DNA of 61,809 nt from Desulfoscipio geothermicus. Lineage in GTDB: Bacteria > Bacillota > Desulfotomaculia > Desulfotomaculales > Desulfallaceae. The position numbers and the translations under genes were made by a program. Positions within the stretch are counted from its first letter, which is position 1. Each line of letters begins with the position of its first letter. The notes beneath the pieces were generated by a model, which worked only from the letters and a program-made list of their open reading frames with translations, made no database searches and was not told the origin of the DNA. Location of the stretch: contig JAENYF010000013.1 in assembly GCA_016841905.1 (NCBI GenBank), forward strand, positions 1 to 61,809, read 5' to 3'. Positions 1 to 61,809 of the stretch are shown here, one piece after another.

Positions 1-260
1 TTGTGGCCTTTAAACCCTTGATTATATTGGCTTGTGGAATATGCAAATTGCTTAAATAAATGAATTGTTTATCGCCAAAGCTAATCAGCAAGTTCTTACT
101 ATTAGTTACTTTCTCGTCCCATAATAATAGGTAAATATTCAGTTAAAGAAAAAAATTCCACTGGTTAATTAGTTTAACAATGGATTTCTTTCTCTATAAT
201 ACATTAATTAAGCAGAATTCTCAATAAACTTTTTTCTATTATTTTAACATTATTCGAGTT
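1..260. other. AT-rich intergenic sequence at left edge
   Basis: No open frame with a ribosome binding site is visible on either strand. The stretch is AT-rich and lies beyond the terminator of the RND operon, so it probably separates that operon from the next gene outside the window. No repeat or conserved RNA motif was recognised. Confidence 0.5.
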
Positions 261-293
261 AAAAATAAGAAGCCTGCCTTTACCGGCAGGCTT
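261..293 (-). terminator. Intrinsic terminator of the RND efflux operon
   Basis: An 8-9 bp GC-rich stem (AGCCTGCC pairing with GGCAGGCT) with a 6-nt loop lies just past the stop codon of the pump gene. Read on the minus strand it is followed by a T-rich tract. This ends the marR-adaptor-pump transcript. Confidence 0.8.
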
Positions 294-307
294 ACGTAGC
301 TATTCTT

Positions 308-3300
308 TTATTCTCTATACTGATTGGCCGGCGTCTTACTTCTTTTAAATATCCTGGACCTAACTTTACTGCTAAAATCATCCATTAAAGTATACCCCAC
401 CGGCACCAGCACCAGAGTAACTAATGTAGAGAAGAGCAGTCCACCCACTACCACCGTGGCCAGCGGGGCCTGGGATTCAGACCCTTCACCGATCCCTAAG
501 GCCATGGGCAACATGGCTATGGAGGTACATAGCGCCGTCATGAGAATCGGCCGAAGTCGGGTGGGACCGGCCTGTATAATGGCCTCATTCCTTTCCAGGC
601 CACGCCGCCTAAGAATATTGACATAGTCCACCAGCACAATAGCGTTTTTCACTACAATACCCACCAGCATAATCACGCCAATAAAGGCCACAACACTGAA
701 GGTCCGGCCGGTGATTAACAGAGAAAACACTACTCCGGTTAGGGTAACCGGCACCGAAAACATAATTACAAAAGGATACATTAAAGATTCGAACTGGGCT
801 ACCATGACCAGATACACCATAATGATGGCCAGCACCAGCACCAGCAACAGCGTACCAAAGGTATCAGCCATCTGCTCCTGCTCCCCGCCATATTCAACCA
901 GGTACCCGGAGGGCATGTCTATTTTGGCCACGTCTCGCTGAATATCCTCGGTAACGCTGCCTAGATCGCGCCCAGCTAACTGAGAGGTAACCGTCACAAT
1001 GCGGGCCTGGTCTTCGCGGGCAATACTATTGGGGCCCTGTTCCTGCTTGAGCTCCGCAACCTGGCTTAAGGGGAGCAAGGTGCCTGCCGGCGTAGTAATA
1101 CTCAAACCAGACAATTCACTTTGAGAAACCTCAGCATCGGACTGGTGTACCTGCACCCGGATGTCCACTTCATCACCGCCCACCCGGTACCGGGTGGCCA
1201 CAGTTCCATCAATAGCCGTGCGTACTGCGGAAGACACCTCCGCCAGGTTTAAACCGTACATGGCGAGCCGATCCCTGTTCAGGACCACGTGCAGCTCGGG
1301 TCGTCCCTCTTCCATACTGCTGGCCACCTCGCGGGTACCGGGTACGTGCTCTACCACAGCAGCCACCTGGTCGCCAAGCTGGGTCAGGACATCCAGGTCA
1401 TCACCACTGATATTAATTACTATTGGTGCAGCACTAGTTCCCATGCCCTGCTCCATGGCTGAAACATTCAAATCCACACCGGGAATATCTTTTAGCTGCA
1501 CATCTAACTGGGTGGCCAGTTCATCGGAAGTTATATCTCTCTCTGCCTTGTCCACCAGTTGGACTATCAATTGGCCCCTGTCCGAGCTGCTGCCCTCAAT
1601 CATTGAGCCGCCGCTGCCGATAAGGCAGGTAATACTATCAATGGTCGGGTTGTCTTCGATCATCCGTTCAATATCAGTAATTACCCGATTAGTTTCATTC
1701 AGCGAGGTACCTTTAGGCATTTGTACGTCAACAGTCACAAACCCCTGATCTTCGCTGGGCATGAATTCCATCCCCACCAGGGGTACAGCGCACATAGTTA
1801 TCACAAACGTGATCACAACTACTATAATCGTCAGCTTGCGATGCCGCAGAGCAGCCTGCAAAAGCAGGCGATAATTCTCGTCCAGTTTTTTAAACCATCG
1901 TTCGGAGGCGCTGTACAACCGCGACACGCCCTGCGTTTTGGCTGCACTGGCGGTTGCCTTTTCCTTCTGGCCTACTTCGTGGGCTTTTAACCAGCGGGAA
2001 GCCAACAGCGGCACTACAGTTATCGCCACCAGCAGCGAAGCCAGGATGCAGAAGCTAATGGTCAGCGCCATTGGTGTAAAAAGCTGGGCAGCCATGCCTG
2101 AAGCGAAAATAAAGGGCACAAACACCGCCACCACCGTCAGCGACGAGGCGATAACTGCCGACCCCACCTCATCCGTGGCCTGCCGTGATGCGGTAAGCGG
2201 ATCCAACCCGGCCTCGTTGTGCCGGACAATATTTTCCAAGACCACAATGGAATCATCAACAATTAAGCCCACCCCCAGAGCCAAACCGCCCAGGGTAATG
2301 ACGTTGATGGTCATGTTATCAAAATAGAGCAGCACGAAGGCGCCGATGATAGAAAGAGGTATCGACGTTGAGATAATCAGGGTGCTGCGGAAATTACGCA
2401 GGAAAATCAAGACCATCAATATGGCCAGAATACCGCCGATAATTGCGTGATTGGTCAAGTTTTTAATGGAGGTACTAATGTATTCCGACTGGTCCATGAC
2501 GATTTGAAAATCAATCGAAGGCAGTTCGCGTTCCAGTTTTTCAAGTTCCGCCCTGACCTCTTCGGCAGCGGCTACCGTGTTGCCGCCACTTTGCTTATTG
2601 ATCATCAGCAACATGCCTGGTTGACCGTTAACCCGGCCGATTTGCGTGGTTTTCTTCTGCCCGTCCACCACCTGGGCAACATCGCTCAAGTACACCGGGG
2701 TTCCCCCGAAACTGCCCACCACCACACTGCGGATCTGGTCCAGGTTTTGAAATTCACCGGTCACCCGCAGCAGTAAATCACTGCGGCCCTCCTGCACGCT
2801 GCCGGCAGAAACATTTCTGTTATCTCCGCCAAGGGCAGCGGTCAGAGTATTTATGCTCAGGCCATAGCCATTCAGCTTAACGGGATCTACCTGTACTTGG
2901 ATTTCCCGTTCCCAGCCTCCTATATAATAAGCGCTGGCCACACCGCTCACCCGTTCCAACCGGGGCTGAATGATTTCGTCTACTGTCTGCTTGAGCTGCA
3001 TAGGGTCTGAGCTGTTTACCGCTAAATATATTATGGGCATCATTGATAGGTCCGCTTTAAAAACCACCGGTGCAGACGCTTCCTCCGGTAGGACATCGCG
3101 AATCAGGTCAATGTTTTCCCGGATTTCCAGTGAAGCGGCATCCATATTTGCTCCCCAGTCCAACATCAACATGACTGTTGAACTGCCCGTCATACTTGTC
3201 GATGTAATAGTATCCAAATCACTTACCGAGCTGAGTACAGATTCGATTGGCTTGGTAATCTGTTCTTCGATTTCCTCCGGACCTACCCCCTGGTAATTGG

Positions 3301-3445
3301 TCATGACCAGCGCCACCGGCAATTCCATTTCAGGGAATAAATCAATGCTTAGCTTGGAAAAAGATACTGCCCCCAGCAAAAGCACTATGGTTACACAAAC
3401 AAAAACCAACATCGGCCGCTTAATTGAAACATCAGTAATTTTCAT
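308..3445 (-). CDS. RND efflux pump, HAE1/AcrB family
   Basis: Inner-membrane proton-driven RND transporter of 1045 aa, the usual length for AcrB-type pumps. TM1 lies at about residues 10-30, followed by a long extracytoplasmic loop; the TM4 proton-relay pair is seen as D397-D398 in GLIVDDSIVVLEN, and the TM10 lysine as K933 in VVKNAIVLVD. The C-terminal half repeats the TM/porter arrangement. The ATG has an AGGTGAAG ribosome binding site, and the gene begins four bases after the adaptor stop, so the two are co-transcribed behind a MarR regulator. Family knowledge: such pumps export drugs, lipids or other amphiphiles with a periplasmic adaptor and, in diderms, a TolC channel. The substrate cannot be read from the sequence. 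In a presumed monoderm the path beyond the membrane is unclear. Confidence 0.95.
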   Translation of the reverse strand: MKITDVSIKRPMLVFVCVTIVLLLGAVSFSKLSIDLFPEMELPVALVMTNYQGVGPEEIEEQITKPIESVLSSVSDLDTITSTSMTGSSTVMLMLDWGANMDAASLEIRENIDLIRDVLPEEASAPVVFKADLSMMPIIYLAVNSSDPMQLKQTVDEIIQPRLERVSGVASAYYIGGWEREIQVQVDPVKLNGYGLSINTLTAALGGDNRNVSAGSVQEGRSDLLLRVTGEFQNLDQIRSVVVGSFGGTPVYLSDVAQVVDGQKKTTQIGRVNGQPGMLLMINKQSGGNTVAAAEEVRAELEKLERELPSIDFQIVMDQSEYISTSIKNLTNHAIIGGILAILMVLIFLRNFRSTLIISTSIPLSIIGAFVLLYFDNMTINVITLGGLALGVGLIVDDSIVVLENIVRHNEAGLDPLTASRQATDEVGSAVIASSLTVVAVFVPFIFASGMAAQLFTPMALTISFCILASLLVAITVVPLLASRWLKAHEVGQKEKATASAAKTQGVSRLYSASERWFKKLDENYRLLLQAALRHRKLTIIVVVITFVITMCAVPLVGMEFMPSEDQGFVTVDVQMPKGTSLNETNRVITDIERMIEDNPTIDSITCLIGSGGSMIEGSSSDRGQLIVQLVDKAERDITSDELATQLDVQLKDIPGVDLNVSAMEQGMGTSAAPIVINISGDDLDVLTQLGDQVAAVVEHVPGTREVASSMEEGRPELHVVLNRDRLAMYGLNLAEVSSAVRTAIDGTVATRYRVGGDEVDIRVQVHQSDAEVSQSELSGLSITTPAGTLLPLSQVAELKQEQGPNSIAREDQARIVTVTSQLAGRDLGSVTEDIQRDVAKIDMPSGYLVEYGGEQEQMADTFGTLLLVLVLAIIMVYLVMVAQFESLMYPFVIMFSVPVTLTGVVFSLLITGRTFSVVAFIGVIMLVGIVVKNAIVLVDYVNILRRRGLERNEAIIQAGPTRLRPILMTALCTSIAMLPMALGIGEGSESQAPLATVVVGGLLFSTLVTLVLVPVGYTLMDDFSSKVRSRIFKRSKTPANQYRE

Positions 3446-3449
3446 AAGC

Positions 3450-4640
3450 TTACTTCACCTGGCTCTTTATTGACACTTTTGTATTTTCATCGAGCATGTT
3501 TTGGCCTGATGTAACCACCTGGTCTCCTGCCTTAAGCCCCTTGAGAATTTGAATTTGTTTTCCGTCACTGGCACCAAGTGTAACCTCAATGGATTTTACC
3601 CGGTCCTGGTTAACCACCCAGACAATATCTGAATTACCTTTTTTAACCGCTGCCTCCCTGGGTAACAGCATAGTTTCCGGCAGTGAGTGTTTAATTTCTA
3701 CTTCGGCAAACATGCCGGGCTTTAACAGGTGCCGGGCATTATCTATCTGCACCTTAATAGGATAAGCCTTGCTGGTGGGATCCGCTGCCAGGGCAATGTT
3801 CGTGATTACCCCGGTAAATGGCTGGCTGGAAACCGCGCTGATGTTCACCGGTACCTGCTGACCCTGTTTAATTCTATTGATCTGGCTCTCTGTTACAGTG
3901 GTTTTCACCTCTACTTTAGCCAGGTTGACTACGGTTACCACAGGCATTTGGGCTGCAGAGCTGGCTAATTCACCCGGGTTAACGTTGATGGCGGTCACTA
4001 CTCCGCTGATGGGTGACTTAATAAAGGAGTTGTTATACTGCTGGTTATAGTTCTCCTTAGCCATCTCTACGGCTGCCTGGGCGCTGGCCAGCGTTGCAGG
4101 CGCTACCTGCTCGAAATTTACCTTGGCTTGCTTGTAAGGGATTTCATAAGCTGTTTCAAACCCTGCTTGTCCTGCCTGGGGAATAGCTCCCGATTCATAA
4201 AGCTGTTTGCCCCGCTCGTAATTGGCAGACGCCTGTTCAAAATTGATTTGAGCTAGAACCAGGTTCGACTGGGCCTGGGTTACGCCTTGTTCGGTCTGGT
4301 GGATTGCCGCCTTCAGGGTGGCCTCGGAGGTGTTCTCCAGGGTAATCAGTGTTTGGCCTTTACTAACCTGGCTGCCCACCTGGACATTAACCGCTGCAAC
4401 CTTACCGCCCTGCCCGCTGGGTACAACATCTGAAGTGGCCAGAGCCTCCAACTTGCCAGTGGCCACGGTAATATCGCTAAGTGATCCCTTGCCCACCACC
4501 ACAGTTTGGACTGGGATTACAGCTTCCTCATTTTTATTTTCTGCCTGTTCCTTACTGCAGCCGGTCAGGCAAAACATAATAACCAGCAAACCTGCTATCA
4601 TAAATAATGCCTTGCGTTTAATGGCAACTACCTCCCCCAA
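3450..4640 (-). CDS. RND/HlyD-type membrane fusion (adaptor) lipoprotein
   Basis: Adaptor subunit partnering the downstream pump. It has a lipoprotein signal with lipobox LTGC, an N-terminal lipoyl/barrel-sandwich half (VNVQVGSQVSKGQTLI), a coiled-coil hairpin, the second lipoyl half (SPISGVVTAINVNPGE), and then beta-barrel and membrane-proximal domains. The start is odd. The only standard in-frame start, TTG at 4640, overlaps the strong GGGGGAGG ribosome binding site and has none of its own. An AUU codon at 4622 lies 8 nt after that site, exactly where the methionine of a classic KRKALFMIAGLL signal peptide should be. The true protein may therefore start at AUU (390 aa). It is followed within 4 bp by the pump gene. 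Identification is firm; the start is uncertain. Confidence 0.9.
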   Translation of the reverse strand: MGEVVAIKRKALFMIAGLLVIMFCLTGCSKEQAENKNEEAVIPVQTVVVGKGSLSDITVATGKLEALATSDVVPSGQGGKVAAVNVQVGSQVSKGQTLITLENTSEATLKAAIHQTEQGVTQAQSNLVLAQINFEQASANYERGKQLYESGAIPQAGQAGFETAYEIPYKQAKVNFEQVAPATLASAQAAVEMAKENYNQQYNNSFIKSPISGVVTAINVNPGELASSAAQMPVVTVVNLAKVEVKTTVTESQINRIKQGQQVPVNISAVSSQPFTGVITNIALAADPTSKAYPIKVQIDNARHLLKPGMFAEVEIKHSLPETMLLPREAAVKKGNSDIVWVVNQDRVKSIEVTLGASDGKQIQILKGLKAGDQVVTSGQNMLDENTKVSIKSQVK

Positions 4641-4681
4641 AATTACAGTCAGTTTTTAGTTATTTAGTTGATAATAGCCAA

Positions 4682-5161
4682 TTACTCTAATTCAATTGTC
4701 TTATCCTCCCTTTCCTCTTGTAGCATCAGTGCAAGTATCTTTTCATTTATATTGATCATATGTAACAGATCCTGTTCATCTAGGTGTCCAAGGTAGCGCT
4801 GCATGACTCTTTGCCTGGCAGCGTCACATATATCAACCACATCTTGTCCGGCATTTGTTAACGTCAACCAGACAACGCGGCGGTCTTCCTCCGAACGACT
4901 GCGCGTCACCATCCCCATTTTGCACAGCCGGTCAACCTGGGCAGTTACGGCGCTCAGGGACACCCTTAAATCGTCTGCCACACTAGATACCGTTGCCCGG
5001 CCCCGCACGCTGATTATTTTCAACATCATAAACTGGTTGCCCGTTATTGCATTTGGCAGAGTACCTTCTATTTCCTGGTGCAGCCGGCGCAAAAATATTT
5101 GACCCAGCTCATCCAGGCGGTCATAGTAACGGGCAATAATTTTACTTTTTTCGGTAGTCAT
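4682..5161 (-). CDS. MarR-family transcriptional regulator
   Basis: Winged-helix regulator of 159 aa, usual MarR length. The wHTH region includes VRGRATVSSVADDLRVSLSA, followed by a wing with RSRSEEDRRVVWLTLT, the D-x-R signature of the family. The start at 5161 is chosen because AAAGGAGGGA lies 8 nt upstream; an in-frame ATG further upstream lacks a site. It is the first gene of an operon with the RND adaptor and pump. A consensus sigma-A promoter lies 70-95 bp upstream. Inference: it is an autorepressor that also controls the pump, with release triggered by an unidentified ligand. Confidence 0.93.
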   Translation of the reverse strand: MTTEKSKIIARYYDRLDELGQIFLRRLHQEIEGTLPNAITGNQFMMLKIISVRGRATVSSVADDLRVSLSAVTAQVDRLCKMGMVTRSRSEEDRRVVWLTLTNAGQDVVDICDAARQRVMQRYLGHLDEQDLLHMININEKILALMLQEEREDKTIELE

Positions 5162-5227
5162 TACATTATCCCTCCTTTGCCTGAGTATTTTGGCAATTGT
5201 TTTCATGGTGAATTATTTACAAGATTA

Positions 5228-5256
5228 AGTATAATTTCTTAACCCGGAGGTGTCAA
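5228..5256 (-). promoter_or_regulatory. Sigma-A promoter of marR-RND operon
   Basis: Minus strand TTGACA (-35), 17-nt spacer, TATACT (-10), a near-perfect housekeeping promoter. An imperfect AT-rich dyad (GAATTAT ... ATAATTTC on the plus strand) spans the -10 region and is a candidate MarR operator. Confidence 0.8.
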
Positions 5257-5275
5257 TTGGTAGTTGTGGAAGCGA

Positions 5276-5320
5276 AATAGAAAAACACTTCCCAGGACTC
5301 TCAAGAGAACTGGAAAGTGT
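5276..5320 (-). terminator. Terminator after the stalk/PKD gene pair
   Basis: An 11-bp stem with one mismatch (ACACTTCCCAG against CTGGAAAGTGT) lies past the stop of the 5346-7067 gene and is followed on the minus strand by TTTTTCTATTT. Confidence 0.7.
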
Positions 5321-5345
5321 CGAAACATTGCTCAAATGTTTAAAA

Positions 5346-7067
5346 TCAAAAGGGTAGAAAGATCAGGTTTACAGGTAAAAAAGAGCCGGCCGGCGGTATA
5401 AATTCCAGTACTTTTTCTTGACCGGGCGCAATGACACCGATTAGGGCAAATTCTATCTGGGGCTGCATAATTCCCCTGTTGGGTAGGTAAAATACTTTTC
5501 CACCGTCACTCTCCCACTTACCGGCCCCGGAAAACACGCCGCCTCGCGGTGAAAATATGACCCCCATTCGCTCCCGGGCCTGCATGGTAATTTTGTAAGT
5601 CACACCGCAGTTGCCTAAGTTTTTGCTCTGCTGAGAGTCATTGCCCGGCAAATTGGATTGGTTATCATGCCCGGTTAAAAATTCGTCATAATTACCATCT
5701 GCTACAGCTAAACGGGCTGGCTCTGTACCATCCAGCAGGATTGACAAAGATCGGTTAGCAGCAGGGAAAGTACCTCGGATATGCACATCGTCCTTATTAA
5801 GAATAGTAAGGTGTCTGTAATCCTCCATAGTAGAATGTTCCCCCATGACAATCACTTGAAACAGCAAGTCCCCCAAAGCGTCGACATCAAATATGCCGTC
5901 GACTGTGGCACTCGGCTGAACTAGACTATTGATTTCTTCATTAAGTTTATATGTTTGCCCCGGCTGCAGCTCGATATACTTAGCGTCAGCCTCATTAAAA
6001 TCCAGGTACCGGTAAGCAGCCGATTTACCCACTGCCATCACCTCACCCGGTCCGGCTATGCCTGCTCGTTTAATAAGCAGAGATACCGGTGCATCGCTCT
6101 GGTTAATGAGTAAAGGGATTATTTTTTTATTTTCTCCTGAACCGTTTATATGGTGATAGTACAAGCGTGTTTCGCCGCTTAAAACATCGCTATATAAAAT
6201 ACCGTCTTCCAACACTGTTTCGGGGCTGTTGCTAATCATCACCTTAAGATTGTCTATGCTTACATCAGGATTAACTTGCTTCAAATCCAATACGTTGAAA
6301 TTAGTTATATTGCCAAGGGGTTCGCCGGGGATAGGATAATGCAAGTTATAAGTGAGCCGGTCCATCTTTAACTCATCAGTTACTGTAAGCGTTTTGGTAA
6401 AAGGCTCACTCCAATTACCCTGGCTATCCATTACCTCCAGGGTAACCGGGTATTCTCCCGAAGCAAAAAAAGCTCTCTCCCGGCCTGTCCATTTAGTTTC
6501 AACAATGATATCCCCATCGGGATCATAACTTTTTTCGTTGTAATAAATCGTTTCACCCTGGGGTACTACATCTTTTTCAAATTCAAACTCAGCCACAGGC
6601 GGACGGTTTGGCGGGGGCAGCTGTTTGATAATTATCTCTTTTGTGTCCGGCAGGTAATCAACCTGGTAGTTTAATTTTTCCGCCAGGAAACGCAAGGGTA
6701 CTAGCGTAATATCATTTTCAATAACCGGCGCCCCGGTAATAGCCAGCACTTCACCATTTACTATGGCCTCAGCCGCACCTGGCTCAAGACGGATCTCAAC
6801 ATCATTATGCCGCACGGAGATTTCCCTAACCTTGGCATCCCAGCCAACCTCAGCCCCATATATTTCTAAAATAAAGCGCAGCGGAACCATGGTGGTGTTG
6901 TCACTAACACTGGGAGCTACTTGCAGTTCATAGGGCATCCCGTCCACTTGCACAATCGGATCACTTACTTTCATGATGACGGTTTCGACCTCGTTTTCCG
7001 CCGCCCCAGGGGCAGCAGCTATAAGAAACAGGGTAACTAACACTAAGTAGATTAAGCACCTGCGCAT
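5346..7067 (-). CDS. Exported stalk-domain (copper amine oxidase N-like) and PKD protein, copy 1
   Basis: Exported protein of 573 aa with a Sec signal peptide (about residues 1-23). A stalk domain of the Cu_amine_oxidN1 type covers about 30-148, with two repeats ending in TMVPLRFILEIYGAEVGW and TLVPLRFLAEKLNYQVDY. A PKD-like beta domain covers about 155-230, followed by a long beta-rich C-terminal region of unknown role. No catalytic motif was recognised. Stalk domains are common in exported proteins of Desulfotomaculum-type Firmicutes and are thought to position proteins at the cell wall; binding is inferred. It lies 14 bp after a same-length paralogue (7082-8803), so the two arose by tandem duplication and are probably one operon. 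The ribosome binding site is AAGGAGG. Confidence 0.85.
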   Translation of the reverse strand: MRRCLIYLVLVTLFLIAAAPGAAENEVETVIMKVSDPIVQVDGMPYELQVAPSVSDNTTMVPLRFILEIYGAEVGWDAKVREISVRHNDVEIRLEPGAAEAIVNGEVLAITGAPVIENDITLVPLRFLAEKLNYQVDYLPDTKEIIIKQLPPPNRPPVAEFEFEKDVVPQGETIYYNEKSYDPDGDIIVETKWTGRERAFFASGEYPVTLEVMDSQGNWSEPFTKTLTVTDELKMDRLTYNLHYPIPGEPLGNITNFNVLDLKQVNPDVSIDNLKVMISNSPETVLEDGILYSDVLSGETRLYYHHINGSGENKKIIPLLINQSDAPVSLLIKRAGIAGPGEVMAVGKSAAYRYLDFNEADAKYIELQPGQTYKLNEEINSLVQPSATVDGIFDVDALGDLLFQVIVMGEHSTMEDYRHLTILNKDDVHIRGTFPAANRSLSILLDGTEPARLAVADGNYDEFLTGHDNQSNLPGNDSQQSKNLGNCGVTYKITMQARERMGVIFSPRGGVFSGAGKWESDGGKVFYLPNRGIMQPQIEFALIGVIAPGQEKVLEFIPPAGSFLPVNLIFLPF

Positions 7068-7081
7068 CGTTGGCCTCCTTC

Positions 7082-8803
7082 TTAAAATGGTATAAATATT
7101 AAATTAATCGGCAGGAAGGACCCGGCCGGCGGAATAAACTCCAGCACTTTTTCTTTACCCGGCTCGACCACACCAATCATGGCGTATTCCGTTTGTGGCT
7201 TTAATATACCCTTATTAGGCAAGTTAAAGGCCTCACCGTCCCAGGAACCGGCTCCAGCGAACACTCCACCCCGAGGTGAGAATACTACCCCAACTCGCTG
7301 CTGCGTGCCAATTCTAACTCGGTACACCACTCCGTAATTACCGGTGTCTTTACTAAGCAAGCTGTACCGTCCCATGGTGCTGGTATTGTTGTCCTTACCG
7401 TATAAAAATTTATCTTCTTTACCGTCAGCAATGATAAGCCTTGCCGGCTCATCACCCTTTAGCTGCACCGATACAGATCGATTAGCCAAAGAAAAAGTGC
7501 CTCGGATATGTTTATCATCCCGTGGTAGAATTGTTAAATTTTCGTATTCAATCAGCTGCACCTGACTGCCAACTGCGGCTACGGAATAAAGCAAGTTAGC
7601 ATCTGCATCCACATCAAACATTGCATTTATAACCTGTCCCGGCTCAAGAGTATTAACTATCCCTTCATTTATAATAACTTGTCCACCTGGCTGCAACACT
7701 AAAGTGCGAGCTTGACTTCGATCAAAATCCAGAAAACGGTAGGCAGCTGTTTTGCCCACAGACATAGCATCACTTGGGCCGGCCACACCCAACCTTTTAA
7801 TCACCAGTTTTACAGGTTTGTCTTCCTGGTTTATAGCCAAAAGAAAAATTCTCTTCTTCTCGTTTGAACCATTGATGTGGTGAAAATACAGGCGATTTTT
7901 CCCACGAAGGGTATCGCTGCAGAGGATACCGTCTTCTTTGATTTCCTCCGGACTATTGCTGACGAGCACTTGTTCCCTGGCCATGCTTACCGACGGGTCA
8001 AATTGTTTTAACTGTAGCACCGGTATGTTAAGGTTGCCCAGTGGTTCACCTGGTACAGGATTTTGCAGGTTGTAGGTAAGACGATCCATTTTAACTTCTT
8101 CTGTTACGGTTATTTTTTTGGTACAAGGCTCACTCCAGGCCCCCAGGCTGTCTTTAACCTTTAATGTTACTTCATATTCCCCCGGGGCAAAGAAAGCCCG
8201 TTCATTACCGATCCAAATTTCGGTTACGATTTGGTCGCCATCCGGATCGTTGCTTTGGTTTTCATATACCACCGTTTCACCCTGAGCCACAATTTCTTTA
8301 TTGATAACGAAGTAAGCTATGGGCGGTATATTAGCAGGTGTTAATTGTTTAATATTTATTTCCTTGGTTTGGGGCATAAAACTCACTCGATAGTTTAAGC
8401 TCTCCACCAAAAAACGCAAAGGGACCAGTGTTGTTTCATTTACTATAGTTGTTACTCCGGATATCGTTTGAGGCTCCCCGTTAATCACGGCCTGGTAACT
8501 ACCCGGCTGCAAAATGATGTTTTTGTCGTTTTGTTGAATAGCTATTTGATTGTCTTCTGTATTCCAGCCGACCTCAGCCCCAAAGATTTCGGCAATGAAG
8601 CGCAAGGGCACCAGGGTAATACCTTCATTAACCTGAGGTGCAGTTTCTAACTCATACGGCACTCCATCTACCCTAGCCTGGCTTTCGTTAAGTTTTAAAG
8701 CTACCGTGTCCACCTGTGTATTTGCCGGTGCGGCAATAACAGGAGCAGCAAGTAAAATACAGCTGAGTATGACAGCGCAAACATTTAGTATGTAACTTCG
8801 CAT
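7082..8803 (-). CDS. Exported stalk-domain (copper amine oxidase N-like) and PKD protein, copy 2
   Basis: Paralogue of the downstream gene, also 573 aa and collinear over its whole length: signal peptide, paired stalk repeats (TLVPLRFIAEIFGAEVGW, TLVPLRFLVESLNYRVSF), PKD-like domain, then the shared C-terminal region with KMDRLTYNL, LYFHHINGS, GVVFSPRGGVFAGAG and the terminal EFIPPAGSFLPINLIFIPF. The most conserved segments between the copies lie in this C-terminal part, which suggests that it is the functional part. The CGGAGG site sits 5 nt before the ATG. Function is unknown; a cell-wall or extracellular structural role is inferred from export and domain type. Confidence 0.85.
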   Translation of the reverse strand: MRSYILNVCAVILSCILLAAPVIAAPANTQVDTVALKLNESQARVDGVPYELETAPQVNEGITLVPLRFIAEIFGAEVGWNTEDNQIAIQQNDKNIILQPGSYQAVINGEPQTISGVTTIVNETTLVPLRFLVESLNYRVSFMPQTKEINIKQLTPANIPPIAYFVINKEIVAQGETVVYENQSNDPDGDQIVTEIWIGNERAFFAPGEYEVTLKVKDSLGAWSEPCTKKITVTEEVKMDRLTYNLQNPVPGEPLGNLNIPVLQLKQFDPSVSMAREQVLVSNSPEEIKEDGILCSDTLRGKNRLYFHHINGSNEKKRIFLLAINQEDKPVKLVIKRLGVAGPSDAMSVGKTAAYRFLDFDRSQARTLVLQPGGQVIINEGIVNTLEPGQVINAMFDVDADANLLYSVAAVGSQVQLIEYENLTILPRDDKHIRGTFSLANRSVSVQLKGDEPARLIIADGKEDKFLYGKDNNTSTMGRYSLLSKDTGNYGVVYRVRIGTQQRVGVVFSPRGGVFAGAGSWDGEAFNLPNKGILKPQTEYAMIGVVEPGKEKVLEFIPPAGSFLPINLIFIPF

Positions 8804-8944
8804 TCTTGCCTCCGTAATAAAAAATTCTGTTCCATTTATATATTATTTCAATATCCATTTGTGAATCCGCATTTTTGGCCATTTATGAAACCACACTATT
8901 GGTCACTAATAATTGGACGGATGTTAACACCTTCAGATAAATGA

Positions 8945-8971
8945 TAAGCGCTATTATAGAAATAGCGCTTA
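8945..8971 (-). terminator. Hairpin downstream of the TolC-like gene
   Basis: A perfect 11-bp inverted repeat (TAAGCGCTATT / AATAGCGCTTA) with a 5-nt loop lies about 90 bp after the stop of the TolC-like gene. The T-run is weak, so termination efficiency is uncertain. Confidence 0.55.
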
Positions 8972-9057
8972 ATTCTCCGCAAGGATAACAATTAGATTTG
9001 TATAGCAACGATACCAAACCTCTGCTTAATAAACAAAGAACATAGTATTAGCTAGAT

Positions 9058-10161
9058 CTAAACCAATTCTTTGCCCGTGAGGTTTTTAAAATTCGCTACC
9101 AGTATGGCATGTTGATATTTTAGCAACTCTAAATTAGTCTCATATGAAACCAGGGCTGCTTCACTCGTTTTGATATCCATTGTAGTAGCCATACCAACAT
9201 CGTATTTAACCTTAGTAACCCTTAATGTCTCTTCCGTTGCCTTGATAGCAGCATCTACTTTGTTGTATTGTTCTTCTGCAGCCTGGATGTCCTTATATAA
9301 TGTATAAACACCGTTACGTACTTCTTTACGTGCTTCCTCAACATTCAGTTCAGCTATACCAACATCAAGTTTTTCTATATCGTAGGAACTTAGTGCGCCT
9401 GAACCAGGGCCATAGCGAAAGTAACTTAAATCCATTTTTTGCAGGTTAACTAACTGCTGAAGGCTCCATAAGGTTTCGCTGCTTGTTTCAGCCCTGCTGG
9501 CCTCAGCATTTATATTATCGACTTTAAATGTCTCAAAGGCTATAGTGTCTTGAAGGATAGGCCTGTCTTCAGGCCATAAACCAATTACTGCATTAAGCTC
9601 AACAAAAGCTTTGTCCAAATTCTCACTGGCCTCCTGCAAAGCAGCAACAGAAGCTTGCACCGTTGATTGAGCCGTAACTATTTCCAGGTTAGATATAGTA
9701 CCTACTTGCGCACATATTTTAGCCAAGCGTTCGGACAATTGATCTTTAGCCAGCGTGATTTCCGCGTTTTTAATCTTTTCCTGGGCTATCAGCACGCTTA
9801 TATATTTTTGGTAGGCATCTAGTTTAACGCTTTTTTCTTCCTGTTGCAATAATTTGCCTTGAGTTAAGTATCTATTGCTCGTTTGCATTAATTTGGTAAA
9901 AGAAGATTCCGATTTTACATTTACGGGACCACCACCGCCACTGGGTCTTAAGCTAACATCATCTGCCGCATCATTTCTGGATTCCCAGGCCTGGTCTTTA
10001 GTCAAATTACCGCTTTTTAGAGCTGTACTATTATCTACAGCCATATTCAGCACATCTTCTATAGTTAATTGAGGAGTTACAGGTTCCTTAGCCAAAGCAA
10101 CTGAAGCTGTACCTAAAACTACCACGACCAGCGCCAAGAAAATTATGGTCAGTTTTTTCAC
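9058..10161 (-). CDS. Short TolC-like (outer membrane efflux family) exported protein
   Basis: Exported 367-aa protein with a Sec signal peptide ending near VALAKEP. The body is almost entirely alpha-helical with two half-repeats of long coiled-coil helices, as in TolC/OEP proteins; the second half ends in VKYDVGMATTMDIKTSEAALVSYE, the conserved family feature. Typical TolC proteins are 420-490 aa. Here the segments where the beta-barrel strands should lie are reduced to short glycine-rich stretches (RPSGGGGPVNVKSESS and RYGPGSGALSS). It therefore looks like a TolC fold without a membrane barrel, fitting a monoderm. It has its own consensus promoter and is separated from the RND operon by the stalk genes. 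Start is GTG with AAGGGTGGTGG upstream. Function is unproven. Confidence 0.8.
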   Translation of the reverse strand: MKKLTIIFLALVVVVLGTASVALAKEPVTPQLTIEDVLNMAVDNSTALKSGNLTKDQAWESRNDAADDVSLRPSGGGGPVNVKSESSFTKLMQTSNRYLTQGKLLQQEEKSVKLDAYQKYISVLIAQEKIKNAEITLAKDQLSERLAKICAQVGTISNLEIVTAQSTVQASVAALQEASENLDKAFVELNAVIGLWPEDRPILQDTIAFETFKVDNINAEASRAETSSETLWSLQQLVNLQKMDLSYFRYGPGSGALSSYDIEKLDVGIAELNVEEARKEVRNGVYTLYKDIQAAEEQYNKVDAAIKATEETLRVTKVKYDVGMATTMDIKTSEAALVSYETNLELLKYQHAILVANFKNLTGKELV

Positions 10162-10212
10162 TTTCCACCACCCTTTGCAAATATTTAATTTAGTTAACTA
10201 TTTACCAGCTAA

Positions 10213-10241
10213 ATTATAGCTAAAGTTGACTGGATTGTCAA
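10213..10241 (-). promoter_or_regulatory. Sigma-A promoter of the TolC-like gene
   Basis: Exact consensus on the minus strand: TTGACA, 17-nt spacer, TATAAT, about 50 bp before the GTG start. This is one of the best housekeeping promoters in the window and predicts high expression. Confidence 0.88.
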
Positions 10242-10269
10242 CAATATCAGGAGACACATAATTATGTAT

Positions 10270-10304
10270 AGAAAGAAAAAGCCTGGGTCCGAAAACCCAG
10301 GCTT
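10270..10304 (-). terminator. Intrinsic terminator of the S-layer-like gene
   Basis: Perfect 10-bp stem AAGCCTGGGT / ACCCAGGCTT with a 6-nt loop, followed by TTTTTCTTTC on the minus strand, 15 bp past the stop codon. Confidence 0.88.
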
Positions 10305-10318
10305 GCTTATCTAATTAA

Positions 10319-12610
10319 TTACTTAACGGTCAGGGTAGCGGTCTTTGTATCGTTATTCCATTGAGCTACTGCGTTCAGAGCAATACCTGCAGCGGACAAG
10401 GATACGAAGGTCCGGCCGTCTTTAATTTCTGCACCTTTGTCGGTGGGCAGGTTAGTGCCATTCAGCTTGACCTGCGGGTCACCAACAGTCAGTTGCACAA
10501 CCCGGTCACCTTTAATGAAGGTGGCGGACTTGGCTTTGTTATCCCAGAAGATATTCTGCGGGGCTACGCCCAGAGAATTAGCGGCGTCACGCAGTTGAAC
10601 CATAATCCGGCCGTCTGAAATGTAGCTGCCGTTGTCACCAAGTGTGATGGAGGTGGTCAGCGTCTGATCGGACGGAGCAGGAGTTCCTACGATAGCTGCA
10701 ACAGTCTTGGCTGCAGTGCCGGTTTCGGGGAAGATTTTGCCGTCGTCAATATCGAAAGCGTCAAAACCACTAATTTCAACGTAACCATCTCTATCATCAT
10801 AATTAAATACATCGTCTACTTCAGCAGGATTGTTGACTTCATTAACAGCGTCACCTTTAACCTTTACGATGACATCGCCTTCCGGAGCAGTCCGGTCAAC
10901 AGTTACTGCCAGGTTTTTCAAGAAAATGGTGCTGGCAATATTGCTGTCGCTGTCAATACCGATAACCAGATCTCTGTCATTATTCCCAGTGGTAATGCTT
11001 TCTACGTCAATTTCCAGGTCGCCTTCAGTTACTTCTACGTCTTTGAAATTAACCCACTTGAAACCTTCGGGCAGCTGCAGCAATAAATCATCATCTTCGC
11101 TCAGAGCGCCGTCAACGTTTTCAGTAACCGTTAAATCACCAATGGCCTGATTAGCTTTACCGATAGCCAGTACTGCTGCTTCGCCGGCAGAAGTGATGGT
11201 TACAGCTTCAACTGTTTTAGCCACTGTGAGTTCACCGGAAAGACCAGCGGTACCGCCCACTTCGATGACCAGGTCGCCGGAGGTACCAGGCTCAACAACA
11301 ACTTCCATTTCTGAGAGCTCTAATTCAGCTGCATCGTTTGATTCGCCAATAACTTTCCACTTAGCGGTTTGACCGTCTTTACCAGGGAAGCCTTGGAAAT
11401 CTAATCTTACGCCACTATCATTGTCCTCGTCAATTTTGCCCCACTTATAGTTGGAGGGCAGGGTCAGTGTTAAGGTGCGGCCTTCCACTAAGCTAGATTC
11501 TATGGATTCTTCAATAGTAATATCGGCAATTGTCTGTTCCAGCATGCCGGATACTATTTCAGTGGGTTCATCGGCAGTAATGGTGGTATCATACTGGCCA
11601 TACTTACCAACGAACACTTCAGTTTGATTAACATCGCTTTCGCCGTCGATTCTAGCAGTAATATCGCCAAGCTCAGCGTCGGTTTCATCTTCTACTTCAA
11701 TACCAACCTCGATTTCAAAAGCAATGGCCTTTTTGCTTTCCTGGAAGCCATCAAGATTGAAATTCAACTCATCTTCATCAACTTCAATTGCATCTTCTAA
11801 TGCTGCTTCCAGCTCTGCAAATCCGTCGTTAGTAGGATAGCCAGGTACTTCGCCCCAGAATACTTTAACTTCATCTACACTGGTCCAGAAAAATCCGTTC
11901 GGCAGAATGAACTGTAAGCTTTCGTCTTCATTTTCCAGAGCACCGGGTACATCCTCTTCAACACGGATAGTCACTGTGTCGGAATTGCTGAAGGTAGGAG
12001 CATCAGTTACTTCTATATCCAATGCACCACCGCTCACACGACCAACAGTAAGAGCACCGGATTCAAAGCCGCTATTGCTAGGAGCTTTAATGCTTAAATC
12101 GATATCTCCATCGTATCCATCCTCAACAAACACATTACCGAGATTCAGATACATAAAGGCATCCCAAGTAGCATCTACATTACCATCAATGGTTATCTGA
12201 ATTTCGTTGTCATCAAGCCTTTCAATAACAATGTCTGCACCTGCTAAACCGTTGGGGTCACCTTGGTAGGTGGCAGGAACCTGGATATTGTTAGTGGCTT
12301 TATTGCCATAATAAACATTGTAAGCTTCGCTAGTGACTGTTTCCCAATCTTCATCATCCATAACGGAATCATCAGCATTTAAAAATTCAAAGTCTTCAGG
12401 GAGACTAATTGTTGCCGAATCACCATCATCTAATTGACCGGCTGTAAATTCGAAGAATACTCTTCCCAATTCAGCTGCAGCATTATCATTAACCGATGGG
12501 GTACTCTGTACTTGAGTATCAGATGCAAATGCGGCAAACGGAAATACCATTGTTAAGGCAAATACCACTGCCATTACCAGACAAAACTTTTTGTTACGTA
12601 CTTTTCGCAA
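10319..12610 (-). CDS. S-layer-like surface protein with beta repeats and C-terminal stalk domain
   Basis: Exported, acidic 763-aa protein. A Sec signal peptide ends near AAFASDT. Four or more repeats of about 110-130 aa follow, each with a phrase like TISLPEDFEFLN, QFILPNGFFWTS, LTLPSNYKWGKI or LLQLPEGFKWVNF. The last about 120 residues form a stalk domain (GSYISDGRIMVQLRDAANSLG ... DGRTFVSLSAAGIALNA). Three features point to a very abundant product: two ECF-type promoters, a long leader with an extra Shine-Dalgarno sequence, and a strong terminator. TTG start with AAGGAGGG 7 nt upstream. It is monocistronic and divergent from the ECF sigma operon. Inference: major cell-surface (S-layer-like) protein under envelope-stress control. 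There is no SLH domain, so anchoring would have to involve the stalk domain. Confidence 0.82.
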   Translation of the reverse strand: MRKVRNKKFCLVMAVVFALTMVFPFAAFASDTQVQSTPSVNDNAAAELGRVFFEFTAGQLDDGDSATISLPEDFEFLNADDSVMDDEDWETVTSEAYNVYYGNKATNNIQVPATYQGDPNGLAGADIVIERLDDNEIQITIDGNVDATWDAFMYLNLGNVFVEDGYDGDIDLSIKAPSNSGFESGALTVGRVSGGALDIEVTDAPTFSNSDTVTIRVEEDVPGALENEDESLQFILPNGFFWTSVDEVKVFWGEVPGYPTNDGFAELEAALEDAIEVDEDELNFNLDGFQESKKAIAFEIEVGIEVEDETDAELGDITARIDGESDVNQTEVFVGKYGQYDTTITADEPTEIVSGMLEQTIADITIEESIESSLVEGRTLTLTLPSNYKWGKIDEDNDSGVRLDFQGFPGKDGQTAKWKVIGESNDAAELELSEMEVVVEPGTSGDLVIEVGGTAGLSGELTVAKTVEAVTITSAGEAAVLAIGKANQAIGDLTVTENVDGALSEDDDLLLQLPEGFKWVNFKDVEVTEGDLEIDVESITTGNNDRDLVIGIDSDSNIASTIFLKNLAVTVDRTAPEGDVIVKVKGDAVNEVNNPAEVDDVFNYDDRDGYVEISGFDAFDIDDGKIFPETGTAAKTVAAIVGTPAPSDQTLTTSITLGDNGSYISDGRIMVQLRDAANSLGVAPQNIFWDNKAKSATFIKGDRVVQLTVGDPQVKLNGTNLPTDKGAEIKDGRTFVSLSAAGIALNAVAQWNNDTKTATLTVK

Positions 12611-12684
12611 AACTATTCCCTCCTTAAAATATTGTTTGGCCTTTCGGCCTGGAAAAGATGGTGCCTTTATATTTGGTGTTGCAT

Positions 12685-12692
12685 CCCTCCTT
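12685..12692 (-). promoter_or_regulatory. Orphan Shine-Dalgarno in the S-layer-like leader (STAB-SD-like)
   Basis: AAGGAGGG lies 67 nt upstream of the real ribosome binding site of the S-layer-like gene. The ATG that abuts it directly would be badly spaced and opens only five codons (MQHQI). Known precedent: the STAB-SD of Bacillus thuringiensis cry3A binds 30S subunits and protects the mRNA 5' end. A similar role here is inferred. Confidence 0.5.
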
Positions 12693-12776
12693 ATTCAATT
12701 GCAGTTAAATAACTAACTGGTTAATATAGAGAAGTGGCTTGGCCACCGGCTCTCCTTTAAATACGCGCTTATGGTA

Positions 12777-12805
12777 TTAGACACGCCTTTACAGGTAAAA
12801 GTTCC
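12777..12805 (-). promoter_or_regulatory. ECF-type promoter P2 of S-layer-like gene
   Basis: Minus strand GGAAC, 16 nt, GTGTCTAA. Both motifs and the spacing match the promoter in front of the adjacent ECF sigma gene. It would give a leader of roughly 160 nt. Confidence 0.82.
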
Positions 12806-12867
12806 ACCGGTTAGTTATTTTTCATCAAGCTGGGGCATTTTGTAACTCTTAGTTCAGTATTCTTTTT

Positions 12868-12896
12868 TTAGACACCTAGTTTTCAGCAAAAGTTCC
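12868..12896 (-). promoter_or_regulatory. ECF-type promoter P3 of S-layer-like gene
   Basis: Second minus-strand copy, GGAAC, 16 nt, GTGTCTAA, 91 bp upstream of P2. The -35 extension GGAACTTTT is shared by all three sites. The leader would be about 250 nt. Confidence 0.8.
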
Positions 12897-13112
12897 AAAG
12901 CAGGGTATTTTTTTTCTAAAACGCTGTTCCTGGCATTAAGGGCAGCAGTATAATACATATGGAAAATTGATAAGTATCGCGTACTATATAATAATGAAAT
13001 AACCGGTCATATAGACATTAGTATCCTTTGTAATATTATTAATTTTCAAGTAAATTATTAATTAGATTAAATACTTAGCTACATTGTTTTTAGTAAATAC
13101 AACCCTGGCACC

Positions 13113-13140
13113 GGAACTTTTCATTATATATTCGTGTCTA
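13113..13140 (+). promoter_or_regulatory. ECF-type autoregulatory promoter P1 of the sigma/anti-sigma operon
   Basis: Plus strand GGAACTTTT at -35 and CGTGTCTA at -10, with 16 nt between GGAAC and GTGTC. It lies about 40 bp before the TTG start of the sigma gene, as expected for an autoregulated ECF operon. An imperfect inverted repeat (CCGGAACTTTT ... AAAAAGTGTCCGG) brackets the promoter. Confidence 0.85.
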
Positions 13141-13181
13141 AAAAGTGTCCGGGGTTAGAAACATAAGGGGGAACAATCCCT

Positions 13182-13820
13182 TTGGATAACGTAAAGCCTT
13201 TGGATAAAGTAAAGCTTCTGGTTGAGAAATCTCAAAAGGGCGACACAAGGGCATTTGAGCAGCTGGTCATTCTATATCAGGATAAAATTTATATGCTTTG
13301 TTACCAGCTTACGGGTAATTATGCCGATGCCCAGGATTTAGCACAGAATGTTTTTATAAAAGCGTATCGAGCATTGCATGGATTTCGCAACGAAGCAGAT
13401 TTCGGTACTTGGCTGCACCGTATCGCGGTTAACCTTTCCATTAATGAAAGGCGCAAAAGGAAACCCGATGTTTACCTTGACAACCCGGTACAGACGACTG
13501 AGGGCGAAATGCCCCGCCTGGTGGCTTCGGATGCTGAGGATCCAGAGATCGCTTATGAAAACAAAGAATTTCGCAATTTAGTGCGTTACGCTTTGCAGGA
13601 GTTATCACCAGAACATCGAACGGTACTGGTTTTAAGGGAAATGCAGGGTTATTCCTACGATGAAATAGCCAATATGCTGGAATGCTCCCTGGGTACGGTG
13701 AAGTCCCGCATAAACCGGGGACGCCAGTCATTAAAAGAGAAAATCACACAACTGGCTGTCTGGCAGGGGGGAAATCTCCTTTACCAGGAGAAACAGCATA
13801 AAGGGGGTGGAAATAAGTGA
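13182..13820 (+). CDS. ECF (group IV) RNA polymerase sigma factor
   Basis: Sigma-70 family ECF factor of 212 aa. Region 2 is at about residues 22-95 (YQDKIYMLCYQLTGNYADAQDLAQNVF and FGTWLHRIAVNLSINERRK) and region 4 at about 135-190 (LSPEHRTVLVLREMQGYSYDEIA, then LGTVKSRINRGRQSL). It directs polymerase to GGAAC/GTGTC-type promoters, judging from its own upstream region. TTG start with AAGGGGG upstream. The stop overlaps the GTG start of the anti-sigma gene, so the two are translationally coupled. It faces away from the S-layer-like gene, which has two promoters of the same type. Confidence 0.95.
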   Translation: MDNVKPLDKVKLLVEKSQKGDTRAFEQLVILYQDKIYMLCYQLTGNYADAQDLAQNVFIKAYRALHGFRNEADFGTWLHRIAVNLSINERRKRKPDVYLDNPVQTTEGEMPRLVASDAEDPEIAYENKEFRNLVRYALQELSPEHRTVLVLREMQGYSYDEIANMLECSLGTVKSRINRGRQSLKEKITQLAVWQGGNLLYQEKQHKGGGNK

Positions 13821-14947
13821 ACTGCAGCGAAGTTAAAGAAAAGATACCCCAGTGGTTAGACGGGGAACTCGCAGTCGATGAAAGTGCTTCAGTCGCAGAA
13901 CATATAGAAGCCTGCACCATTTGCCAAAGTGAAGTGGAGTTTTGGCGTGAACTCAGCGCCATTTTAAAAGAGGAACTGGGGGATATAACAGCACCGCCCG
14001 GGTTTGCGAGCGGGGTAATGGCTCAACTTTCCGGCCAACAGAAAACCGGTATGCGCAGGCTCTTATATAGCTGGAAGCGCAGTATGGCAGTTGCCGCCAC
14101 TTTTTTACTTATGACCGTGGGTTCTATCGGTGCGTATTTGCAAATGGGCGGTAATATTGCCGGGCATGTGGCCAATAATAATGACAGTGGTACAGCTCAG
14201 GTTAGCTCTAAAGACCAAGAGAGCAAGTCCCATCCTGATAACGACATTACTAAACCAGGAATTTTGCCGGCTGAATCGAATGGCGAACCTGATGGCAAGG
14301 TATCAGATAACCAACCAACTCCTAGTAGACAAGAGGGTAGTCAAGCAACTCCGGACTATAGTAGTACAAATACAGTTGAAATTGAACAAGAAACTGCCGA
14401 TGGTAACGTTTCCCACGATATCAGTAACAAACAGCCTAATAACACTGATCAACAAAATGGTGAGACCTTCTTAGCCACCAAGGAGTCCCCTGAGCAGTAT
14501 GCACTGTTAAATACAGCTCAGGATCGCGTTATTGCACGCACTCTGATTAGGGTTAAGGTTGACAACTTAGCCAAATCTCATAACCAGGCTTTGTCTTTCA
14601 TCAATAACTCCGGCGCTCAGTACGAAGTGCTCGGATCGGAAAATACGACCGGCGGTGGGCAGGTGACTTTAAAGGTGATGGTTAACCATGACCTGTCCGG
14701 GAAGCTGCAGGACGAGCTTAAAACACTGGGTCAGGTAGTTACTGCAGATACACAAAAAGATGATTTAAACAGCCGGTATAATGAAAAGGTAGAACAGTAC
14801 CGGTCACTAGAAGCCCAAATGACAGCAGCCCAAACATTAGCAGAAAGAAACCAGCTTGAGGTAAAGATGGCTGGTATAGAAGCACAATTAAAGACCTGGG
14901 AGCAAGAAGCCAATACCGCAACCATTATTTTATGGATAGAGAATTGA
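13817..14947 (+). CDS. Membrane anti-sigma factor with zinc finger (zf-HC2) and DUF4349-like sensor domain
   Basis: 376-aa cognate regulator of the upstream sigma factor. The cytoplasmic ZAS zinc motif is C3 ... H29-x3-C33-x2-C36. One transmembrane helix lies at about residues 90-109 (MAVAATFLLMTVGSIGAYL). A low-complexity N/Q/S/D-rich linker runs at about 115-225, and a C-terminal DUF4349-like extracytoplasmic domain with a coiled coil (about 300-355) ends in TATIILWIEN. The GTG start overlaps the sigma stop. Family knowledge: ZAS proteins hold ECF sigmas inactive until a signal releases them; the extracellular domain is the likely sensor. What it senses cannot be read from the sequence. Confidence 0.92.
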   Translation: MNCSEVKEKIPQWLDGELAVDESASVAEHIEACTICQSEVEFWRELSAILKEELGDITAPPGFASGVMAQLSGQQKTGMRRLLYSWKRSMAVAATFLLMTVGSIGAYLQMGGNIAGHVANNNDSGTAQVSSKDQESKSHPDNDITKPGILPAESNGEPDGKVSDNQPTPSRQEGSQATPDYSSTNTVEIEQETADGNVSHDISNKQPNNTDQQNGETFLATKESPEQYALLNTAQDRVIARTLIRVKVDNLAKSHNQALSFINNSGAQYEVLGSENTTGGGQVTLKVMVNHDLSGKLQDELKTLGQVVTADTQKDDLNSRYNEKVEQYRSLEAQMTAAQTLAERNQLEVKMAGIEAQLKTWEQEANTATIILWIEN

Positions 14948-14977
14948 GATAAGTGCTAATAAATTAAGATGCAATTT

Positions 14978-15018
14978 GAAGTGCAGTAACTTTCGCTAAA
15001 GGAAAGTTACTGCACTTC
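14978..15018. terminator. Bidirectional terminator between convergent anti-sigma and S8 protease genes
   Basis: Perfect 17-bp inverted repeat (left arm 14978-14994, right arm 15002-15018, loop 7 nt). The stop codon of the protease gene lies inside the right arm, so the hairpin serves both convergent transcripts. Confidence 0.85.
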
Positions 15019-18000
15019 TTTGTCTTCTCGGATAATTTTATAAAGCAGGTGATTAAGGGCAGCTGCCGCTTCGGCCCGGGTAATATCGTCTTTGGGGTTA
15101 AAAAGATTGCCTGGTTCACCGGCCATCAATCCCAGGACGCGGGCAGTGCGCACATCTTCCAGAGCCCAGTCTGCAATACATTCCTGATCATTATAGGGCG
15201 GCGGTGCGGCAAGACCAGTTGGAACCCCGTTTACGCTGCCATAAATCCTCACCAAGAGAACAGCAGCTTCCTCCCTGGTGATGCGCTCATAAGGGCGAAA
15301 AGTGTTATCTTCATAACCGAGCGCAAGATTCCTGCTATAGGCCAATGCTACAGCGCTTTGCGCCCAGCGCGGGATGGCTAGTGCGTCTTTGTAAGTCGGA
15401 ACGCCCTCAGAACTGCCTGCCCCGATCAGTTTGGTGACCAGCACTGTTAATTCCACCCTGTTTACCGCCTGATCTGGTTTAAAGGTGCCGTCCGGATATC
15501 CCTTTAACATCCCCCGAGAGACCAGCTGGCGAATATCCACTTCAGCCCAGTGGCTATCAATATCCGAAAAGCCTTTTTGCAGGCGGGGCAGGCTCAATTG
15601 CACACCGGCCACACCGCCACTATTATCATCAACAGCTACCAGACTAATATTTTCAGCCTCCCCGGCTTTAACCGGGTAGTAAAAATCGCCGGAGCCGGTA
15701 ATCTCAACCTCTTGAATAATTCCCGCCTGGTATACAACATAAAGCCGGGAAGATGCAGTGTGGCCACTAATTAGTGAAAAATCCTCATAAGGTATAGTAG
15801 ATATAATTTTAATTTCCGGCGTTTTGATACCTTTACGTGTTTGAGCCTCTAAAGCAGCTACAATTTGCTCACCTGCCGGACCGTATAGTGCAGTTACCTT
15901 AACCGGTTCACCAGGCACTAGGTCACGAGGCCGCACCGGCAAATTATTTTTGGTGAGCACTGAAACGTTGCTTAACTGATATACTTGCCCATTGGTTAGG
16001 GTTATACTTTTGCCTGTTATAACTTCTTTTAATGATGAGCTAACCTTGTCTGATGCATCGGCAATATCCACCCGCCAAACTTCCTTGGAAAGAGGATTGG
16101 TAATCACCCGCACCCACTGTCCTGGACTTAAAATTCCAGTTCCGGATGCCATCCCCCAGCGAAACACTTGACTTTCCGGTTTAAATTGTAAGTTTATGAA
16201 CCCCTTAGCATTGTCCATCAGATAAAGGGTATCCCGCTCGGCATAAATAATCCGGCCGTAGAAAACATCAGAATAGACAGTAAGGTTTAATACTTCGTTG
16301 GTGTTGGGAACTAGATCTAATATTGCCAGTTCCCCTTCCTTAATATCCCTCAGTTCAATGCTAACCCGATCTCTGTCTATATTAATACCCGATCTTATAT
16401 GATAGCTGCTGCCTGATGAAATAGTTATGGTTTTCGCACCTGGCTCCACAGACACTACCCGGCCAACAGCCAGATGCCGTTTTACAGCCAAATTATATAC
16501 CTTACCATCGGCACCAAGAGTAATTTGCACCGGCATACCCGAAAGTACTCTATCCAGTTCAGCAGTGGTAGAGGCACCAAATGGCAGGTCGGCGGTATCT
16601 CCATCCACCACAATATCCGAAAAGGATATAACCGCTTCATCTGCAATTGAAAAAACTTCCTCGTTATCCAGCAGTTTTACCCTGCGGTTTTTATGGTCTA
16701 CTCCAGTTAACACGCCCGCAATTTCACGGCCGAAAATCTCGGCTTGCCAGAGCGTCTGCGTGCAAGGGTTGAGCCCGGCACGAACGCTGACTCCTGATGG
16801 AATGGCCTTGCCCAGAACATTCTTTGCCCGAGTATCAATGGCATGACCCCCTTCCCGGTATTCTTCGTTAATGCGCACCAATATGGTCCGGCCATCTTTA
16901 GATAATGCCTTAACACCACTGGCCTGCCAGGTACGGCCAACTGCGTAAACCCGCTCGGGTCGGACAGGGGAGCCAATCATGTAAAGTTCGGCACCGGTCG
17001 GCAGTTTTTTACTTGCTGCCAAAATTCGGTCATCAACAGCCGCAATGGTATTTTCGGGTAATGTTATTAGTTTTTCACCGGTTATTGTTTCCCTGGCCAT
17101 TTGCTGCCCGTACACTAGCGCGTAGTCCTGGTTTATTCCCTTTGCCGGTGAAGCGTCCTGCTGCAGTGAACTGCAGCGCACCACAATTTTATAGGTCCCC
17201 GAAGCGGGAGAGGGTATGTTTACTTGCTCCACATTGTTGCGAGTATCTCGTACGCCCTTATTTTCAAAATCGTTGCCGTAATATTTTTGACCATCCGGTC
17301 CAACTACCTCTAAATCCAGATCGTTAACCAGCACCGACCTGGCGCCCGGGGCCGCCGCAGGATCTGTCCAGACCAGGGTAGCCTTAAATGGAGCCCCGAA
17401 ATGGGTAATTTTCTTTTCATAGGTTATACTGGCACCGCCGGCCACCCCTGCATTATCGTCCACCAATTCGAAGAGCTCGTTTTCTATGGACATAGTGGTA
17501 GCACCGATATCCAGCAAACCAAATCCGGCTGCCTCCGGTTCCTGCTCAAGACTGGTTGCCCCGTTAATCATGGCGGCCTTCATCAGAGCTGCGGATGGGT
17601 CGGTATGCTTGGTACTTTCCTCTAAGTATTGGCGCAATAATGCTGCAGAACCGCCGGTCACCGCCGTGGCCATGCTGGTGCCCTGCATAATGTTGTAGTC
17701 TGCTCTACCGGCAAGATTTCCCTCCGCCAGCCGAGATGCGGTTGAGATGATTGATGTACCGGGGGCAACCAGTTCTGGTTTAATGCGTCCATCACCAGTA
17801 GGGCCCCGGCTGGAAAAGGTGGCTACTTCATCGCTTTCACGAATGTCTTTTTCAAAGGCGGGCCGGGGACTTATGGATGCACCCACCACCAAAGCATTTT
17901 TGCTATTAGCCTCGGCAGTCATAGTGCTCTCCTGAGCACCCGAGTTGCCTGCTCCGAAGATCACCAAAAAATCTGAGTTACTGCGCACAAATTGATCAAT

Positions 18001-19077
18001 CTGAGCTGTACTACTTACATAGGCATTCTGCTTTTTACCCCAGCCATTTACATGGATACGCACATCAGCCTTATAGGCCGGTTCAAAAAGCTCTTTGAGG
18101 TCCAGAGGTGGAGATGGGTTTTGCTCCTTGTTCACTATGCCCTGAAAGTAAAGGCTGGCTCCGGGGGCTACACCGGAATACTTGCCCGCGGACGCCTTAC
18201 CGCTCCCCACCAGAGTACCGGCCATATGGGTGCCATGACCGCTTACGTCAACGGGAGTATCCACCCCGGCCCAGGATTTAAGCATGATCACCCTGGGCTT
18301 TTTGCCGGCTGAGCTTTCTAGATCGGGATGAAGGTTGCTTACCGAACCGGCATCCAGGCCGCTATCAGCCAGGCCAATGGTTTGGTCCTCACCGGTAAGT
18401 CCAGCTGCAGCGATAAACTGGGGAATGGCCAGCGGCCTAGCCCCCACAATATCCCTGGCTCGGTCATTTAACAGCTCGGGCACGTCATACTTTTCTATGT
18501 ACAGTACACCGGGGGATGCGGCCAGCTCATTAACTGCACCTGCGGGCAGTTCTACCCGCAGGTAAACACCATTGCCACTAGCACCTTCCAACACGCGCCC
18601 GTCCAGGCTTTCGATAAGGTTTATAACAGCAGCCTTATCACCTGGCTTGACAAGGGTAACCGTTAGCTTCACCGGGTTGTCATCTGATGTTGAGGTGCCG
18701 GTAGTGCCAACGAGCTCGGCAGACGCCTTCTGTTCAGGCAGGTAAGCAGAAACATTTTTAATATACGGCAGATTCAGCAGATCCTGCTTTTTATCCTCCC
18801 TTGCCCGCACCAGCAGAATTTTGCCATCCAGACGCCCTAACCAGTCAACCTGTTCACTTAATTCAACTTCCTCTGAAACGGTTAGAGTCCGATTAGGTTC
18901 CAGGGCTAACATCACCAGATTAGTATCTATGGCCCCTGCTTCGTTATTGTAAGTTGTTTCAGACCGGTCATTTCCGCTCAGATTTGGTTCCAGGCTTCGT
19001 GACTCCTGCCAGCACCACACACCCATAGCTATCACTAAAAGCGCTATGGATAGCGACCAAGGCTTGGTTTTACGCAT
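15007..19077 (-). CDS. Subtilisin-like (S8) serine protease with three C-terminal SLH domains
   Basis: Secreted 1356-aa peptidase. Signal peptide or anchor at residues 1-24; prodomain-like segment to about 200; S8 catalytic domain about 205-520 with D238 (LADSGLD), H281 (GHGTHMAG), oxyanion N378 (FGAGNSG) and S468 (QGTSMATA). A proprotein-convertase-like beta domain follows (DLDLEVVGPDGQKYYGNDF), then a long beta-rich region of about 600 aa. Three SLH domains lie at about 1180-1345 (FSDIDSHWAEVDI ... GYPDGTFKPDQAVNRVE and two more). It is therefore tethered to the cell wall while cutting extracellular or envelope proteins. Strong AAGGAGG site. It is convergent with the ECF/anti-sigma operon and could in principle process the anti-sigma factor or S-layer protein, but no direct evidence shows this. 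Confidence 0.93.
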   Translation of the reverse strand: MRKTKPWSLSIALLVIAMGVWCWQESRSLEPNLSGNDRSETTYNNEAGAIDTNLVMLALEPNRTLTVSEEVELSEQVDWLGRLDGKILLVRAREDKKQDLLNLPYIKNVSAYLPEQKASAELVGTTGTSTSDDNPVKLTVTLVKPGDKAAVINLIESLDGRVLEGASGNGVYLRVELPAGAVNELAASPGVLYIEKYDVPELLNDRARDIVGARPLAIPQFIAAAGLTGEDQTIGLADSGLDAGSVSNLHPDLESSAGKKPRVIMLKSWAGVDTPVDVSGHGTHMAGTLVGSGKASAGKYSGVAPGASLYFQGIVNKEQNPSPPLDLKELFEPAYKADVRIHVNGWGKKQNAYVSSTAQIDQFVRSNSDFLVIFGAGNSGAQESTMTAEANSKNALVVGASISPRPAFEKDIRESDEVATFSSRGPTGDGRIKPELVAPGTSIISTASRLAEGNLAGRADYNIMQGTSMATAVTGGSAALLRQYLEESTKHTDPSAALMKAAMINGATSLEQEPEAAGFGLLDIGATTMSIENELFELVDDNAGVAGGASITYEKKITHFGAPFKATLVWTDPAAAPGARSVLVNDLDLEVVGPDGQKYYGNDFENKGVRDTRNNVEQVNIPSPASGTYKIVVRCSSLQQDASPAKGINQDYALVYGQQMARETITGEKLITLPENTIAAVDDRILAASKKLPTGAELYMIGSPVRPERVYAVGRTWQASGVKALSKDGRTILVRINEEYREGGHAIDTRAKNVLGKAIPSGVSVRAGLNPCTQTLWQAEIFGREIAGVLTGVDHKNRRVKLLDNEEVFSIADEAVISFSDIVVDGDTADLPFGASTTAELDRVLSGMPVQITLGADGKVYNLAVKRHLAVGRVVSVEPGAKTITISSGSSYHIRSGINIDRDRVSIELRDIKEGELAILDLVPNTNEVLNLTVYSDVFYGRIIYAERDTLYLMDNAKGFINLQFKPESQVFRWGMASGTGILSPGQWVRVITNPLSKEVWRVDIADASDKVSSSLKEVITGKSITLTNGQVYQLSNVSVLTKNNLPVRPRDLVPGEPVKVTALYGPAGEQIVAALEAQTRKGIKTPEIKIISTIPYEDFSLISGHTASSRLYVVYQAGIIQEVEITGSGDFYYPVKAGEAENISLVAVDDNSGGVAGVQLSLPRLQKGFSDIDSHWAEVDIRQLVSRGMLKGYPDGTFKPDQAVNRVELTVLVTKLIGAGSSEGVPTYKDALAIPRWAQSAVALAYSRNLALGYEDNTFRPYERITREEAAVLLVRIYGSVNGVPTGLAAPPPYNDQECIADWALEDVRTARVLGLMAGEPGNLFNPKDDITRAEAAAALNHLLYKIIREDKEVQ

Positions 19078-19302
19078 CTTTTCCTCCTTAAATAAACAAT
19101 ATATCTAGATCATATTTGGAGTACTATGTACTGGTCGTTTTGTAACTGATTAGTTCGCTTACAACATCTTCGACAAAAACCATATAATTTCCTGTTAGTT
19201 TATCTAATGAATATTTAGCAAGCTTAACTAATACTTGGGTATTACATTTTATGCCTAGATTATATAGACTTACGCAAGAAAATTTTGTTCCTATTGGAAC
19301 AA
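19078..19302. other. Intergenic sequence upstream of the S8 protease gene
   Basis: AT-rich, no gene. A perfect 7-bp dyad TTGTTCC-TATT-GGAACAA lies at 19285-19302, just beside the mbl terminator. No ECF-type promoter copy was found in front of the protease. Confidence 0.5.
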
Positions 19303-19346
19303 TAAAAAAAACAGGCTATTTTGCTGATTTAAAATAAACCTGTTTT
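19303..19346 (-). terminator. Intrinsic terminator of mbl
   Basis: Outer stem AAAACAGG / CCTGTTTT with a second inner stem TATTTT / AAAATA; the minus-strand product ends in a run of T. It lies about 30 bp beyond the mbl stop. Confidence 0.8.
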
Positions 19347-19374
19347 GTTGCCTGATAATTTTTCATAAAGTCTT

Positions 19375-20427
19375 TTAACCTGCATTCATACTATGCTTTA
19401 GTGTGCCTGATATTAAGCGGCTATTTGGTTGTGAGTTCAGCACGTTCAGCATGGTCAGGGCACGTCCCGTCCCCAGGGCTACGCAGGATAATGGGTCTTC
19501 AGCAATAATTACATTCAGCCCAGTTTCACGAGTAATAAGCATATCGATGTTCTGCAGCAGCGCCCCGCCACCGGTAAGCACGATACCCTTGTCCATGATA
19601 TCTGCAGCTAACTCCGGAGGGGTTTCCTCCAGCACTTCCTTCACAGTATTGACTACCTGTGACAAGTTTTCATTTATCGCACTATGTATTTGATGACTAG
19701 TAACGGTTATTTCTCTGGGCAACCCGTTAAGCAAATCCCGCCCTCTTACCTGCATGTTAAGCTCCGGAGCTGCAACAGGAAAGGCGCTGGCTATTTCAAT
19801 TTTAATATCCTCACCGGTTCGCTCACCGATGGCTAAATTAAATTCCCGACGGATATATTTGACAATGGCTTCATCAAATTTATCGCCGCCCAACCTTAAA
19901 GACCGGCTTGTTACAACGCCGCCCAGGGAGAGCACGGCTATATCGGTGGTGCCGCCACCAATGTCTACCACCATCGTACCGCCTGGCTGCGCTATATCCA
20001 AACCGGCACCCAGCGCAGCGGCTAACGGCTCCTCAATTACAAAAGCCTGCCTGGCACCCGCCTGGATTGCGGCCTGTTTCACTGCCCGCTCCTCCACCCC
20101 GGTGACACCGGAAGGTATGCATACCATGACACGGGGTTTAAAGAATATTTTATTGCCATTAGCCCTGCCAATAAAATAGCGCAGCATTTTTTCGGTGACA
20201 TCATAATCTGCAATCACGCCGTCGCGCAGCGGGCGAATGGCCACTATATTGCCCGGAGTTCGGCCCAGCATGCGCCTGGCTTTGCCCCCCACCGCAATCA
20301 CCTGACCTGAGGATTTATCTATGGCAACCACCGATGGTTCTTTTAGCACAATACCTTTGCCTTTTACATTAACAATTACATTGGCTGTGCCTAAATCAAT
20401 ACCTATATCGGCACCCATATGGAGCAT
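19375..20427 (-). CDS. mbl: Rod-shape protein of the MreB/Mbl family
   Basis: Bacterial actin of 350 aa, a little longer than the usual 333-345. Phosphate-1 motif [17 protein letters not shown] near the N-terminus, phosphate-2 motif [18 protein letters not shown] near 155, and adenosine motif [15 protein letters not shown] near 285. It polymerises under the membrane and guides lateral wall synthesis. Location next to spoIIID matches the mbl copy of Bacillus subtilis rather than the mreB-mreC-mreD locus. ATG at 20427 follows GGGG at about 10 nt; a second ATG three codons on ([10 protein letters not shown]) is also possible. The C-terminal tail after residue 330 is poorly conserved. Confidence 0.93.
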
Positions 20428-20566
20428 CTAAACTTGTCCCCTTTCGGATTGTTAAGCGACATCTGATTGTCATAGTTTTCACTGCATTAAACTGTCTGCA
20501 GTGAAATAAGGGATAATATTAAGTAGTTATATTTCTACTTTCTAGGACAAACTCCTCCAAGTTATG

Positions 20567-20827
20567 CTAATTATGTTTTTCCTCCTGCCGATATTTTTTT
20601 CGCGTGGCTTCTCCACCGCGCAGGTGTCTTTCTGCCTTATTAAAATCCAGTACTTTTTTCACCTGTTGAGCCAGGTCTTTATTTAATGAAGGAAGTCTTT
20701 CTGTCATATCTTTATGTACGGTGGATTTACTTACTCCGAAAACCTGAGCTGCCTGGCGCACAGTAGCCTGCGTTTCTAAAATATAGGTACACAGCTCCAG
20801 CACCCGCTTTTGGATGTATTCTTGCAT
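20567..20827 (-). CDS. spoIIID: Sporulation transcriptional regulator SpoIIID
   Basis: DNA-binding regulator of the mother-cell programme, 86 aa from the chosen start. The HTH reads AAQVFGVSKSTVHKDMTERLP, followed by the characteristic HLRGGEATRKKYRQEE. The start MQEYIQKRVLELC at 20827 is chosen because GGGAGGT lies close upstream and because SpoIIID proteins begin at this point; a longer frame upstream lacks a site. A sigma-E-like promoter (GCATTT-N14-CATATAAT) precedes it, in line with known sigma-E control of spoIIID. mbl follows after 139 bp. Confidence 0.95.
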   Translation of the reverse strand: MQEYIQKRVLELCTYILETQATVRQAAQVFGVSKSTVHKDMTERLPSLNKDLAQQVKKVLDFNKAERHLRGGEATRKKYRQEEKHN

Positions 20828-20854
20828 TGCCTTACCTCCCCGGGCATTTAGTAC

Positions 20855-20882
20855 ATTATATGCAAATGGTAGGTAGAAATGC
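20855..20882 (-). promoter_or_regulatory. Sigma-E-like promoter of spoIIID
   Basis: Minus strand GCATTT, 14 nt, CATATAAT, close to the sigma-E -10 consensus CATACAAT at the right spacing. The -10 matches better than the -35. Confidence 0.55.
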
Positions 20883-20960
20883 TCCTGCATATGCAGACAC
20901 TGGCAAGATTAGATTAACAATATTTGTAATATTATTAATCGCGTGTATTTTAGCAATGCA

Positions 20961-20994
20961 AAAAAAAGGTTCAACCATGTGATTTGGCCGAACC
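20961..20994 (-). terminator. Terminator between spoIID region and spoIIID
   Basis: 10-bp stem GGTTCGGCCA / TGGTTGAACC including two G-U pairs, followed on the minus strand by a run of seven or eight T. It separates the spoIID transcript, and the small frame below, from spoIIID. Confidence 0.82.
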
Positions 20995-21016
20995 ACCCTA
21001 ATTTTCCTGTTTGTTA

Positions 21017-21163
21017 TTATATTAAATGTGCCACTGGTAGGTTAAAAAACCACCGTTTCAACCAGCGGCTGTGTTTTTCCAATGCATTATGGTCACGCAA
21101 TCTTTTCTCAAAGGGCCACATAAATTTATCTCCCTTCCTGGCTTTATAGTCATCGTTCCACAT
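21017..21163 (-). CDS. Possible small basic, tryptophan-rich protein (34-48 aa)
   Basis: Minus-strand frame of 48 codons from ATG at 21163, or 34 codons from ATG at 21121. The inner ATG has the better ribosome binding site (AAGGGAG, 8 nt upstream). The predicted product is rich in W, R, K and F (MWPFEKRLRDHNALEKHSRW) and has no signal peptide or membrane helix. It ends about 23 bp before a strong terminator and starts 45 bp after spoIID, the place where Bacillus and many clostridia carry spoIIQ. I recognise no family. Support is only the ribosome binding site, the position and the terminator, so it may be fortuitous. Confidence 0.35.
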   Translation of the reverse strand: MWNDDYKARKGDKFMWPFEKRLRDHNALEKHSRWLKRWFFNLPVAHLI

Positions 21164-21207
21164 ATTTATTGTGACCCATCTTTTGTTTTTGATGCATGTC
21201 TATTAGC

Positions 21208-22176
21208 TTAATCTTTGCTGTATTCGTTGATATTATTAATTTGGACGCCTGTATAATAATGATTAATTATTTTTCTATAATCATACCCGTGCTGTGCCAG
21301 GCCACAAGCCCCATACTGGCACATACCTACACCATGCCCGTAACCAACCGTTTCAAAAATAATTTGCTCATCTTTCAACTGACAGGTAAAATTAGTGGAG
21401 CGCAGTCCAAGTTTCTGGCGTATCTCTGAGGCGGATAAGCGCCGGTCACTAACCAGCAAGGTTTTTGGCCTGCCGGTAGCTGTACTTTCAACCACCTGGA
21501 TTAATTGCTTTTGATTGGTGGAAGCTGAAACGGTCTCTAGATCCACGTTCAATGCTTTTGCTACCTGGTCCCGTGCTAAAGCTACCTGGCGAACCGATTC
21601 GGGATTGTTTTCATAGGGACAGGCCACACTGCGCAGGTAAGGGACGGCAAACTTCCATACGTCCTCAGCGTTTTCGGTATGCCCGCCGCAGGCTGCATGA
21701 AACACAGGATCAATAGGCTGCCCCTGGTAGGTAATAATTTCTCCCGCTGTACTATCCACAGCCATCCGGATTTTATAATAATACTGGTAGTACTTTATTT
21801 TTCCCCAGCGTTCTTTCATGGTTTCAGTGGTCAAATATCCCTGGGCATGGGTGGGATCATCACAGATGTCAGCACCCTCATGATAATTGTTCACTACCCC
21901 GCCGGCCATCATGCGCTTAACAATGTAAGTCCTGGCCGCCAACGCCTGGGCTTTTAACGCTTCTTCAGGGAACAGGGCAGGCATTTCGGCAGCCACCACG
22001 CCGGTGACATAATCCTCCAGCGAAATTATTTCCACCTTGCCGGTTTCATGCCTGAATAACCGCACAATGATACCATCTTCCTGCACCCGTGGCTCCATCA
22101 GATGCTGAGCCAGCCAGGGCAGCCCTAACGCCAGCACCATGACTAGTATTAATGTAATAATAAATAGCCTACGCAC
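21208..22176 (-). CDS. spoIID: Stage II sporulation protein D, peptidoglycan lytic transglycosylase
   Basis: 322 aa. One N-terminal membrane anchor (about residues 4-22) and an extracytoplasmic SpoIID domain. Visible signatures are ISLEDYVTGVVAAEMPALFPEEALKAQALAARTY, containing the catalytic glutamate in AAEMP; a central FHAACGGHTENAEDVW; and the C-terminal GYGHGVGMCQYGACGLAQHG. Family knowledge: it cleaves denuded glycan strands with SpoIIP during engulfment. GTG start with AGGTGAGG 4-5 nt upstream. A sigma-E-like promoter lies about 60 bp upstream. Normally followed by spoIIQ, which is not found here. Confidence 0.95.
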   Translation of the reverse strand: MRRLFIITLILVMVLALGLPWLAQHLMEPRVQEDGIIVRLFRHETGKVEIISLEDYVTGVVAAEMPALFPEEALKAQALAARTYIVKRMMAGGVVNNYHEGADICDDPTHAQGYLTTETMKERWGKIKYYQYYYKIRMAVDSTAGEIITYQGQPIDPVFHAACGGHTENAEDVWKFAVPYLRSVACPYENNPESVRQVALARDQVAKALNVDLETVSASTNQKQLIQVVESTATGRPKTLLVSDRRLSASEIRQKLGLRSTNFTCQLKDEQIIFETVGYGHGVGMCQYGACGLAQHGYDYRKIINHYYTGVQINNINEYSKD

Positions 22177-22234
22177 GTATCCTCACCTTTTTGCTTACCC
22201 CTGCTCAGTGTTATAGGAACTTTGTCTATAGGGC

Positions 22235-22264
22235 AGTATATGTGTCCTTATAGGTAATTATTAC
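22235..22264 (-). promoter_or_regulatory. Sigma-E-like promoter of spoIID, overlapped by a palindrome
   Basis: Minus strand GTAATAAT, 14 nt, CATATACT. The -35 is part of a perfect dyad TAGGTAAT-T-ATTACCTA at 22251-22267, a candidate operator. Sigma-E control of spoIID is established in Bacillus; this match is moderate. Confidence 0.5.
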
Positions 22265-22337
22265 CTAAACAATCCTATCTTAAACGAGTTCGGGGCTTGA
22301 GAAGGCAGGCTTAGTGCCAAAGCTAAGTGTTCATTGG

Positions 22338-23606
22338 TCAAAAGTTATATATATCTGCCCCCCATATATCGGCGCCCAGGCCTCGCAGTTTTTCCACGAG
22401 GTGTTCGTAGCCACGCTCGATATGATACACATTACTCACTTCTGTGATCCCTTTTGAGCATAAGCCTGCCAGCACCAGGGCAGCCCCGGCTCGCAAGTCG
22501 GTAGCCTTAACCGGGGCGCCGCTCAAGGTAACCGGACCCTGTATGACGGCATTGCGGCCAACCGTTTTAATTAGCGCACCCATTCTTTTTAACTCGCCAA
22601 CATGCATGAAACGGTTTTCAAATACCGTTTCGGTGATAATGCTGGTCCCTTTGGAGCAGGTCATCAGCGCCATCATCTGGGGCTGCATGTCGGTCGGGAA
22701 ACCAGGATAAGGCATGGTTTTGACATCAACCGCACTGAATTTCTCAGGGCCGATGACACGGAGCCCGTCGCATTCCTCATACACTGTTATACCCATTTCC
22801 AGTAGTTTAGCCAGTACCGGTTTAACGTGGTCGGATATCACATTGCTAACTAGAATATTACCACCGGTGATAGCACCTGCTATTAGAAATGTACCGGCCT
22901 CTATACGGTCGGGTATGACAGTATGTGTAGCACCCTGCAAATCCTGCACGCCGGTTATTCTAACGACCTTGGTGCCGGCCCCTTTAATTTTTGCTCCCAT
23001 AGCCCCTAAGAAATTAGCTAAATCTACTATTTCTGGTTCTTCAGCCGCATTCTCAATGATAGTTTGCCCTTCGGCCAGCACCGCGGCCATCATAATGTTT
23101 TCGGTAGCTCCTACACTGGGGAAATCTAAGTAGATGCGTTTGCCTCGTAGCCCACCAAGACCGGTTTTAACGCGGATACTCCCGTAGCCATGTTCAATGC
23201 AGGCGCCCAGCGTATGAAAGCCTTTTAAATGCAGGTCAACTGGCCTGCTCCCAATGGCACAGCCACCTGGCAAGGATATGTCGGCCAAACCGGCACGGGC
23301 TAACAGCGGGCCCATGACTAAAAATGATGCGCGCATTTGGCGCACAAATTCATAAGGAGCCTCGGTGTTGGGTTTTACAGGCGGAATAACTTCCAGGGTT
23401 GTTCCGTGCCTATTAATCATGGCACCGAGATGCTGCATTACCAGGCATATCGTATGCACATCAGCCAAATCCGGAATATCATGCAGTACACAGGGAGAGG
23501 TAGGTAGCAGGCAGGCTGCGATAATAGGCAGCACAGCATTTTTTGAACCGCTAACCCGTACTTCACCAAATAATGGCCTGCCACCCCTTAAATACAGCTT
23601 ATCCAA
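22338..23606 (-). CDS. murA: UDP-N-acetylglucosamine 1-carboxyvinyltransferase (MurA)
   Basis: First committed step of peptidoglycan synthesis: transfers enolpyruvate from PEP to UDP-GlcNAc in the cytoplasm. 422 aa from the TTG at 23606, which follows AGGAGGAATACG and gives the family N-terminus [15 protein letters not shown]; a longer frame upstream lacks a site. The EPT fold is complete. The catalytic, fosfomycin-reactive cysteine is C116 in [15 protein letters not shown]. Location downstream of atpC and upstream of spoIID matches murAA of Bacillus. Confidence 0.95.
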
Positions 23607-24026
23607 CGTATTCCTCCTATAGATGAAACAAATTTTGCTACCTATTGTTACCAATTAATGCACGGAACATACCCGTATTCATGGGCAGCGAACCACGGGT
23701 TCCAGCCATAAAAAACACCCTCTGCCATAATCCCAACAGAGAACAGCCCAAATTTACAGACTCACGCCGTACTTCATGCTTCCTCATCCTGATAAAAATA
23801 ATTCCGGACAATAATACTTGATGAGCGCACAATAAAATATTAATTATTTATTCTATAATCTTCCTCCTTTTTGATAACAAATATTGATTGTCTGCACCGA
23901 ACCGACCAAATTAAATAACTATTTAATTGTCCTTGCTTCCAAAACCACCTATATTTACAGTGACCCATGTCAAAGTTTCGGCATTATTTAATTTTCAATA
24001 CCTTGCACCAAGAGTGGCAACGATGG
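23607..24026. other. Intergenic region between murA and atp terminator
   Basis: About 420 bp without a supported gene. A 64-codon frame at 23638-23832 on the minus strand has no ribosome binding site and no recognised family. A perfect AT dyad (AATTAAATA-AC-TATTTAATT) lies at 23909-23928. Bacillus ywzB and ywmB, which sit here in that genome, are absent. Confidence 0.55.
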
Positions 24027-24076
24027 CAAAAAAAGATGTTGGGGATTACGGCATTTGCCTAATTCCCAACATCTTT
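24027..24076 (-). terminator. Intrinsic terminator of the atp operon
   Basis: 12-bp perfect outer stem AAAGATGTTGGG / CCCAACATCTTT with a 21-nt apical region. Read on the minus strand the stem ends in a T-run. It lies about 100 bp past the atpC stop. Confidence 0.85.
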
Positions 24077-24176
24077 AAAGCAAGTTAATCTGCACAATAT
24101 AAGTTACGCGTAACGCATATATTTAACCTAATATCATTACGACGCAGTTTGTTTATAAAAGTTTAAGGCCTGACCC

Positions 24177-24584
24177 TTAGTAGCCTTTCGCTCTAAGACG
24201 GTTGAGGGCTCTCTTCAGGGCGGCCTCTGCTCTATCTAAATCAATATCCGGGTCTTTGGTAGCCAAGCGCTGTTCGGCGCGTTCCTTGGCAGCCTTGGCG
24301 CGTTCGACGTCAATTCCGTCCTCGCGCTCGGCGGCGTTGGCCAGAACGGTCACCTTACTGTTGCGCACTTCGGCAAAACCACCGCTTACCGCTATCTTCA
24401 AGGTATTTCCTTCGTTCTGCACACGTACCAGGCCGGTTTTAAGTGCGCTGACCATCGGAGCATGTTCTGGTAATATACCTAGTTCACCTTCAGTGCCTGG
24501 TATTACCACAAACCGAATATCCTGACCGTATACCTTTGCCTGAGGTGTAACAACTTCCAACCGCTGCAGTTTTTCTTCCGCCAT
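24177..24584 (-). CDS. atpC: ATP synthase F1 epsilon subunit
   Basis: 135 aa, normal length. N-terminal beta-sandwich (RLEVVTPQAKVYGQDIRFVVIPGTEGELGILPEHAPMV, including the conserved GxLGxLPxHAP) and a C-terminal helical hairpin rich in A, K, E and R. It sits on the rotor stalk with gamma and can inhibit ATP hydrolysis. Last gene of the operon, 2 bp after atpD. Confidence 0.96.
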   Translation of the reverse strand: MAEEKLQRLEVVTPQAKVYGQDIRFVVIPGTEGELGILPEHAPMVSALKTGLVRVQNEGNTLKIAVSGGFAEVRNSKVTVLANAAEREDGIDVERAKAAKERAEQRLATKDPDIDLDRAEAALKRALNRLRAKGY

Positions 24585-24586
24585 GC

Positions 24587-26014
<1,428 letters not shown>

Positions 26015-26063
26015 CTATCCGTACCTGATTCCTGACACCTAATTAATGAATAATCAGGTCTCT

Positions 26064-26083
26064 CTCCCGCCGACTAACGGGAG
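26064..26083 (-). other. Hairpin 1 in the atpG-atpD gap
   Basis: Short GC-rich inverted repeat CTCCCG / CGGGAG with an 8-nt loop inside the atp transcript. No T-run, so it is not a terminator; possible RNA processing or stability element. Confidence 0.45.
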
Positions 26084-26146
26084 GCAGCTTTAACGCCCAG
26101 GTTCTTTACCTAGACAAAAAGGATTTAGCCTGATAGCTTGTAAAAC

Positions 26147-26167
26147 TGCAAGAAGCAGGTTCTTGCA
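26147..26167 (-). other. Hairpin 2 in the atpG-atpD gap
   Basis: Perfect 8-bp inverted repeat TGCAAGAA / TTCTTGCA with a 5-nt loop, 40 bp after atpG. Lacks a clear T-run. Together with hairpin 1 it marks the only gap of nearly 200 bp inside the operon. Confidence 0.45.
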
Positions 26168-26207
26168 CCTCCTTTAAATTGCTGGTTACCTAAGACCTCC
26201 CTGTGAG

Positions 26208-27056
26208 TTATTCAAGAGCGGCCGCGCCGCTGACGATCTCGGATATTTCTGTGGTAATAGCGGCCTGACGAGCTTGGTTCATAGTTAGCGTAAGCCTGTC
26301 AATCATTTCTGAAGCGTTCTTGGTGGCATTATCCATAGCCGTCATCTGGGCGCTAAAGAAACCGGCGTTATTTTCTAACAACGCCTGGAACAACGAGTTT
26401 TGTATATACATAGGCAGTAGGCTATCCATGATATTTTCCGCATCAGGCTCAAATATATAATCCACTTTCTTTTCATCGGCTTCCCCTCCCGGGGGCTCGA
26501 CAGGCAGAATCTTCTGCACCACGGGTTTTTGGACTATTACGTTTATAAACTGACTATAAATCAGATATACCTCATCATACTCTTCGGCTGTGTATTTGTC
26601 TATGACAAACCTGGCAACTTCATTAGTCAAGCCTAAGTCAGCTTTTCCGGTGCCAATATATTGCTGAGCAATATTGTACCCACGGCGGTGGAAGAAGTCT
26701 TTGCCTTTACGACCGATAGTAATAAGATCCGCGTTCGGATGCTTTCTTGTCTCCTGAACGCCCATTTTGATGACATTGGCGTTAAAGCCTCCGCACAGGC
26801 CGCGGTCCGCAGTTACTATGATATAAGCTACCTTTTGCGGCTCGCGTACGGCAAGTAATGGATGCTTCATACCTACGGAAGCAGAGCCCACCCTGCCCAG
26901 TACATCTCGCACCCGCCGTGCGAAGGGCCTGGCAGCCAGCACATTATCCTGGGCACGCCGCATTTTAGCTGCAGCTACTGCCTTCATGGCCTTGGTAATC
27001 TTCTGGGTACTGCTAATACTTTTAATACGACGTTTCAGGTCGCGCAAACTAGCCAT
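26208..27056 (-). CDS. atpG: ATP synthase F1 gamma subunit
   Basis: 282 aa central rotor shaft. Conserved N-terminus ASLRDLKRRIKSISSTQKITKAMKAVAAAKMRRAQ, the GLCGGFNANV motif in the middle, and C-terminal helix with MTAMDNATKNASEMIDRLTLTMNQARQAAITTEISEIV. Both terminal helices form the coiled coil inside the alpha3beta3 ring. GAGGTGG site upstream; follows atpA by 39 bp. Confidence 0.97.
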   Translation of the reverse strand: MASLRDLKRRIKSISSTQKITKAMKAVAAAKMRRAQDNVLAARPFARRVRDVLGRVGSASVGMKHPLLAVREPQKVAYIIVTADRGLCGGFNANVIKMGVQETRKHPNADLITIGRKGKDFFHRRGYNIAQQYIGTGKADLGLTNEVARFVIDKYTAEEYDEVYLIYSQFINVIVQKPVVQKILPVEPPGGEADEKKVDYIFEPDAENIMDSLLPMYIQNSLFQALLENNAGFFSAQMTAMDNATKNASEMIDRLTLTMNQARQAAITTEISEIVSGAAALE

Positions 27057-27095
27057 TTACTGTTTCACCACCTCGCTATAGCATTCGCCGGGCAC

Positions 27096-28604
<1,509 letters not shown>

Positions 28605-28628
28605 CTACTGTTTCACCCCTATCCACTA

Positions 28629-29171
28629 TTAACTTATTTGTCTGAGGTGCTCACGCAGGGTTTGCAAGCGAGTGCGCACGCTTCCGTCGATGACCTTGTC
28701 ACCAATGCGAACTACTACTCCGCCCAGCAACTCCTGATCAACGTTATAAGTAAGCTTAACTTTCTTGCCGGTGCTTTTAGCCATAGCAGCATTCATTTTA
28801 TTCTTTTCCTCTTCAGTTAATTCAACTGCCGAGGTTACCTGAACATCGCTTACATTGCGGGCTTTATTAGCCAGTCCGGTAAAGTATTCAGTAATATCTG
28901 CCAGGAATGGTTCACGCTGGCGGTCTAATACAAAGCCGAGAAAATTCATCATAATTTCAGAAATCTGATCTTTAAATAAATTAGCCAGCACTTCTTTTTT
29001 CTCTGTGGCAGTAATCCGGGGATGGGTAATTACTTTTTTCAGCGCCTCAGTTTCGTTGAGCACGCTGTTAACGCCCAATAATTCAGCTTCCAGCTGGTTG
29101 ACAAGATTTTCCCGCACCGCTATTTCATAAAGCGCCTCGGCATAGCGCCCGGCTACAGCTCCTCTTAGCAT
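28629..29171 (-). CDS. atpH: ATP synthase F1 delta subunit (OSCP)
   Basis: 180 aa. N-terminal helical bundle (AVAGRYAEALYEIAVRENLVNQLEAEL) and the family C-terminal segment LLGGVVVRIGDKVIDGSVRTRLQTLREHLRQ. Connects the b stalk to the top of F1. Its ATG overlaps the last codons of atpF by 7 bp, so translation is coupled. AGGGGATC site. Confidence 0.96.
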   Translation of the reverse strand: MLRGAVAGRYAEALYEIAVRENLVNQLEAELLGVNSVLNETEALKKVITHPRITATEKKEVLANLFKDQISEIMMNFLGFVLDRQREPFLADITEYFTGLANKARNVSDVQVTSAVELTEEEKNKMNAAMAKSTGKKVKLTYNVDQELLGGVVVRIGDKVIDGSVRTRLQTLREHLRQIS

Positions 29172-29671
29172 GGCAGATCCCCTGCCTCTTTAATAAACTC
29201 ATCAATCATGCCGCGCTGTATATCGACACTCATTTTTTCGTTAACAACCTTGCTGGCCACCAGTATAGACAGAGTTGCTACCTGGTCGCGCAATTCTGCA
29301 ACAGCCTTTTCCTTCTCCCTGTTTATATCCTGCAAGGCAGATTCTTTAATGCGGTTGGATTCCGCCTTGGCCGCCTCGATAATCTCATGGGCCTGTTCCT
29401 CGGCGGCTTTACCTGCTTTCTGAATGATGCTTTGGGCTTCGTTTTTAGCCATCTGCAATTCATCCAAATACTGCTGGCGAAGTGTCTCCGCTTGTTTTCT
29501 ATCCTCTTCGGCGGCGGCTACATTGTTAGCAATAAATTCTTGCCTATTTTCCAGCATTCTGACAATATGCGGATATACAACAACGCGAAGGAAGATGAGT
29601 AACATGATAAAGTTAAAAACTTGCGCCACCAATGTACTATTGAGGTTTAAAACCTGAACAATGGCATCCAA
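29165..29671 (-). CDS. atpF: ATP synthase Fo b subunit
   Basis: 168 aa from the TTG at 29671, chosen because GGAGGGTAATTTT lies right before it and the protein then has the family's usual length; the frame is open further upstream without a site. One N-terminal membrane helix (FNFIMLLIFLRVVVYPHI) followed by a long charged coiled coil with many A, E, K and Q residues that dimerises as the peripheral stalk. Follows atpE after a 120-bp gap containing a strong hairpin. Confidence 0.95.
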   Translation of the reverse strand: MDAIVQVLNLNSTLVAQVFNFIMLLIFLRVVVYPHIVRMLENRQEFIANNVAAAEEDRKQAETLRQQYLDELQMAKNEAQSIIQKAGKAAEEQAHEIIEAAKAESNRIKESALQDINREKEKAVAELRDQVATLSILVASKVVNEKMSVDIQRGMIDEFIKEAGDLPC

Positions 29672-29711
29672 AAAATTACCCTCCTTCCTCTGGGTCGTGG
29701 ACAAAAGGAAG

Positions 29712-29755
29712 GCGATAGCAGGTTAAGCAAGCTTTTCAACAAAACCTGCTATTGC
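29712..29755 (-). other. Strong hairpin between atpE and atpF
   Basis: 13-bp stem with one G-U-type position (GCGATAGCAGGTT / AACCTGCTATTGC), 18-nt loop. On the minus strand it follows the atpE stop by about 35 nt and lacks a T-run. Inference: a 3' stabiliser or partial terminator that raises the level of the high-copy c subunit. Confidence 0.55.
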
Positions 29756-29791
29756 ACCTTTCGCCACAGTATTCTTTAAGTATGATAAGAC

Positions 29792-30046
<255 letters not shown>

Positions 30047-30075
30047 CTAAATTTAAAAACATAAATTATGGTGGC

Positions 30076-30101
30076 ATATCTCTATTTTATTATTGAGATA
30101 T
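30076..30101 (-). other. AT-rich hairpin between atpB and atpE
   Basis: 7-bp arms ATATCTC / GAGATAT with a 12-nt loop, about 50 nt before the atpE ribosome binding site. Weak stability; could shape atpE translation. Confidence 0.35.
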
Positions 30102-30124
30102 CAGCTAGTTAAATAACAATGGCG

Positions 30125-30877
30125 CTAATGATGTTCGGCTGTTACCTGGGAGATATAGGCGATAGTCAGCATGGTAAAAATAAATGCTTGAATACAGCTA
30201 ACAAAAATACTAAATGATAACCATATCACCGATGCCAGGAATCCGCCGAAAATGGTTGCAGTTAGGGGTATTAGCCCCAGCAACACCGCGATAAGCACCT
30301 CACCGGCGTAAATATTACCGTAAAGACGGAAAGCCAGCGTTAATGGTTTGGATAATTCTTCAATGAGGGTAATGGGCAGGAAAAATACAAATGGTTCAAA
30401 AAAGTGCTTAAAATAACCACCCTTACGATAGTACAAGCCCAACACCTGGACCAGGATAAACACAAACAGCGCCATACCCAGCGTTGTATTTACATCCGCC
30501 GTTGGCGACATCATGGTGGGGATAAGACCCCAGAGATTACTAAATAGGAGGAAAATAAAAATACTAAATATAAGGCACATCAAGCTGGCACCCTTTTTGG
30601 GATCCAGGTTTTCATAGGCTAGACCTCGCAAAAACTGAAACATTTCCTCGACCATTAACTGTAACTTGCCCGGCCTTTTCAACTGCATGTTACGGGTAGC
30701 GGCAACCGTAAAAATAATGATTAACGCCATAACGATCCAGGTCATGATCAGTGTTTTTAGGTTTACTGCCCCGAATCCCAAATTCACTGCTTCATGGGGA
30801 AATCCCCACACGTTTAGATTTTCGTGCACTAAGGCTAGCATGTCTTTACTAGCTTCGTGACCTGCGGCTTCAGACAA
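30125..30877 (-). CDS. atpB: ATP synthase Fo a subunit
   Basis: 250 aa with five to six membrane helices. The essential stator arginine lies in LTLAFRLYGNIYAGEVLIAVL, and the C-terminal helix FTMLTIAYISQVTAEHH is typical. Forms the two proton half-channels facing the c ring. Starts at TTG after AAGGGGTGAG. Preceded by atpI 36 bp upstream. Confidence 0.96.
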   Translation of the reverse strand: MSEAAGHEASKDMLALVHENLNVWGFPHEAVNLGFGAVNLKTLIMTWIVMALIIIFTVAATRNMQLKRPGKLQLMVEEMFQFLRGLAYENLDPKKGASLMCLIFSIFIFLLFSNLWGLIPTMMSPTADVNTTLGMALFVFILVQVLGLYYRKGGYFKHFFEPFVFFLPITLIEELSKPLTLAFRLYGNIYAGEVLIAVLLGLIPLTATIFGGFLASVIWLSFSIFVSCIQAFIFTMLTIAYISQVTAEHH

Positions 30878-30912
30878 CTCTTTCTCACCCCTTTTCCTAT
30901 AAATTTTTATTC

Positions 30913-31356
30913 TTATATTTTATCAACGGCATCACGTGGTGCCGTATAATAACGGTACAGCGCTAGATTGGCGTCAAGCACGGTAATTACGGTGGGCACC
31001 AAAAGTCCAGCTCCCACACCATATATGCTCAAATAATCTACCCGGCTGGCTAAAGCGATAATGCCAACAATCAACGCCATGCGGGGATAAAAGCCGGCCC
31101 GCATAAATGCCTTGGCCTTTTGTTGACTGATATCCGTTTGCGTCATCAATTCAATGAGCATGTTCATTCTTCTTACCAGTAATATACAGCTAATTATGCC
31201 AAATATACCACCAATAATAAAACCTAGTATTAACGGGTCCCCTGGATTAATGATCAAGCCAGATAAAGTCAAGAGTAAAATAAAGCCCATGATACTAATT
31301 GTACGTTTCAATTGCTCATCTATATTGCGTATGGGTGCCGGTTTATACAACCTCAT
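30913..31356 (-). CDS. atpI: AtpI-like ATP synthase subunit I
   Basis: 147 aa, four predicted membrane helices (about residues 20-37, 42-60, 78-98, 100-120). Small membrane protein at the head of atp operons; in related systems it aids c-ring assembly or Mg2+ uptake. The ATG abuts its GGGGGG site directly, while TTG two codons later has proper spacing, so the real start may be two codons downstream. Lies 5 bp after atpZ. Confidence 0.82.
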   Translation of the reverse strand: MRLYKPAPIRNIDEQLKRTISIMGFILLLTLSGLIINPGDPLILGFIIGGIFGIISCILLVRRMNMLIELMTQTDISQQKAKAFMRAGFYPRMALIVGIIALASRVDYLSIYGVGAGLLVPTVITVLDANLALYRYYTAPRDAVDKI

Positions 31357-31361
31357 CCCCC

Positions 31362-31586
31362 CTATTTAAAAAAACGATGCATGGAGCGAATAATACCCAA
31401 AATGCCAATAGCTACGCCTGTCAGAACGCCAGCCACTAAAAACCAAGGTTCCGTACCTAGCTTGTCATCCAGTATCCTACCACCATAAAAACCCAGCAGA
31501 GTCGTAACAGCTAGCTCAGTGCCAATGGTGGCAGTGACAGCTATGGCCACCATTGCTCCGTTTTTTTTGCTCTTCTGTTCTTCCAC
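31362..31586 (-). CDS. atpZ: AtpZ/AtpI family membrane protein
   Basis: 74 aa with two membrane helices (about 10-30 and 45-65) and the family phrase GRILDDKLGTEPWFLVAGVLTGVAIGILGIIR. First gene of the atp operon. Proteins of this family (DUF3464 / putative F0F1-ATPase subunit) are found beside atpI; a role in divalent cation transport or ring assembly is suggested in the literature. GTG start with GCGAGG upstream. Confidence 0.82.
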   Translation of the reverse strand: MEEQKSKKNGAMVAIAVTATIGTELAVTTLLGFYGGRILDDKLGTEPWFLVAGVLTGVAIGILGIIRSMHRFFK

Positions 31587-32087
31587 TTAAAACCTCGCTT
31601 ACCCGACAAAAATGTCTTGTGAATTATATTTTGTGCTATTCATTTTACAGCTTATGTAATGAGTAGACTTCTACATAAATATATGTATTCCTTCAGAAGT
31701 TCTGCATTTTTTATAAATTTATAATTTATTAAACTCTTTAATTTATTATAAAAATATACTCAATTTATTTTGTAATATAAAATAAAGATAAAGTAAATTG
31801 AAAATTTTTAATAAATTTAATTCCTCATATAATGTAAAATTTTATTTAATGCACCCGCTAATTGTCGCTACACATAATAACCTTTACAAAGCTTAGTCCA
31901 TCCCTTACCAGTAGTAAACAAAAGCAAATGTCGGCAAGAAGTGCCGGACACTCACCAGCGGAGCTTCGCCATTTTGCACTAACCAGACGGCTTTTATATA
32001 AGTGATTTTATTGTAAAAAAACGATAAATATAATAATATAACAATAATGAGCTAAAGTTAAACAGGTAAGACAAAGGCGGTGTAAAT
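31587..32087. other. Divergent intergenic region, atp operon / sigma-54 activator
   Basis: About 500 bp, very AT-rich, without a gene. A TATAAT about 50 bp upstream of atpZ (minus strand, near 31630) is a likely -10, with no good -35. A GC-rich patch at 31930-31972 contains small dyads (CGGCA-AGAAG-TGCCG) and stands out from its surroundings; possible operator or leader structure. No sigma-54 site with correct 10-bp spacing was found here. Confidence 0.5.
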
Positions 32088-34199
32088 ATGTTGGTGCAGG
32101 ATATCATGATCCCCAGTAATACAACTGTCCAGCCGGGGCAAACCGCCCTTGAAGCCTGGAAAATTATCAAACAGACACAGCTCATTGGACTTCCTGTCAC
32201 AGACCGGCAAGGAGTAATCATCGGAATTGTATCCCGAAATGAAATAATTAATTGCGGTCCCAAAGTGCTTGAGGAGAATATAAAAATTCAGGATATTATG
32301 CAGCAAGAGGTCTATGTTCTTAAAGAGGAAGCACCCGTTTCTGATGCCTGGACTTTGCCAGCCAATGTTTTTCCAGTGGTAGACAACAGCGGGGTTGTTA
32401 CAGGAATTTTGGACCGTTCTGACGTGGGACATGCTCTTTTTAAAGTAGCCAGCCAGATGTTTCAGCAAGTTGAAACCATCATGGATTCGGCCCATAACGG
32501 TATTGTTTCCATTGATAAAGACGGCATTATCAGCACATTTAATTTAGCGGCAGAACGTATAACCCATCGTAAAAAAAGCGAAGCTTTAGGACAGCATCTC
32601 TCGGAGGTTATCATCCCCCGTGGCCTATTAGATATTTTAGAAAACGGCAACTACCAATCTCATTATAAATTCTCTGTGGAGTACTCCTCAGGTATGCACA
32701 TTTACCTGACCAACCGCAGTCCCATCGTTGAAAATGGCCAGATAGTGGGTGCGATTGGCGTTTTTCAGGATATTTCGGAATTCGAATTTATTTCTGAGGA
32801 GTTAAGCTCAGTTAAGCAATTAAATAAAGAGCTTGAAGCTATAATTGAGTCGTCTTATGACGGGATTATTATAACTGACCGCAGTGGTCAAATTATCCGG
32901 GCCAATAAGGCTCACGAACGCATTACAGGCATTCCCGCAGCATCCATGCAAAACATGACCATGGCAGATTTAATCGCCAAGGGTGTTTATTCACAGTCGG
33001 TAGTTGAAGCCGTGATTGCACAAAATGGTACCGTTACCTTGTCCGAGCTCACCTCTGACCATAGTCAACTGCTAGTTACCGGTAACCCAGTACGCAACCT
33101 AAAGAGTGAAATTGTGCGGGTAGTAATCAATACCAGGGATATGTCGGATTTAAACAATTTAAAAAACCAGCTGGAAGAGAGCATTGCCTTAAGCGAACGC
33201 TATCACGGGGAGTTAACTCAGCTGCGCAGCAAACTAATTGACCAGTCGGGCTTAATCGTTAAGTCCATTCAAATGAAACAAGTGGTGGAAGTAGCTCTGC
33301 GGCTTGCTCAGGTTAATTCTACGGTGCTGCTGCTGGGTGAGTCTGGCGTGGGCAAGGAAGTGGTGGCTAAAGTCATCCATAAACATAGTAAACGGAGCAA
33401 TGGTGCATTTATCACTGTCAATTGCGGTGCAATACCTGAAAACCTGATTGAATCGGAGATGTTTGGTTATGAGAGGGGCGCGTTTACGGGAGCCAACCGG
33501 GAAGGCAAGCCCGGTATGTTTGAACTGGCGGACAACGGCACCTTATTCCTGGACGAAATCGGTGATTTACCGCTGCATTTTCAAGTAAAGCTGCTCCGGG
33601 CGCTGCAGGAAAGAGAAATTACTCGTATCGGCGGTACCAAACCTATTCCGGTAAACGTGCGGATTATTACAGCGACTAATCGACATTTGGAGGAATTGGT
33701 TCAGGACGGTAAATTCCGGGAGGATTTGTACTTCCGGCTTAACGTTGTGCCAATTACCATACCACCTTTACGAGAGAGAAAGGATGATATTATCCCTCTC
33801 GTCTACACCTTTAAAAAACACTTTGAAAAAGTGTACGATATGAAAAAAGAATTTTCCCACCAAGTCTTTAAAGATCTGATGGAATACCAGTGGCCGGGGA
33901 ATGTTCGGGAAATAAAGAATGTCGTAGAACGCTTGCTGGTCACCTCCACTGAACCGGTAATCAAGTCTGTGGCTATCCCACTTAGTAATACACCGCCCCA
34001 GCGACAGGAAGCGCATAAAGTCACCGTGCAGGGCATCCTCCCTTTAAAAGCGGCTCAACTAGAGATGGAGCGACAGCTCATCGGCGCCGCTTTAAAAGAG
34101 CTGGGCAGCACCTACAAGGCAGCCAAAGCACTGCAGGTGGACCAGTCAACGATTGTGCGCAAGGTAAACCGACTCAAAAACAACGGTATGTCACTATAA
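32088..34199 (+). CDS. Sigma-54-dependent activator with CBS, two PAS, AAA+ and HTH domains
   Basis: 703-aa enhancer-binding protein. CBS pair at about residues 1-118 ([25 protein letters not shown], then [23 protein letters not shown]), PAS1 about 122-230, PAS2 about 245-355, short coiled coil, AAA+ domain about 390-625 and a C-terminal Fis-type HTH ([19 protein letters not shown]). Key motifs: Walker A GESGVGKE 417-424, the sigma-54 contact loop GAFTGA 464-469, Walker B LFLDE 486-490. It has no receiver domain, so it is ligand- rather than kinase-controlled. Inferred inputs are an adenosyl or acyl-CoA ligand on the CBS pair and redox or small molecules on PAS. Likely targets are the adjacent acyl-CoA genes, which carry sigma-54 promoters. 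AAAGGCGGTG site. Confidence 0.95.
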
Positions 34200-34232
34200 C
34201 TAAGGTTCAAATATAGGTGCTAATATTAAAAC

Positions 34233-34260
34233 AACGGATTGCTGTATACAGCAATCCGTT
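34233..34260. terminator. Palindromic terminator of the sigma-54 activator gene
   Basis: Perfect 28-bp palindrome with 14-nt arms (AACGGATTGCTGTA / TACAGCAATCCGTT), ending in TTTGTTATT on the plus strand, 33 bp past the stop. It could work in both directions for the convergent biotin-carrier gene. Confidence 0.75.
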
Positions 34261-34494
34261 TGTTATTGGCACATTTAACAGTTAACTACCCATGCTTTAA
34301 ACCAACCTGCTTAATCTTGTGTTTATACTTGTTTTTAATAGTATGATTAATTGTGAAAAAACTATGTCAATCTCATCTACATCGGGTTCCACAGCTGCGG
34401 TGAGCAGGTAGTTTTATGCAGGTTGACCTCTGTGCCCGTATTATTATGGCTTACCCGCATCCCTATAGGTAAAGCAGAAATTATTAACAATGAC

Positions 34495-34707
34495 CTACTT
34501 AAGAGTTACCAGAACAGTATCAGTATTTACTACATCACCGGAACCTACGTTTACTTCGGCCACTTCACCGCTGCTTGGCGCATATACTTTAAATAGCATT
34601 TTCATAGCTTCCAGGGTAACCAGTACGTCATTCTTTTTAACTTGGGCTCCTACTTTTGCATCTACCGAAAGCACTTTTCCGACCATGGGAGCATTAACTT
34701 GTACCAT
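34495..34707 (-). CDS. Biotin carrier protein (biotinyl/lipoyl attachment domain)
   Basis: 70-aa stand-alone biotin domain. The biotinylation motif is EAMKM with K36 as acceptor, flanked by PMVGKVLSVDAKVGAQVKK and the mirrored second half PSSGEVAEVNVGSGDVV. It carries activated CO2 between active sites of a biotin-dependent carboxylase or decarboxylase. AGGTGG site. It follows the carboxyltransferase gene by 362 bp including terminator-like hairpins, so it may have its own promoter; none was recognised. The first residues lack the proline/alanine-rich linker of the gamma subunits of decarboxylases. Confidence 0.92.
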   Translation of the reverse strand: MVQVNAPMVGKVLSVDAKVGAQVKKNDVLVTLEAMKMLFKVYAPSSGEVAEVNVGSGDVVNTDTVLVTLK

Positions 34708-34962
34708 TTTTACTTACCACCTGATAATTATCCGTTTTGTTTTTGCCCTTGTTTTTTTAACCTGCCTGCTGCCCACTAATACCAGTACTCTACATAGCAG
34801 CATGGACACCGCAGGCAATGCAAAAACATTTATTCCAGACAGAGCCGCTAAATAAGCCCTTACCTCGGTCAACTATATTTATAAATTCCTACGCATAGGA
34901 ATGCTTATTTTCAAGCTAGGACAGCTTATTAAAACCAATTTTTGAAGTGTTTATTAGATAAA
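34708..34962. other. Intergenic sequence upstream of the biotin carrier gene
   Basis: No gene supported. Contains a perfect short dyad ATTCCTA-CGCA-TAGGAAT at 34885-34902. No convincing sigma-54 site (best candidates have 9 or 13 bp between GG and GC instead of 10). Confidence 0.45.
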
Positions 34963-35052
34963 CTGTGCCGACTATTTCGATGGCAATTTTAATGCACTAT
35001 AGCCGGCACAGCTTATTTTATACTGCAATAACAACCCTTGTCTGACAAGGTT
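34963..35052 (-). terminator. Tandem hairpins downstream of the carboxyltransferase gene
   Basis: Two hairpins follow the stop codon on the minus strand: AACCTTGT / ACAAGGGTT (35033-35052, one bulge) and a long one whose base is CTGTGCCG / CGGCACAG (34963-35011), followed by TTTATC. They probably terminate or attenuate transcription towards the biotin carrier gene. Confidence 0.6.
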
Positions 35053-35069
35053 CGCTAATGCTTTTCAAA

Positions 35070-36623
35070 TTACATATTAATGTTGGAGTATTTTCTCCAA
35101 GGTCTGGCTGGGTTCTTGTTTTCTAACATAGCCAGCGAAGCGCAGATTTTCTTTCTGGTTTCCGAAGGCAGTATGACATCATCCACATAGCCACGGGCTG
35201 CTGCGTGGTAGGGATTTTCAAAGGTATCGCTGTATTCTTTCTCCCGCTCTGCTTGTTTTGCATCCGGGTCTTCAGCGTTCCTGATTTCCTTAGCAAAAAT
35301 CACGCTGGCAGCGGTCTTAGCGCCCACGATGGTGAGGGTAGCTTCCGGCCATGCATAAACAATGTCGGCACCGGTATCTTTACAGCACATTCCCAGGTAA
35401 GCACCGGCAAAGGATTTACGCATCATGACTGCTATCTTAGGAACAGTAGCATCAATGTACGCATACAGCATCTTGGCACCGTGGCGAAGGATTCCTTTGT
35501 GCTCCTGATCAGGGCCGATCATGTAAGCCGGCGTGTCATGTAGATTGACCAGCGGAATGTTAAACAGATCACAGAACCGCACAAACCGAGCAACCTTATC
35601 AGAGGTATCACAATCAATAACGGCACCCATCCAGTTAGGCTGAGCAGCTACAATACCTGTGCTCCGGCCGTCAAAGCGGGCAAAGCCGATAATCGCGTTT
35701 TTAGCATAGTCTTCCATGATTTCAAAGAACTCGCCATTATCAACAATTTTATTGATAACATCGTGCATATCGTAGGGCATAAAGGTTTCTTCGGGGATAA
35801 ATCCATCCAGCTCAGGTACTAAGCGGTTAGGATCATCGCCGGTTTCCTTCCGGGCCGGTTTTTCCATGTTGTTCTGGGGCAGGTAGTCAAGCAGATTCTT
35901 GGCCAGGTCAAGGCAATCTTTATCGTCGCCGCCCACAATGTGGGTACAACCAGACTTAACAGCATGAGCTTGCACGCCACACAGATCATCCAAGCTGATT
36001 TCAATACCCAGCTGGGCTTTAACAAAGGCCGGGCCGGCAATGCCCATATAACCGTGGGTGCGACTCTGGATAACGAAGTCCTGCATAACAGGATGGTAAG
36101 CCTGTCCACCAAGGCAGGGGCCAAGCAACAGTGCAATCTGCGGGATAATACCGGAAGCCAGGTTCTGGGATTTGAACAGCCAAGCATAAGCTTGCAGAGT
36201 GTCCATACCTTCCTGCAGTCTGGCTCCGCCGGAGTCATTCAGACCAAAGAAGGGAATACCCATTTCTTTAGCCATGTCGATAGCGTTGGCAAATTTTTTA
36301 CCGTGATATTCACCAAAAGTACCTGCCATTGCAGTATAGTCTTCAGCACCAACCATGACCATACGGCCATTGACAGTACCATAACCACAGACAACGCCTT
36401 CAGCGGGGACTTTCTTTTGCTGCATACCAAACTCAGTGGTACGATGTTTAACAAAAGTACCGATTTCAGTGAAGGTGCCGGGATCAAAGAAATACTCGAC
36501 TCTTTCTCTGGCAGTCAGCTTGCCCTCTTTGTGCTGTTTTGCAACGGCTGCTTCGCCGCCCTGTTCCATAATTTCTGCTCTTCTGCGTAGAAAATCCTGA
36601 TACTTTGCACTTAATTCTGCCAT
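35070..36623 (-). CDS. Acyl-CoA carboxyltransferase subunit (methylmalonyl-/glutaconyl-CoA type)
   Basis: 517 aa, fused N- and C-lobes of a crotonase-fold carboxyltransferase as in MmdA/GcdA/PccB. Visible family signatures include KLTARERVEYFFDPGTF, the N-lobe oxyanion glycines in FFGLNDSGGARLQEG and LLGPCLGGQAYHPVMQDF, and the C-lobe GILRHGAKMLYAYIDATVPKIAVMMRKSFAGAYLGM. Transfers carboxyl between an acyl-CoA and biotin. The context adds a biotin carrier, but no biotin carboxylase and no membrane decarboxylase beta subunit is seen nearby, so the complex is incomplete here. Substrate is not certain: methylmalonyl-CoA and glutaconyl-CoA are the best candidates given the acyl-CoA dehydrogenase partner. 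A sigma-54 promoter lies 248 bp upstream. AGGAGG site. Confidence 0.9.
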   Translation of the reverse strand: MAELSAKYQDFLRRRAEIMEQGGEAAVAKQHKEGKLTARERVEYFFDPGTFTEIGTFVKHRTTEFGMQQKKVPAEGVVCGYGTVNGRMVMVGAEDYTAMAGTFGEYHGKKFANAIDMAKEMGIPFFGLNDSGGARLQEGMDTLQAYAWLFKSQNLASGIIPQIALLLGPCLGGQAYHPVMQDFVIQSRTHGYMGIAGPAFVKAQLGIEISLDDLCGVQAHAVKSGCTHIVGGDDKDCLDLAKNLLDYLPQNNMEKPARKETGDDPNRLVPELDGFIPEETFMPYDMHDVINKIVDNGEFFEIMEDYAKNAIIGFARFDGRSTGIVAAQPNWMGAVIDCDTSDKVARFVRFCDLFNIPLVNLHDTPAYMIGPDQEHKGILRHGAKMLYAYIDATVPKIAVMMRKSFAGAYLGMCCKDTGADIVYAWPEATLTIVGAKTAASVIFAKEIRNAEDPDAKQAEREKEYSDTFENPYHAAARGYVDDVILPSETRKKICASLAMLENKNPARPWRKYSNINM

Positions 36624-36743
36624 TTAATGGTCCTCCTCATATTTAACTTGGCTGTTTGGATTATCTTGCACAATACAGCCTAATATCATACAAAAAATTT
36701 AATCTAGTAATAATGGTGAAACGCTTTTGACAATATAATTAAC
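36624..36743. other. Leader of the carboxyltransferase gene, start-proximal part
   Basis: AT-rich transcribed leader without a gene. A TTGTCA hexamer followed about 15-17 nt later by TATTAC/TTACTA could act as a weak sigma-A promoter on the minus strand. The rest of the 601-bp gap holds the hairpin, orphan Shine-Dalgarno, sigma-54 promoter, dyads and terminator listed separately. Confidence 0.4.
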
Positions 36744-36781
36744 AGGCCTTAATAACCGAGTGCGACCTCGGCAGTAGGCCT
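36744..36781 (-). other. Two-tier hairpin in the carboxyltransferase leader
   Basis: Outer stem AGGCCT / AGGCCT and inner stem CCGAG / CTCGG with unpaired 4-6 nt between the tiers. It lies about 90-130 nt into the sigma-54-driven leader, directly after an orphan Shine-Dalgarno sequence. No known riboswitch class was recognised. Confidence 0.45.
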
Positions 36782-36794
36782 TCTAAATATTGCC

Positions 36795-36806
36795 GGACCT
36801 CCTTTC
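36795..36806 (-). promoter_or_regulatory. Orphan Shine-Dalgarno in the carboxyltransferase leader (STAB-SD-like)
   Basis: GAAAGGAGGTCC on the minus strand, 170 nt upstream of the gene's own site and with no ATG, GTG or TTG at usable spacing. It contains GAAAGGAGG, the core of the cry3A STAB-SD that stabilises mRNA. The only spaced codon is AUA, which would open a 13-codon frame ending inside the following hairpin. Confidence 0.5.
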
Positions 36807-36870
36807 CAAAATATGAATTAAAAAGCACAATACCGTAAATTAGGGTTCGAATACCATACCTTATTCAACA

Positions 36871-36886
36871 CGCAATAAACATGCCA
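36871..36886 (-). promoter_or_regulatory. Sigma-54 promoter of the carboxyltransferase gene
   Basis: Minus strand TGGCAT-GTTTA-TTGCG: the invariant GG and GC are separated by exactly 10 bp, and 9-10 positions match the TGGCAC-N5-TTGC consensus. It is 248 bp upstream of the start codon and has tandem dyads about 100 bp further upstream. Confidence 0.78.
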
Positions 36887-36966
36887 GGAGTAATATATTG
36901 CAACACATTTTCGTCGAACCGCTTCCAAGCTATCTAAATTACTTCACAGATTAACAAAATCTCCTT

Positions 36967-37016
36967 TTTTTGCAGAAGTATACTACTGCAAAAATGCATA
37001 GTCAATGCATTTTTGC
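36967..37016. promoter_or_regulatory. Tandem overlapping dyads, candidate upstream activator sites
   Basis: Two inverted repeats share one arm: TTTTTGCAG-N10-CTGCAAAAA (36967-36994) and GCAAAAATGCAT-AGTCA-ATGCATTTTTGC (36988-37016, perfect 12-bp arms). Three TTTTTGC half-sites result, spaced about two helical turns. Centre lies about 100-130 bp upstream of the sigma-54 promoter, the normal place for enhancer-binding-protein sites. Confidence 0.62.
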
Positions 37017-37135
37017 CAATACCAAACTAAATCCCTTAATATATTAACTTTATGGCAATGCTATACTGCATTAACAATTGGATTTGACTTGCTAGACATA
37101 AAACATGTTACACCTCAGCCAGTTTTGATATACAG

Positions 37136-37172
37136 AAAGCCACTTTTTTATGCGCTCAAAAAAAGTGGCTTT
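37136..37172 (-). terminator. Terminator of the acyl-CoA dehydrogenase gene
   Basis: Perfect 14-bp stem AAAGCCACTTTTTT / AAAAAAGTGGCTTT with a 9-nt loop, about 50 bp past the stop codon. Confidence 0.75.
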
Positions 37173-37224
37173 ACTTTAAATAAAGTGCTAAAATTTTATC
37201 TTTGTCATACTAACTAATTTAATC

Positions 37225-38382
37225 CTAGCGGTTAGGTGAGAAACCAAGTTCAATGTTAGCAATGATCTGCTGATGCATATTCGAGGTTCCTTCAAGGGTT
37301 TCAAACTGTTTGGAATCGCGGAGCCACCGGCCACAAGGATATTCATCGGAATAGCCGTAGGAACCGTAAATCTTCATAGCCAGATTGGCACCATGAACAG
37401 CTGCCTGGCAACCAGCCAATTTCGCGGTAGAAACAGCTTGCTGGCTGGGCAGACCATTATCTTTTAACCATGCAGCGCGGAACACGAGGTTTTTAGCAGC
37501 TTCGTCTTCGATGATCATTTCAGCGATCTGAGCCTGAATCATTTGATGTTTACCAATGGGAACGCCAAACTGCATACGTTCTGTTGCATATTGTACCGCA
37601 CCTTCTAAGCAAGCCTTGGAAAGAGCAGCGGATCCAGTAGCACAACCCATACGAGTATTGTTTAACTGCCACATACAGATAAAGAAGCCTTTGTTTAATT
37701 CACCCAGAAGATTCTCTTTAGGAACTACTGCGTTTTCAAAAATCAGTTCCGAAGTCGGAGCGGCCCACATACCAACTTTATCGTGAATGGGAATTCTTTC
37801 AATGCCAGGGGTATTATTATAGTCAATTATGAAGCAAGAGATCCCTTTTGCACCTTTGCCTTTTTCCGTAACAGCATAAAGCAATCCTACATCGCAAGAG
37901 TGTCCGCCGGAGATCCAGGTCTTTGTACCATTGATCAGCCAATGGTCGCCCTTGTCAACAGCATTGGTCTTCATGCTGGCTACGTCGGAACCGGTGTTAG
38001 GCTCGGTAATAGCAAAGCTGCCTACCGAAGTTCCGTCTAACAGTGAAGGGATATATTTTTCTTTCTGTTCTTGTGTACCATATTCGTTAATGGTCATGGC
38101 CGGACCCCAGTTATTACCGCTGATGGCCAGTCTCCAGGAAGTATGGACCTTAGCTATTTCATACAGTGCAATACAGCCCTCCTGCCAGCCCATGCCATTT
38201 CCGCCTAATTCTTCCGGCAAAGTCCAGCCCAGCAGGCCCAAGTCACCCATTTTAGTTAAAATTTCTCTGCGATAGTAATGGTTTTTTTCGTCTTCTTCAA
38301 CATAAGGAGCAATTTCTTTTTCAGCAAAATTGCGAGCCATATCCTGTACCATTTGTTGTTCGTCAGTCAAACCACAATACAT
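37225..38382 (-). CDS. Acyl-CoA dehydrogenase (possibly glutaryl-CoA type)
   Basis: FAD-dependent acyl-CoA dehydrogenase of 385 aa, usual length. N-terminal helical domain (LTDEQQMVQDMARNFAEKEIAPYV), FAD/substrate segment FAITEPNTGSDVASMKTNAV, C-terminal region with ERMQFGVPIGKHQMIQAQIAEM and YGSYGYSDEYPCGRWLRDSK. The catalytic base is expected at E364 in TLEGTSNMHQQ. It oxidises an acyl-CoA to the enoyl-CoA and passes electrons to ETF. Pairing with a carboxyltransferase and biotin protein suggests a dicarboxyl-CoA such as glutaryl-CoA, oxidised first and decarboxylated later, but the chain length is not proven. A sigma-54 promoter lies 80 bp upstream. AGGAGGG site. Confidence 0.9.
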   Translation of the reverse strand: MYCGLTDEQQMVQDMARNFAEKEIAPYVEEDEKNHYYRREILTKMGDLGLLGWTLPEELGGNGMGWQEGCIALYEIAKVHTSWRLAISGNNWGPAMTINEYGTQEQKEKYIPSLLDGTSVGSFAITEPNTGSDVASMKTNAVDKGDHWLINGTKTWISGGHSCDVGLLYAVTEKGKGAKGISCFIIDYNNTPGIERIPIHDKVGMWAAPTSELIFENAVVPKENLLGELNKGFFICMWQLNNTRMGCATGSAALSKACLEGAVQYATERMQFGVPIGKHQMIQAQIAEMIIEDEAAKNLVFRAAWLKDNGLPSQQAVSTAKLAGCQAAVHGANLAMKIYGSYGYSDEYPCGRWLRDSKQFETLEGTSNMHQQIIANIELGFSPNR

Positions 38383-38461
38383 TAATTATTCCCTCCTAAT
38401 TTTTAATATTACTGCAATGGTGATATCCAAAGCCACCAAAAAACATCTTGAGCTTTCAAAT

Positions 38462-38477
38462 TGCAAAAGCTGTGCCA
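38462..38477 (-). promoter_or_regulatory. Sigma-54 promoter of the acyl-CoA dehydrogenase gene
   Basis: Minus strand TGGCAC-AGCTT-TTGCA, a full consensus -24/-12 element with 10 bp between GG and GC, 80 bp before the ATG. It abuts a 39-bp perfect dyad. Confidence 0.87.
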
Positions 38478-38515
38478 TAACTTAATAATGAATTTACAAT
38501 TCATTATTAAGTTAT
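38477..38515. repeat. 39-bp perfect dyad abutting the sigma-54 promoter
   Basis: Arms of 18 bp (ATAACTTAATAATGAATT and its exact complement) around the 3-nt centre TAC. The last base overlaps the first base of the -24 element. A partial copy ATTAAGTTAT recurs at 38668-38677. Candidate operator or activator site; as RNA it would also form a hairpin in read-through from wecB. Confidence 0.75.
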
Positions 38516-38698
38516 TTAGTCAACTCTGCAATATATGGTATCTGTGAACTTTTTCTTAATATCCTTAATCATTATAAGCTAAAAAGCGGACAAGATCAAC
38601 AACCTTCTTGTTTAGCAATCCTTCAATTTTATTCAAATAATTCTTCTGTTTTGTAATGCTAACAATGATTAAGTTATCCATAACCAAAACACTATTAT
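38516..38698. other. Intergenic sequence between wecB and the sigma-54 promoter
   Basis: AT-rich, without a gene or clear wecB terminator. Holds the partial dyad copy near 38668 followed by GTTAT-CC-ATAAC-like symmetry, a possible second binding site about 190 bp upstream of the acyl-CoA dehydrogenase promoter. Confidence 0.4.
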
Positions 38699-39886
38699 TT
38701 AAAGTGCAAACTCCTGAGGTCGGCAGTCAGTAAGCTTAAAGGCATGCTTAATAGCCTGCACGATCCGCCCGGAGGCCTTGCCATCACCGTAAGGATTAAC
38801 TGCCTCGGCCATAGCCCGATAGTAAGCTGCGTCATTGAGCAGGCGCTCAGTCTCTGCTTGCACAACAGCGCGATCAGTGCCTACCAAGCGTACGGTACCC
38901 GCATCCACAGCCTCTGGACGTTCAGTGGTATTGCGCAGCACCAGTACAGGCTTGCCCAGCGAGGGGGCTTCCTCCTGCATGCCCCCGGAGTCAGTAAGCA
39001 CCAGGTGACAGCGTGCCATTAAATTTACAAAAGGCTCGTAATCCATGGGCTCAATTAAATCAACCTGCTGAGAATCCCCTAGCATCTGCTGCACTACCTG
39101 GCGCACAGCGGGATTTTTATGCACTGGGAAGATAACCCGTACATCAGGATGATTCTCTATGACATTCCGCAGGGCTAGGTAAATATCCCGCATTGGCTCA
39201 CCTAAATTTTCACGGCGGTGGGTGGTCATTAGGATCAGCCGGTGTTTAGTAAAATCCAGCTCCCTGAGCAGCAGGTCATTGAACTGGTAATCATTGCGCA
39301 CCGTAGCCAACAGGGCATCAATAACGGTGTTGCCGGCAACATAAACCCGCTCCGGGTCCACCCCTTCCAGCAGCAAGTTATTCCTAGCACCAGCGGTGGG
39401 AGCAAAGTGCAGATCACATAACGACCCGGCCAAACGACGGTTCATTTCCTCAGGGAACGGGGAATATTTGTTACCGGTTCGCAGCCCTGCTTCCACATGA
39501 CCAACCGGTACCTGCAGGTAATACGAGGCCAGGGCAGCTACAAAAGTGGTAGTGGTATCGCCGTGCACCAACACTAAATCTGGTTTTTCGGCCTCCAACA
39601 CTCCCTGCAGCCCAGCCAAAGCACGCCCGGTAATATCAAACAAAGTCTGGCCGGCCTGCATGATATTTAAGTCATGGTCAGGGACAATATCAAACAGCTG
39701 CAGTACCTGATCCAGCATTTCCCTGTGCTGGGCCGTTACCGCCACCCGGCACACCAGCCGTTCATCTGCTTTAAGCAACCGCACCAGGGGGGCCATCTTA
39801 ATAGCCTCTGGCCTGGTACCAAAGACAACTAAAATTTTGGGGTCTAGCTTTAATTTCCATAGACTAACCATATTTATTTCTACCAC
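38699..39886 (-). CDS. wecB: UDP-N-acetylglucosamine 2-epimerase (non-hydrolysing)
   Basis: 395-aa cytoplasmic epimerase interconverting UDP-GlcNAc and UDP-ManNAc for wall teichoic acid or other glycans. Two Rossmann domains; visible signatures are LVVFGTRPEAIKMAPLV, VLVHGDTTTTFVAALASYY, GHVEAGLRTGNKYSPFPEEMNRRL, TTHRRENLGEP and LTDSGGMQEEAPSLGKPVLVLR. Equivalent to Bacillus mnaA, which also lies next to the atp operon. Start is GTG at 39886 or ATG at 39871; GGAAAGTGG fits the ATG slightly better. Confidence 0.95.
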   Translation of the reverse strand: MVEINMVSLWKLKLDPKILVVFGTRPEAIKMAPLVRLLKADERLVCRVAVTAQHREMLDQVLQLFDIVPDHDLNIMQAGQTLFDITGRALAGLQGVLEAEKPDLVLVHGDTTTTFVAALASYYLQVPVGHVEAGLRTGNKYSPFPEEMNRRLAGSLCDLHFAPTAGARNNLLLEGVDPERVYVAGNTVIDALLATVRNDYQFNDLLLRELDFTKHRLILMTTHRRENLGEPMRDIYLALRNVIENHPDVRVIFPVHKNPAVRQVVQQMLGDSQQVDLIEPMDYEPFVNLMARCHLVLTDSGGMQEEAPSLGKPVLVLRNTTERPEAVDAGTVRLVGTDRAVVQAETERLLNDAAYYRAMAEAVNPYGDGKASGRIVQAIKHAFKLTDCRPQEFAL

Positions 39887-39951
39887 TTTCCGGCTGGTAG
39901 CATGTTATTCCGGCCATATTTTTATACCTTGGATTAAATTTTAAACTAACC

Positions 39952-40266
39952 TTACTTATCCACCAGGTATCCTTTGCGCATTAGCTTGGCCATATGCTCA
40001 TCAAGGGCTTTATCAATGTTGACACCATAGTTTTCTTCCAGCACGAACATCATTGAAACAGCTGTTTGAGCTACATCCAGCAATTCATCGGTAATGCACG
40101 CCATTACTTCGCTTTCTTCAAGTGCTGAGCGTTCTCCGCTCATGCCGCGGAATTTACCGATCGCCTGCGCCAGTTCCCCCGCTTCTTCCATTAATTTTAG
40201 GGCGGTGGACTCCATTGAGGGAGTTAAATTATTAAGTTTTGGCAGAGCAATTATTTTTTTTTGCAT
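39952..40266 (-). CDS. MazG-like nucleotide pyrophosphohydrolase family protein
   Basis: 104 aa, all-alpha single MazG-like fold. The metal-binding ExxE helices are LKLMEEAGELAQAIGKFRG and ITDELLDVAQTAVSM (EExxE followed by ExxD). Family members hydrolyse NTPs or dNTPs to the monophosphate. The dCMP deaminase gene ends 2 bp upstream, so the pair may act together in dNTP pool control; that is inference. ACGAGG site. Confidence 0.85.
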   Translation of the reverse strand: MQKKIIALPKLNNLTPSMESTALKLMEEAGELAQAIGKFRGMSGERSALEESEVMACITDELLDVAQTAVSMMFVLEENYGVNIDKALDEHMAKLMRKGYLVDK

Positions 40267-40268
40267 TT

Positions 40269-40715
40269 TTAAACCTCGTACCGTGCCAGCTTGATACCCG
40301 ACTCCTCAAATACAGCCAAAGACAGCCGGTCGGGGTAATCACCGCGGTATACCACCTTGGTAATGCGGGCGTTGGCAATCATCTTGGCGCAGAGTACGCA
40401 GGGCTGGTGGGTCACATAAAAGATTCCTCCAGCGATGGGAATACCGTGAACAGCCGCCTGCAATATAGCGTTTTGCTCAGCATGCAACCCCCGGCACAGC
40501 TCATGCCGCTCACCGGAGGGTATGCCATGCTGTTCCCGCATACATCCTGTTTCCAGGCAATGGCGCATACCAGCAGGAGCACCGTTATAGCCGGTGGCTA
40601 AAATGCGATTATCCAATACGATAATCGCCCCCACCTGGCGGCGCAAGCAAGTGGAACGCCGGGACACTACCCCGGTTATTTCCATGAAATAATCATCCCA
40701 GTCGGGGCGCTGCAT
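40269..40715 (-). CDS. dCMP deaminase (ComEB family)
   Basis: 148-aa zinc-dependent deaminase converting dCMP to dUMP for dTTP synthesis. Zinc motifs: [11 protein letters not shown] and PCVLCAKMI. The start at 40715 ([13 protein letters not shown]) is chosen because AAGGTGG sits 5 nt upstream; longer in-frame starts overlap glyA by more than 100 bp and have no site. As chosen it overlaps the glyA end by 23 bp. Confidence 0.9.
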
Positions 40716-41970
40716 AAATACCACCTTCTTCATAGATAGGAAACCGGCGGCATATGTCGGCAGACATCTCCTTGGCCTGTGCCCGCCGTCCGGCATCATC
40801 GCCAAAGCTTAGCGTTAGATGAATTATTTCTGCTATTTCAACCATTTCGGCTTCTTTTAAACCACGGGTGGTTACAGCAGGGGTACCAATCCGGACACCG
40901 CTGGTAATCAGCGGCTTCTGCGGGTCAAAGGGAATGGCGTTTTTGTTCACCGTAACTCCCACTTCATCTAACGTTTGTTCCGCTTCCCGGCCGGTGAGCT
41001 GTTTATTGCGCAAATCAACCAGCATCATGTGATTGTCGGTACCACCGGAAATCAGCTCAAAACCGCGCTCGGACAGGGCTTCGGCCAGCACCCTGGCGTT
41101 ATTCACTATCTGCTGCTGGTATTCTTTAAAGCCAGGCTGTAGCGCTTCGCCAAAGGCCACCGCCTTGGCTGCAATCACATGCATCAACGGGCCACCCTGG
41201 ATACCAGGGAAAACGGCTTTGTCCACTTTTGTGCCGTATTTTTCCTTACATAGAATCATACCGCCCCGGGGACCCCGCAGTGTTTTATGGGTGGTGGTGG
41301 TGACCACATCGGCACAGGGTACAGGGCTGTTATGTAAACCCGCAGCCACCAGGCCGGCGATATGGGCCATGTCCACAAGCAAATAAGCACCCACAGCTGC
41401 AGCAATTTCAGCCATGCGGGTAAAATCTATTTCCCGTGGATAAGCGCTGGCCCCGGCAACTATCATTTTTGCTTTGCTTTCAGATGCAATATCCATGACC
41501 TTGTCGTAATTAATCCGGCCGGTATCTGGCTCAACACCATATGATACCACATTAAAATAATGGCCGGAAATGTTTAGCGGGCTGCCATGTGTCAAGTGCC
41601 CGCCGTGGGCAAGGCTCATCCCTAAAATGGTATCGCCCGGCTCAAGCAGGGCATAATACGAGGCCGTATTGGCCTGTGAACCAGAATGGGGCTGCACATT
41701 AACGTGTTCAGCATTAAAAATTTTTTTGGCCCGTTCAATAGCTAACGCTTCAGCTACATCTACAGCGGCGCAGCCCCCGTAATAACGTTTCCCGGGCAAA
41801 CCTTCGGCATATTTGTTGGTAAGCACGGTACCCTGGGCTTCCATAACGGCTCGGCTGACAATATTTTCTGAAGCAATCAGTTCCAGGGTATTACGCTGCC
41901 TGTTCAGCTCCTGTGTCACAACCTGAAAAATTTCTGGATCCACTTCGGCAAGCGGGTTGTTAAAACTCAT
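40693..41970 (-). CDS. glyA: Serine hydroxymethyltransferase
   Basis: PLP enzyme interconverting serine and glycine with tetrahydrofolate, 425 aa. The PLP lysine is K229 in [17 protein letters not shown]. Other signatures: NLIASEN-like [30 protein letters not shown] and [11 protein letters not shown]. Start at 41970 ([11 protein letters not shown]) follows AGGAGGAAATCTT. Slightly longer than typical 413-415 aa owing to a C-terminal tail [13 protein letters not shown]. Downstream of rpiB as in Bacillus. Confidence 0.96.
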
Positions 41971-42015
41971 AAGATTTCCTCCTAAACTAAGTAAACTATG
42001 TATCACCGGCAAATT

Positions 42016-42468
42016 CTAACGAGAGCAGGCATATCTTTCCATGGCCGTAATTTTCTCCAATCTTTGCACATGCCTTCCCCCGGCAAATTTCGCATTTAAC
42101 CAGGTCGCCACGATATCTCGGGCTAGCCCAGTGCCAATAACGCGCTCCCCCAGGGTAATAATGTTAGCCATATTATGTTCTCTAGCCATGCGGGCGGAAA
42201 AGGTATCATGACAAAGCGCGGCTCTAATACCGGCTACTTTATTGGCGGCTATACTTACCCCAATCCCTGTACCACAGCAGAGAATTCCCCGCTCAAATTT
42301 TCCAGCAGCAACGGCCTCCGCTACCGCCCGGGCAAAATCAGGATAATCCACCGAATCAGTGGAATATGTACCAAAATCATGATAGTCAAGGCCCTGTTCT
42401 TGTAAATAGTTAATAATTTCCGTTTTCAACCTAAACCCCCCATGATCACTACCAATAGCCACCTGCAA
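42016..42468 (-). CDS. rpiB: Ribose-5-phosphate isomerase B
   Basis: 150 aa RpiB/LacB fold. N-terminal AIGSDHGGFRLK, catalytic cysteine in GILCCGTGIGVSIAANK, and C-terminal HNMANIITLGERVIG. Interconverts ribose-5-P and ribulose-5-P. TTG start with GGAAGTG upstream. Terminates 45 bp before glyA. Confidence 0.95.
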   Translation of the reverse strand: MQVAIGSDHGGFRLKTEIINYLQEQGLDYHDFGTYSTDSVDYPDFARAVAEAVAAGKFERGILCCGTGIGVSIAANKVAGIRAALCHDTFSARMAREHNMANIITLGERVIGTGLARDIVATWLNAKFAGGRHVQRLEKITAMERYACSR

Positions 42469-42609
42469 TAGCTACACTTCCTTTTATGTTTTACAAAAGT
42501 CAACCTTAACCTAAAAAATATTCTACAACTATACCCAGTTTCCTCTATAACTCAGCCAAAATGAAATTTGTAATCAAAAGCCGCTCTCAGCTGCCAGAGC
42601 ATAATACGT

Positions 42610-43092
42610 TTAGGTTAAGCTTAACTCCTGTATAAAGCGGCGCAGCATGGCCCGGGACAGTTTGTCCAACTCTCCGGCCACGCTCCGGTAAGCTGCTAAG
42701 CTAGCTCCAAAGGGATCTGGTATATCTTTGCCGGAGCCGGCATATTCGGCCAGAGTAAAAATTTTGTTTGCATCACCAGGCATGAGAAGTTTTAAATGGT
42801 CCCGGTGAGCACGGGTCATAGTTAGTACTAATACAGCACTCTCAATGTCTTCCGGACCTACCCGGGCTGACTTATGCCGGGTCAGGTCAAGACCCTTCTC
42901 ATTTAATACACAAACCGCCTGGTATGAAGCACCTCCATTGGACAAGACTGCAAGCCCTGCAGAGCCAAATTCTATGTCCTGGTACTCTGGATAAAGTTCT
43001 GTCAACGCCCGCCGGGCCAGCTCTTCAGCCATGGGGCTGCGGCAGGTATTACCGGTACAGACAAACAGTATCTTTTTATTGGCCACAGACAT
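42610..43092 (-). CDS. Low-molecular-weight protein phosphatase (YwlE-like)
   Basis: 160 aa. P-loop CTGNTCRSP (CX5R) near the N-terminus and the acid loop IPDPFGASLAAYR with the catalytic aspartate. The family covers tyrosine and arginine phosphatases; the position next to mntP, tsaC and rpiB matches ywlE, an arginine phosphatase, but substrate is inferred. The ATG at 43092 lies only 2 nt after GGGAGG, while a GTG two codons later has 8-nt spacing, so the real start may be 43086. Ends 140 bp before rpiB. Confidence 0.92.
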   Translation of the reverse strand: MSVANKKILFVCTGNTCRSPMAEELARRALTELYPEYQDIEFGSAGLAVLSNGGASYQAVCVLNEKGLDLTRHKSARVGPEDIESAVLVLTMTRAHRDHLKLLMPGDANKIFTLAEYAGSGKDIPDPFGASLAAYRSVAGELDKLSRAMLRRFIQELSLT

Positions 43093-43105
43093 CGCCTCCC
43101 AGCCA

Positions 43106-43651
43106 TCAGGATAAAACCATGTATATTCCAATACCGATTAATAGTATACCGCCAACCAGCACAGCCCGCTTACCCACCCTGGTACCCACAAAACGGCCCA
43201 GCAGTAAACCGGCAGCCGTCATAACCCCGGCCACGGCGCCAATAACTCCGGCAGTTAGAGGCAGATTAACCTGCCTGGTGCCTAAGGAAAAGCCCACACT
43301 CAAGGCATCCATACTAACACTGGCGGCCAACACAAACAGCCCCAAGTTATTTACCAGCACAACCTTGGGATTCAGGGCATCGCCGCCCTTTAACTCTGAA
43401 TGGATCATTTTTACGCCTAGATATACCAACAGTAGGGCACCGGCAATACTGGCAGCCCGTCCTGCCAGAGCGCCGGCTAATTCGCCAGCATACCAGCCTA
43501 GCAGAGGCATAACAATATGAAATACCAGTACCGTTAGGCTAATCACCAGTACCTGGCGGCGAGTTACGCCGGCCAGTCCCAGGCCAAGGCACATGGAAAA
43601 AGCGTCGGTGCCCAGGGCTACAGCCAGTGCCAGCAATGTTAGTAACTCCAA
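43106..43651 (-). CDS. mntP: Manganese efflux pump MntP
   Basis: 181-aa membrane protein with six predicted helices in two repeats; each half carries the conserved D-A-F/L motif (ALGTDAFSMCLGLG and ASVSMDALSVGFSLG). Exports Mn2+. TTG start at 43651 is chosen because GGGGGA lies upstream and the length then fits the family; the longer frame adds 18 unsupported residues. The gene ends 14-20 bp before the phosphatase gene. Confidence 0.92.
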   Translation of the reverse strand: MELLTLLALAVALGTDAFSMCLGLGLAGVTRRQVLVISLTVLVFHIVMPLLGWYAGELAGALAGRAASIAGALLLVYLGVKMIHSELKGGDALNPKVVLVNNLGLFVLAASVSMDALSVGFSLGTRQVNLPLTAGVIGAVAGVMTAAGLLLGRFVGTRVGKRAVLVGGILLIGIGIYMVLS

Positions 43652-43733
43652 ATTATTTCCCCCAACTGTTTTTTTGCCGTAGCAATTTGCTATATACTTA
43701 TGCACCTACAGTTGATTTTATCTACAATTAATA

Positions 43734-44810
43734 CTATAAAGTTACCACATGCCCTCCCGCAGCCCGGCGCAGTCTGTTTTCTACCACCATCCCCAGCCCA
43801 TCAGAGGCTATCCCTTCAGCAAGGATCACTTCCACTCCCAAGTAATCAAACCGGCGCAGCGATGCATATAAAGAAGCAGCCACCGTACCGGGATCGGATC
43901 GCTTGCCGACAACGACCACGCTGTAGCCCTGTCCATCATACAATGACGCTGTTTCACGATAAGTAAGTATACCCACCTTGCGCCCATCTGCAACCAATCG
44001 CCTCGCTTCATCTAGTACGCCAGCCGCCACCCTGCCTGGGTCATATCCCTCAAAGAGTACCAGTGAAGCCCGTGGAGCATAGTGAGTATACTTCATGCCC
44101 GGCGACCGGGGACGGTCCCCGGCTATAGCACCGCCGTCAACATCCGGGGCAACCTTCACTTCGCCAAGCACGGCTTCCAAATCCCGCTGAATTGTGCCGC
44201 CTGGTCGCAAAATAACCGGGCAATTACCGGAAACATCCAGCACCGTCGATTCAACGCCCAGGCCGGCAGGCCCACCGTCCAGCACCAGCGCAATCTTACC
44301 CGATAAATCATCCAGCACATGGGCCGCGGTAGTAGGGCTGGGCCGACCCGAAACATTCGCACTGGGGGCAGCCACCGGCACCCCCGCCGCCCGTATTAAA
44401 GCCAGCGCTACAGGATGGTCGGGTACCCGCACCGCCACGGTATCAAGCCCGCCGGTAACCACCGGGGCAAATGCATGGCCGCCCCGCAGAACCAAAGTCA
44501 AAGGGCCCGGCCAAAAGCGTGCGGCCAACTGCGCCAAAATCGGCGGGACTTGGTCAATATACCGCTCCAGAGACCTTGGACTGTCAACATGTACGATTAA
44601 CGGATTATCTGCAGGCCGACCCTTGGCCACAAAAATACCAGCTACGGCCTGAGCATTCAGTGCATTGGCGCCAAGACCGTAGACAGTTTCGGTGGGAAAG
44701 GCCACCAGCTCCCCCTCCCGCAGCAAGGCACCGGCCTCCTGGATAATGGCGGCATCCGGTTGCCCGGGATCCACTACTAGGTGGCGCGTTTTATAAGCTG
44801 ATCTTTCCAC
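43734..44810 (-). CDS. tsaC: L-threonylcarbamoyladenylate synthase (Sua5/YwlC type)
   Basis: 358 aa with YrdC domain (about residues 20-205; GALLREGELVAFPTETVYGLGANALN, KGRPADNPLIVHVD, PSANVSGRPSPTTAAHV) and a C-terminal Sua5 domain (SPGMKYTHYAPRASLVLFEG). Makes threonylcarbamoyl-AMP for the t6A modification of tRNA. GTG start at 44810 follows AGGAAAGG; the longer frame upstream adds a spurious hydrophobic stretch. Bacillus spoIIR, which lies near here in that genome, is not present between prmC and tsaC. Confidence 0.95.
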   Translation of the reverse strand: MERSAYKTRHLVVDPGQPDAAIIQEAGALLREGELVAFPTETVYGLGANALNAQAVAGIFVAKGRPADNPLIVHVDSPRSLERYIDQVPPILAQLAARFWPGPLTLVLRGGHAFAPVVTGGLDTVAVRVPDHPVALALIRAAGVPVAAPSANVSGRPSPTTAAHVLDDLSGKIALVLDGGPAGLGVESTVLDVSGNCPVILRPGGTIQRDLEAVLGEVKVAPDVDGGAIAGDRPRSPGMKYTHYAPRASLVLFEGYDPGRVAAGVLDEARRLVADGRKVGILTYRETASLYDGQGYSVVVVGKRSDPGTVAASLYASLRRFDYLGVEVILAEGIASDGLGMVVENRLRRAAGGHVVTL

Positions 44811-44987
44811 AATAAATCCTTTCCTGCAATATTGCTCAACTGCTATGGCTAATAAACACAACGTGATCAGTGTACACATTCATTGGATTAGTATACCACA
44901 AAGGATCAGGGGATAAAAGAACGCCAGCACGTACCAAACCACTGTCTCAAGCTCCAAAGCACAAGCCCTGTAATTTAACAAGTTGTC

Positions 44988-45869
44988 CTAACCAGGTAAA
45001 TGCTCTGATTGCTTGAGGCCACAGATAAGCCGCGGTCTACCGGCCAGATCCTGATATGCGCTGGCCAGCCAGCGCGGCGGGACCAGCAAAGGCAAGGCCT
45101 GCTCAACCTGTTCCGGGCTAATTTCTATAAGCAGCTGCCCGCCAGGAGAAAGCCAGGTTTCCGCCTGTGGAATAAGTCGACGATAAACCTCCAAGCCATC
45201 GGAACCGCCATCCAAAGCTAGTGCAGGCTCATAACCACGCACATCCTTGGGTAGTCCCTCCATAGCACCGCTTGGTATATAGGGCAGATTAGCCGTGATT
45301 ACTGTTACTGAGCCAGGGGCGAGCACCCCTTGCAAGGGTGCCAGCAGATCACCCCGCTGAAAAACAACCTCTACGCCATGGCGCAGGGCATTGGCCCGGG
45401 CTGTCTCCAAGGCTTGGGGCGATATATCTATAGCCTTTACCCGGGTACCCGCCGGCGCCATACTAGCCAGGCTGACGGCTATTGCACCACTGCCTGTACC
45501 AACATCAACTACCAGCCGCTGACCGGGCCAACTAGCCAGGATGGCAAGAGCTTTTTCCACCAGCAGTTCAGTTTCCGGCCGAGGAATTAAAACATGGGAC
45601 CCAACTGCAAAGTCAAGTCCCATGAACTCTTTATGACCCGTGAGATAAGCTACAGGCTCACTGCCAGCCCGGCGTTCCAATAGCACCTTGTATATTCGTT
45701 CACTATCTGCATTAAGCACCAGGCTCGCTTCTCTGTACAGATACACCCGATCCCGGCCCAGCACATGAGCCAGCAACACTTCGGCATCCAAACGCGGCGT
45801 AAAGGATCCTCTGTCTCGCAAATATTTAGTTGCCTGGAGCAGTCTTTCCCTCACAGTAAGGCCTGCCAT
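44988..45869 (-). CDS. prmC: Peptide chain release factor N5-glutamine methyltransferase
   Basis: 293 aa. N-terminal helical domain and Rossmann methyltransferase with SAM motif VVDVGTGSGAIAVSLA. Methylates the GGQ glutamine of release factors, and the adjacent prfA encodes its substrate. The usual catalytic NPPY motif is NLPY here (ITANLPYIPSGAM), a substitution of the second residue. AGGTAG site; the ATG lies 2 bp downstream of the prfA stop. Confidence 0.95.
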   Translation of the reverse strand: MAGLTVRERLLQATKYLRDRGSFTPRLDAEVLLAHVLGRDRVYLYREASLVLNADSERIYKVLLERRAGSEPVAYLTGHKEFMGLDFAVGSHVLIPRPETELLVEKALAILASWPGQRLVVDVGTGSGAIAVSLASMAPAGTRVKAIDISPQALETARANALRHGVEVVFQRGDLLAPLQGVLAPGSVTVITANLPYIPSGAMEGLPKDVRGYEPALALDGGSDGLEVYRRLIPQAETWLSPGGQLLIEISPEQVEQALPLLVPPRWLASAYQDLAGRPRLICGLKQSEHLPG

Positions 45870-45870
45870 A

Positions 45871-46938
45871 TTAATCTACCTGCTGCAGACGCTCAGCCTG
45901 GTCAGTTGTAATTAACGCGTCCACTATTTCCTGTAGATTGCCCATCAGCACTTCCTGTAACCGGTGCAGAGTTAGCCCAATACGGTGGTCAGTGACCCTG
46001 TTTTGAGGGAAATTATAGGTACGGATACGTTCGCTCCGATCGCCTGAGCCCACCTGGGATTTACGCGCACTGGCCATTTGCTGCTGTTGTTCCAGCTGAG
46101 CTTGGTCCAGCAGCCTGGCCCGCAATACCTTCATGGCTTTATCTTTATTCTTCAGCTGGGATTTTTCATCCTGACAGGAAACCACTAAGCCGGTGGGGAT
46201 GTGAGTAATCCGAACCGCCGATTGGGTAGTGTTTACCGATTGCCCGCCGGGACCGGTAGAACAAAACACATCAATGCGCAATTCATTGGGGTTTATATCC
46301 ACTTCGACTTCCTCGGCCTCGGGCAGTACCGCTACCGTGGCAGCAGAGGTATGAATACGCCCGCCCGACTCGGTGGTCGGCACACGCTGGACCCGGTGTA
46401 CGCCACTCTCAAATTTAAGTTGGCTAAATGCTCCCTTGCCTTCAATAAGAAAAACTATTTCCTTAATACCACCAATATCGGTAAAGTGGGAATCCAATAT
46501 CTCGGTGCGCCACCCCTTTAGTTCGGCAAAACGGGTATACATACGGAACAGGTCAGAGCCAAACAAAGCTGCCTCTTCTCCGCCGGTACCGGCCCGAATC
46601 TCCATAATCACGTTTTTATCATCATTGGGATCCTTGGGCAGCAGCAGTACCTTGAGACGTTTTTCCATTTCCTCTTTATTATCGGTAAGTTCTTCCTGTT
46701 CCAACTCGACCATTTGACGCATTTCATTATCTAGCTTATCCTTAAGCATCTGTCCAACATCCTCAAGCTCAGACAGTACTTTTTTATAATCGCGGTATAC
46801 CATAACCACATCACTGAGATCAGAGTGGGATTTTACATACTGCTGCCAGCGGCCCTGGTCTTCCATTACCGTTGGATCCGCGATTAATTGGCTTAATTCT
46901 TCATATTTGTTTTCCAGGCTTTCCAGCTTATCTAACAC
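45871..46938 (-). CDS. prfA: Peptide chain release factor 1
   Basis: 355 aa. Recognises UAA and UAG. Stop-codon tripeptide PTT in [15 protein letters not shown] (RF1 form P-x-T) and the hydrolysis motif GGQ in [20 protein letters not shown]. The GTG at 46938 is chosen to give [12 protein letters not shown], the family start; AGGTGAGG lies upstream. The start overlaps the end of the DUF1385 gene by 11 bp. Confidence 0.96.
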
Positions 46939-47815
46939 TGACCTCACCTCTATTTTCACTAAGCACGGCCTTTAGGGCAGTCATAGCCACTTCCACCATA
47001 TCATCATCTGGCTCCGAAGTGGTCAACCCCTGCACCCACTTACCGGGCATGGCCATCAGGCATAAAAAAAGGTTATCTTCATACCGGGCTGTAGCCTTCA
47101 GCAGCTCGTAGGAGATGCCCGCTACCACTGGCAAAAGCAGAATACGTGATAATATGCGCCACCATAATACCTGCTCGCCCAGCATGGCAAAGACAAAAAT
47201 ACTAACCACCAAAACGATTAGTAAAAAACTAGTTCCGCAGCGAGGGTGGTAAGTGGAATAACGCTGTACCGAGTTCACGTTCAGTTCCTCGCCGGCCTCA
47301 TAGGCGTTAATCACTTTGTGCTCAGCACCATGATAACAAAAAACCCGTTTGATATCATTCATCCGGGCAATAGCCACCACGTACGCTAAAAACACACCTA
47401 TGCGGATAGCACCCTCCACCAAGTTTTGCAGCACACTACCGGGCACCCAGCGAGTTAAATAATGGGTAGCTCCGGTGGGCACCACCACAAACAGCACAGC
47501 GGCCAGCGCAAACGCAATCATCATGGTGATGACAATATCCCGAGTGGTCAGTTCTTCCTCCTCTTCCGCCATGGCCTGGTTGGCTGAAAAAGAAAGAGCT
47601 TGCAGGCCCATCACTAGTGACTCCAACAAAACCACCACACCTCGCACCATCGGCCATTTAAGCGGCTTAATACTGGCTGTAATGGATGACACCGGCTGGT
47701 GGTCAATAACGATAGTGTTGTCTGGACGGCGCACCGCTACGGCCCGGCTATCCGGACCCCGCATCATCACGCCCTCGATAACCGCCTGCCCTCCGTAACT
47801 ATATTCAGGACACAT
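46928..47815 (-). CDS. DUF1385 family membrane protein
   Basis: About 295 aa. Conserved N-terminus [28 protein letters not shown] and [22 protein letters not shown], four to five membrane helices (about 95-130, 140-165, 210-260). Family function is not established; it is regularly found between rpmE and prfA in clostridia. The start is uncertain: MCPEYSYGG at 47815 has only a weak site, and another ATG six codons upstream is possible. Overlaps prfA, so probably translationally coupled. Confidence 0.88.
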
Positions 47816-47875
47816 AATTATCACCATTTTCATATAGATAAAATAAAAGCAGAGCACCCGCCCTGCTGATATGAC

Positions 47876-48076
47876 TTATTTCAAGCCGTACTTTTTGCGG
47901 AATTTTTCCGCACGCCCGCCTGTTTCCACAGCCCGCTGGGAACCGGTGTAAAACGGGTGACACTTGGAGCAAATTTCTACCTTGATTTCCTTTTTGGTGG
48001 AACCGGTGATAAAAGTCTCTCCGCAAACGCAAGTTACTTTTGATTCTCCATATTGGGGATGAATTTGTTCCTTCAT
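47876..48076 (-). CDS. rpmE: 50S ribosomal protein L31 (zinc-binding form)
   Basis: 66 aa. Zinc ligands C16, C18, C36 and C39 (VTCVCGETF and [12 protein letters not shown]) identify the zinc-containing type rather than the C-minus paralogue. Located between rho and prfA as in Bacillus. Site AGAGGTGAG. Conserved end [20 protein letters not shown]. Confidence 0.97.
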
Positions 48077-48214
48077 GATGGCTCACCTCTTTCTGGTAAA
48101 ATATATATGGGCAGATGTTGCAGTAAACGAAAATTCCCTTTTGAGACACTAAATTATTATAGCATAACGATTTTTGTCAAGCAAGAAAATATTACATTGT
48201 CTTCAAACCCAGCA

Positions 48215-49453
48215 TTAAGTAACCGGCCTAGAAAAGTTGCCCAACACCAGGCCAGGCATATTACGCAGCGTTCTAATGAGCCGGTCAACCCCGCAGATCT
48301 CACCATCAGCAGGTACCTGGCTAAAAAGATAGTCAGGGTCAATGTTCAAATTGCGCAGCTGCACCTTATTCACATCGTTGTCCCCAATAAATTTAATCAG
48401 GGCTGCAATTTCAACCTCACTGTCGTTTAGTCCAGGCAGTACCAGCAGGTTCAGCGACACATACACTCCCAGGGAGCGGGCCAGCCGTATGGATTCGGCC
48501 ACATCGGCAAGGCGGTAATCCCGCGGCCGGTAATAAGCCTGGTAAACTGTTTCCCGAGCACTAATCAGGCTGACCCGTAGTGAATCAAGCCCGGCCCTGC
48601 AAATCTTATCCACCCCCCGAGTATAACCCGCGTTGCTGTTCATGTTAATGGTACCCCGGCCGGTCTTTTGGCGCACCCCGCCGATTACTTCAGATATAAC
48701 GTCCGCCGCCAGCGCTGGTTCACCTTCACAGCCCTGGCCAAAACTAATAATCCCCTCCGGAGCATGGCACAGGTGGTGCACAGCTACCTCCATTGCCTCG
48801 GAGCAGGTCGGACGGAAGGTCAGCCGGCTCTGGGGAGATGGGCAGCATTCAGCAGGCTGCAGTGATATACAACCCAGACAACGGGCGTTACAGACCGGGG
48901 ACATGGGCAGCCCGCCCTCCCAGCGGCCGTAAAAAATATTTTGCGCAGTATAACAGCTGTACTCCAGGGCACAATGAGCCAGCTGAGCCAACACGCGGTT
49001 CTGGGGTGCTTTGGCCAGCCTGTTCTGCACCAACCCTGGCAAATCTTTTGAATTATAATGTACCGGGTCCCAGCGGTCCGGGTCGTCGGTGCGAACAGCG
49101 GCTACATAAACCCGTCCTTCCCGCCAGGCTACCGCCGCAAAGCCCAGCAAGGGCAATGCTTGGCCTATCTGGCGCTGGTAACCGGGCAGTAAGGTGCGGG
49201 TATATCCTTGGGGCAACAAAGCCCCCACGGCTAGCGCTGAACCACCGCCGGGTACTTGTTTCAACAGTTTGAAGGCTCCCTGTTTATTCATACCTACCGG
49301 AGCACTGCCGGGCAACAGCGTCAATGAGGCCCCGGGGGGCAGCTCCAGCATATCCTCATCCATTATCTCCACCAGCCGCTCACCGGTACGCCCGACCGCT
49401 CTCAGCCCGTGGTCATACATGCGACCTTGTTTATCAGCATACAATAATTGCAT
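48215..49453 (-). CDS. Radical SAM protein of unknown substrate
   Basis: About 412 aa. The 4Fe-4S motif is CNARCLGC (CX3CX2C) near residue 192, followed by SAM-binding region IISFGQGCEGEPALAADVISEVI. It has a 180-residue N-terminal domain with no family I recognise, and extra cysteines (CISLQPAECCPSPQ). Family members of this type catalyse radical modifications of small molecules, peptides or tRNA; the substrate is unknown. It lies alone between rpmE and the M23 gene in a region that is tdk or other in Bacillus. No good ribosome binding site; starts at 49471, 49465 or 49453 are possible. Confidence 0.82.
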   Translation of the reverse strand: MQLLYADKQGRMYDHGLRAVGRTGERLVEIMDEDMLELPPGASLTLLPGSAPVGMNKQGAFKLLKQVPGGGSALAVGALLPQGYTRTLLPGYQRQIGQALPLLGFAAVAWREGRVYVAAVRTDDPDRWDPVHYNSKDLPGLVQNRLAKAPQNRVLAQLAHCALEYSCYTAQNIFYGRWEGGLPMSPVCNARCLGCISLQPAECCPSPQSRLTFRPTCSEAMEVAVHHLCHAPEGIISFGQGCEGEPALAADVISEVIGGVRQKTGRGTINMNSNAGYTRGVDKICRAGLDSLRVSLISARETVYQAYYRPRDYRLADVAESIRLARSLGVYVSLNLLVLPGLNDSEVEIAALIKFIGDNDVNKVQLRNLNIDPDYLFSQVPADGEICGVDRLIRTLRNMPGLVLGNFSRPVT

Positions 49454-49500
49454 GGTATCTGGCACACCCACTTTTTCAACATTTTCTGTCTTTATTTGTC

Positions 49501-49635
49501 ATGATTAAGTATAAAGCAGTTTGTGATTTAAATGAAGTTGAAATTATCCCTGCGCTTGCGAAAGCCATTATCAAAACATCATTAATAACACTTGGTGGTT
49601 TTCAACTTACTCGCCAAGAAATTATTGCCTTATAA
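49501..49635 (+). CDS. Doubtful 44-codon frame
   Basis: Plus-strand frame starting MIKYKAVCDLNEVEIIPALA and ending five bases before a bidirectional terminator. Amino-acid composition looks protein-like (one hydrophobic stretch, ordered codons), but there is no ribosome binding site and no promoter, and I recognise no family. It could be a remnant of a decayed gene. Confidence 0.2.
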   Translation: MIKYKAVCDLNEVEIIPALAKAIIKTSLITLGGFQLTRQEIIAL

Positions 49636-49640
49636 ACAAA

Positions 49641-49668
49641 AGGGGATTGCCACTAAGGACAACCCCTC
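49641..49668. terminator. Terminator downstream of the LysM/M23 gene
   Basis: Stem AGGGGATTG / CAACCCCT with one bulge and a 10-nt loop. On the minus strand it follows the M23 gene stop and is followed by TTTTGTTTAT; on the plus strand by CTTTTTC, so it can act both ways. Confidence 0.7.
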
Positions 49669-49710
49669 TTTTTCTATTTAGCTTTTATGAACATGTTAAT
49701 TGCAACCATT

Positions 49711-50613
49711 CTATGCGTAAGAGCGTTCAAGACAAAGGGCGGGGTCAACAGGGGTGCCGTTGAGCAGCACTTCAAAATGCAGGTGCGGGCCGGTGGAGCG
49801 ACCAGTGCTGCCCACCAAGGCAATACGCTGGCCGGCGGATACCTGTTCACCTTCACTCACCAGTAAACAAGAGTTGTGTGCGTACAAAGTGCGTAGCCCG
49901 TTGCCATGGTCAACGATGACGGTATTGCCATATGAGCCTCGCGGCCCGGCAAATACTACCCGCCCGCCTTTGACAACCCGTACCGGCTGACCCTGGTCAG
50001 CCGCAATATCAAGACCTTCGTGCATAGCATTATCGCGCATCCCATACGGGGAACTAATCCAGCCCAACACTGGCCATTCAAATTGGTTCAAGGGCAGCCC
50101 GCTGAAAACCTGCCTGTCTCCGCCACCCTGACCGGCCGGGATTAATATCTGCTGACCGGCCAATACATGGTCAGGGTCACGCAATTCATTCATTTCCACC
50201 AGCCTTGCTTCCGAACACCCGAAACGCAGTGCAATTAGGCTGAGTGTTTCACCACGCTCTACCTGATAAGGTATCGCTGTGCCAGGCAGTATAATTACCT
50301 GACCTTTAAAGATATGATTATCATCACGCAGGTTATTAATTTCAGCCAGCTGGTTAACATCAATGTCATATTGCAAAGCAATCTCGCTTAATGTATCGCC
50401 CTTTTGTATAACATAAGTACGAGGTACAGCTGACATCTGGATTTTTTGCTGCACAGCTTGTTCGGACACCTGCGGTGTATGATAAGGATTATCGGGGCTT
50501 AGCAGCTCATCCAGCCTGGCCTGGGCAGGCTGGTTGGAAGCAGCAAGGCAACTGGTTACCAATAAGGTAGCCAAAACAGCGGTAATTAAAGTTTTCTTTC
50601 TTATTATAAGCAT
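49711..50613 (-). CDS. Exported peptidase with two LysM domains and an M23 domain
   Basis: 300 aa. N-terminal signal (LITAVLATLLVTSCLAAS), possibly with a lipobox at C22. LysM domains at 66-109 and 115-158 bind peptidoglycan. M23 lysostaphin-type domain at about 180-290 with zinc ligands H198, D202 (HEGLDIA) and H279 (HLHFE), and H246 in LYAHN as catalytic residue. Family members are endopeptidases acting on wall peptides; some are inactive scaffolds, but all key residues are present here. Starts at 50613 after GAGAGG. Located upstream of rho, not in the spoIIQ position. Confidence 0.92.
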   Translation of the reverse strand: MLIIRKKTLITAVLATLLVTSCLAASNQPAQARLDELLSPDNPYHTPQVSEQAVQQKIQMSAVPRTYVIQKGDTLSEIALQYDIDVNQLAEINNLRDDNHIFKGQVIILPGTAIPYQVERGETLSLIALRFGCSEARLVEMNELRDPDHVLAGQQILIPAGQGGGDRQVFSGLPLNQFEWPVLGWISSPYGMRDNAMHEGLDIAADQGQPVRVVKGGRVVFAGPRGSYGNTVIVDHGNGLRTLYAHNSCLLVSEGEQVSAGQRIALVGSTGRSTGPHLHFEVLLNGTPVDPALCLERSYA

Positions 50614-50712
50614 TTTGTAATTAACCTCTCCTGCAAAATTAGTAAATATATGCTTCATTTAAAATTATTGCCGGAGAAGCTAATACATATACATCACTGA
50701 AGACATGGCTAC

Positions 50713-52011
50713 TTAAAATACAGAGGAGGTGCTGGGACCTGACTTGGCTGGCTTTTGCCCACGCACATTGCAATAAGCACGGAGCAATTCACTGTTTGAT
50801 TTGGTTTTTTTAATACGCTCATTGATGTATTCAAGGGCTTCCATGGGTGAAAGACCTGCGGTAGCTTTACGGAAATACCAGTTCAGATCCAGTTCATCTT
50901 TACTAAAAAGTAAGTCTTCCCGACGGGTGCCGGAGCGCTGCACATCAATAGCGGGGAAAATCCGCCGCTCGGCCAGGCGCCGCTCCAAAATCAGCTCCAT
51001 ATTACCAGTACCTTTAAATTCTTCAAATATCACATCATCCATACGGCTGCCCGTTTCCACCAGTGCAGTAGCCAAAATAGTCAGTGAGCCGCCCTCTTCT
51101 AAATTGCGGGCAGCACCGAAAAATCGCTTCGGTCTGTGCAATGAAGCTGGGTCCACACCGCCGCTCAACGTACGCCCACTGGGGGGAACCACTAAATTAT
51201 GCGCCCTGGCCAGGCGGGTAATGCTATCCAACAAGATCAACACATCCCGTCCATGTTCCACTAACCGCTTGGCCCGCTCCAGCACCAAATCAGCTACCCG
51301 CACATGATTTTCCGGCGGCTCATCAAAAGTAGAGCTGATTACATCACCGCGCACCGAACGTTCCATATCTGTGACTTCTTCAGGACGTTCATCAATAAGC
51401 AGTACAATCAAGTATATCTCTGGGTGGTTAGCAGTAACACTGTTGGCTATCGACTTAAGCAGCACGGTTTTACCCGCCTTGGGCGGCGACACTAATAGCC
51501 CGCGCTGGCCTTTACCTATGGGAGCAATTAAATCAATAATGCGGGTGGATATTTTATCCTTATCGGTTTCCAGGGTAATCCGCTCTTGGGGAAATAGAGG
51601 GGTGAGTCCGGCAAAATGCAGTCTTCTGGCAGCTTCCTCGGGGTCGGCATTGTTAACCTGTTCAACACGCAATAGCGCTGAATAGCGTTCAGTGTCCTTG
51701 GGGCCGCGCACTTGCCCGGCTACCATGTCACCGGTGCGTAAGTCAAAGCGCCTAATCTGAGAAGAGGATACATATATATCGTCGTAGCTACGCAAAAAGT
51801 GACCGGGCCTCAAAAAACCATAGCCATCAGGAAGTATTTCCAGCACGCCACTGGAATACTGCAGCCCGCTTTTTTCCATCTGCGCCCTGACAATTTCTTC
51901 AACCAATTCCTTCTTGCGCAACCGGGAATACCCGGTCAGTTCAAGATCTTTGGCCAGGGCATACAATTCCGCTAGTGTTTTATTCTCCAATTCACTATTG
52001 TTCAAGGGCAT
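50713..52011 (-). CDS. rho: Transcription termination factor Rho
   Basis: 432 aa RNA-dependent ATPase. N-terminal SAP-like Rho_N domain ([26 protein letters not shown]), cold-shock-like RNA-binding domain to about 125 ([15 protein letters not shown]), Walker A PPKAGKT at 176-182, and conserved [11 protein letters not shown] and [21 protein letters not shown]. Bicyclomycin-relevant residues are conserved by eye. The ATG directly abuts AGGTGGG, while a TTG two codons later has proper spacing, so the true start may be there. Confidence 0.96.
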
Positions 52012-52030
52012 CCCACCTAATTAAAATAGT

Positions 52031-52504
52031 CTAACAGTTCATCTCATCTCGCTTAACGCCTTTACGGGAATGCCTTAGTAGCAATAATCGCCGCACGATA
52101 AAATATAAAGCCAGCCAAGCCAATAATGCATTCACCGCAGCACCAACTAAAAATGGTACACCTAGCTGCACCAACTGCTCCATCCATGGTCCATGTGTAT
52201 CCATCACCGCAACGGTTACCGAATCATCGGGCAATGTAAAGTCAAGCAGCAGGTTGCCAGTAGCCACGTTTAAAACATAGAAAAAAGGTACTGCCCACTT
52301 AAAGAAAGCAGCCGATAAGGCACCGGCCAAACCATTACCGCCGAGTAACCGCGCCACCATATAAGCTATGGGAATACTGATGATCGGAATCGGCAAAAAA
52401 TCAAAGGCCACGCCAAGAGCTGCACCAAGGGCTACCTTTGAGGGCGCATCGGGCAGGTCCATTACCCGGTTGTAATAATCTACGAGGCGCCCTATAATTT
52501 TCAA
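52031..52504 (-). CDS. DUF2062 domain membrane protein
   Basis: 157 aa. N-terminal DLPDAPSKVALGAALGVAFDFLPIP is the DUF2062 signature. Three to four hydrophobic segments (about 22-52, 62-85, 115-140). Function unknown. TTG start with AAGGAGG. Between rho and fsa, 13 bp from the latter. Confidence 0.85.
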   Translation of the reverse strand: MKIIGRLVDYYNRVMDLPDAPSKVALGAALGVAFDFLPIPIISIPIAYMVARLLGGNGLAGALSAAFFKWAVPFFYVLNVATGNLLLDFTLPDDSVTVAVMDTHGPWMEQLVQLGVPFLVGAAVNALLAWLALYFIVRRLLLLRHSRKGVKRDEMNC

Positions 52505-52517
52505 GTTATACGCCTCC

Positions 52518-53180
52518 TTATTTTTTTGGCACTCTTGCCCAATCAGATAAAAACTGTTCGATTCCCAAATCGGTCAGGGGATGTTTAAGCATTTGTTGCA
52601 AAACTTTATATGGTACTGTGGCAATATGGGCACCAGCCAGCGCTGACTGCGTTACATGCAGGGGATGTCTGATGCTGGCGGAAATAATCTGGGTTTCCAA
52701 ACCGCGCAGCTCATAAATCTCGGCAATTTCTTTGATTAACTCCAGCCCATCTTGGCCTATATCGTCCAATCGGCCGACAAAAGGGCTAGCGTAAGTCGCC
52801 CCGGCCAAAGCGGCCAGTAGCGCTTGGTTGGCTGAAAAAATCAGAGTTACGTTCGTCTTGATACCTTTTTTTGCCAGCACATTTACAGCTTTCAAGCCTT
52901 CCTCATTCATGGGGATCTTTACCACTATATTAGGATGAATGGCAGCTAACTCCTCGGCCTCGGCAATCATTGGTCCTGCCTCGGTACTGACTGCTTCGGC
53001 ACTTACAGGCCCATCAACAATGGCTGAAATTTCCCGGACTACTTCAACGAAGTCCCGGCCCTCACGAGCGATTAATGACGGATTGGTGGTTACACCACTG
53101 ATTACGCCCAATTCATTTGCTGACTTAATCTCATCTACATTAGCTGTATCTATGAAAAGTCTTATCGTTGACACCTCCAT
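52518..53180 (-). CDS. fsa: Transaldolase-like fructose-6-phosphate aldolase
   Basis: About 215-220 aa TIM-barrel enzyme of the TalC/FSA type. N-terminus [33 protein letters not shown], Schiff-base lysine in [15 protein letters not shown], and the end of the barrel [17 protein letters not shown]. Family members cleave fructose-6-P or act as transaldolase; which one cannot be read here. Start is unusual. The perfect GGAGGTG lies 6 nt before an AUA codon (53165) that sits at the methionine of the family N-terminus. The nearest upstream ATG (53180) overlaps that site and has none of its own. Equivalent to ywjH beside fbaA in Bacillus. Confidence 0.93.
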
Positions 53181-53287
53181 AATGGTTATCTGACGACTAA
53201 AGCGCCTGATGTCATTATAACCCATAGCACTGGCTTTTATTGATGGGCCAATGCGGTGTCATTAAGATACATTATATTAACTATGCC

Positions 53288-54142
53288 TTAAGCCTTACTG
53301 GAGCAGCCAAATATTCTAATTTTTTCTCTAATTAATTCCACTGTCGCTTCGCGGGCCGGACCCAGTATTTTGCGCGGATCTATTTCATCGGGCAAATCGG
53401 CCATTACTTTCCGGCAGCAATCCACAAAAGCTTCCCTAATATTGGTGTCAATGTTCACTTTGCATACCCCTAGGCGAATAGCTTCCCGAATGGCTTCATC
53501 AGGCACTCCTGAAGAACCGTGCAGCACAATGGGGACGTTCACTAGGGAACGTATTTTTTCCAACCGTGCAAAGTCCAACTTGGGCTCACCCTTGTAGCGG
53601 CCATGGGCAGTGCCGATGGATATAGCCAGTGCGTCTACCTCGGTTTCCTGTACAAAAATCCGGGCTTCTTCGGGGTCAGTAAAAAATGCATCAGCATCGC
53701 TGACATGGATATCATCTTCGATGCCGCCGATCTTGCCCAACTCAGCCTCAACGGATACTCCCACCGGCTTAGCAGCAGCAATTACTTGCCTTGTTAAGGC
53801 GATATTTTCTTGTAGTGCATGTTTGGAACCGTCAATCATCACTGATGAAAAGCCAGATCTGATACAGCGCATTACTTGCTCAAAACTGGTGCCATGATCC
53901 AGATGCAGCGCTATCGGTACACTGACCATCGATGCGGCAACATTGGCCATTGCAGTGATATATTCAATACCGGCATATTGGATAGCTCCCTGGCTGGCCT
54001 GCATAATAACCGGCGCTTTTTCTGCCTCAGCGGCAGCAGCAATAGCCTGCACAATCTCCATATTGTTGCAGTTAAAGGCGCCCACAGCATAACCGCCTGC
54101 CTGTGCCTGGCGCAGTAATGCACTTACCGGAACCAAACTCAT
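53288..54142 (-). CDS. fba: Fructose-1,6-bisphosphate aldolase, class II
   Basis: 284 aa zinc-dependent TIM barrel. Signatures: HLDHGTSFEQVMRCIRSGFSSVMIDGS (zinc histidine and ligand aspartate), AELGKIGGIEDD, AISIGTAHGRYKG, LHGSSGVPDEAIREAIRLGVCKVNIDTNIR. Glycolysis and gluconeogenesis. Strong AAGGAGG site 7 nt before the ATG. Adjacent to fsa. Confidence 0.96.
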   Translation of the reverse strand: MSLVPVSALLRQAQAGGYAVGAFNCNNMEIVQAIAAAAEAEKAPVIMQASQGAIQYAGIEYITAMANVAASMVSVPIALHLDHGTSFEQVMRCIRSGFSSVMIDGSKHALQENIALTRQVIAAAKPVGVSVEAELGKIGGIEDDIHVSDADAFFTDPEEARIFVQETEVDALAISIGTAHGRYKGEPKLDFARLEKIRSLVNVPIVLHGSSGVPDEAIREAIRLGVCKVNIDTNIREAFVDCCRKVMADLPDEIDPRKILGPAREATVELIREKIRIFGCSSKA

Positions 54143-54244
54143 ACAAGAACCTCCTTATAAAATAGATGCATTATTTTCAACTACTAAAATCTAATTATAA
54201 AACATTAATTCGGCACGGACAACTACTCTCCATAAAATTATTAT

Positions 54245-54262
54245 ACACCCCAAAAGGGGTGT
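54245..54262 (-). terminator. Terminator of the zinc-ribbon unknown gene
   Basis: Perfect 7-bp stem ACACCCC / GGGGTGT with AAAA loop, followed by an AT-rich tail on the minus strand, 9 bp past the stop. Confidence 0.8.
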
Positions 54263-54270
54263 TTATTATT

Positions 54271-54951
54271 TTATTTATGTTTACGATTTGGTTTTTTACT
54301 AGTTTTTGTCGTGTTTGACAAACTATCCAAGCATTCAAAGCCGTTGCGGGTCAATTCAATGGAACCCACTTCTTTGATAACCAGCAAGTCATCATCTGTT
54401 TCAGCGTAAATAATATTTACACTGTCACAATCTTTGCAGTGCAGTTCCAAGCGGTCGGGGAATATATCCACCTCCACATCCTGATTGCCGCACTGGCAAT
54501 ATAATAATCCCTGCTCGGCAATGTCATGCAAGCAATTAAGCACTTCGTACATTATCTCCGAGTTGTTGAAATACTCATCGTCCTTATCAAAATCCCCCAG
54601 CGCCTCCATCGTTTCTTGCTGGGCAACCGCCAGCGCTTTAACCTCATCTTGAGGCCCGACATAGCCTAGTTCAAGGCCGGTCTCATGGCAGAAAAGATAA
54701 TTAACTTCGTCAGACCAAAGCATTCTGGCACTTAAGGACCTCACATGCTTACTCTCGCAAACCACACAGGGCACCTGGAGCCAATAATTTTTGCGGTCCT
54801 TGGTGGTGAGAATGAGTTTCACATAACCGCATGAACACTTAAGCTCGATTCTTTTTTGGCCACTAAATTCGAAACGAGATAAATTATAATAATCCAGTTT
54901 TCCACATTCAGGGCACCGCATGGCTATTAGCGTATCGGTAACAATAATCAT
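54271..54951 (-). CDS. Unknown protein with paired zinc ribbons
   Basis: 226 aa, not recognised. Cysteine pairs at C13-x2-C16 with C39-x-C41, then C62-x2-C65, C88, and C152-x-C154 with C172-x2-C175. This arrangement suggests two mirror-image zinc ribbons at the ends and a third CxxC near residue 62. In between is an acidic helical region (about 100-145; QQETMEALGDFDKDDEYFNN). A charged K-rich tail ends the protein. No signal peptide or membrane helix, so it should be cytoplasmic; possibly nucleic-acid binding. CAGGAGG site. Lies between spo0F and fba, where Bacillus has no such gene. Confidence 0.8.
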   Translation of the reverse strand: MIIVTDTLIAMRCPECGKLDYYNLSRFEFSGQKRIELKCSCGYVKLILTTKDRKNYWLQVPCVVCESKHVRSLSARMLWSDEVNYLFCHETGLELGYVGPQDEVKALAVAQQETMEALGDFDKDDEYFNNSEIMYEVLNCLHDIAEQGLLYCQCGNQDVEVDIFPDRLELHCKDCDSVNIIYAETDDDLLVIKEVGSIELTRNGFECLDSLSNTTKTSKKPNRKHK

Positions 54952-55043
54952 GGCTATCCTCCTGCCCTACATGTTTACTCATTTATTGGCTATTCGACAC
55001 AGTAATATATAAACCCTTTTTCTTGCCAGTACACCAAGGCAAA

Positions 55044-55433
55044 CTAGCCGATAGCAAAATTTGTCGATAAATATCCCTTTACTAAACAACGTAAATCATC
55101 TAAATCAAATGGCTTGCTAATATGCTGAACAGGCTTCGCCTCGGCATCTGTCTCTTGCAACATTTCCAATTCACTATAAGCCGTCATCATTACCACCGGC
55201 ACATCGCTGTCCAGTTTTCTGATTTCCCTTAAAGTTTCCAGACCGTTCATCCCCGGCATTTTTATATCCAACAAGATAAGACGATATTTATTTCTGCTCA
55301 GCCTTTCCAGAGCATCTAGGCCGTTAGCAGCCTGATCAATTAAATATCCATCATCAATTAAAGCTTCGCAAATCAACCTGCGTAAACCGGCTTGATCATC
55401 AACAATAAGTAAATCATAATTATGACCAGGCAT
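55044..55433 (-). CDS. spo0F: Single-domain response regulator, Spo0F-like
   Basis: 129 aa, one receiver domain with no output domain. Acid pocket D12/D13, phosphorylation site D56 (LLDIKMPG), T84 and K107 (ISKPFDLDDLR). Close to Bacillus Spo0F in KPFD and MTAYxELxMxQE. Passes phosphate in the sporulation phosphorelay from histidine kinases to Spo0B/Spo0A. The location between pyrG and fba is that of spo0F in Bacillus. Start at 55433 has GGGGGAAGG upstream. Many Clostridia lack Spo0F, so its presence here argues for a full relay. Confidence 0.9.
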   Translation of the reverse strand: MPGHNYDLLIVDDQAGLRRLICEALIDDGYLIDQAANGLDALERLSRNKYRLILLDIKMPGMNGLETLREIRKLDSDVPVVMMTAYSELEMLQETDAEAKPVQHISKPFDLDDLRCLVKGYLSTNFAIG

Positions 55434-55482
55434 TATCCTTCCCCCAATCATTGCTTACTTTAGACATATTTCGCCGATACCG

Positions 55483-56262
55483 CTAAAAACCCTGCATAAC
55501 AAAGGAGGATACTGTGGTACCAATGAAAACTAAAGTTACCAGCGCCATTAATAAAAGCATCAACCAGGGCGTTATAACAATCAGCGTAGCACGGCCAGTG
55601 GTGATATGATGTACCTCCCGCAACCCTATAATTAATAATATAACACACCAGGCATATAAACCCAAAGTTAGCAACCCCGCGATAAAATCATACAATCCGC
55701 CGGTATTTAACAGGCTGGTGCCTATTTGCAGCGGTATCAAAAATACTGCAGGAATGCCGGCTACACCATATACCACCCAAACACTCTTCGCCGTACCATT
55801 ACCACCATGAAGTTCGGCCAGCAAATGCAATAAACCGGCCATAAAAAACCATTTTATTACACTGAACAAGAAACCAACTACGGCCATGAAGGATAGCATG
55901 GCCTGGTTGGCGCTTGTTCCGGCTATTCCTGGCCAACTGCTTATTCTGTCGATATAAACCGGGGTGGTGTAGAGGCTTGTTATAGCTTCGGCAAGGTTAA
56001 GCGCCAAGAAAATAATAACGATAGAGACAAAGGGTGTTTTTTGAGCGAGGCAAGCAAAAGTCTGTCCTGGTTCAAAAAGAATACCATAAAGAATATCTAA
56101 AATGCCACTTTTATCCTGGCTATCATGATTAATATTATCCTTTTGTTTGGTCAGGTATACATTTGCACCTTCTTCATTCAGAGAATCTGAAGTGACAGAC
56201 GCTTTTGTCGACCCATCCACCGGTATTTGAACGTCAGATAAACCTGTTTGTTTATTATCCAT
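55483..56262 (-). CDS. Yip1-family membrane protein
   Basis: 259 aa. Hydrophilic N-terminal 60 residues, then four to five membrane helices at about 80-100, 130-155, 165-190, 195-215 and 225-250. The first conserved segment DILYGILFEPGQTFACLAQKTP is the Yip1-domain entry. Bacterial members have no established function. AAGGGAGG site. Placed between sppA and spo0F, an insertion relative to Bacillus. Confidence 0.82.
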   Translation of the reverse strand: MDNKQTGLSDVQIPVDGSTKASVTSDSLNEEGANVYLTKQKDNINHDSQDKSGILDILYGILFEPGQTFACLAQKTPFVSIVIIFLALNLAEAITSLYTTPVYIDRISSWPGIAGTSANQAMLSFMAVVGFLFSVIKWFFMAGLLHLLAELHGGNGTAKSVWVVYGVAGIPAVFLIPLQIGTSLLNTGGLYDFIAGLLTLGLYAWCVILLIIGLREVHHITTGRATLIVITPWLMLLLMALVTLVFIGTTVSSFVMQGF

Positions 56263-56334
56263 TTATTGCCTCCCTTGACACATTTACCCACAACTGCTTT
56301 AGTTGCCTCCGTTGCAAGTACACGCTTATAGCGC

Positions 56335-57252
56335 TCACTCAACTGGTATTTTATGCAAAAGCAGCCAGGCCCACTGGTTAATAGACAGTTCCCCAGTCGG
56401 CATACCGCTAAGCATACCCCACCAGGGATATTCAGGCGATAAATGAATCACCTCTGGCTTTCCTTTAATACCTGCCAGACCGGCAGCTAGCTCAAGCGCA
56501 TCATAATAATTACCCATGTCATCCACCAGGCCATTCTCCAAAGCCTGGCTACCGGTGAAAATACGGCCGTCGGCCACTTCTCGCACCCTGGCCTCAGCCA
56601 TGCCCCTGCCTTCAGCTACTGTATTGACAAATTGTAGATATATATCATCCACCATTCTCTGAAAAATCTGCTGTTCTTGCTCGGAAACCACCCGGGAGGT
56701 TGACCCCATATCCTTATGCGGGCCACTTTTGAAAACCACGGGATCTATCCCTAACTTATCGTAAAGACCCTGCAAATTTTGCGTTTCCATAATCACACCG
56801 ATACTGCCGGTCATAGTGCCGGGATTGGCTACTATTTTATCACAGCGACAGGCAATCCAATATCCACCTGATGCGGCCACATCACCCATGGAAGCCACCA
56901 CTTTTTTACCTTGCTGGCGCAGCCGATCCACCTCCAGAGCTATTTCCTGGGATCCCGCTGCAGAGCCGCCGGGTGTATTTAGCCGCAGTACCACAGCTTT
57001 AATCGAAGGGTCTTGGGCAGCCCGTCGCAATTGTTTCATGATGCTTTCAGAACCGGCTACTGTAGAAAATAAACTGCTGGACTCAACACCGCTGACAATC
57101 GTTCCGTTGATTTGAATAACACCCACCACACTCCCAGAACCGCTTCTCCCATAATAATCGGTCCCCCCGCCTTTTTCATATAACGCAGCGATTATTATTG
57201 AGATTAGTACAACGCCAATAATTAGACCGGCTATTATTTTACGTTTGAGCAT
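56335..57252 (-). CDS. sppA: Signal peptide peptidase SppA
   Basis: 305 aa membrane-anchored serine protease (one TM at about 5-25). The catalytic serine lies in MGDVAASGGYWIACRCDKI and the catalytic lysine in SGPHKDMGSTSRVVS. Degrades signal peptides after cleavage. The length and single domain fit the Gram-positive SppA type. GGAAGGATTG site. No sign of the pyrG end being co-transcribed, since a terminator separates them. Confidence 0.93.
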   Translation of the reverse strand: MLKRKIIAGLIIGVVLISIIIAALYEKGGGTDYYGRSGSGSVVGVIQINGTIVSGVESSSLFSTVAGSESIMKQLRRAAQDPSIKAVVLRLNTPGGSAAGSQEIALEVDRLRQQGKKVVASMGDVAASGGYWIACRCDKIVANPGTMTGSIGVIMETQNLQGLYDKLGIDPVVFKSGPHKDMGSTSRVVSEQEQQIFQRMVDDIYLQFVNTVAEGRGMAEARVREVADGRIFTGSQALENGLVDDMGNYYDALELAAGLAGIKGKPEVIHLSPEYPWWGMLSGMPTGELSINQWAWLLLHKIPVE

Positions 57253-57566
57253 AGTTCACAATCCTTCCCCCAATATACTTTAGGTTTATACCACCAATAC
57301 AAGGTTAATGCGGTTCAGAGCAGTTTAGTTACTGCCGGCATATGTTAAGTTTGCCTCATGCGCAAGATCAAATATACTTGTACCCCAAAAGATATACGTA
57401 TAAAAATATTACGACATTAAAAACAAAAAAGCTTTGGATATTTCACCAAAGCTTAAACTGCAAATAATATATATGTTTATTGTTTATTATACTGCATCTG
57501 GCCATATTGTCCATATCATATTAGCACGAAATCCGAGACATATACCTTTTCTCAGGTGATTGTAAG
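57253..57566. other. Intergenic sequence between sppA and pyrG
   Basis: No gene. Contains the pyrG terminator at 57424-57454 and about 170 bp of AT-rich sequence upstream of sppA, which should hold the sppA promoter; none with a good -35 was identified. Confidence 0.45.
57424..57454 (-). terminator. Terminator of pyrG
   Basis: 9-bp perfect stem AAGCTTTGG / CCAAAGCTT with an 8-nt loop and a T6 run on the minus strand. Confidence 0.85.
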
Positions 57567-59213
<1,647 letters not shown>

Positions 59214-59217
59214 TTAT

Positions 59218-59245
59218 TTTATACATGCCCTGTCCAAACTGTCAA
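59218..59245 (-). promoter_or_regulatory. Sigma-A promoter of pyrG
   Basis: Minus strand TTGACA, 16-nt spacer, TATAAA(AT), about 45-70 bp before the start codon and partly within the tail of argS. Confidence 0.72.
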
Positions 59246-59267
59246 CACTCAATTTTGGACACTGGAC

Positions 59268-60956
59268 TTACATTTTTTCCGGTGCTCGTACCCCCAGCAG
59301 AGTCAACGCGTTGCACAAAACCACTTTGGTAGCTTCCATCAGCAGCAGACGTGCATCGGTTAAAGCTACATCATCAGTGATAACCCGGTGGATGTTATAA
59401 AAACTGTGTAATAATCCGGCCACCTCATGTACATATCGTGTGAGGCGGTGCGGTGCCAGCTGACGGGCAGCCAGGGCGACCTCTTCGGGAAAGTCTGCTA
59501 AACGACGGGCCAGAGCCAGTTCCGCTTCTTCCCGCAGCAGTTCCACGTCAACGCTATCTGCTTTAGGCACCTGCCGGCCTTGCTCGGCTAGTTGGCGGAA
59601 AATACTGCAGATGCGAGCATGAGCGTATTGCACGTAATAAACCGGGTTATCGTTGGACTGGGTGCGTGCTAAATCCAAATCAAAGTCCAGGTGACTATCC
59701 GCGCTGCGCATAATAAAGAAGTAGCGGGCAGCGTCTAAGCCCACTTCATCGATTAATTCCTCCAGAGTAATAAATTGCCCGGTGCGCTTGGACATGCGTA
59801 CAATTTCTCCACCCGAAAACAGCCTAACCAGCTGCATCAAAAGCACCTGCAGCGCGTCCGGGTCATATCCCAAAGCCTGTACAGCGCTCTTCAGCCGAGC
59901 CACATGTCCATGATGATCAGCACCCCAAATGTTAATTACCCGGTCGAAACCACGATTAAACTTGTCCATGTGATAGGCGATGTCCGCAGCAAAATAAGTA
60001 GGCAACCCGTTGTTACGCACCAATACTTCGTCTTTTTCTAAGCCCAAGCTGGTAGCTTTAAACCACAGGGCACCCTCATGCTCATAAAGAAAGTCTCGTT
60101 CCCGCAAGTGCTGGATAGCCTCGTCAACCTTCCCGGCATCATGTAGTGACTGCTCGGAAAACCACACATCGTATGGTACATTGAAATCAGCCAGGGCTTT
60201 TTTTATCCCCCCAATTTTTTCAGCCAGAGCATACTGCGCCAGTGTTTCCAAACGGACACGGCGGTCAGTTTTAAGGAGCTTGTCCCCATGTTCCTCGATG
60301 TAACGGCGTGCTGTATCGATAATGTCCTGCCCGTGGTAACCGCCTTCGGGCACCTCGCCTTCTAGGCCCAGTAGTTCAAAATAACGGGCCTCCACGGAAA
60401 GCGCAAAATTTTCTACCTGGTTACCGGCGTCATTAATGTAATACTCGCGAGTAACCTGCCAGCCTGCAAAAGCCAGTATGGAAGCAATACTGTCCCCCAA
60501 GGCGGCTCCCCTGGCATTGCCCATATGCAATAGACCGGTGGGGTTAGCGCTGACAAACTCCACCTGTACCTTTTTATTCTCCCCCTGCTGCACCCGGCCA
60601 TAGTCAGCCTGGCGATTTACCGCCAGCGGCACTGACTCCAGCACCCAGCGAGGGTCCAAAATAAAATTAATAAAGCCGGGACCGGCCACCTCAACTTTTT
60701 CCAGCCAGCGGGTGGAGTGGGGCAGGTTTTGGATTAGTGCCTCAGCAATTTTTCGCGGAGCCATACGGGCTTGCTTGGACAATAACATGGCTAGGTTGGT
60801 AGCAAAATCACCGTGTCCTCGCTCTCTGGGAACCTCCACCACAAAGCCGGGCAATTCCACCGACGGTAATTCCCCCACATCGACCGCCTTACGCACAGCC
60901 TTCACCAAGGCTTTTTCAAGAGCCAAGCGCATTTCTTCTACTACACTGATAACCAA
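59268..60956 (-). CDS. argS: Arginyl-tRNA synthetase
   Basis: 562 aa class I synthetase. The HIGH motif appears as HMGN at 144-147 (SANPTGLLHMGNARGAA) and the KMSKS equivalent as RMSKRTGQF. N-terminal additional domain and C-terminal DALR anticodon domain (YVQYAHARICSIFRQL). TTG start with AAAGGAGG 10 nt upstream. No T-box leader found. Usually next to pyrG in this group of organisms. Confidence 0.96.
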   Translation of the reverse strand: MVISVVEEMRLALEKALVKAVRKAVDVGELPSVELPGFVVEVPRERGHGDFATNLAMLLSKQARMAPRKIAEALIQNLPHSTRWLEKVEVAGPGFINFILDPRWVLESVPLAVNRQADYGRVQQGENKKVQVEFVSANPTGLLHMGNARGAALGDSIASILAFAGWQVTREYYINDAGNQVENFALSVEARYFELLGLEGEVPEGGYHGQDIIDTARRYIEEHGDKLLKTDRRVRLETLAQYALAEKIGGIKKALADFNVPYDVWFSEQSLHDAGKVDEAIQHLRERDFLYEHEGALWFKATSLGLEKDEVLVRNNGLPTYFAADIAYHMDKFNRGFDRVINIWGADHHGHVARLKSAVQALGYDPDALQVLLMQLVRLFSGGEIVRMSKRTGQFITLEELIDEVGLDAARYFFIMRSADSHLDFDLDLARTQSNDNPVYYVQYAHARICSIFRQLAEQGRQVPKADSVDVELLREEAELALARRLADFPEEVALAARQLAPHRLTRYVHEVAGLLHSFYNIHRVITDDVALTDARLLLMEATKVVLCNALTLLGVRAPEKM

Positions 60957-61261
60957 TTTATAGCAGCCTCCTTTGGTGCCGGAACAGTCTCTACTTACAG
61001 GACCTGTTAATACGGTTGCTTGATCTGTCCTGTTTCAGTTATAAATTTATTGTTGTCTTGTTGGATTGCGTTTTGACAACATAAATAGTATATCATGTAA
61101 TGAATCGGCAGAATAACCATCAAATCCACTTTTAAAGATAAAAGGGATTGTTTTCGTAGCTAGGATAAATGTTGTTTTTAATTTATATTGTAACCAAAAC
61201 GTTATAAAAGCTCACTGTTATTAAACGCAAAGAACTCCTATCGGGCGAAATCTGGCCAAAG
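60957..61261. other. Intergenic sequence upstream of argS
   Basis: About 300 bp without a gene. Holds a dyad TGTTGTC-N17-GACAACA at 61051-61081 and a small ACAGGACCTGT palindrome near 60995. No convincing promoter, and no tRNA-responsive T-box motif. Confidence 0.45.
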
Positions 61262-61290
61262 AAAAAAGATGGCAAGCTACGCCATCTTTT
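61262..61290 (-). terminator. Terminator of the oxidoreductase operon
   Basis: 10-bp perfect stem AAAAGATGGC / GCCATCTTTT with a 7-nt loop and T-run on the minus strand, following the partial gene at the right edge. Confidence 0.85.
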
Positions 61291-61354
61291 CAAAACTATA
61301 ATTTTAACACCCGTCAACATAGCAGGTGGCGGCTATTTAATTTAGCAAACCTTT

Positions 61355-61809
61355 TTAACAACCAGCAACGCCAGCAGTGAAGCCGGCTGTAAAGGCTGCG
61401 TTATTTACTTCCAGCAAGTTGGGAGGTATAGTTGCAGCAAGGGCATCCTGCCATTTTTTTTCTTCAATGGGGGAGTTTTTAGCCAGGGCGCCTAACAACA
61501 CTACATTGGCTGATTTGGCGTTGCCGCAGGCAATAGCCATCTCTAGAGCTTGCAGCACCTGCACATTTATTCCCCGCGCTTGTATTTGAGAAATGATATT
61601 TTGTGGGTACTCGGCAGCTCCTGCCAGCACGGGCACCGGGTAAATTTGCTGATTATTAATAATTAATTTTCCACCCGGCTTGAGATAGGACAGCCAGCGC
61701 AATGCTTCCAGCTCTTCAAAAGCCAAAATAACATCAGCTTCACCTTCAGAAATGAGCGGTGAATATACCTTTTCACCCAAACGCACCTGTGTGACAACAC
61801 TACCGCCCC
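61355..61809 (-). CDS. iorB: Indolepyruvate-type 2-oxoacid:ferredoxin oxidoreductase subunit beta (partial)
   Basis: The gene is cut at the window edge; its 5' end lies to the right. The visible part (about 150 aa) starts with GSVVTQVRLGEKVYSPLISEGEADVILAFEELEALRW, typical of the gamma-domain subunit of IorB/POR enzymes, and ends with a loosely conserved helical tail. These enzymes oxidise aryl-pyruvates or other 2-oxo acids to acyl-CoA with ferredoxin in anaerobes. The partner alpha subunit should lie to the right. The exact substrate cannot be set from this fragment. Confidence 0.82.
   Translation of the reverse strand, partial: GGSVVTQVRLGEKVYSPLISEGEADVILAFEELEALRWLSYLKPGGKLIINNQQIYPVPVLAGAAEYPQNIISQIQARGINVQVLQALEMAIACGNAKSANVVLLGALAKNSPIEEKKWQDALAATIPPNLLEVNNAAFTAGFTAGVAGC

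Follow-up and report, generated by a model that had tools for sequence, protein, structure and literature searches.

A sigma-54 activator beside the probable soluble part of a pathway from glutaryl-CoA to crotonyl-CoA, whose putative sodium-pump genes lie elsewhere in the genome

A four-gene module in Desulfoscipio geothermicus is likely to represent the soluble half of a pathway from glutaryl-CoA to crotonyl-CoA, equipped with its own sigma-54 activator and parted from a pump half that has been relocated. The module lies within the window, the 61,809-nucleotide stretch of DNA analysed here, which belongs to a genome (G000) of 3.08 Mb in 91 contigs, 93% complete, whose host has relatives that degrade aromatic compounds anaerobically. 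It comprises genes for a CBS2-PAS2-AAA-HTH activator, a 70-aa biotin carrier, a carboxyltransferase (CT), and an acyl-CoA dehydrogenase (ACAD), all four of which lie where an earlier note on this DNA had placed them (Table 1). Gene content, conservation, a remnant of a delta subunit gene, relocated gene copies, and a dyad are evident from the DNA itself; glutaryl-CoA as the substrate and the transport of Na+ are what we infer.

Table 1. Positions in the window of the module genes and of the sequence elements around them
Feature	Position	Strand	Evidence
Sigma-54 activator (EBP), CBS-CBS-PAS-PAS-AAA+-HTH, 703 aa	32088..34199	+	Pfam
Terminator-like stem, between convergent activator and biotin carrier genes	34233..34260	.	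motif scan
Biotin carrier, 70 aa, AMKM motif	34495..34707	-	Biotin_lipoyl 62.9 bits; kept in relatives
Remnant of delta (OAD_gamma-like) gene	34732..34876	-	alignment to intact delta of C33 and to relatives
CT (decarboxylase alpha), 517 aa	35070..36623	-	Carboxyl_trans 545 bits; structure matches
Sigma-54 promoter of CT, CTGGCATGTTTATTGCG	36871..36887	-	pattern scan, conservation, scoring scan
Second inverted repeat, overlapping dyad	36967..36994	.	14-nt arms, 93%
Activator-type dyad, GCAAAAATGCAT-N5-ATGCATTTTTGC	36988..37016	.	inverted repeat, 12-nt arms, 100%; conserved
ACAD type A, glutaryl-CoA dehydrogenase-like, 385 aa	37225..38382	-	Pfam, NCBIfam, structure match, residues
GG-N10-GC element of ACAD, ATGGCACAGCTTTTGCA	38462..38478	-	pattern scan, genome count, conservation, scoring scan
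Perfect palindrome beside ACAD element	38477..38515	.	18-nt arms; not conserved
Sigma-A-like promoter TTGATC-N17-TATAAT, upstream of ACAD	38571..38599	-	10/12 matches

The module interrupts the gene order between wecB and atp, as the earlier note had described. Outside the family, atpB follows wecB within at most 1.5 kb at all 14 loci fetched (drawn from 30 genomes outside the family that matched wecB), and within the family wecB is followed by ACAD in 15 of 16 genomes; G015 has neither ACAD nor atpB within 1.5 kb of wecB. Sporotomaculum syntrophicum FB shares the gene order of the window, and its EBP, CT, and ACAD are 95–97% identical to those of the module. Terminator-like sites in the scanned region numbered 9, against 4.6 expected. 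The adjoining ATP synthase was considered as a sodium-type enzyme and this was rejected: its c subunit reads GIGDG...GLIEALP, presumably without the Na+ ligands, and it is probably a proton enzyme.

Turning to regulation, the activator contains two CBS domains, two PAS stretches, Sigma54_activat, and HTH_50 in Pfam, and its sequence includes GAFTGA. Orthologues of 66–96% identity were found in 14 of the 15 other family genomes searched, with none found in G014. The earlier note had proposed a check for rpoN, and the genome holds one match (213.6 bits versus a cut-off of 22.8). Upstream of CT, the claimed element TGGCATGTTTATTGCG (36871-36886, minus strand) was recovered at its place. Its score of 21.7 in the window scoring scan, a level at which 1.65 sites were expected and 3 were seen, is by itself within chance, and a looser promoter pattern gave 82 matches in the window versus 101 expected; the support for the CT site is therefore its conservation in relatives. 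Across five genomes of two genera, the promoter is invariant in 15 of its 17 columns and the dyad in 19 of its 29, compared with 155 of 607 bases over the whole CT intergene. The strict CT-operon promoter occurs in 11 of 12 operons (the strict pattern is missing in G006) and the strict dyad in 9 of 12 (a dyad search of the G010 genome gave none). Elsewhere in G000, the only further dyad is a two-mismatch match on contig C72. We predict that the TGCAT-N5-ATGCA dyad at the CT promoter is a conserved activator site, and we infer DNA binding and induction by the activator, which would bind this dyad and open the CT promoter. The earlier idea that the sigma-54 activator has its target in a neighbouring operon gains support from the conserved -24/-12 element and upstream dyad at CT.

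The best structure match of the ACAD is the non-decarboxylating glutaryl-CoA dehydrogenase 3mpi. In a phylogenetic tree, two ACAD versions, types A and B, form with 3mpi a 22-row group (100/100), within which type B and 3mpi are joined with weak support (80/26). Arg at the GDH Arg position together with Leu/Val replacing Tyr is present in 22 of 22 group rows versus 0 of 15 other rows; the window ACAD, a type A enzyme, has R and L, so that the Arg is kept and the Tyr lost. We take the Arg position to be the carboxylate-binding one and the Tyr position to be the one before the catalytic Glu. By sequence, the ACAD groups with the non-decarboxylating glutaryl-CoA dehydrogenases. In G001, G007, G009, and G010 the same operon slot is taken by a type B enzyme scoring above the GlutCoADH_Des (NF045552) cut-off—one putative glutaryl-CoA dehydrogenase type in place of another. 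Exactly one GlutCoADH_Des match of at least 394 bits was found in each of the 15 family genomes searched (type A in nine, type B in six), and the next best match across them reached 371 bits. The type of ACAD was also tried as a marker of aromatic degradation and rejected: oah (TIGR03200) exceeds its cut-off in 6 of the 15 family genomes, of which five have type A while the sixth, G015, has type B, and there is no clean link.

The CT and carrier are, judging by homology, the probable soluble half of a Na+-pumping decarboxylase. The operons of relatives also hold a beta pump subunit and an overlooked delta subunit of approximately 50 aa, the latter in 7 of 11 operons examined; the delta of G005 passes the OAD_gamma cut-off, and that on contig C33 of the present genome falls below the Pfam cut-off (24.3 versus 27). 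At the window locus there is neither a beta nor an intact delta, the delta being a remnant that aligns to the intact C33 delta with a score of 71.6 (largest of 300 shuffles, 46.3). A delta remnant and the loss of beta at the locus are common to this genome and three close relatives. All four encode delta-beta pairs elsewhere, with delta upstream and betas about 82–87% identical to the operon beta of G005; in the present genome, beta lies on C33 and C41, each with delta upstream, and the start of a delta is found at the end of C62. The beta is over the TIGR01109 cut-off, and the relocated betas form a clade (95/86) nested within the operon betas of the genus. It seems that duplication and reciprocal loss parted the soluble half from the membrane half. 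The delta-beta copies are scattered over several loci, and some of them are preceded by a -24/-12 element and lie close to a further activator of CBS type, to a sodium symporter together with a class III CoA-transferase, or to a CitMHS/ArsB-type transporter; no activator dyad was found at the G000 copies at up to 2 mismatches.

Together, these proteins probably form a pathway in which the ACAD would oxidise glutaryl-CoA to glutaconyl-CoA without decarboxylation, the CT would transfer the carboxyl group onto the biotin carrier, and the membrane beta with the small delta would release CO2 and export Na+, the two pump subunits being supplied by delta-beta pairs relocated from the ancestral operon. 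A match to had (485 bits, over its cut-off) and the presence of the end of oah suggest that this genome has a benzoyl-CoA route to glutaryl-CoA. The acyl-CoA pathway of the earlier note is retained, glutarate and aromatic acids having been among its substrate guesses; its description of the module as self-contained is not, since beta and delta are missing at the locus and encoded elsewhere, and had and the end of oah, likely upstream genes, lie on another contig. Read alone, the locus would make the pathway look complete or uncoupled.

Alternative readings of the enzymes were weighed against this one. Type A might act on another acyl-CoA, either another dicarboxylyl-CoA or a C4 acyl-CoA: it scores 395 bits, below the curated GlutCoADH_Des cut-off of 470, it has Leu where GDHDes has Val, and in Pelotomaculum it occurs in the genome alongside type B, after genes read as thl-hbd-crt. 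We regard this as unlikely, as no other GlutCoADH_Des match in the nine type A genomes reaches 394 bits, so that a type A enzyme acting elsewhere would leave the CT with no glutaconyl-CoA supplier of this kind; moreover, 13 further matches, one per genome in 13 of 15 genomes sampled, have Gly/Ala and Tyr at the two diagnostic positions, like butyryl-CoA dehydrogenase. It is rather less probable again that CT and carrier constitute a methylmalonyl-CoA decarboxylase or propionate transcarboxylase with the ACAD as an unrelated neighbour. The structure matches of CT do belong to the PCC-beta/12S/MmdA class and its best NCBIfam model is mmdA; however, it misses that cut-off (TIGR01117, 674 bits versus 998.8), ACAD and CT occur together across the family in two ACAD versions and with type B also in other families, and the ACAD has the dicarboxylate-type Arg. 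Least probable of all is that CT and carrier operate independently of any sodium pump. The bare locus would fit, and Geobacter bemidjiensis, for which this has been proposed, offers a precedent (PMC2996986), but close beta genes with delta upstream persist elsewhere in 4 of 4 genomes that lost them at the locus.

The promoter of the ACAD is the point on which an alternative carries most weight. The earlier note had placed two sigma-54 promoters under one activator; this stands for CT, with its conserved dyad, and is weakened for ACAD, where the claimed element TGGCACAGCTTTTGCA (38462-38477, minus strand) does exist as described but has no activator dyad, and where a sigma-A-like promoter lies upstream of it. 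There is thus an appreciable, if minority, chance that the GG-N10-GC before ACAD is no promoter and that ACAD transcription starts at the sigma-A promoter, independently of the activator. Sigma-A-like sites in the scanned region numbered 14 versus 10.2 expected, and by eye the pattern upstream of ACAD also occurs in G002, G003, and G004. Against this, the 3.08-Mb genome has only two exact copies of TGGCACNNNNNTTGCW, one at ACAD and the other ahead of a delta gene copy on C62 (at one mismatch or fewer, 111 matches versus 51 for the reversed pattern). Moreover, the element is kept in 5 of 5 genomes, from two genera, whose operon promoter is placed downstream of ACAD, and by eye its GG is lost in G005, where that promoter lies upstream. 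It is conceivable that the dyad, 1.4 kb downstream, acts on this element. In the window scoring scan the ACAD site ranks top (at scores of at least 23.0, 0.1 expected and 1 seen). Our preferred reading is that the sigma-A promoter and the sigma-54 element probably both serve ACAD. The 18-nt palindrome was rejected as an activator site, being imperfect or absent by eye in G002, G003, G004, and G011, with the strict pattern in G000 only. For an RNA element in the ACAD leader, 31300-39900 was compared with Rfam, and nothing matched with an E value of 1 or below.

A possible, though doubtful, extension of the relocated-pump reading is that in this subgroup delta-beta serves as an interchangeable part, the soluble half under its dedicated activator docking on whichever pump copy the substrate induces. 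If so, energy coupling would be wired separately from carbon chemistry. The module also offers a candidate regulator, promoter, and binding site for a step where aromatic-acid degraders may recover energy as a sodium gradient.

The kinds of enzyme and regulator are already known; in the open-licence literature searched, we found no account of such a split operon, of the exchange of one dehydrogenase for another, or of a dyad regulon dedicated to the module. Desulfococcus multivorans and Syntrophus aciditrophicus combine a non-decarboxylating glutaryl-CoA dehydrogenase with a Na+-dependent glutaconyl-CoA decarboxylase, according to PMC5852087. The present module resembles them in having the same enzyme pair by homology, with the dehydrogenase Arg kept and the Tyr absent, and differs in its distant dehydrogenase type and in pump subunits lying away from CT. 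Here, a sigma-54 activator and dyad adjoin CT; those two organisms were compared by enzymes alone. In Pelotomaculum terephthalicicum JT (L196), a type B ACAD and CT stand in a row with an activator related (47%) to the present one; the row adjoins genes read by eye as had and oah, and the stretch read gave no match to beta or to the biotin carrier; its type A ACAD lies apart from CT, and the chromosomal setting differs from that of the window. Among the sigma-54 regulons of Clostridiales, with 39 activator groups, PMC6615313 likewise describes one-component activators with PAS and in some cases CBS domains, most of which have a single target operon nearby, and dyads 100–250 bp upstream; its main text contains neither "decarboxylase" nor "glutaconyl". 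Finally, the GDH-GcdA arrangement of G. bemidjiensis is similar in that the dehydrogenase adjoins the carboxyltransferase with no pump subunits beside it, and differs in that the other subunits are reported there, in PMC2996986, as absent from the genome, whereas here they are encoded elsewhere.

All four genes claimed by the earlier note (a sigma-54 activator, a biotin carrier, a carboxyltransferase (CT) and an acyl-CoA dehydrogenase (ACAD)) are real and lie where it placed them, and rpoN is present in the window's genome (G000), whose closest relative in this comparison is family genome G004. The AAA+ and HTH parts of the activator are preceded by two CBS and two PAS stretches. The claim that the module interrupts a wecB-atp order also held. 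A wecB search gave 47 matches in 46 of 51 genomes; among the 30 best, fetched for gene order, atpB follows wecB within 1.5 kb at all 14 loci outside the family, whereas ACAD does so at 15 of the 16 family loci, and in G015 neither follows within 1.5 kb. Given this distribution, the insertion probably dates from the family ancestor.

Coordinates of features in the window and at further loci
Feature	Location	Position	Strand
ATP synthase c subunit	window	29705-30124	
Activator	window	32088-34199	+
Biotin carrier	window	34495-34707	-
Inverted repeat	window	34952-35022	
CT	window	35070-36623	-
CT -24/-12 element	window	36871-36886	
ACAD	window	37225-38382	-
ACAD leader hairpin	window	38419-38437	
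ACAD -24/-12 element	window	38462-38477	
Palindrome before ACAD	window	38477-38515	
Activator paralogue and transporter (L076)	G000 contig C5	511-4566	
Further carrier and beta (L096)	G000 contig C69	2351-9614	
ACAD-like gene (L177)	G000 contig C26	15599-16750	
CoA-transferase genes (L193)	Desulfocucumis palustris	7973-9813	

Both -24/-12 elements proposed earlier are present at their reported positions. The CT element scored no better than chance in a scan of the window, and its conservation was therefore examined across twelve wecB-to-activator operons. A strict sigma-54 promoter precedes 11 of these (in G006 the strict pattern is absent and a variant was seen by eye), and a strict dyad, TGCAT-N5-ATGCA, lies upstream in nine, with variants seen by eye in G007, G009 and G010. 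Promoter and dyad stand ahead of CT in G000, G002, G003, G004 and G011, and ahead of ACAD in the remaining operons. Of the 17 promoter columns, 15 are identical in all five of the genomes with this arrangement ahead of CT, as are 19 of the 29 in the dyad; for the whole intergene the figure is 155 of 607 bases. Twelve genomes were searched with one dyad arm plus the core, allowing up to two mismatches: G000 returned the CT dyad (on both strands) and only one other hit, on contig C72, against one hit for the reversed control, so that its activator probably has one local target. Further two-mismatch hits occurred in G005, G007, G013 and others, and G010 gave none.

ACAD in the same five genomes carries its own -24/-12 element, at which no dyad was found; the G000 element matches TGGCACNNNNNTTGCW exactly, as does a single other site in the 3.08 Mb genome. 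About 100 bp further upstream lies a sigma-A-like promoter whose -10 matches the consensus, also seen by eye in G002, G003 and G004; sigma-A-like sites in the region number 14 against 10.2 expected, a count not above chance. The palindrome before ACAD was rejected as the activator site, being unconserved in relatives. The ACAD leader also contains a small hairpin, GGTGGCTTTGGATATCACC, similar by eye in G002, G003, G004, G005 and G011, to which Rfam gave no match. Between CT and carrier, a long inverted repeat (24-nt arms, 83%), with a stem that by eye appears conserved in relatives, may set unequal expression of these two genes.

Turning to the dehydrogenase, among solved structures ACAD is closest to 3mpi, a non-decarboxylating glutaryl-CoA dehydrogenase, and it scores 395 bits against a curated cut-off of 470 for that family. 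An alternative enzyme (type B), about 50% identical to ACAD and its like (type A) and over the cut-off, fills the ACAD slot in G001, G007, G009 and G010. Fifteen family genomes (G014 left out) each hold exactly one match of at least 394 bits, type A in nine and type B in six; the next best match reaches 371 bits. In a 37-row tree including one further hit from each of 13 of the 15 genomes (all but G000 and G007), a group supported at 100/100 unites types A and B with 3mpi; its 22 rows all have Arg and no Tyr, versus Gly or Ala, and Tyr, in the 15 others. The tree is midpoint-rooted with long branches, and the B-3mpi join is weak (80/26). The main doubt about the type A substrate comes from Pelotomaculum: there, type A lies downstream of genes judged by eye to be thl-hbd-crt, and P. 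terephthalicicum has type B adjoining CT. Two Pelotomaculum genomes carry type A at 85 and 89% identity alongside CT at 74%, which suggests horizontal spread. Another ACAD-like gene in G000 (L177) has one TAA within the matched stretch, and G005, G007 and G015 each have one such match with an internal stop.

Relatives' operons encode, between carrier and activator, a beta subunit some 370 aa long and, in seven of 11 examined, an ORF of about 50 aa between CT and carrier that is, by sequence, the delta subunit; these are probably the membrane subunits of a Na+-pumping decarboxylase. Against the OAD_gamma cut-off of 27, delta scores 28.5 in G005 and 24.3 on G000 contig C33. The module locus of G000, G002, G003 and G004 has lost beta and keeps delta only in decayed form; the window's remnant aligns to intact delta with a score of 71.6 (largest of 300 shuffles, 46.3). 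Seven delta-beta pairs lie elsewhere in these genomes, six with a decayed carrier between the two genes by eye and none visible in the G004 C2 pair. In the beta tree the seven relocated betas make up one clade (95/86), nested among the operon betas of the genus; with the decayed carriers, this fits duplication of the delta-carrier-beta operon end followed by reciprocal loss. The G000 pairs are on C33 and C41, with no such -24/-12 element found upstream; contig C62 ends inside a third delta, upstream of which lies the genome's second exact match to TGGCACNNNNNTTGCW.

Among the neighbours of copies in G003 and G004 are a sodium symporter, an amidohydrolase, another CBS-type activator and a CoA-transferase of class III, for which the best model, succinate-glutarate transferase, scores 302 bits, short of its cut-off of 750. 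Those in G002 and G003 adjoin a CitMHS/ArsB-type transporter and a 55-56% paralogue of the activator, the same two genes that, with a 56% paralogue, adjoin at a contig start in G000 (L076). A predicted second decarboxylase-type locus of G000 (L096) has a further carrier (56%) and beta (47%) near another sigma-54 activator. In D. palustris, two CoA-transferase subunit genes, identified by eye, are divergent to the related activator of a type B ACAD-CT operon.

G000 likely makes glutaryl-CoA by way of benzoyl-CoA, as had is over its cut-off (485 against 339 bits) and the last 83 positions of oah occur at the end of contig C84 (96.5 bits, a fragment under cut-off). Only six of 15 family genomes have oah over cut-off, and some members must therefore rely on other sources. 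The adjoining ATP synthase c subunit presumably lacks Na+-binding residues, so that other systems would probably draw on the Na+ gradient. As a whole, the earlier observation is confirmed and its interpretation partly so; all mechanism beyond the sequence we infer. Enzymes and regulator belong to known kinds; what is new is the splitting of the pump, the exchange of the dehydrogenase and a dyad regulon dedicated to the module.
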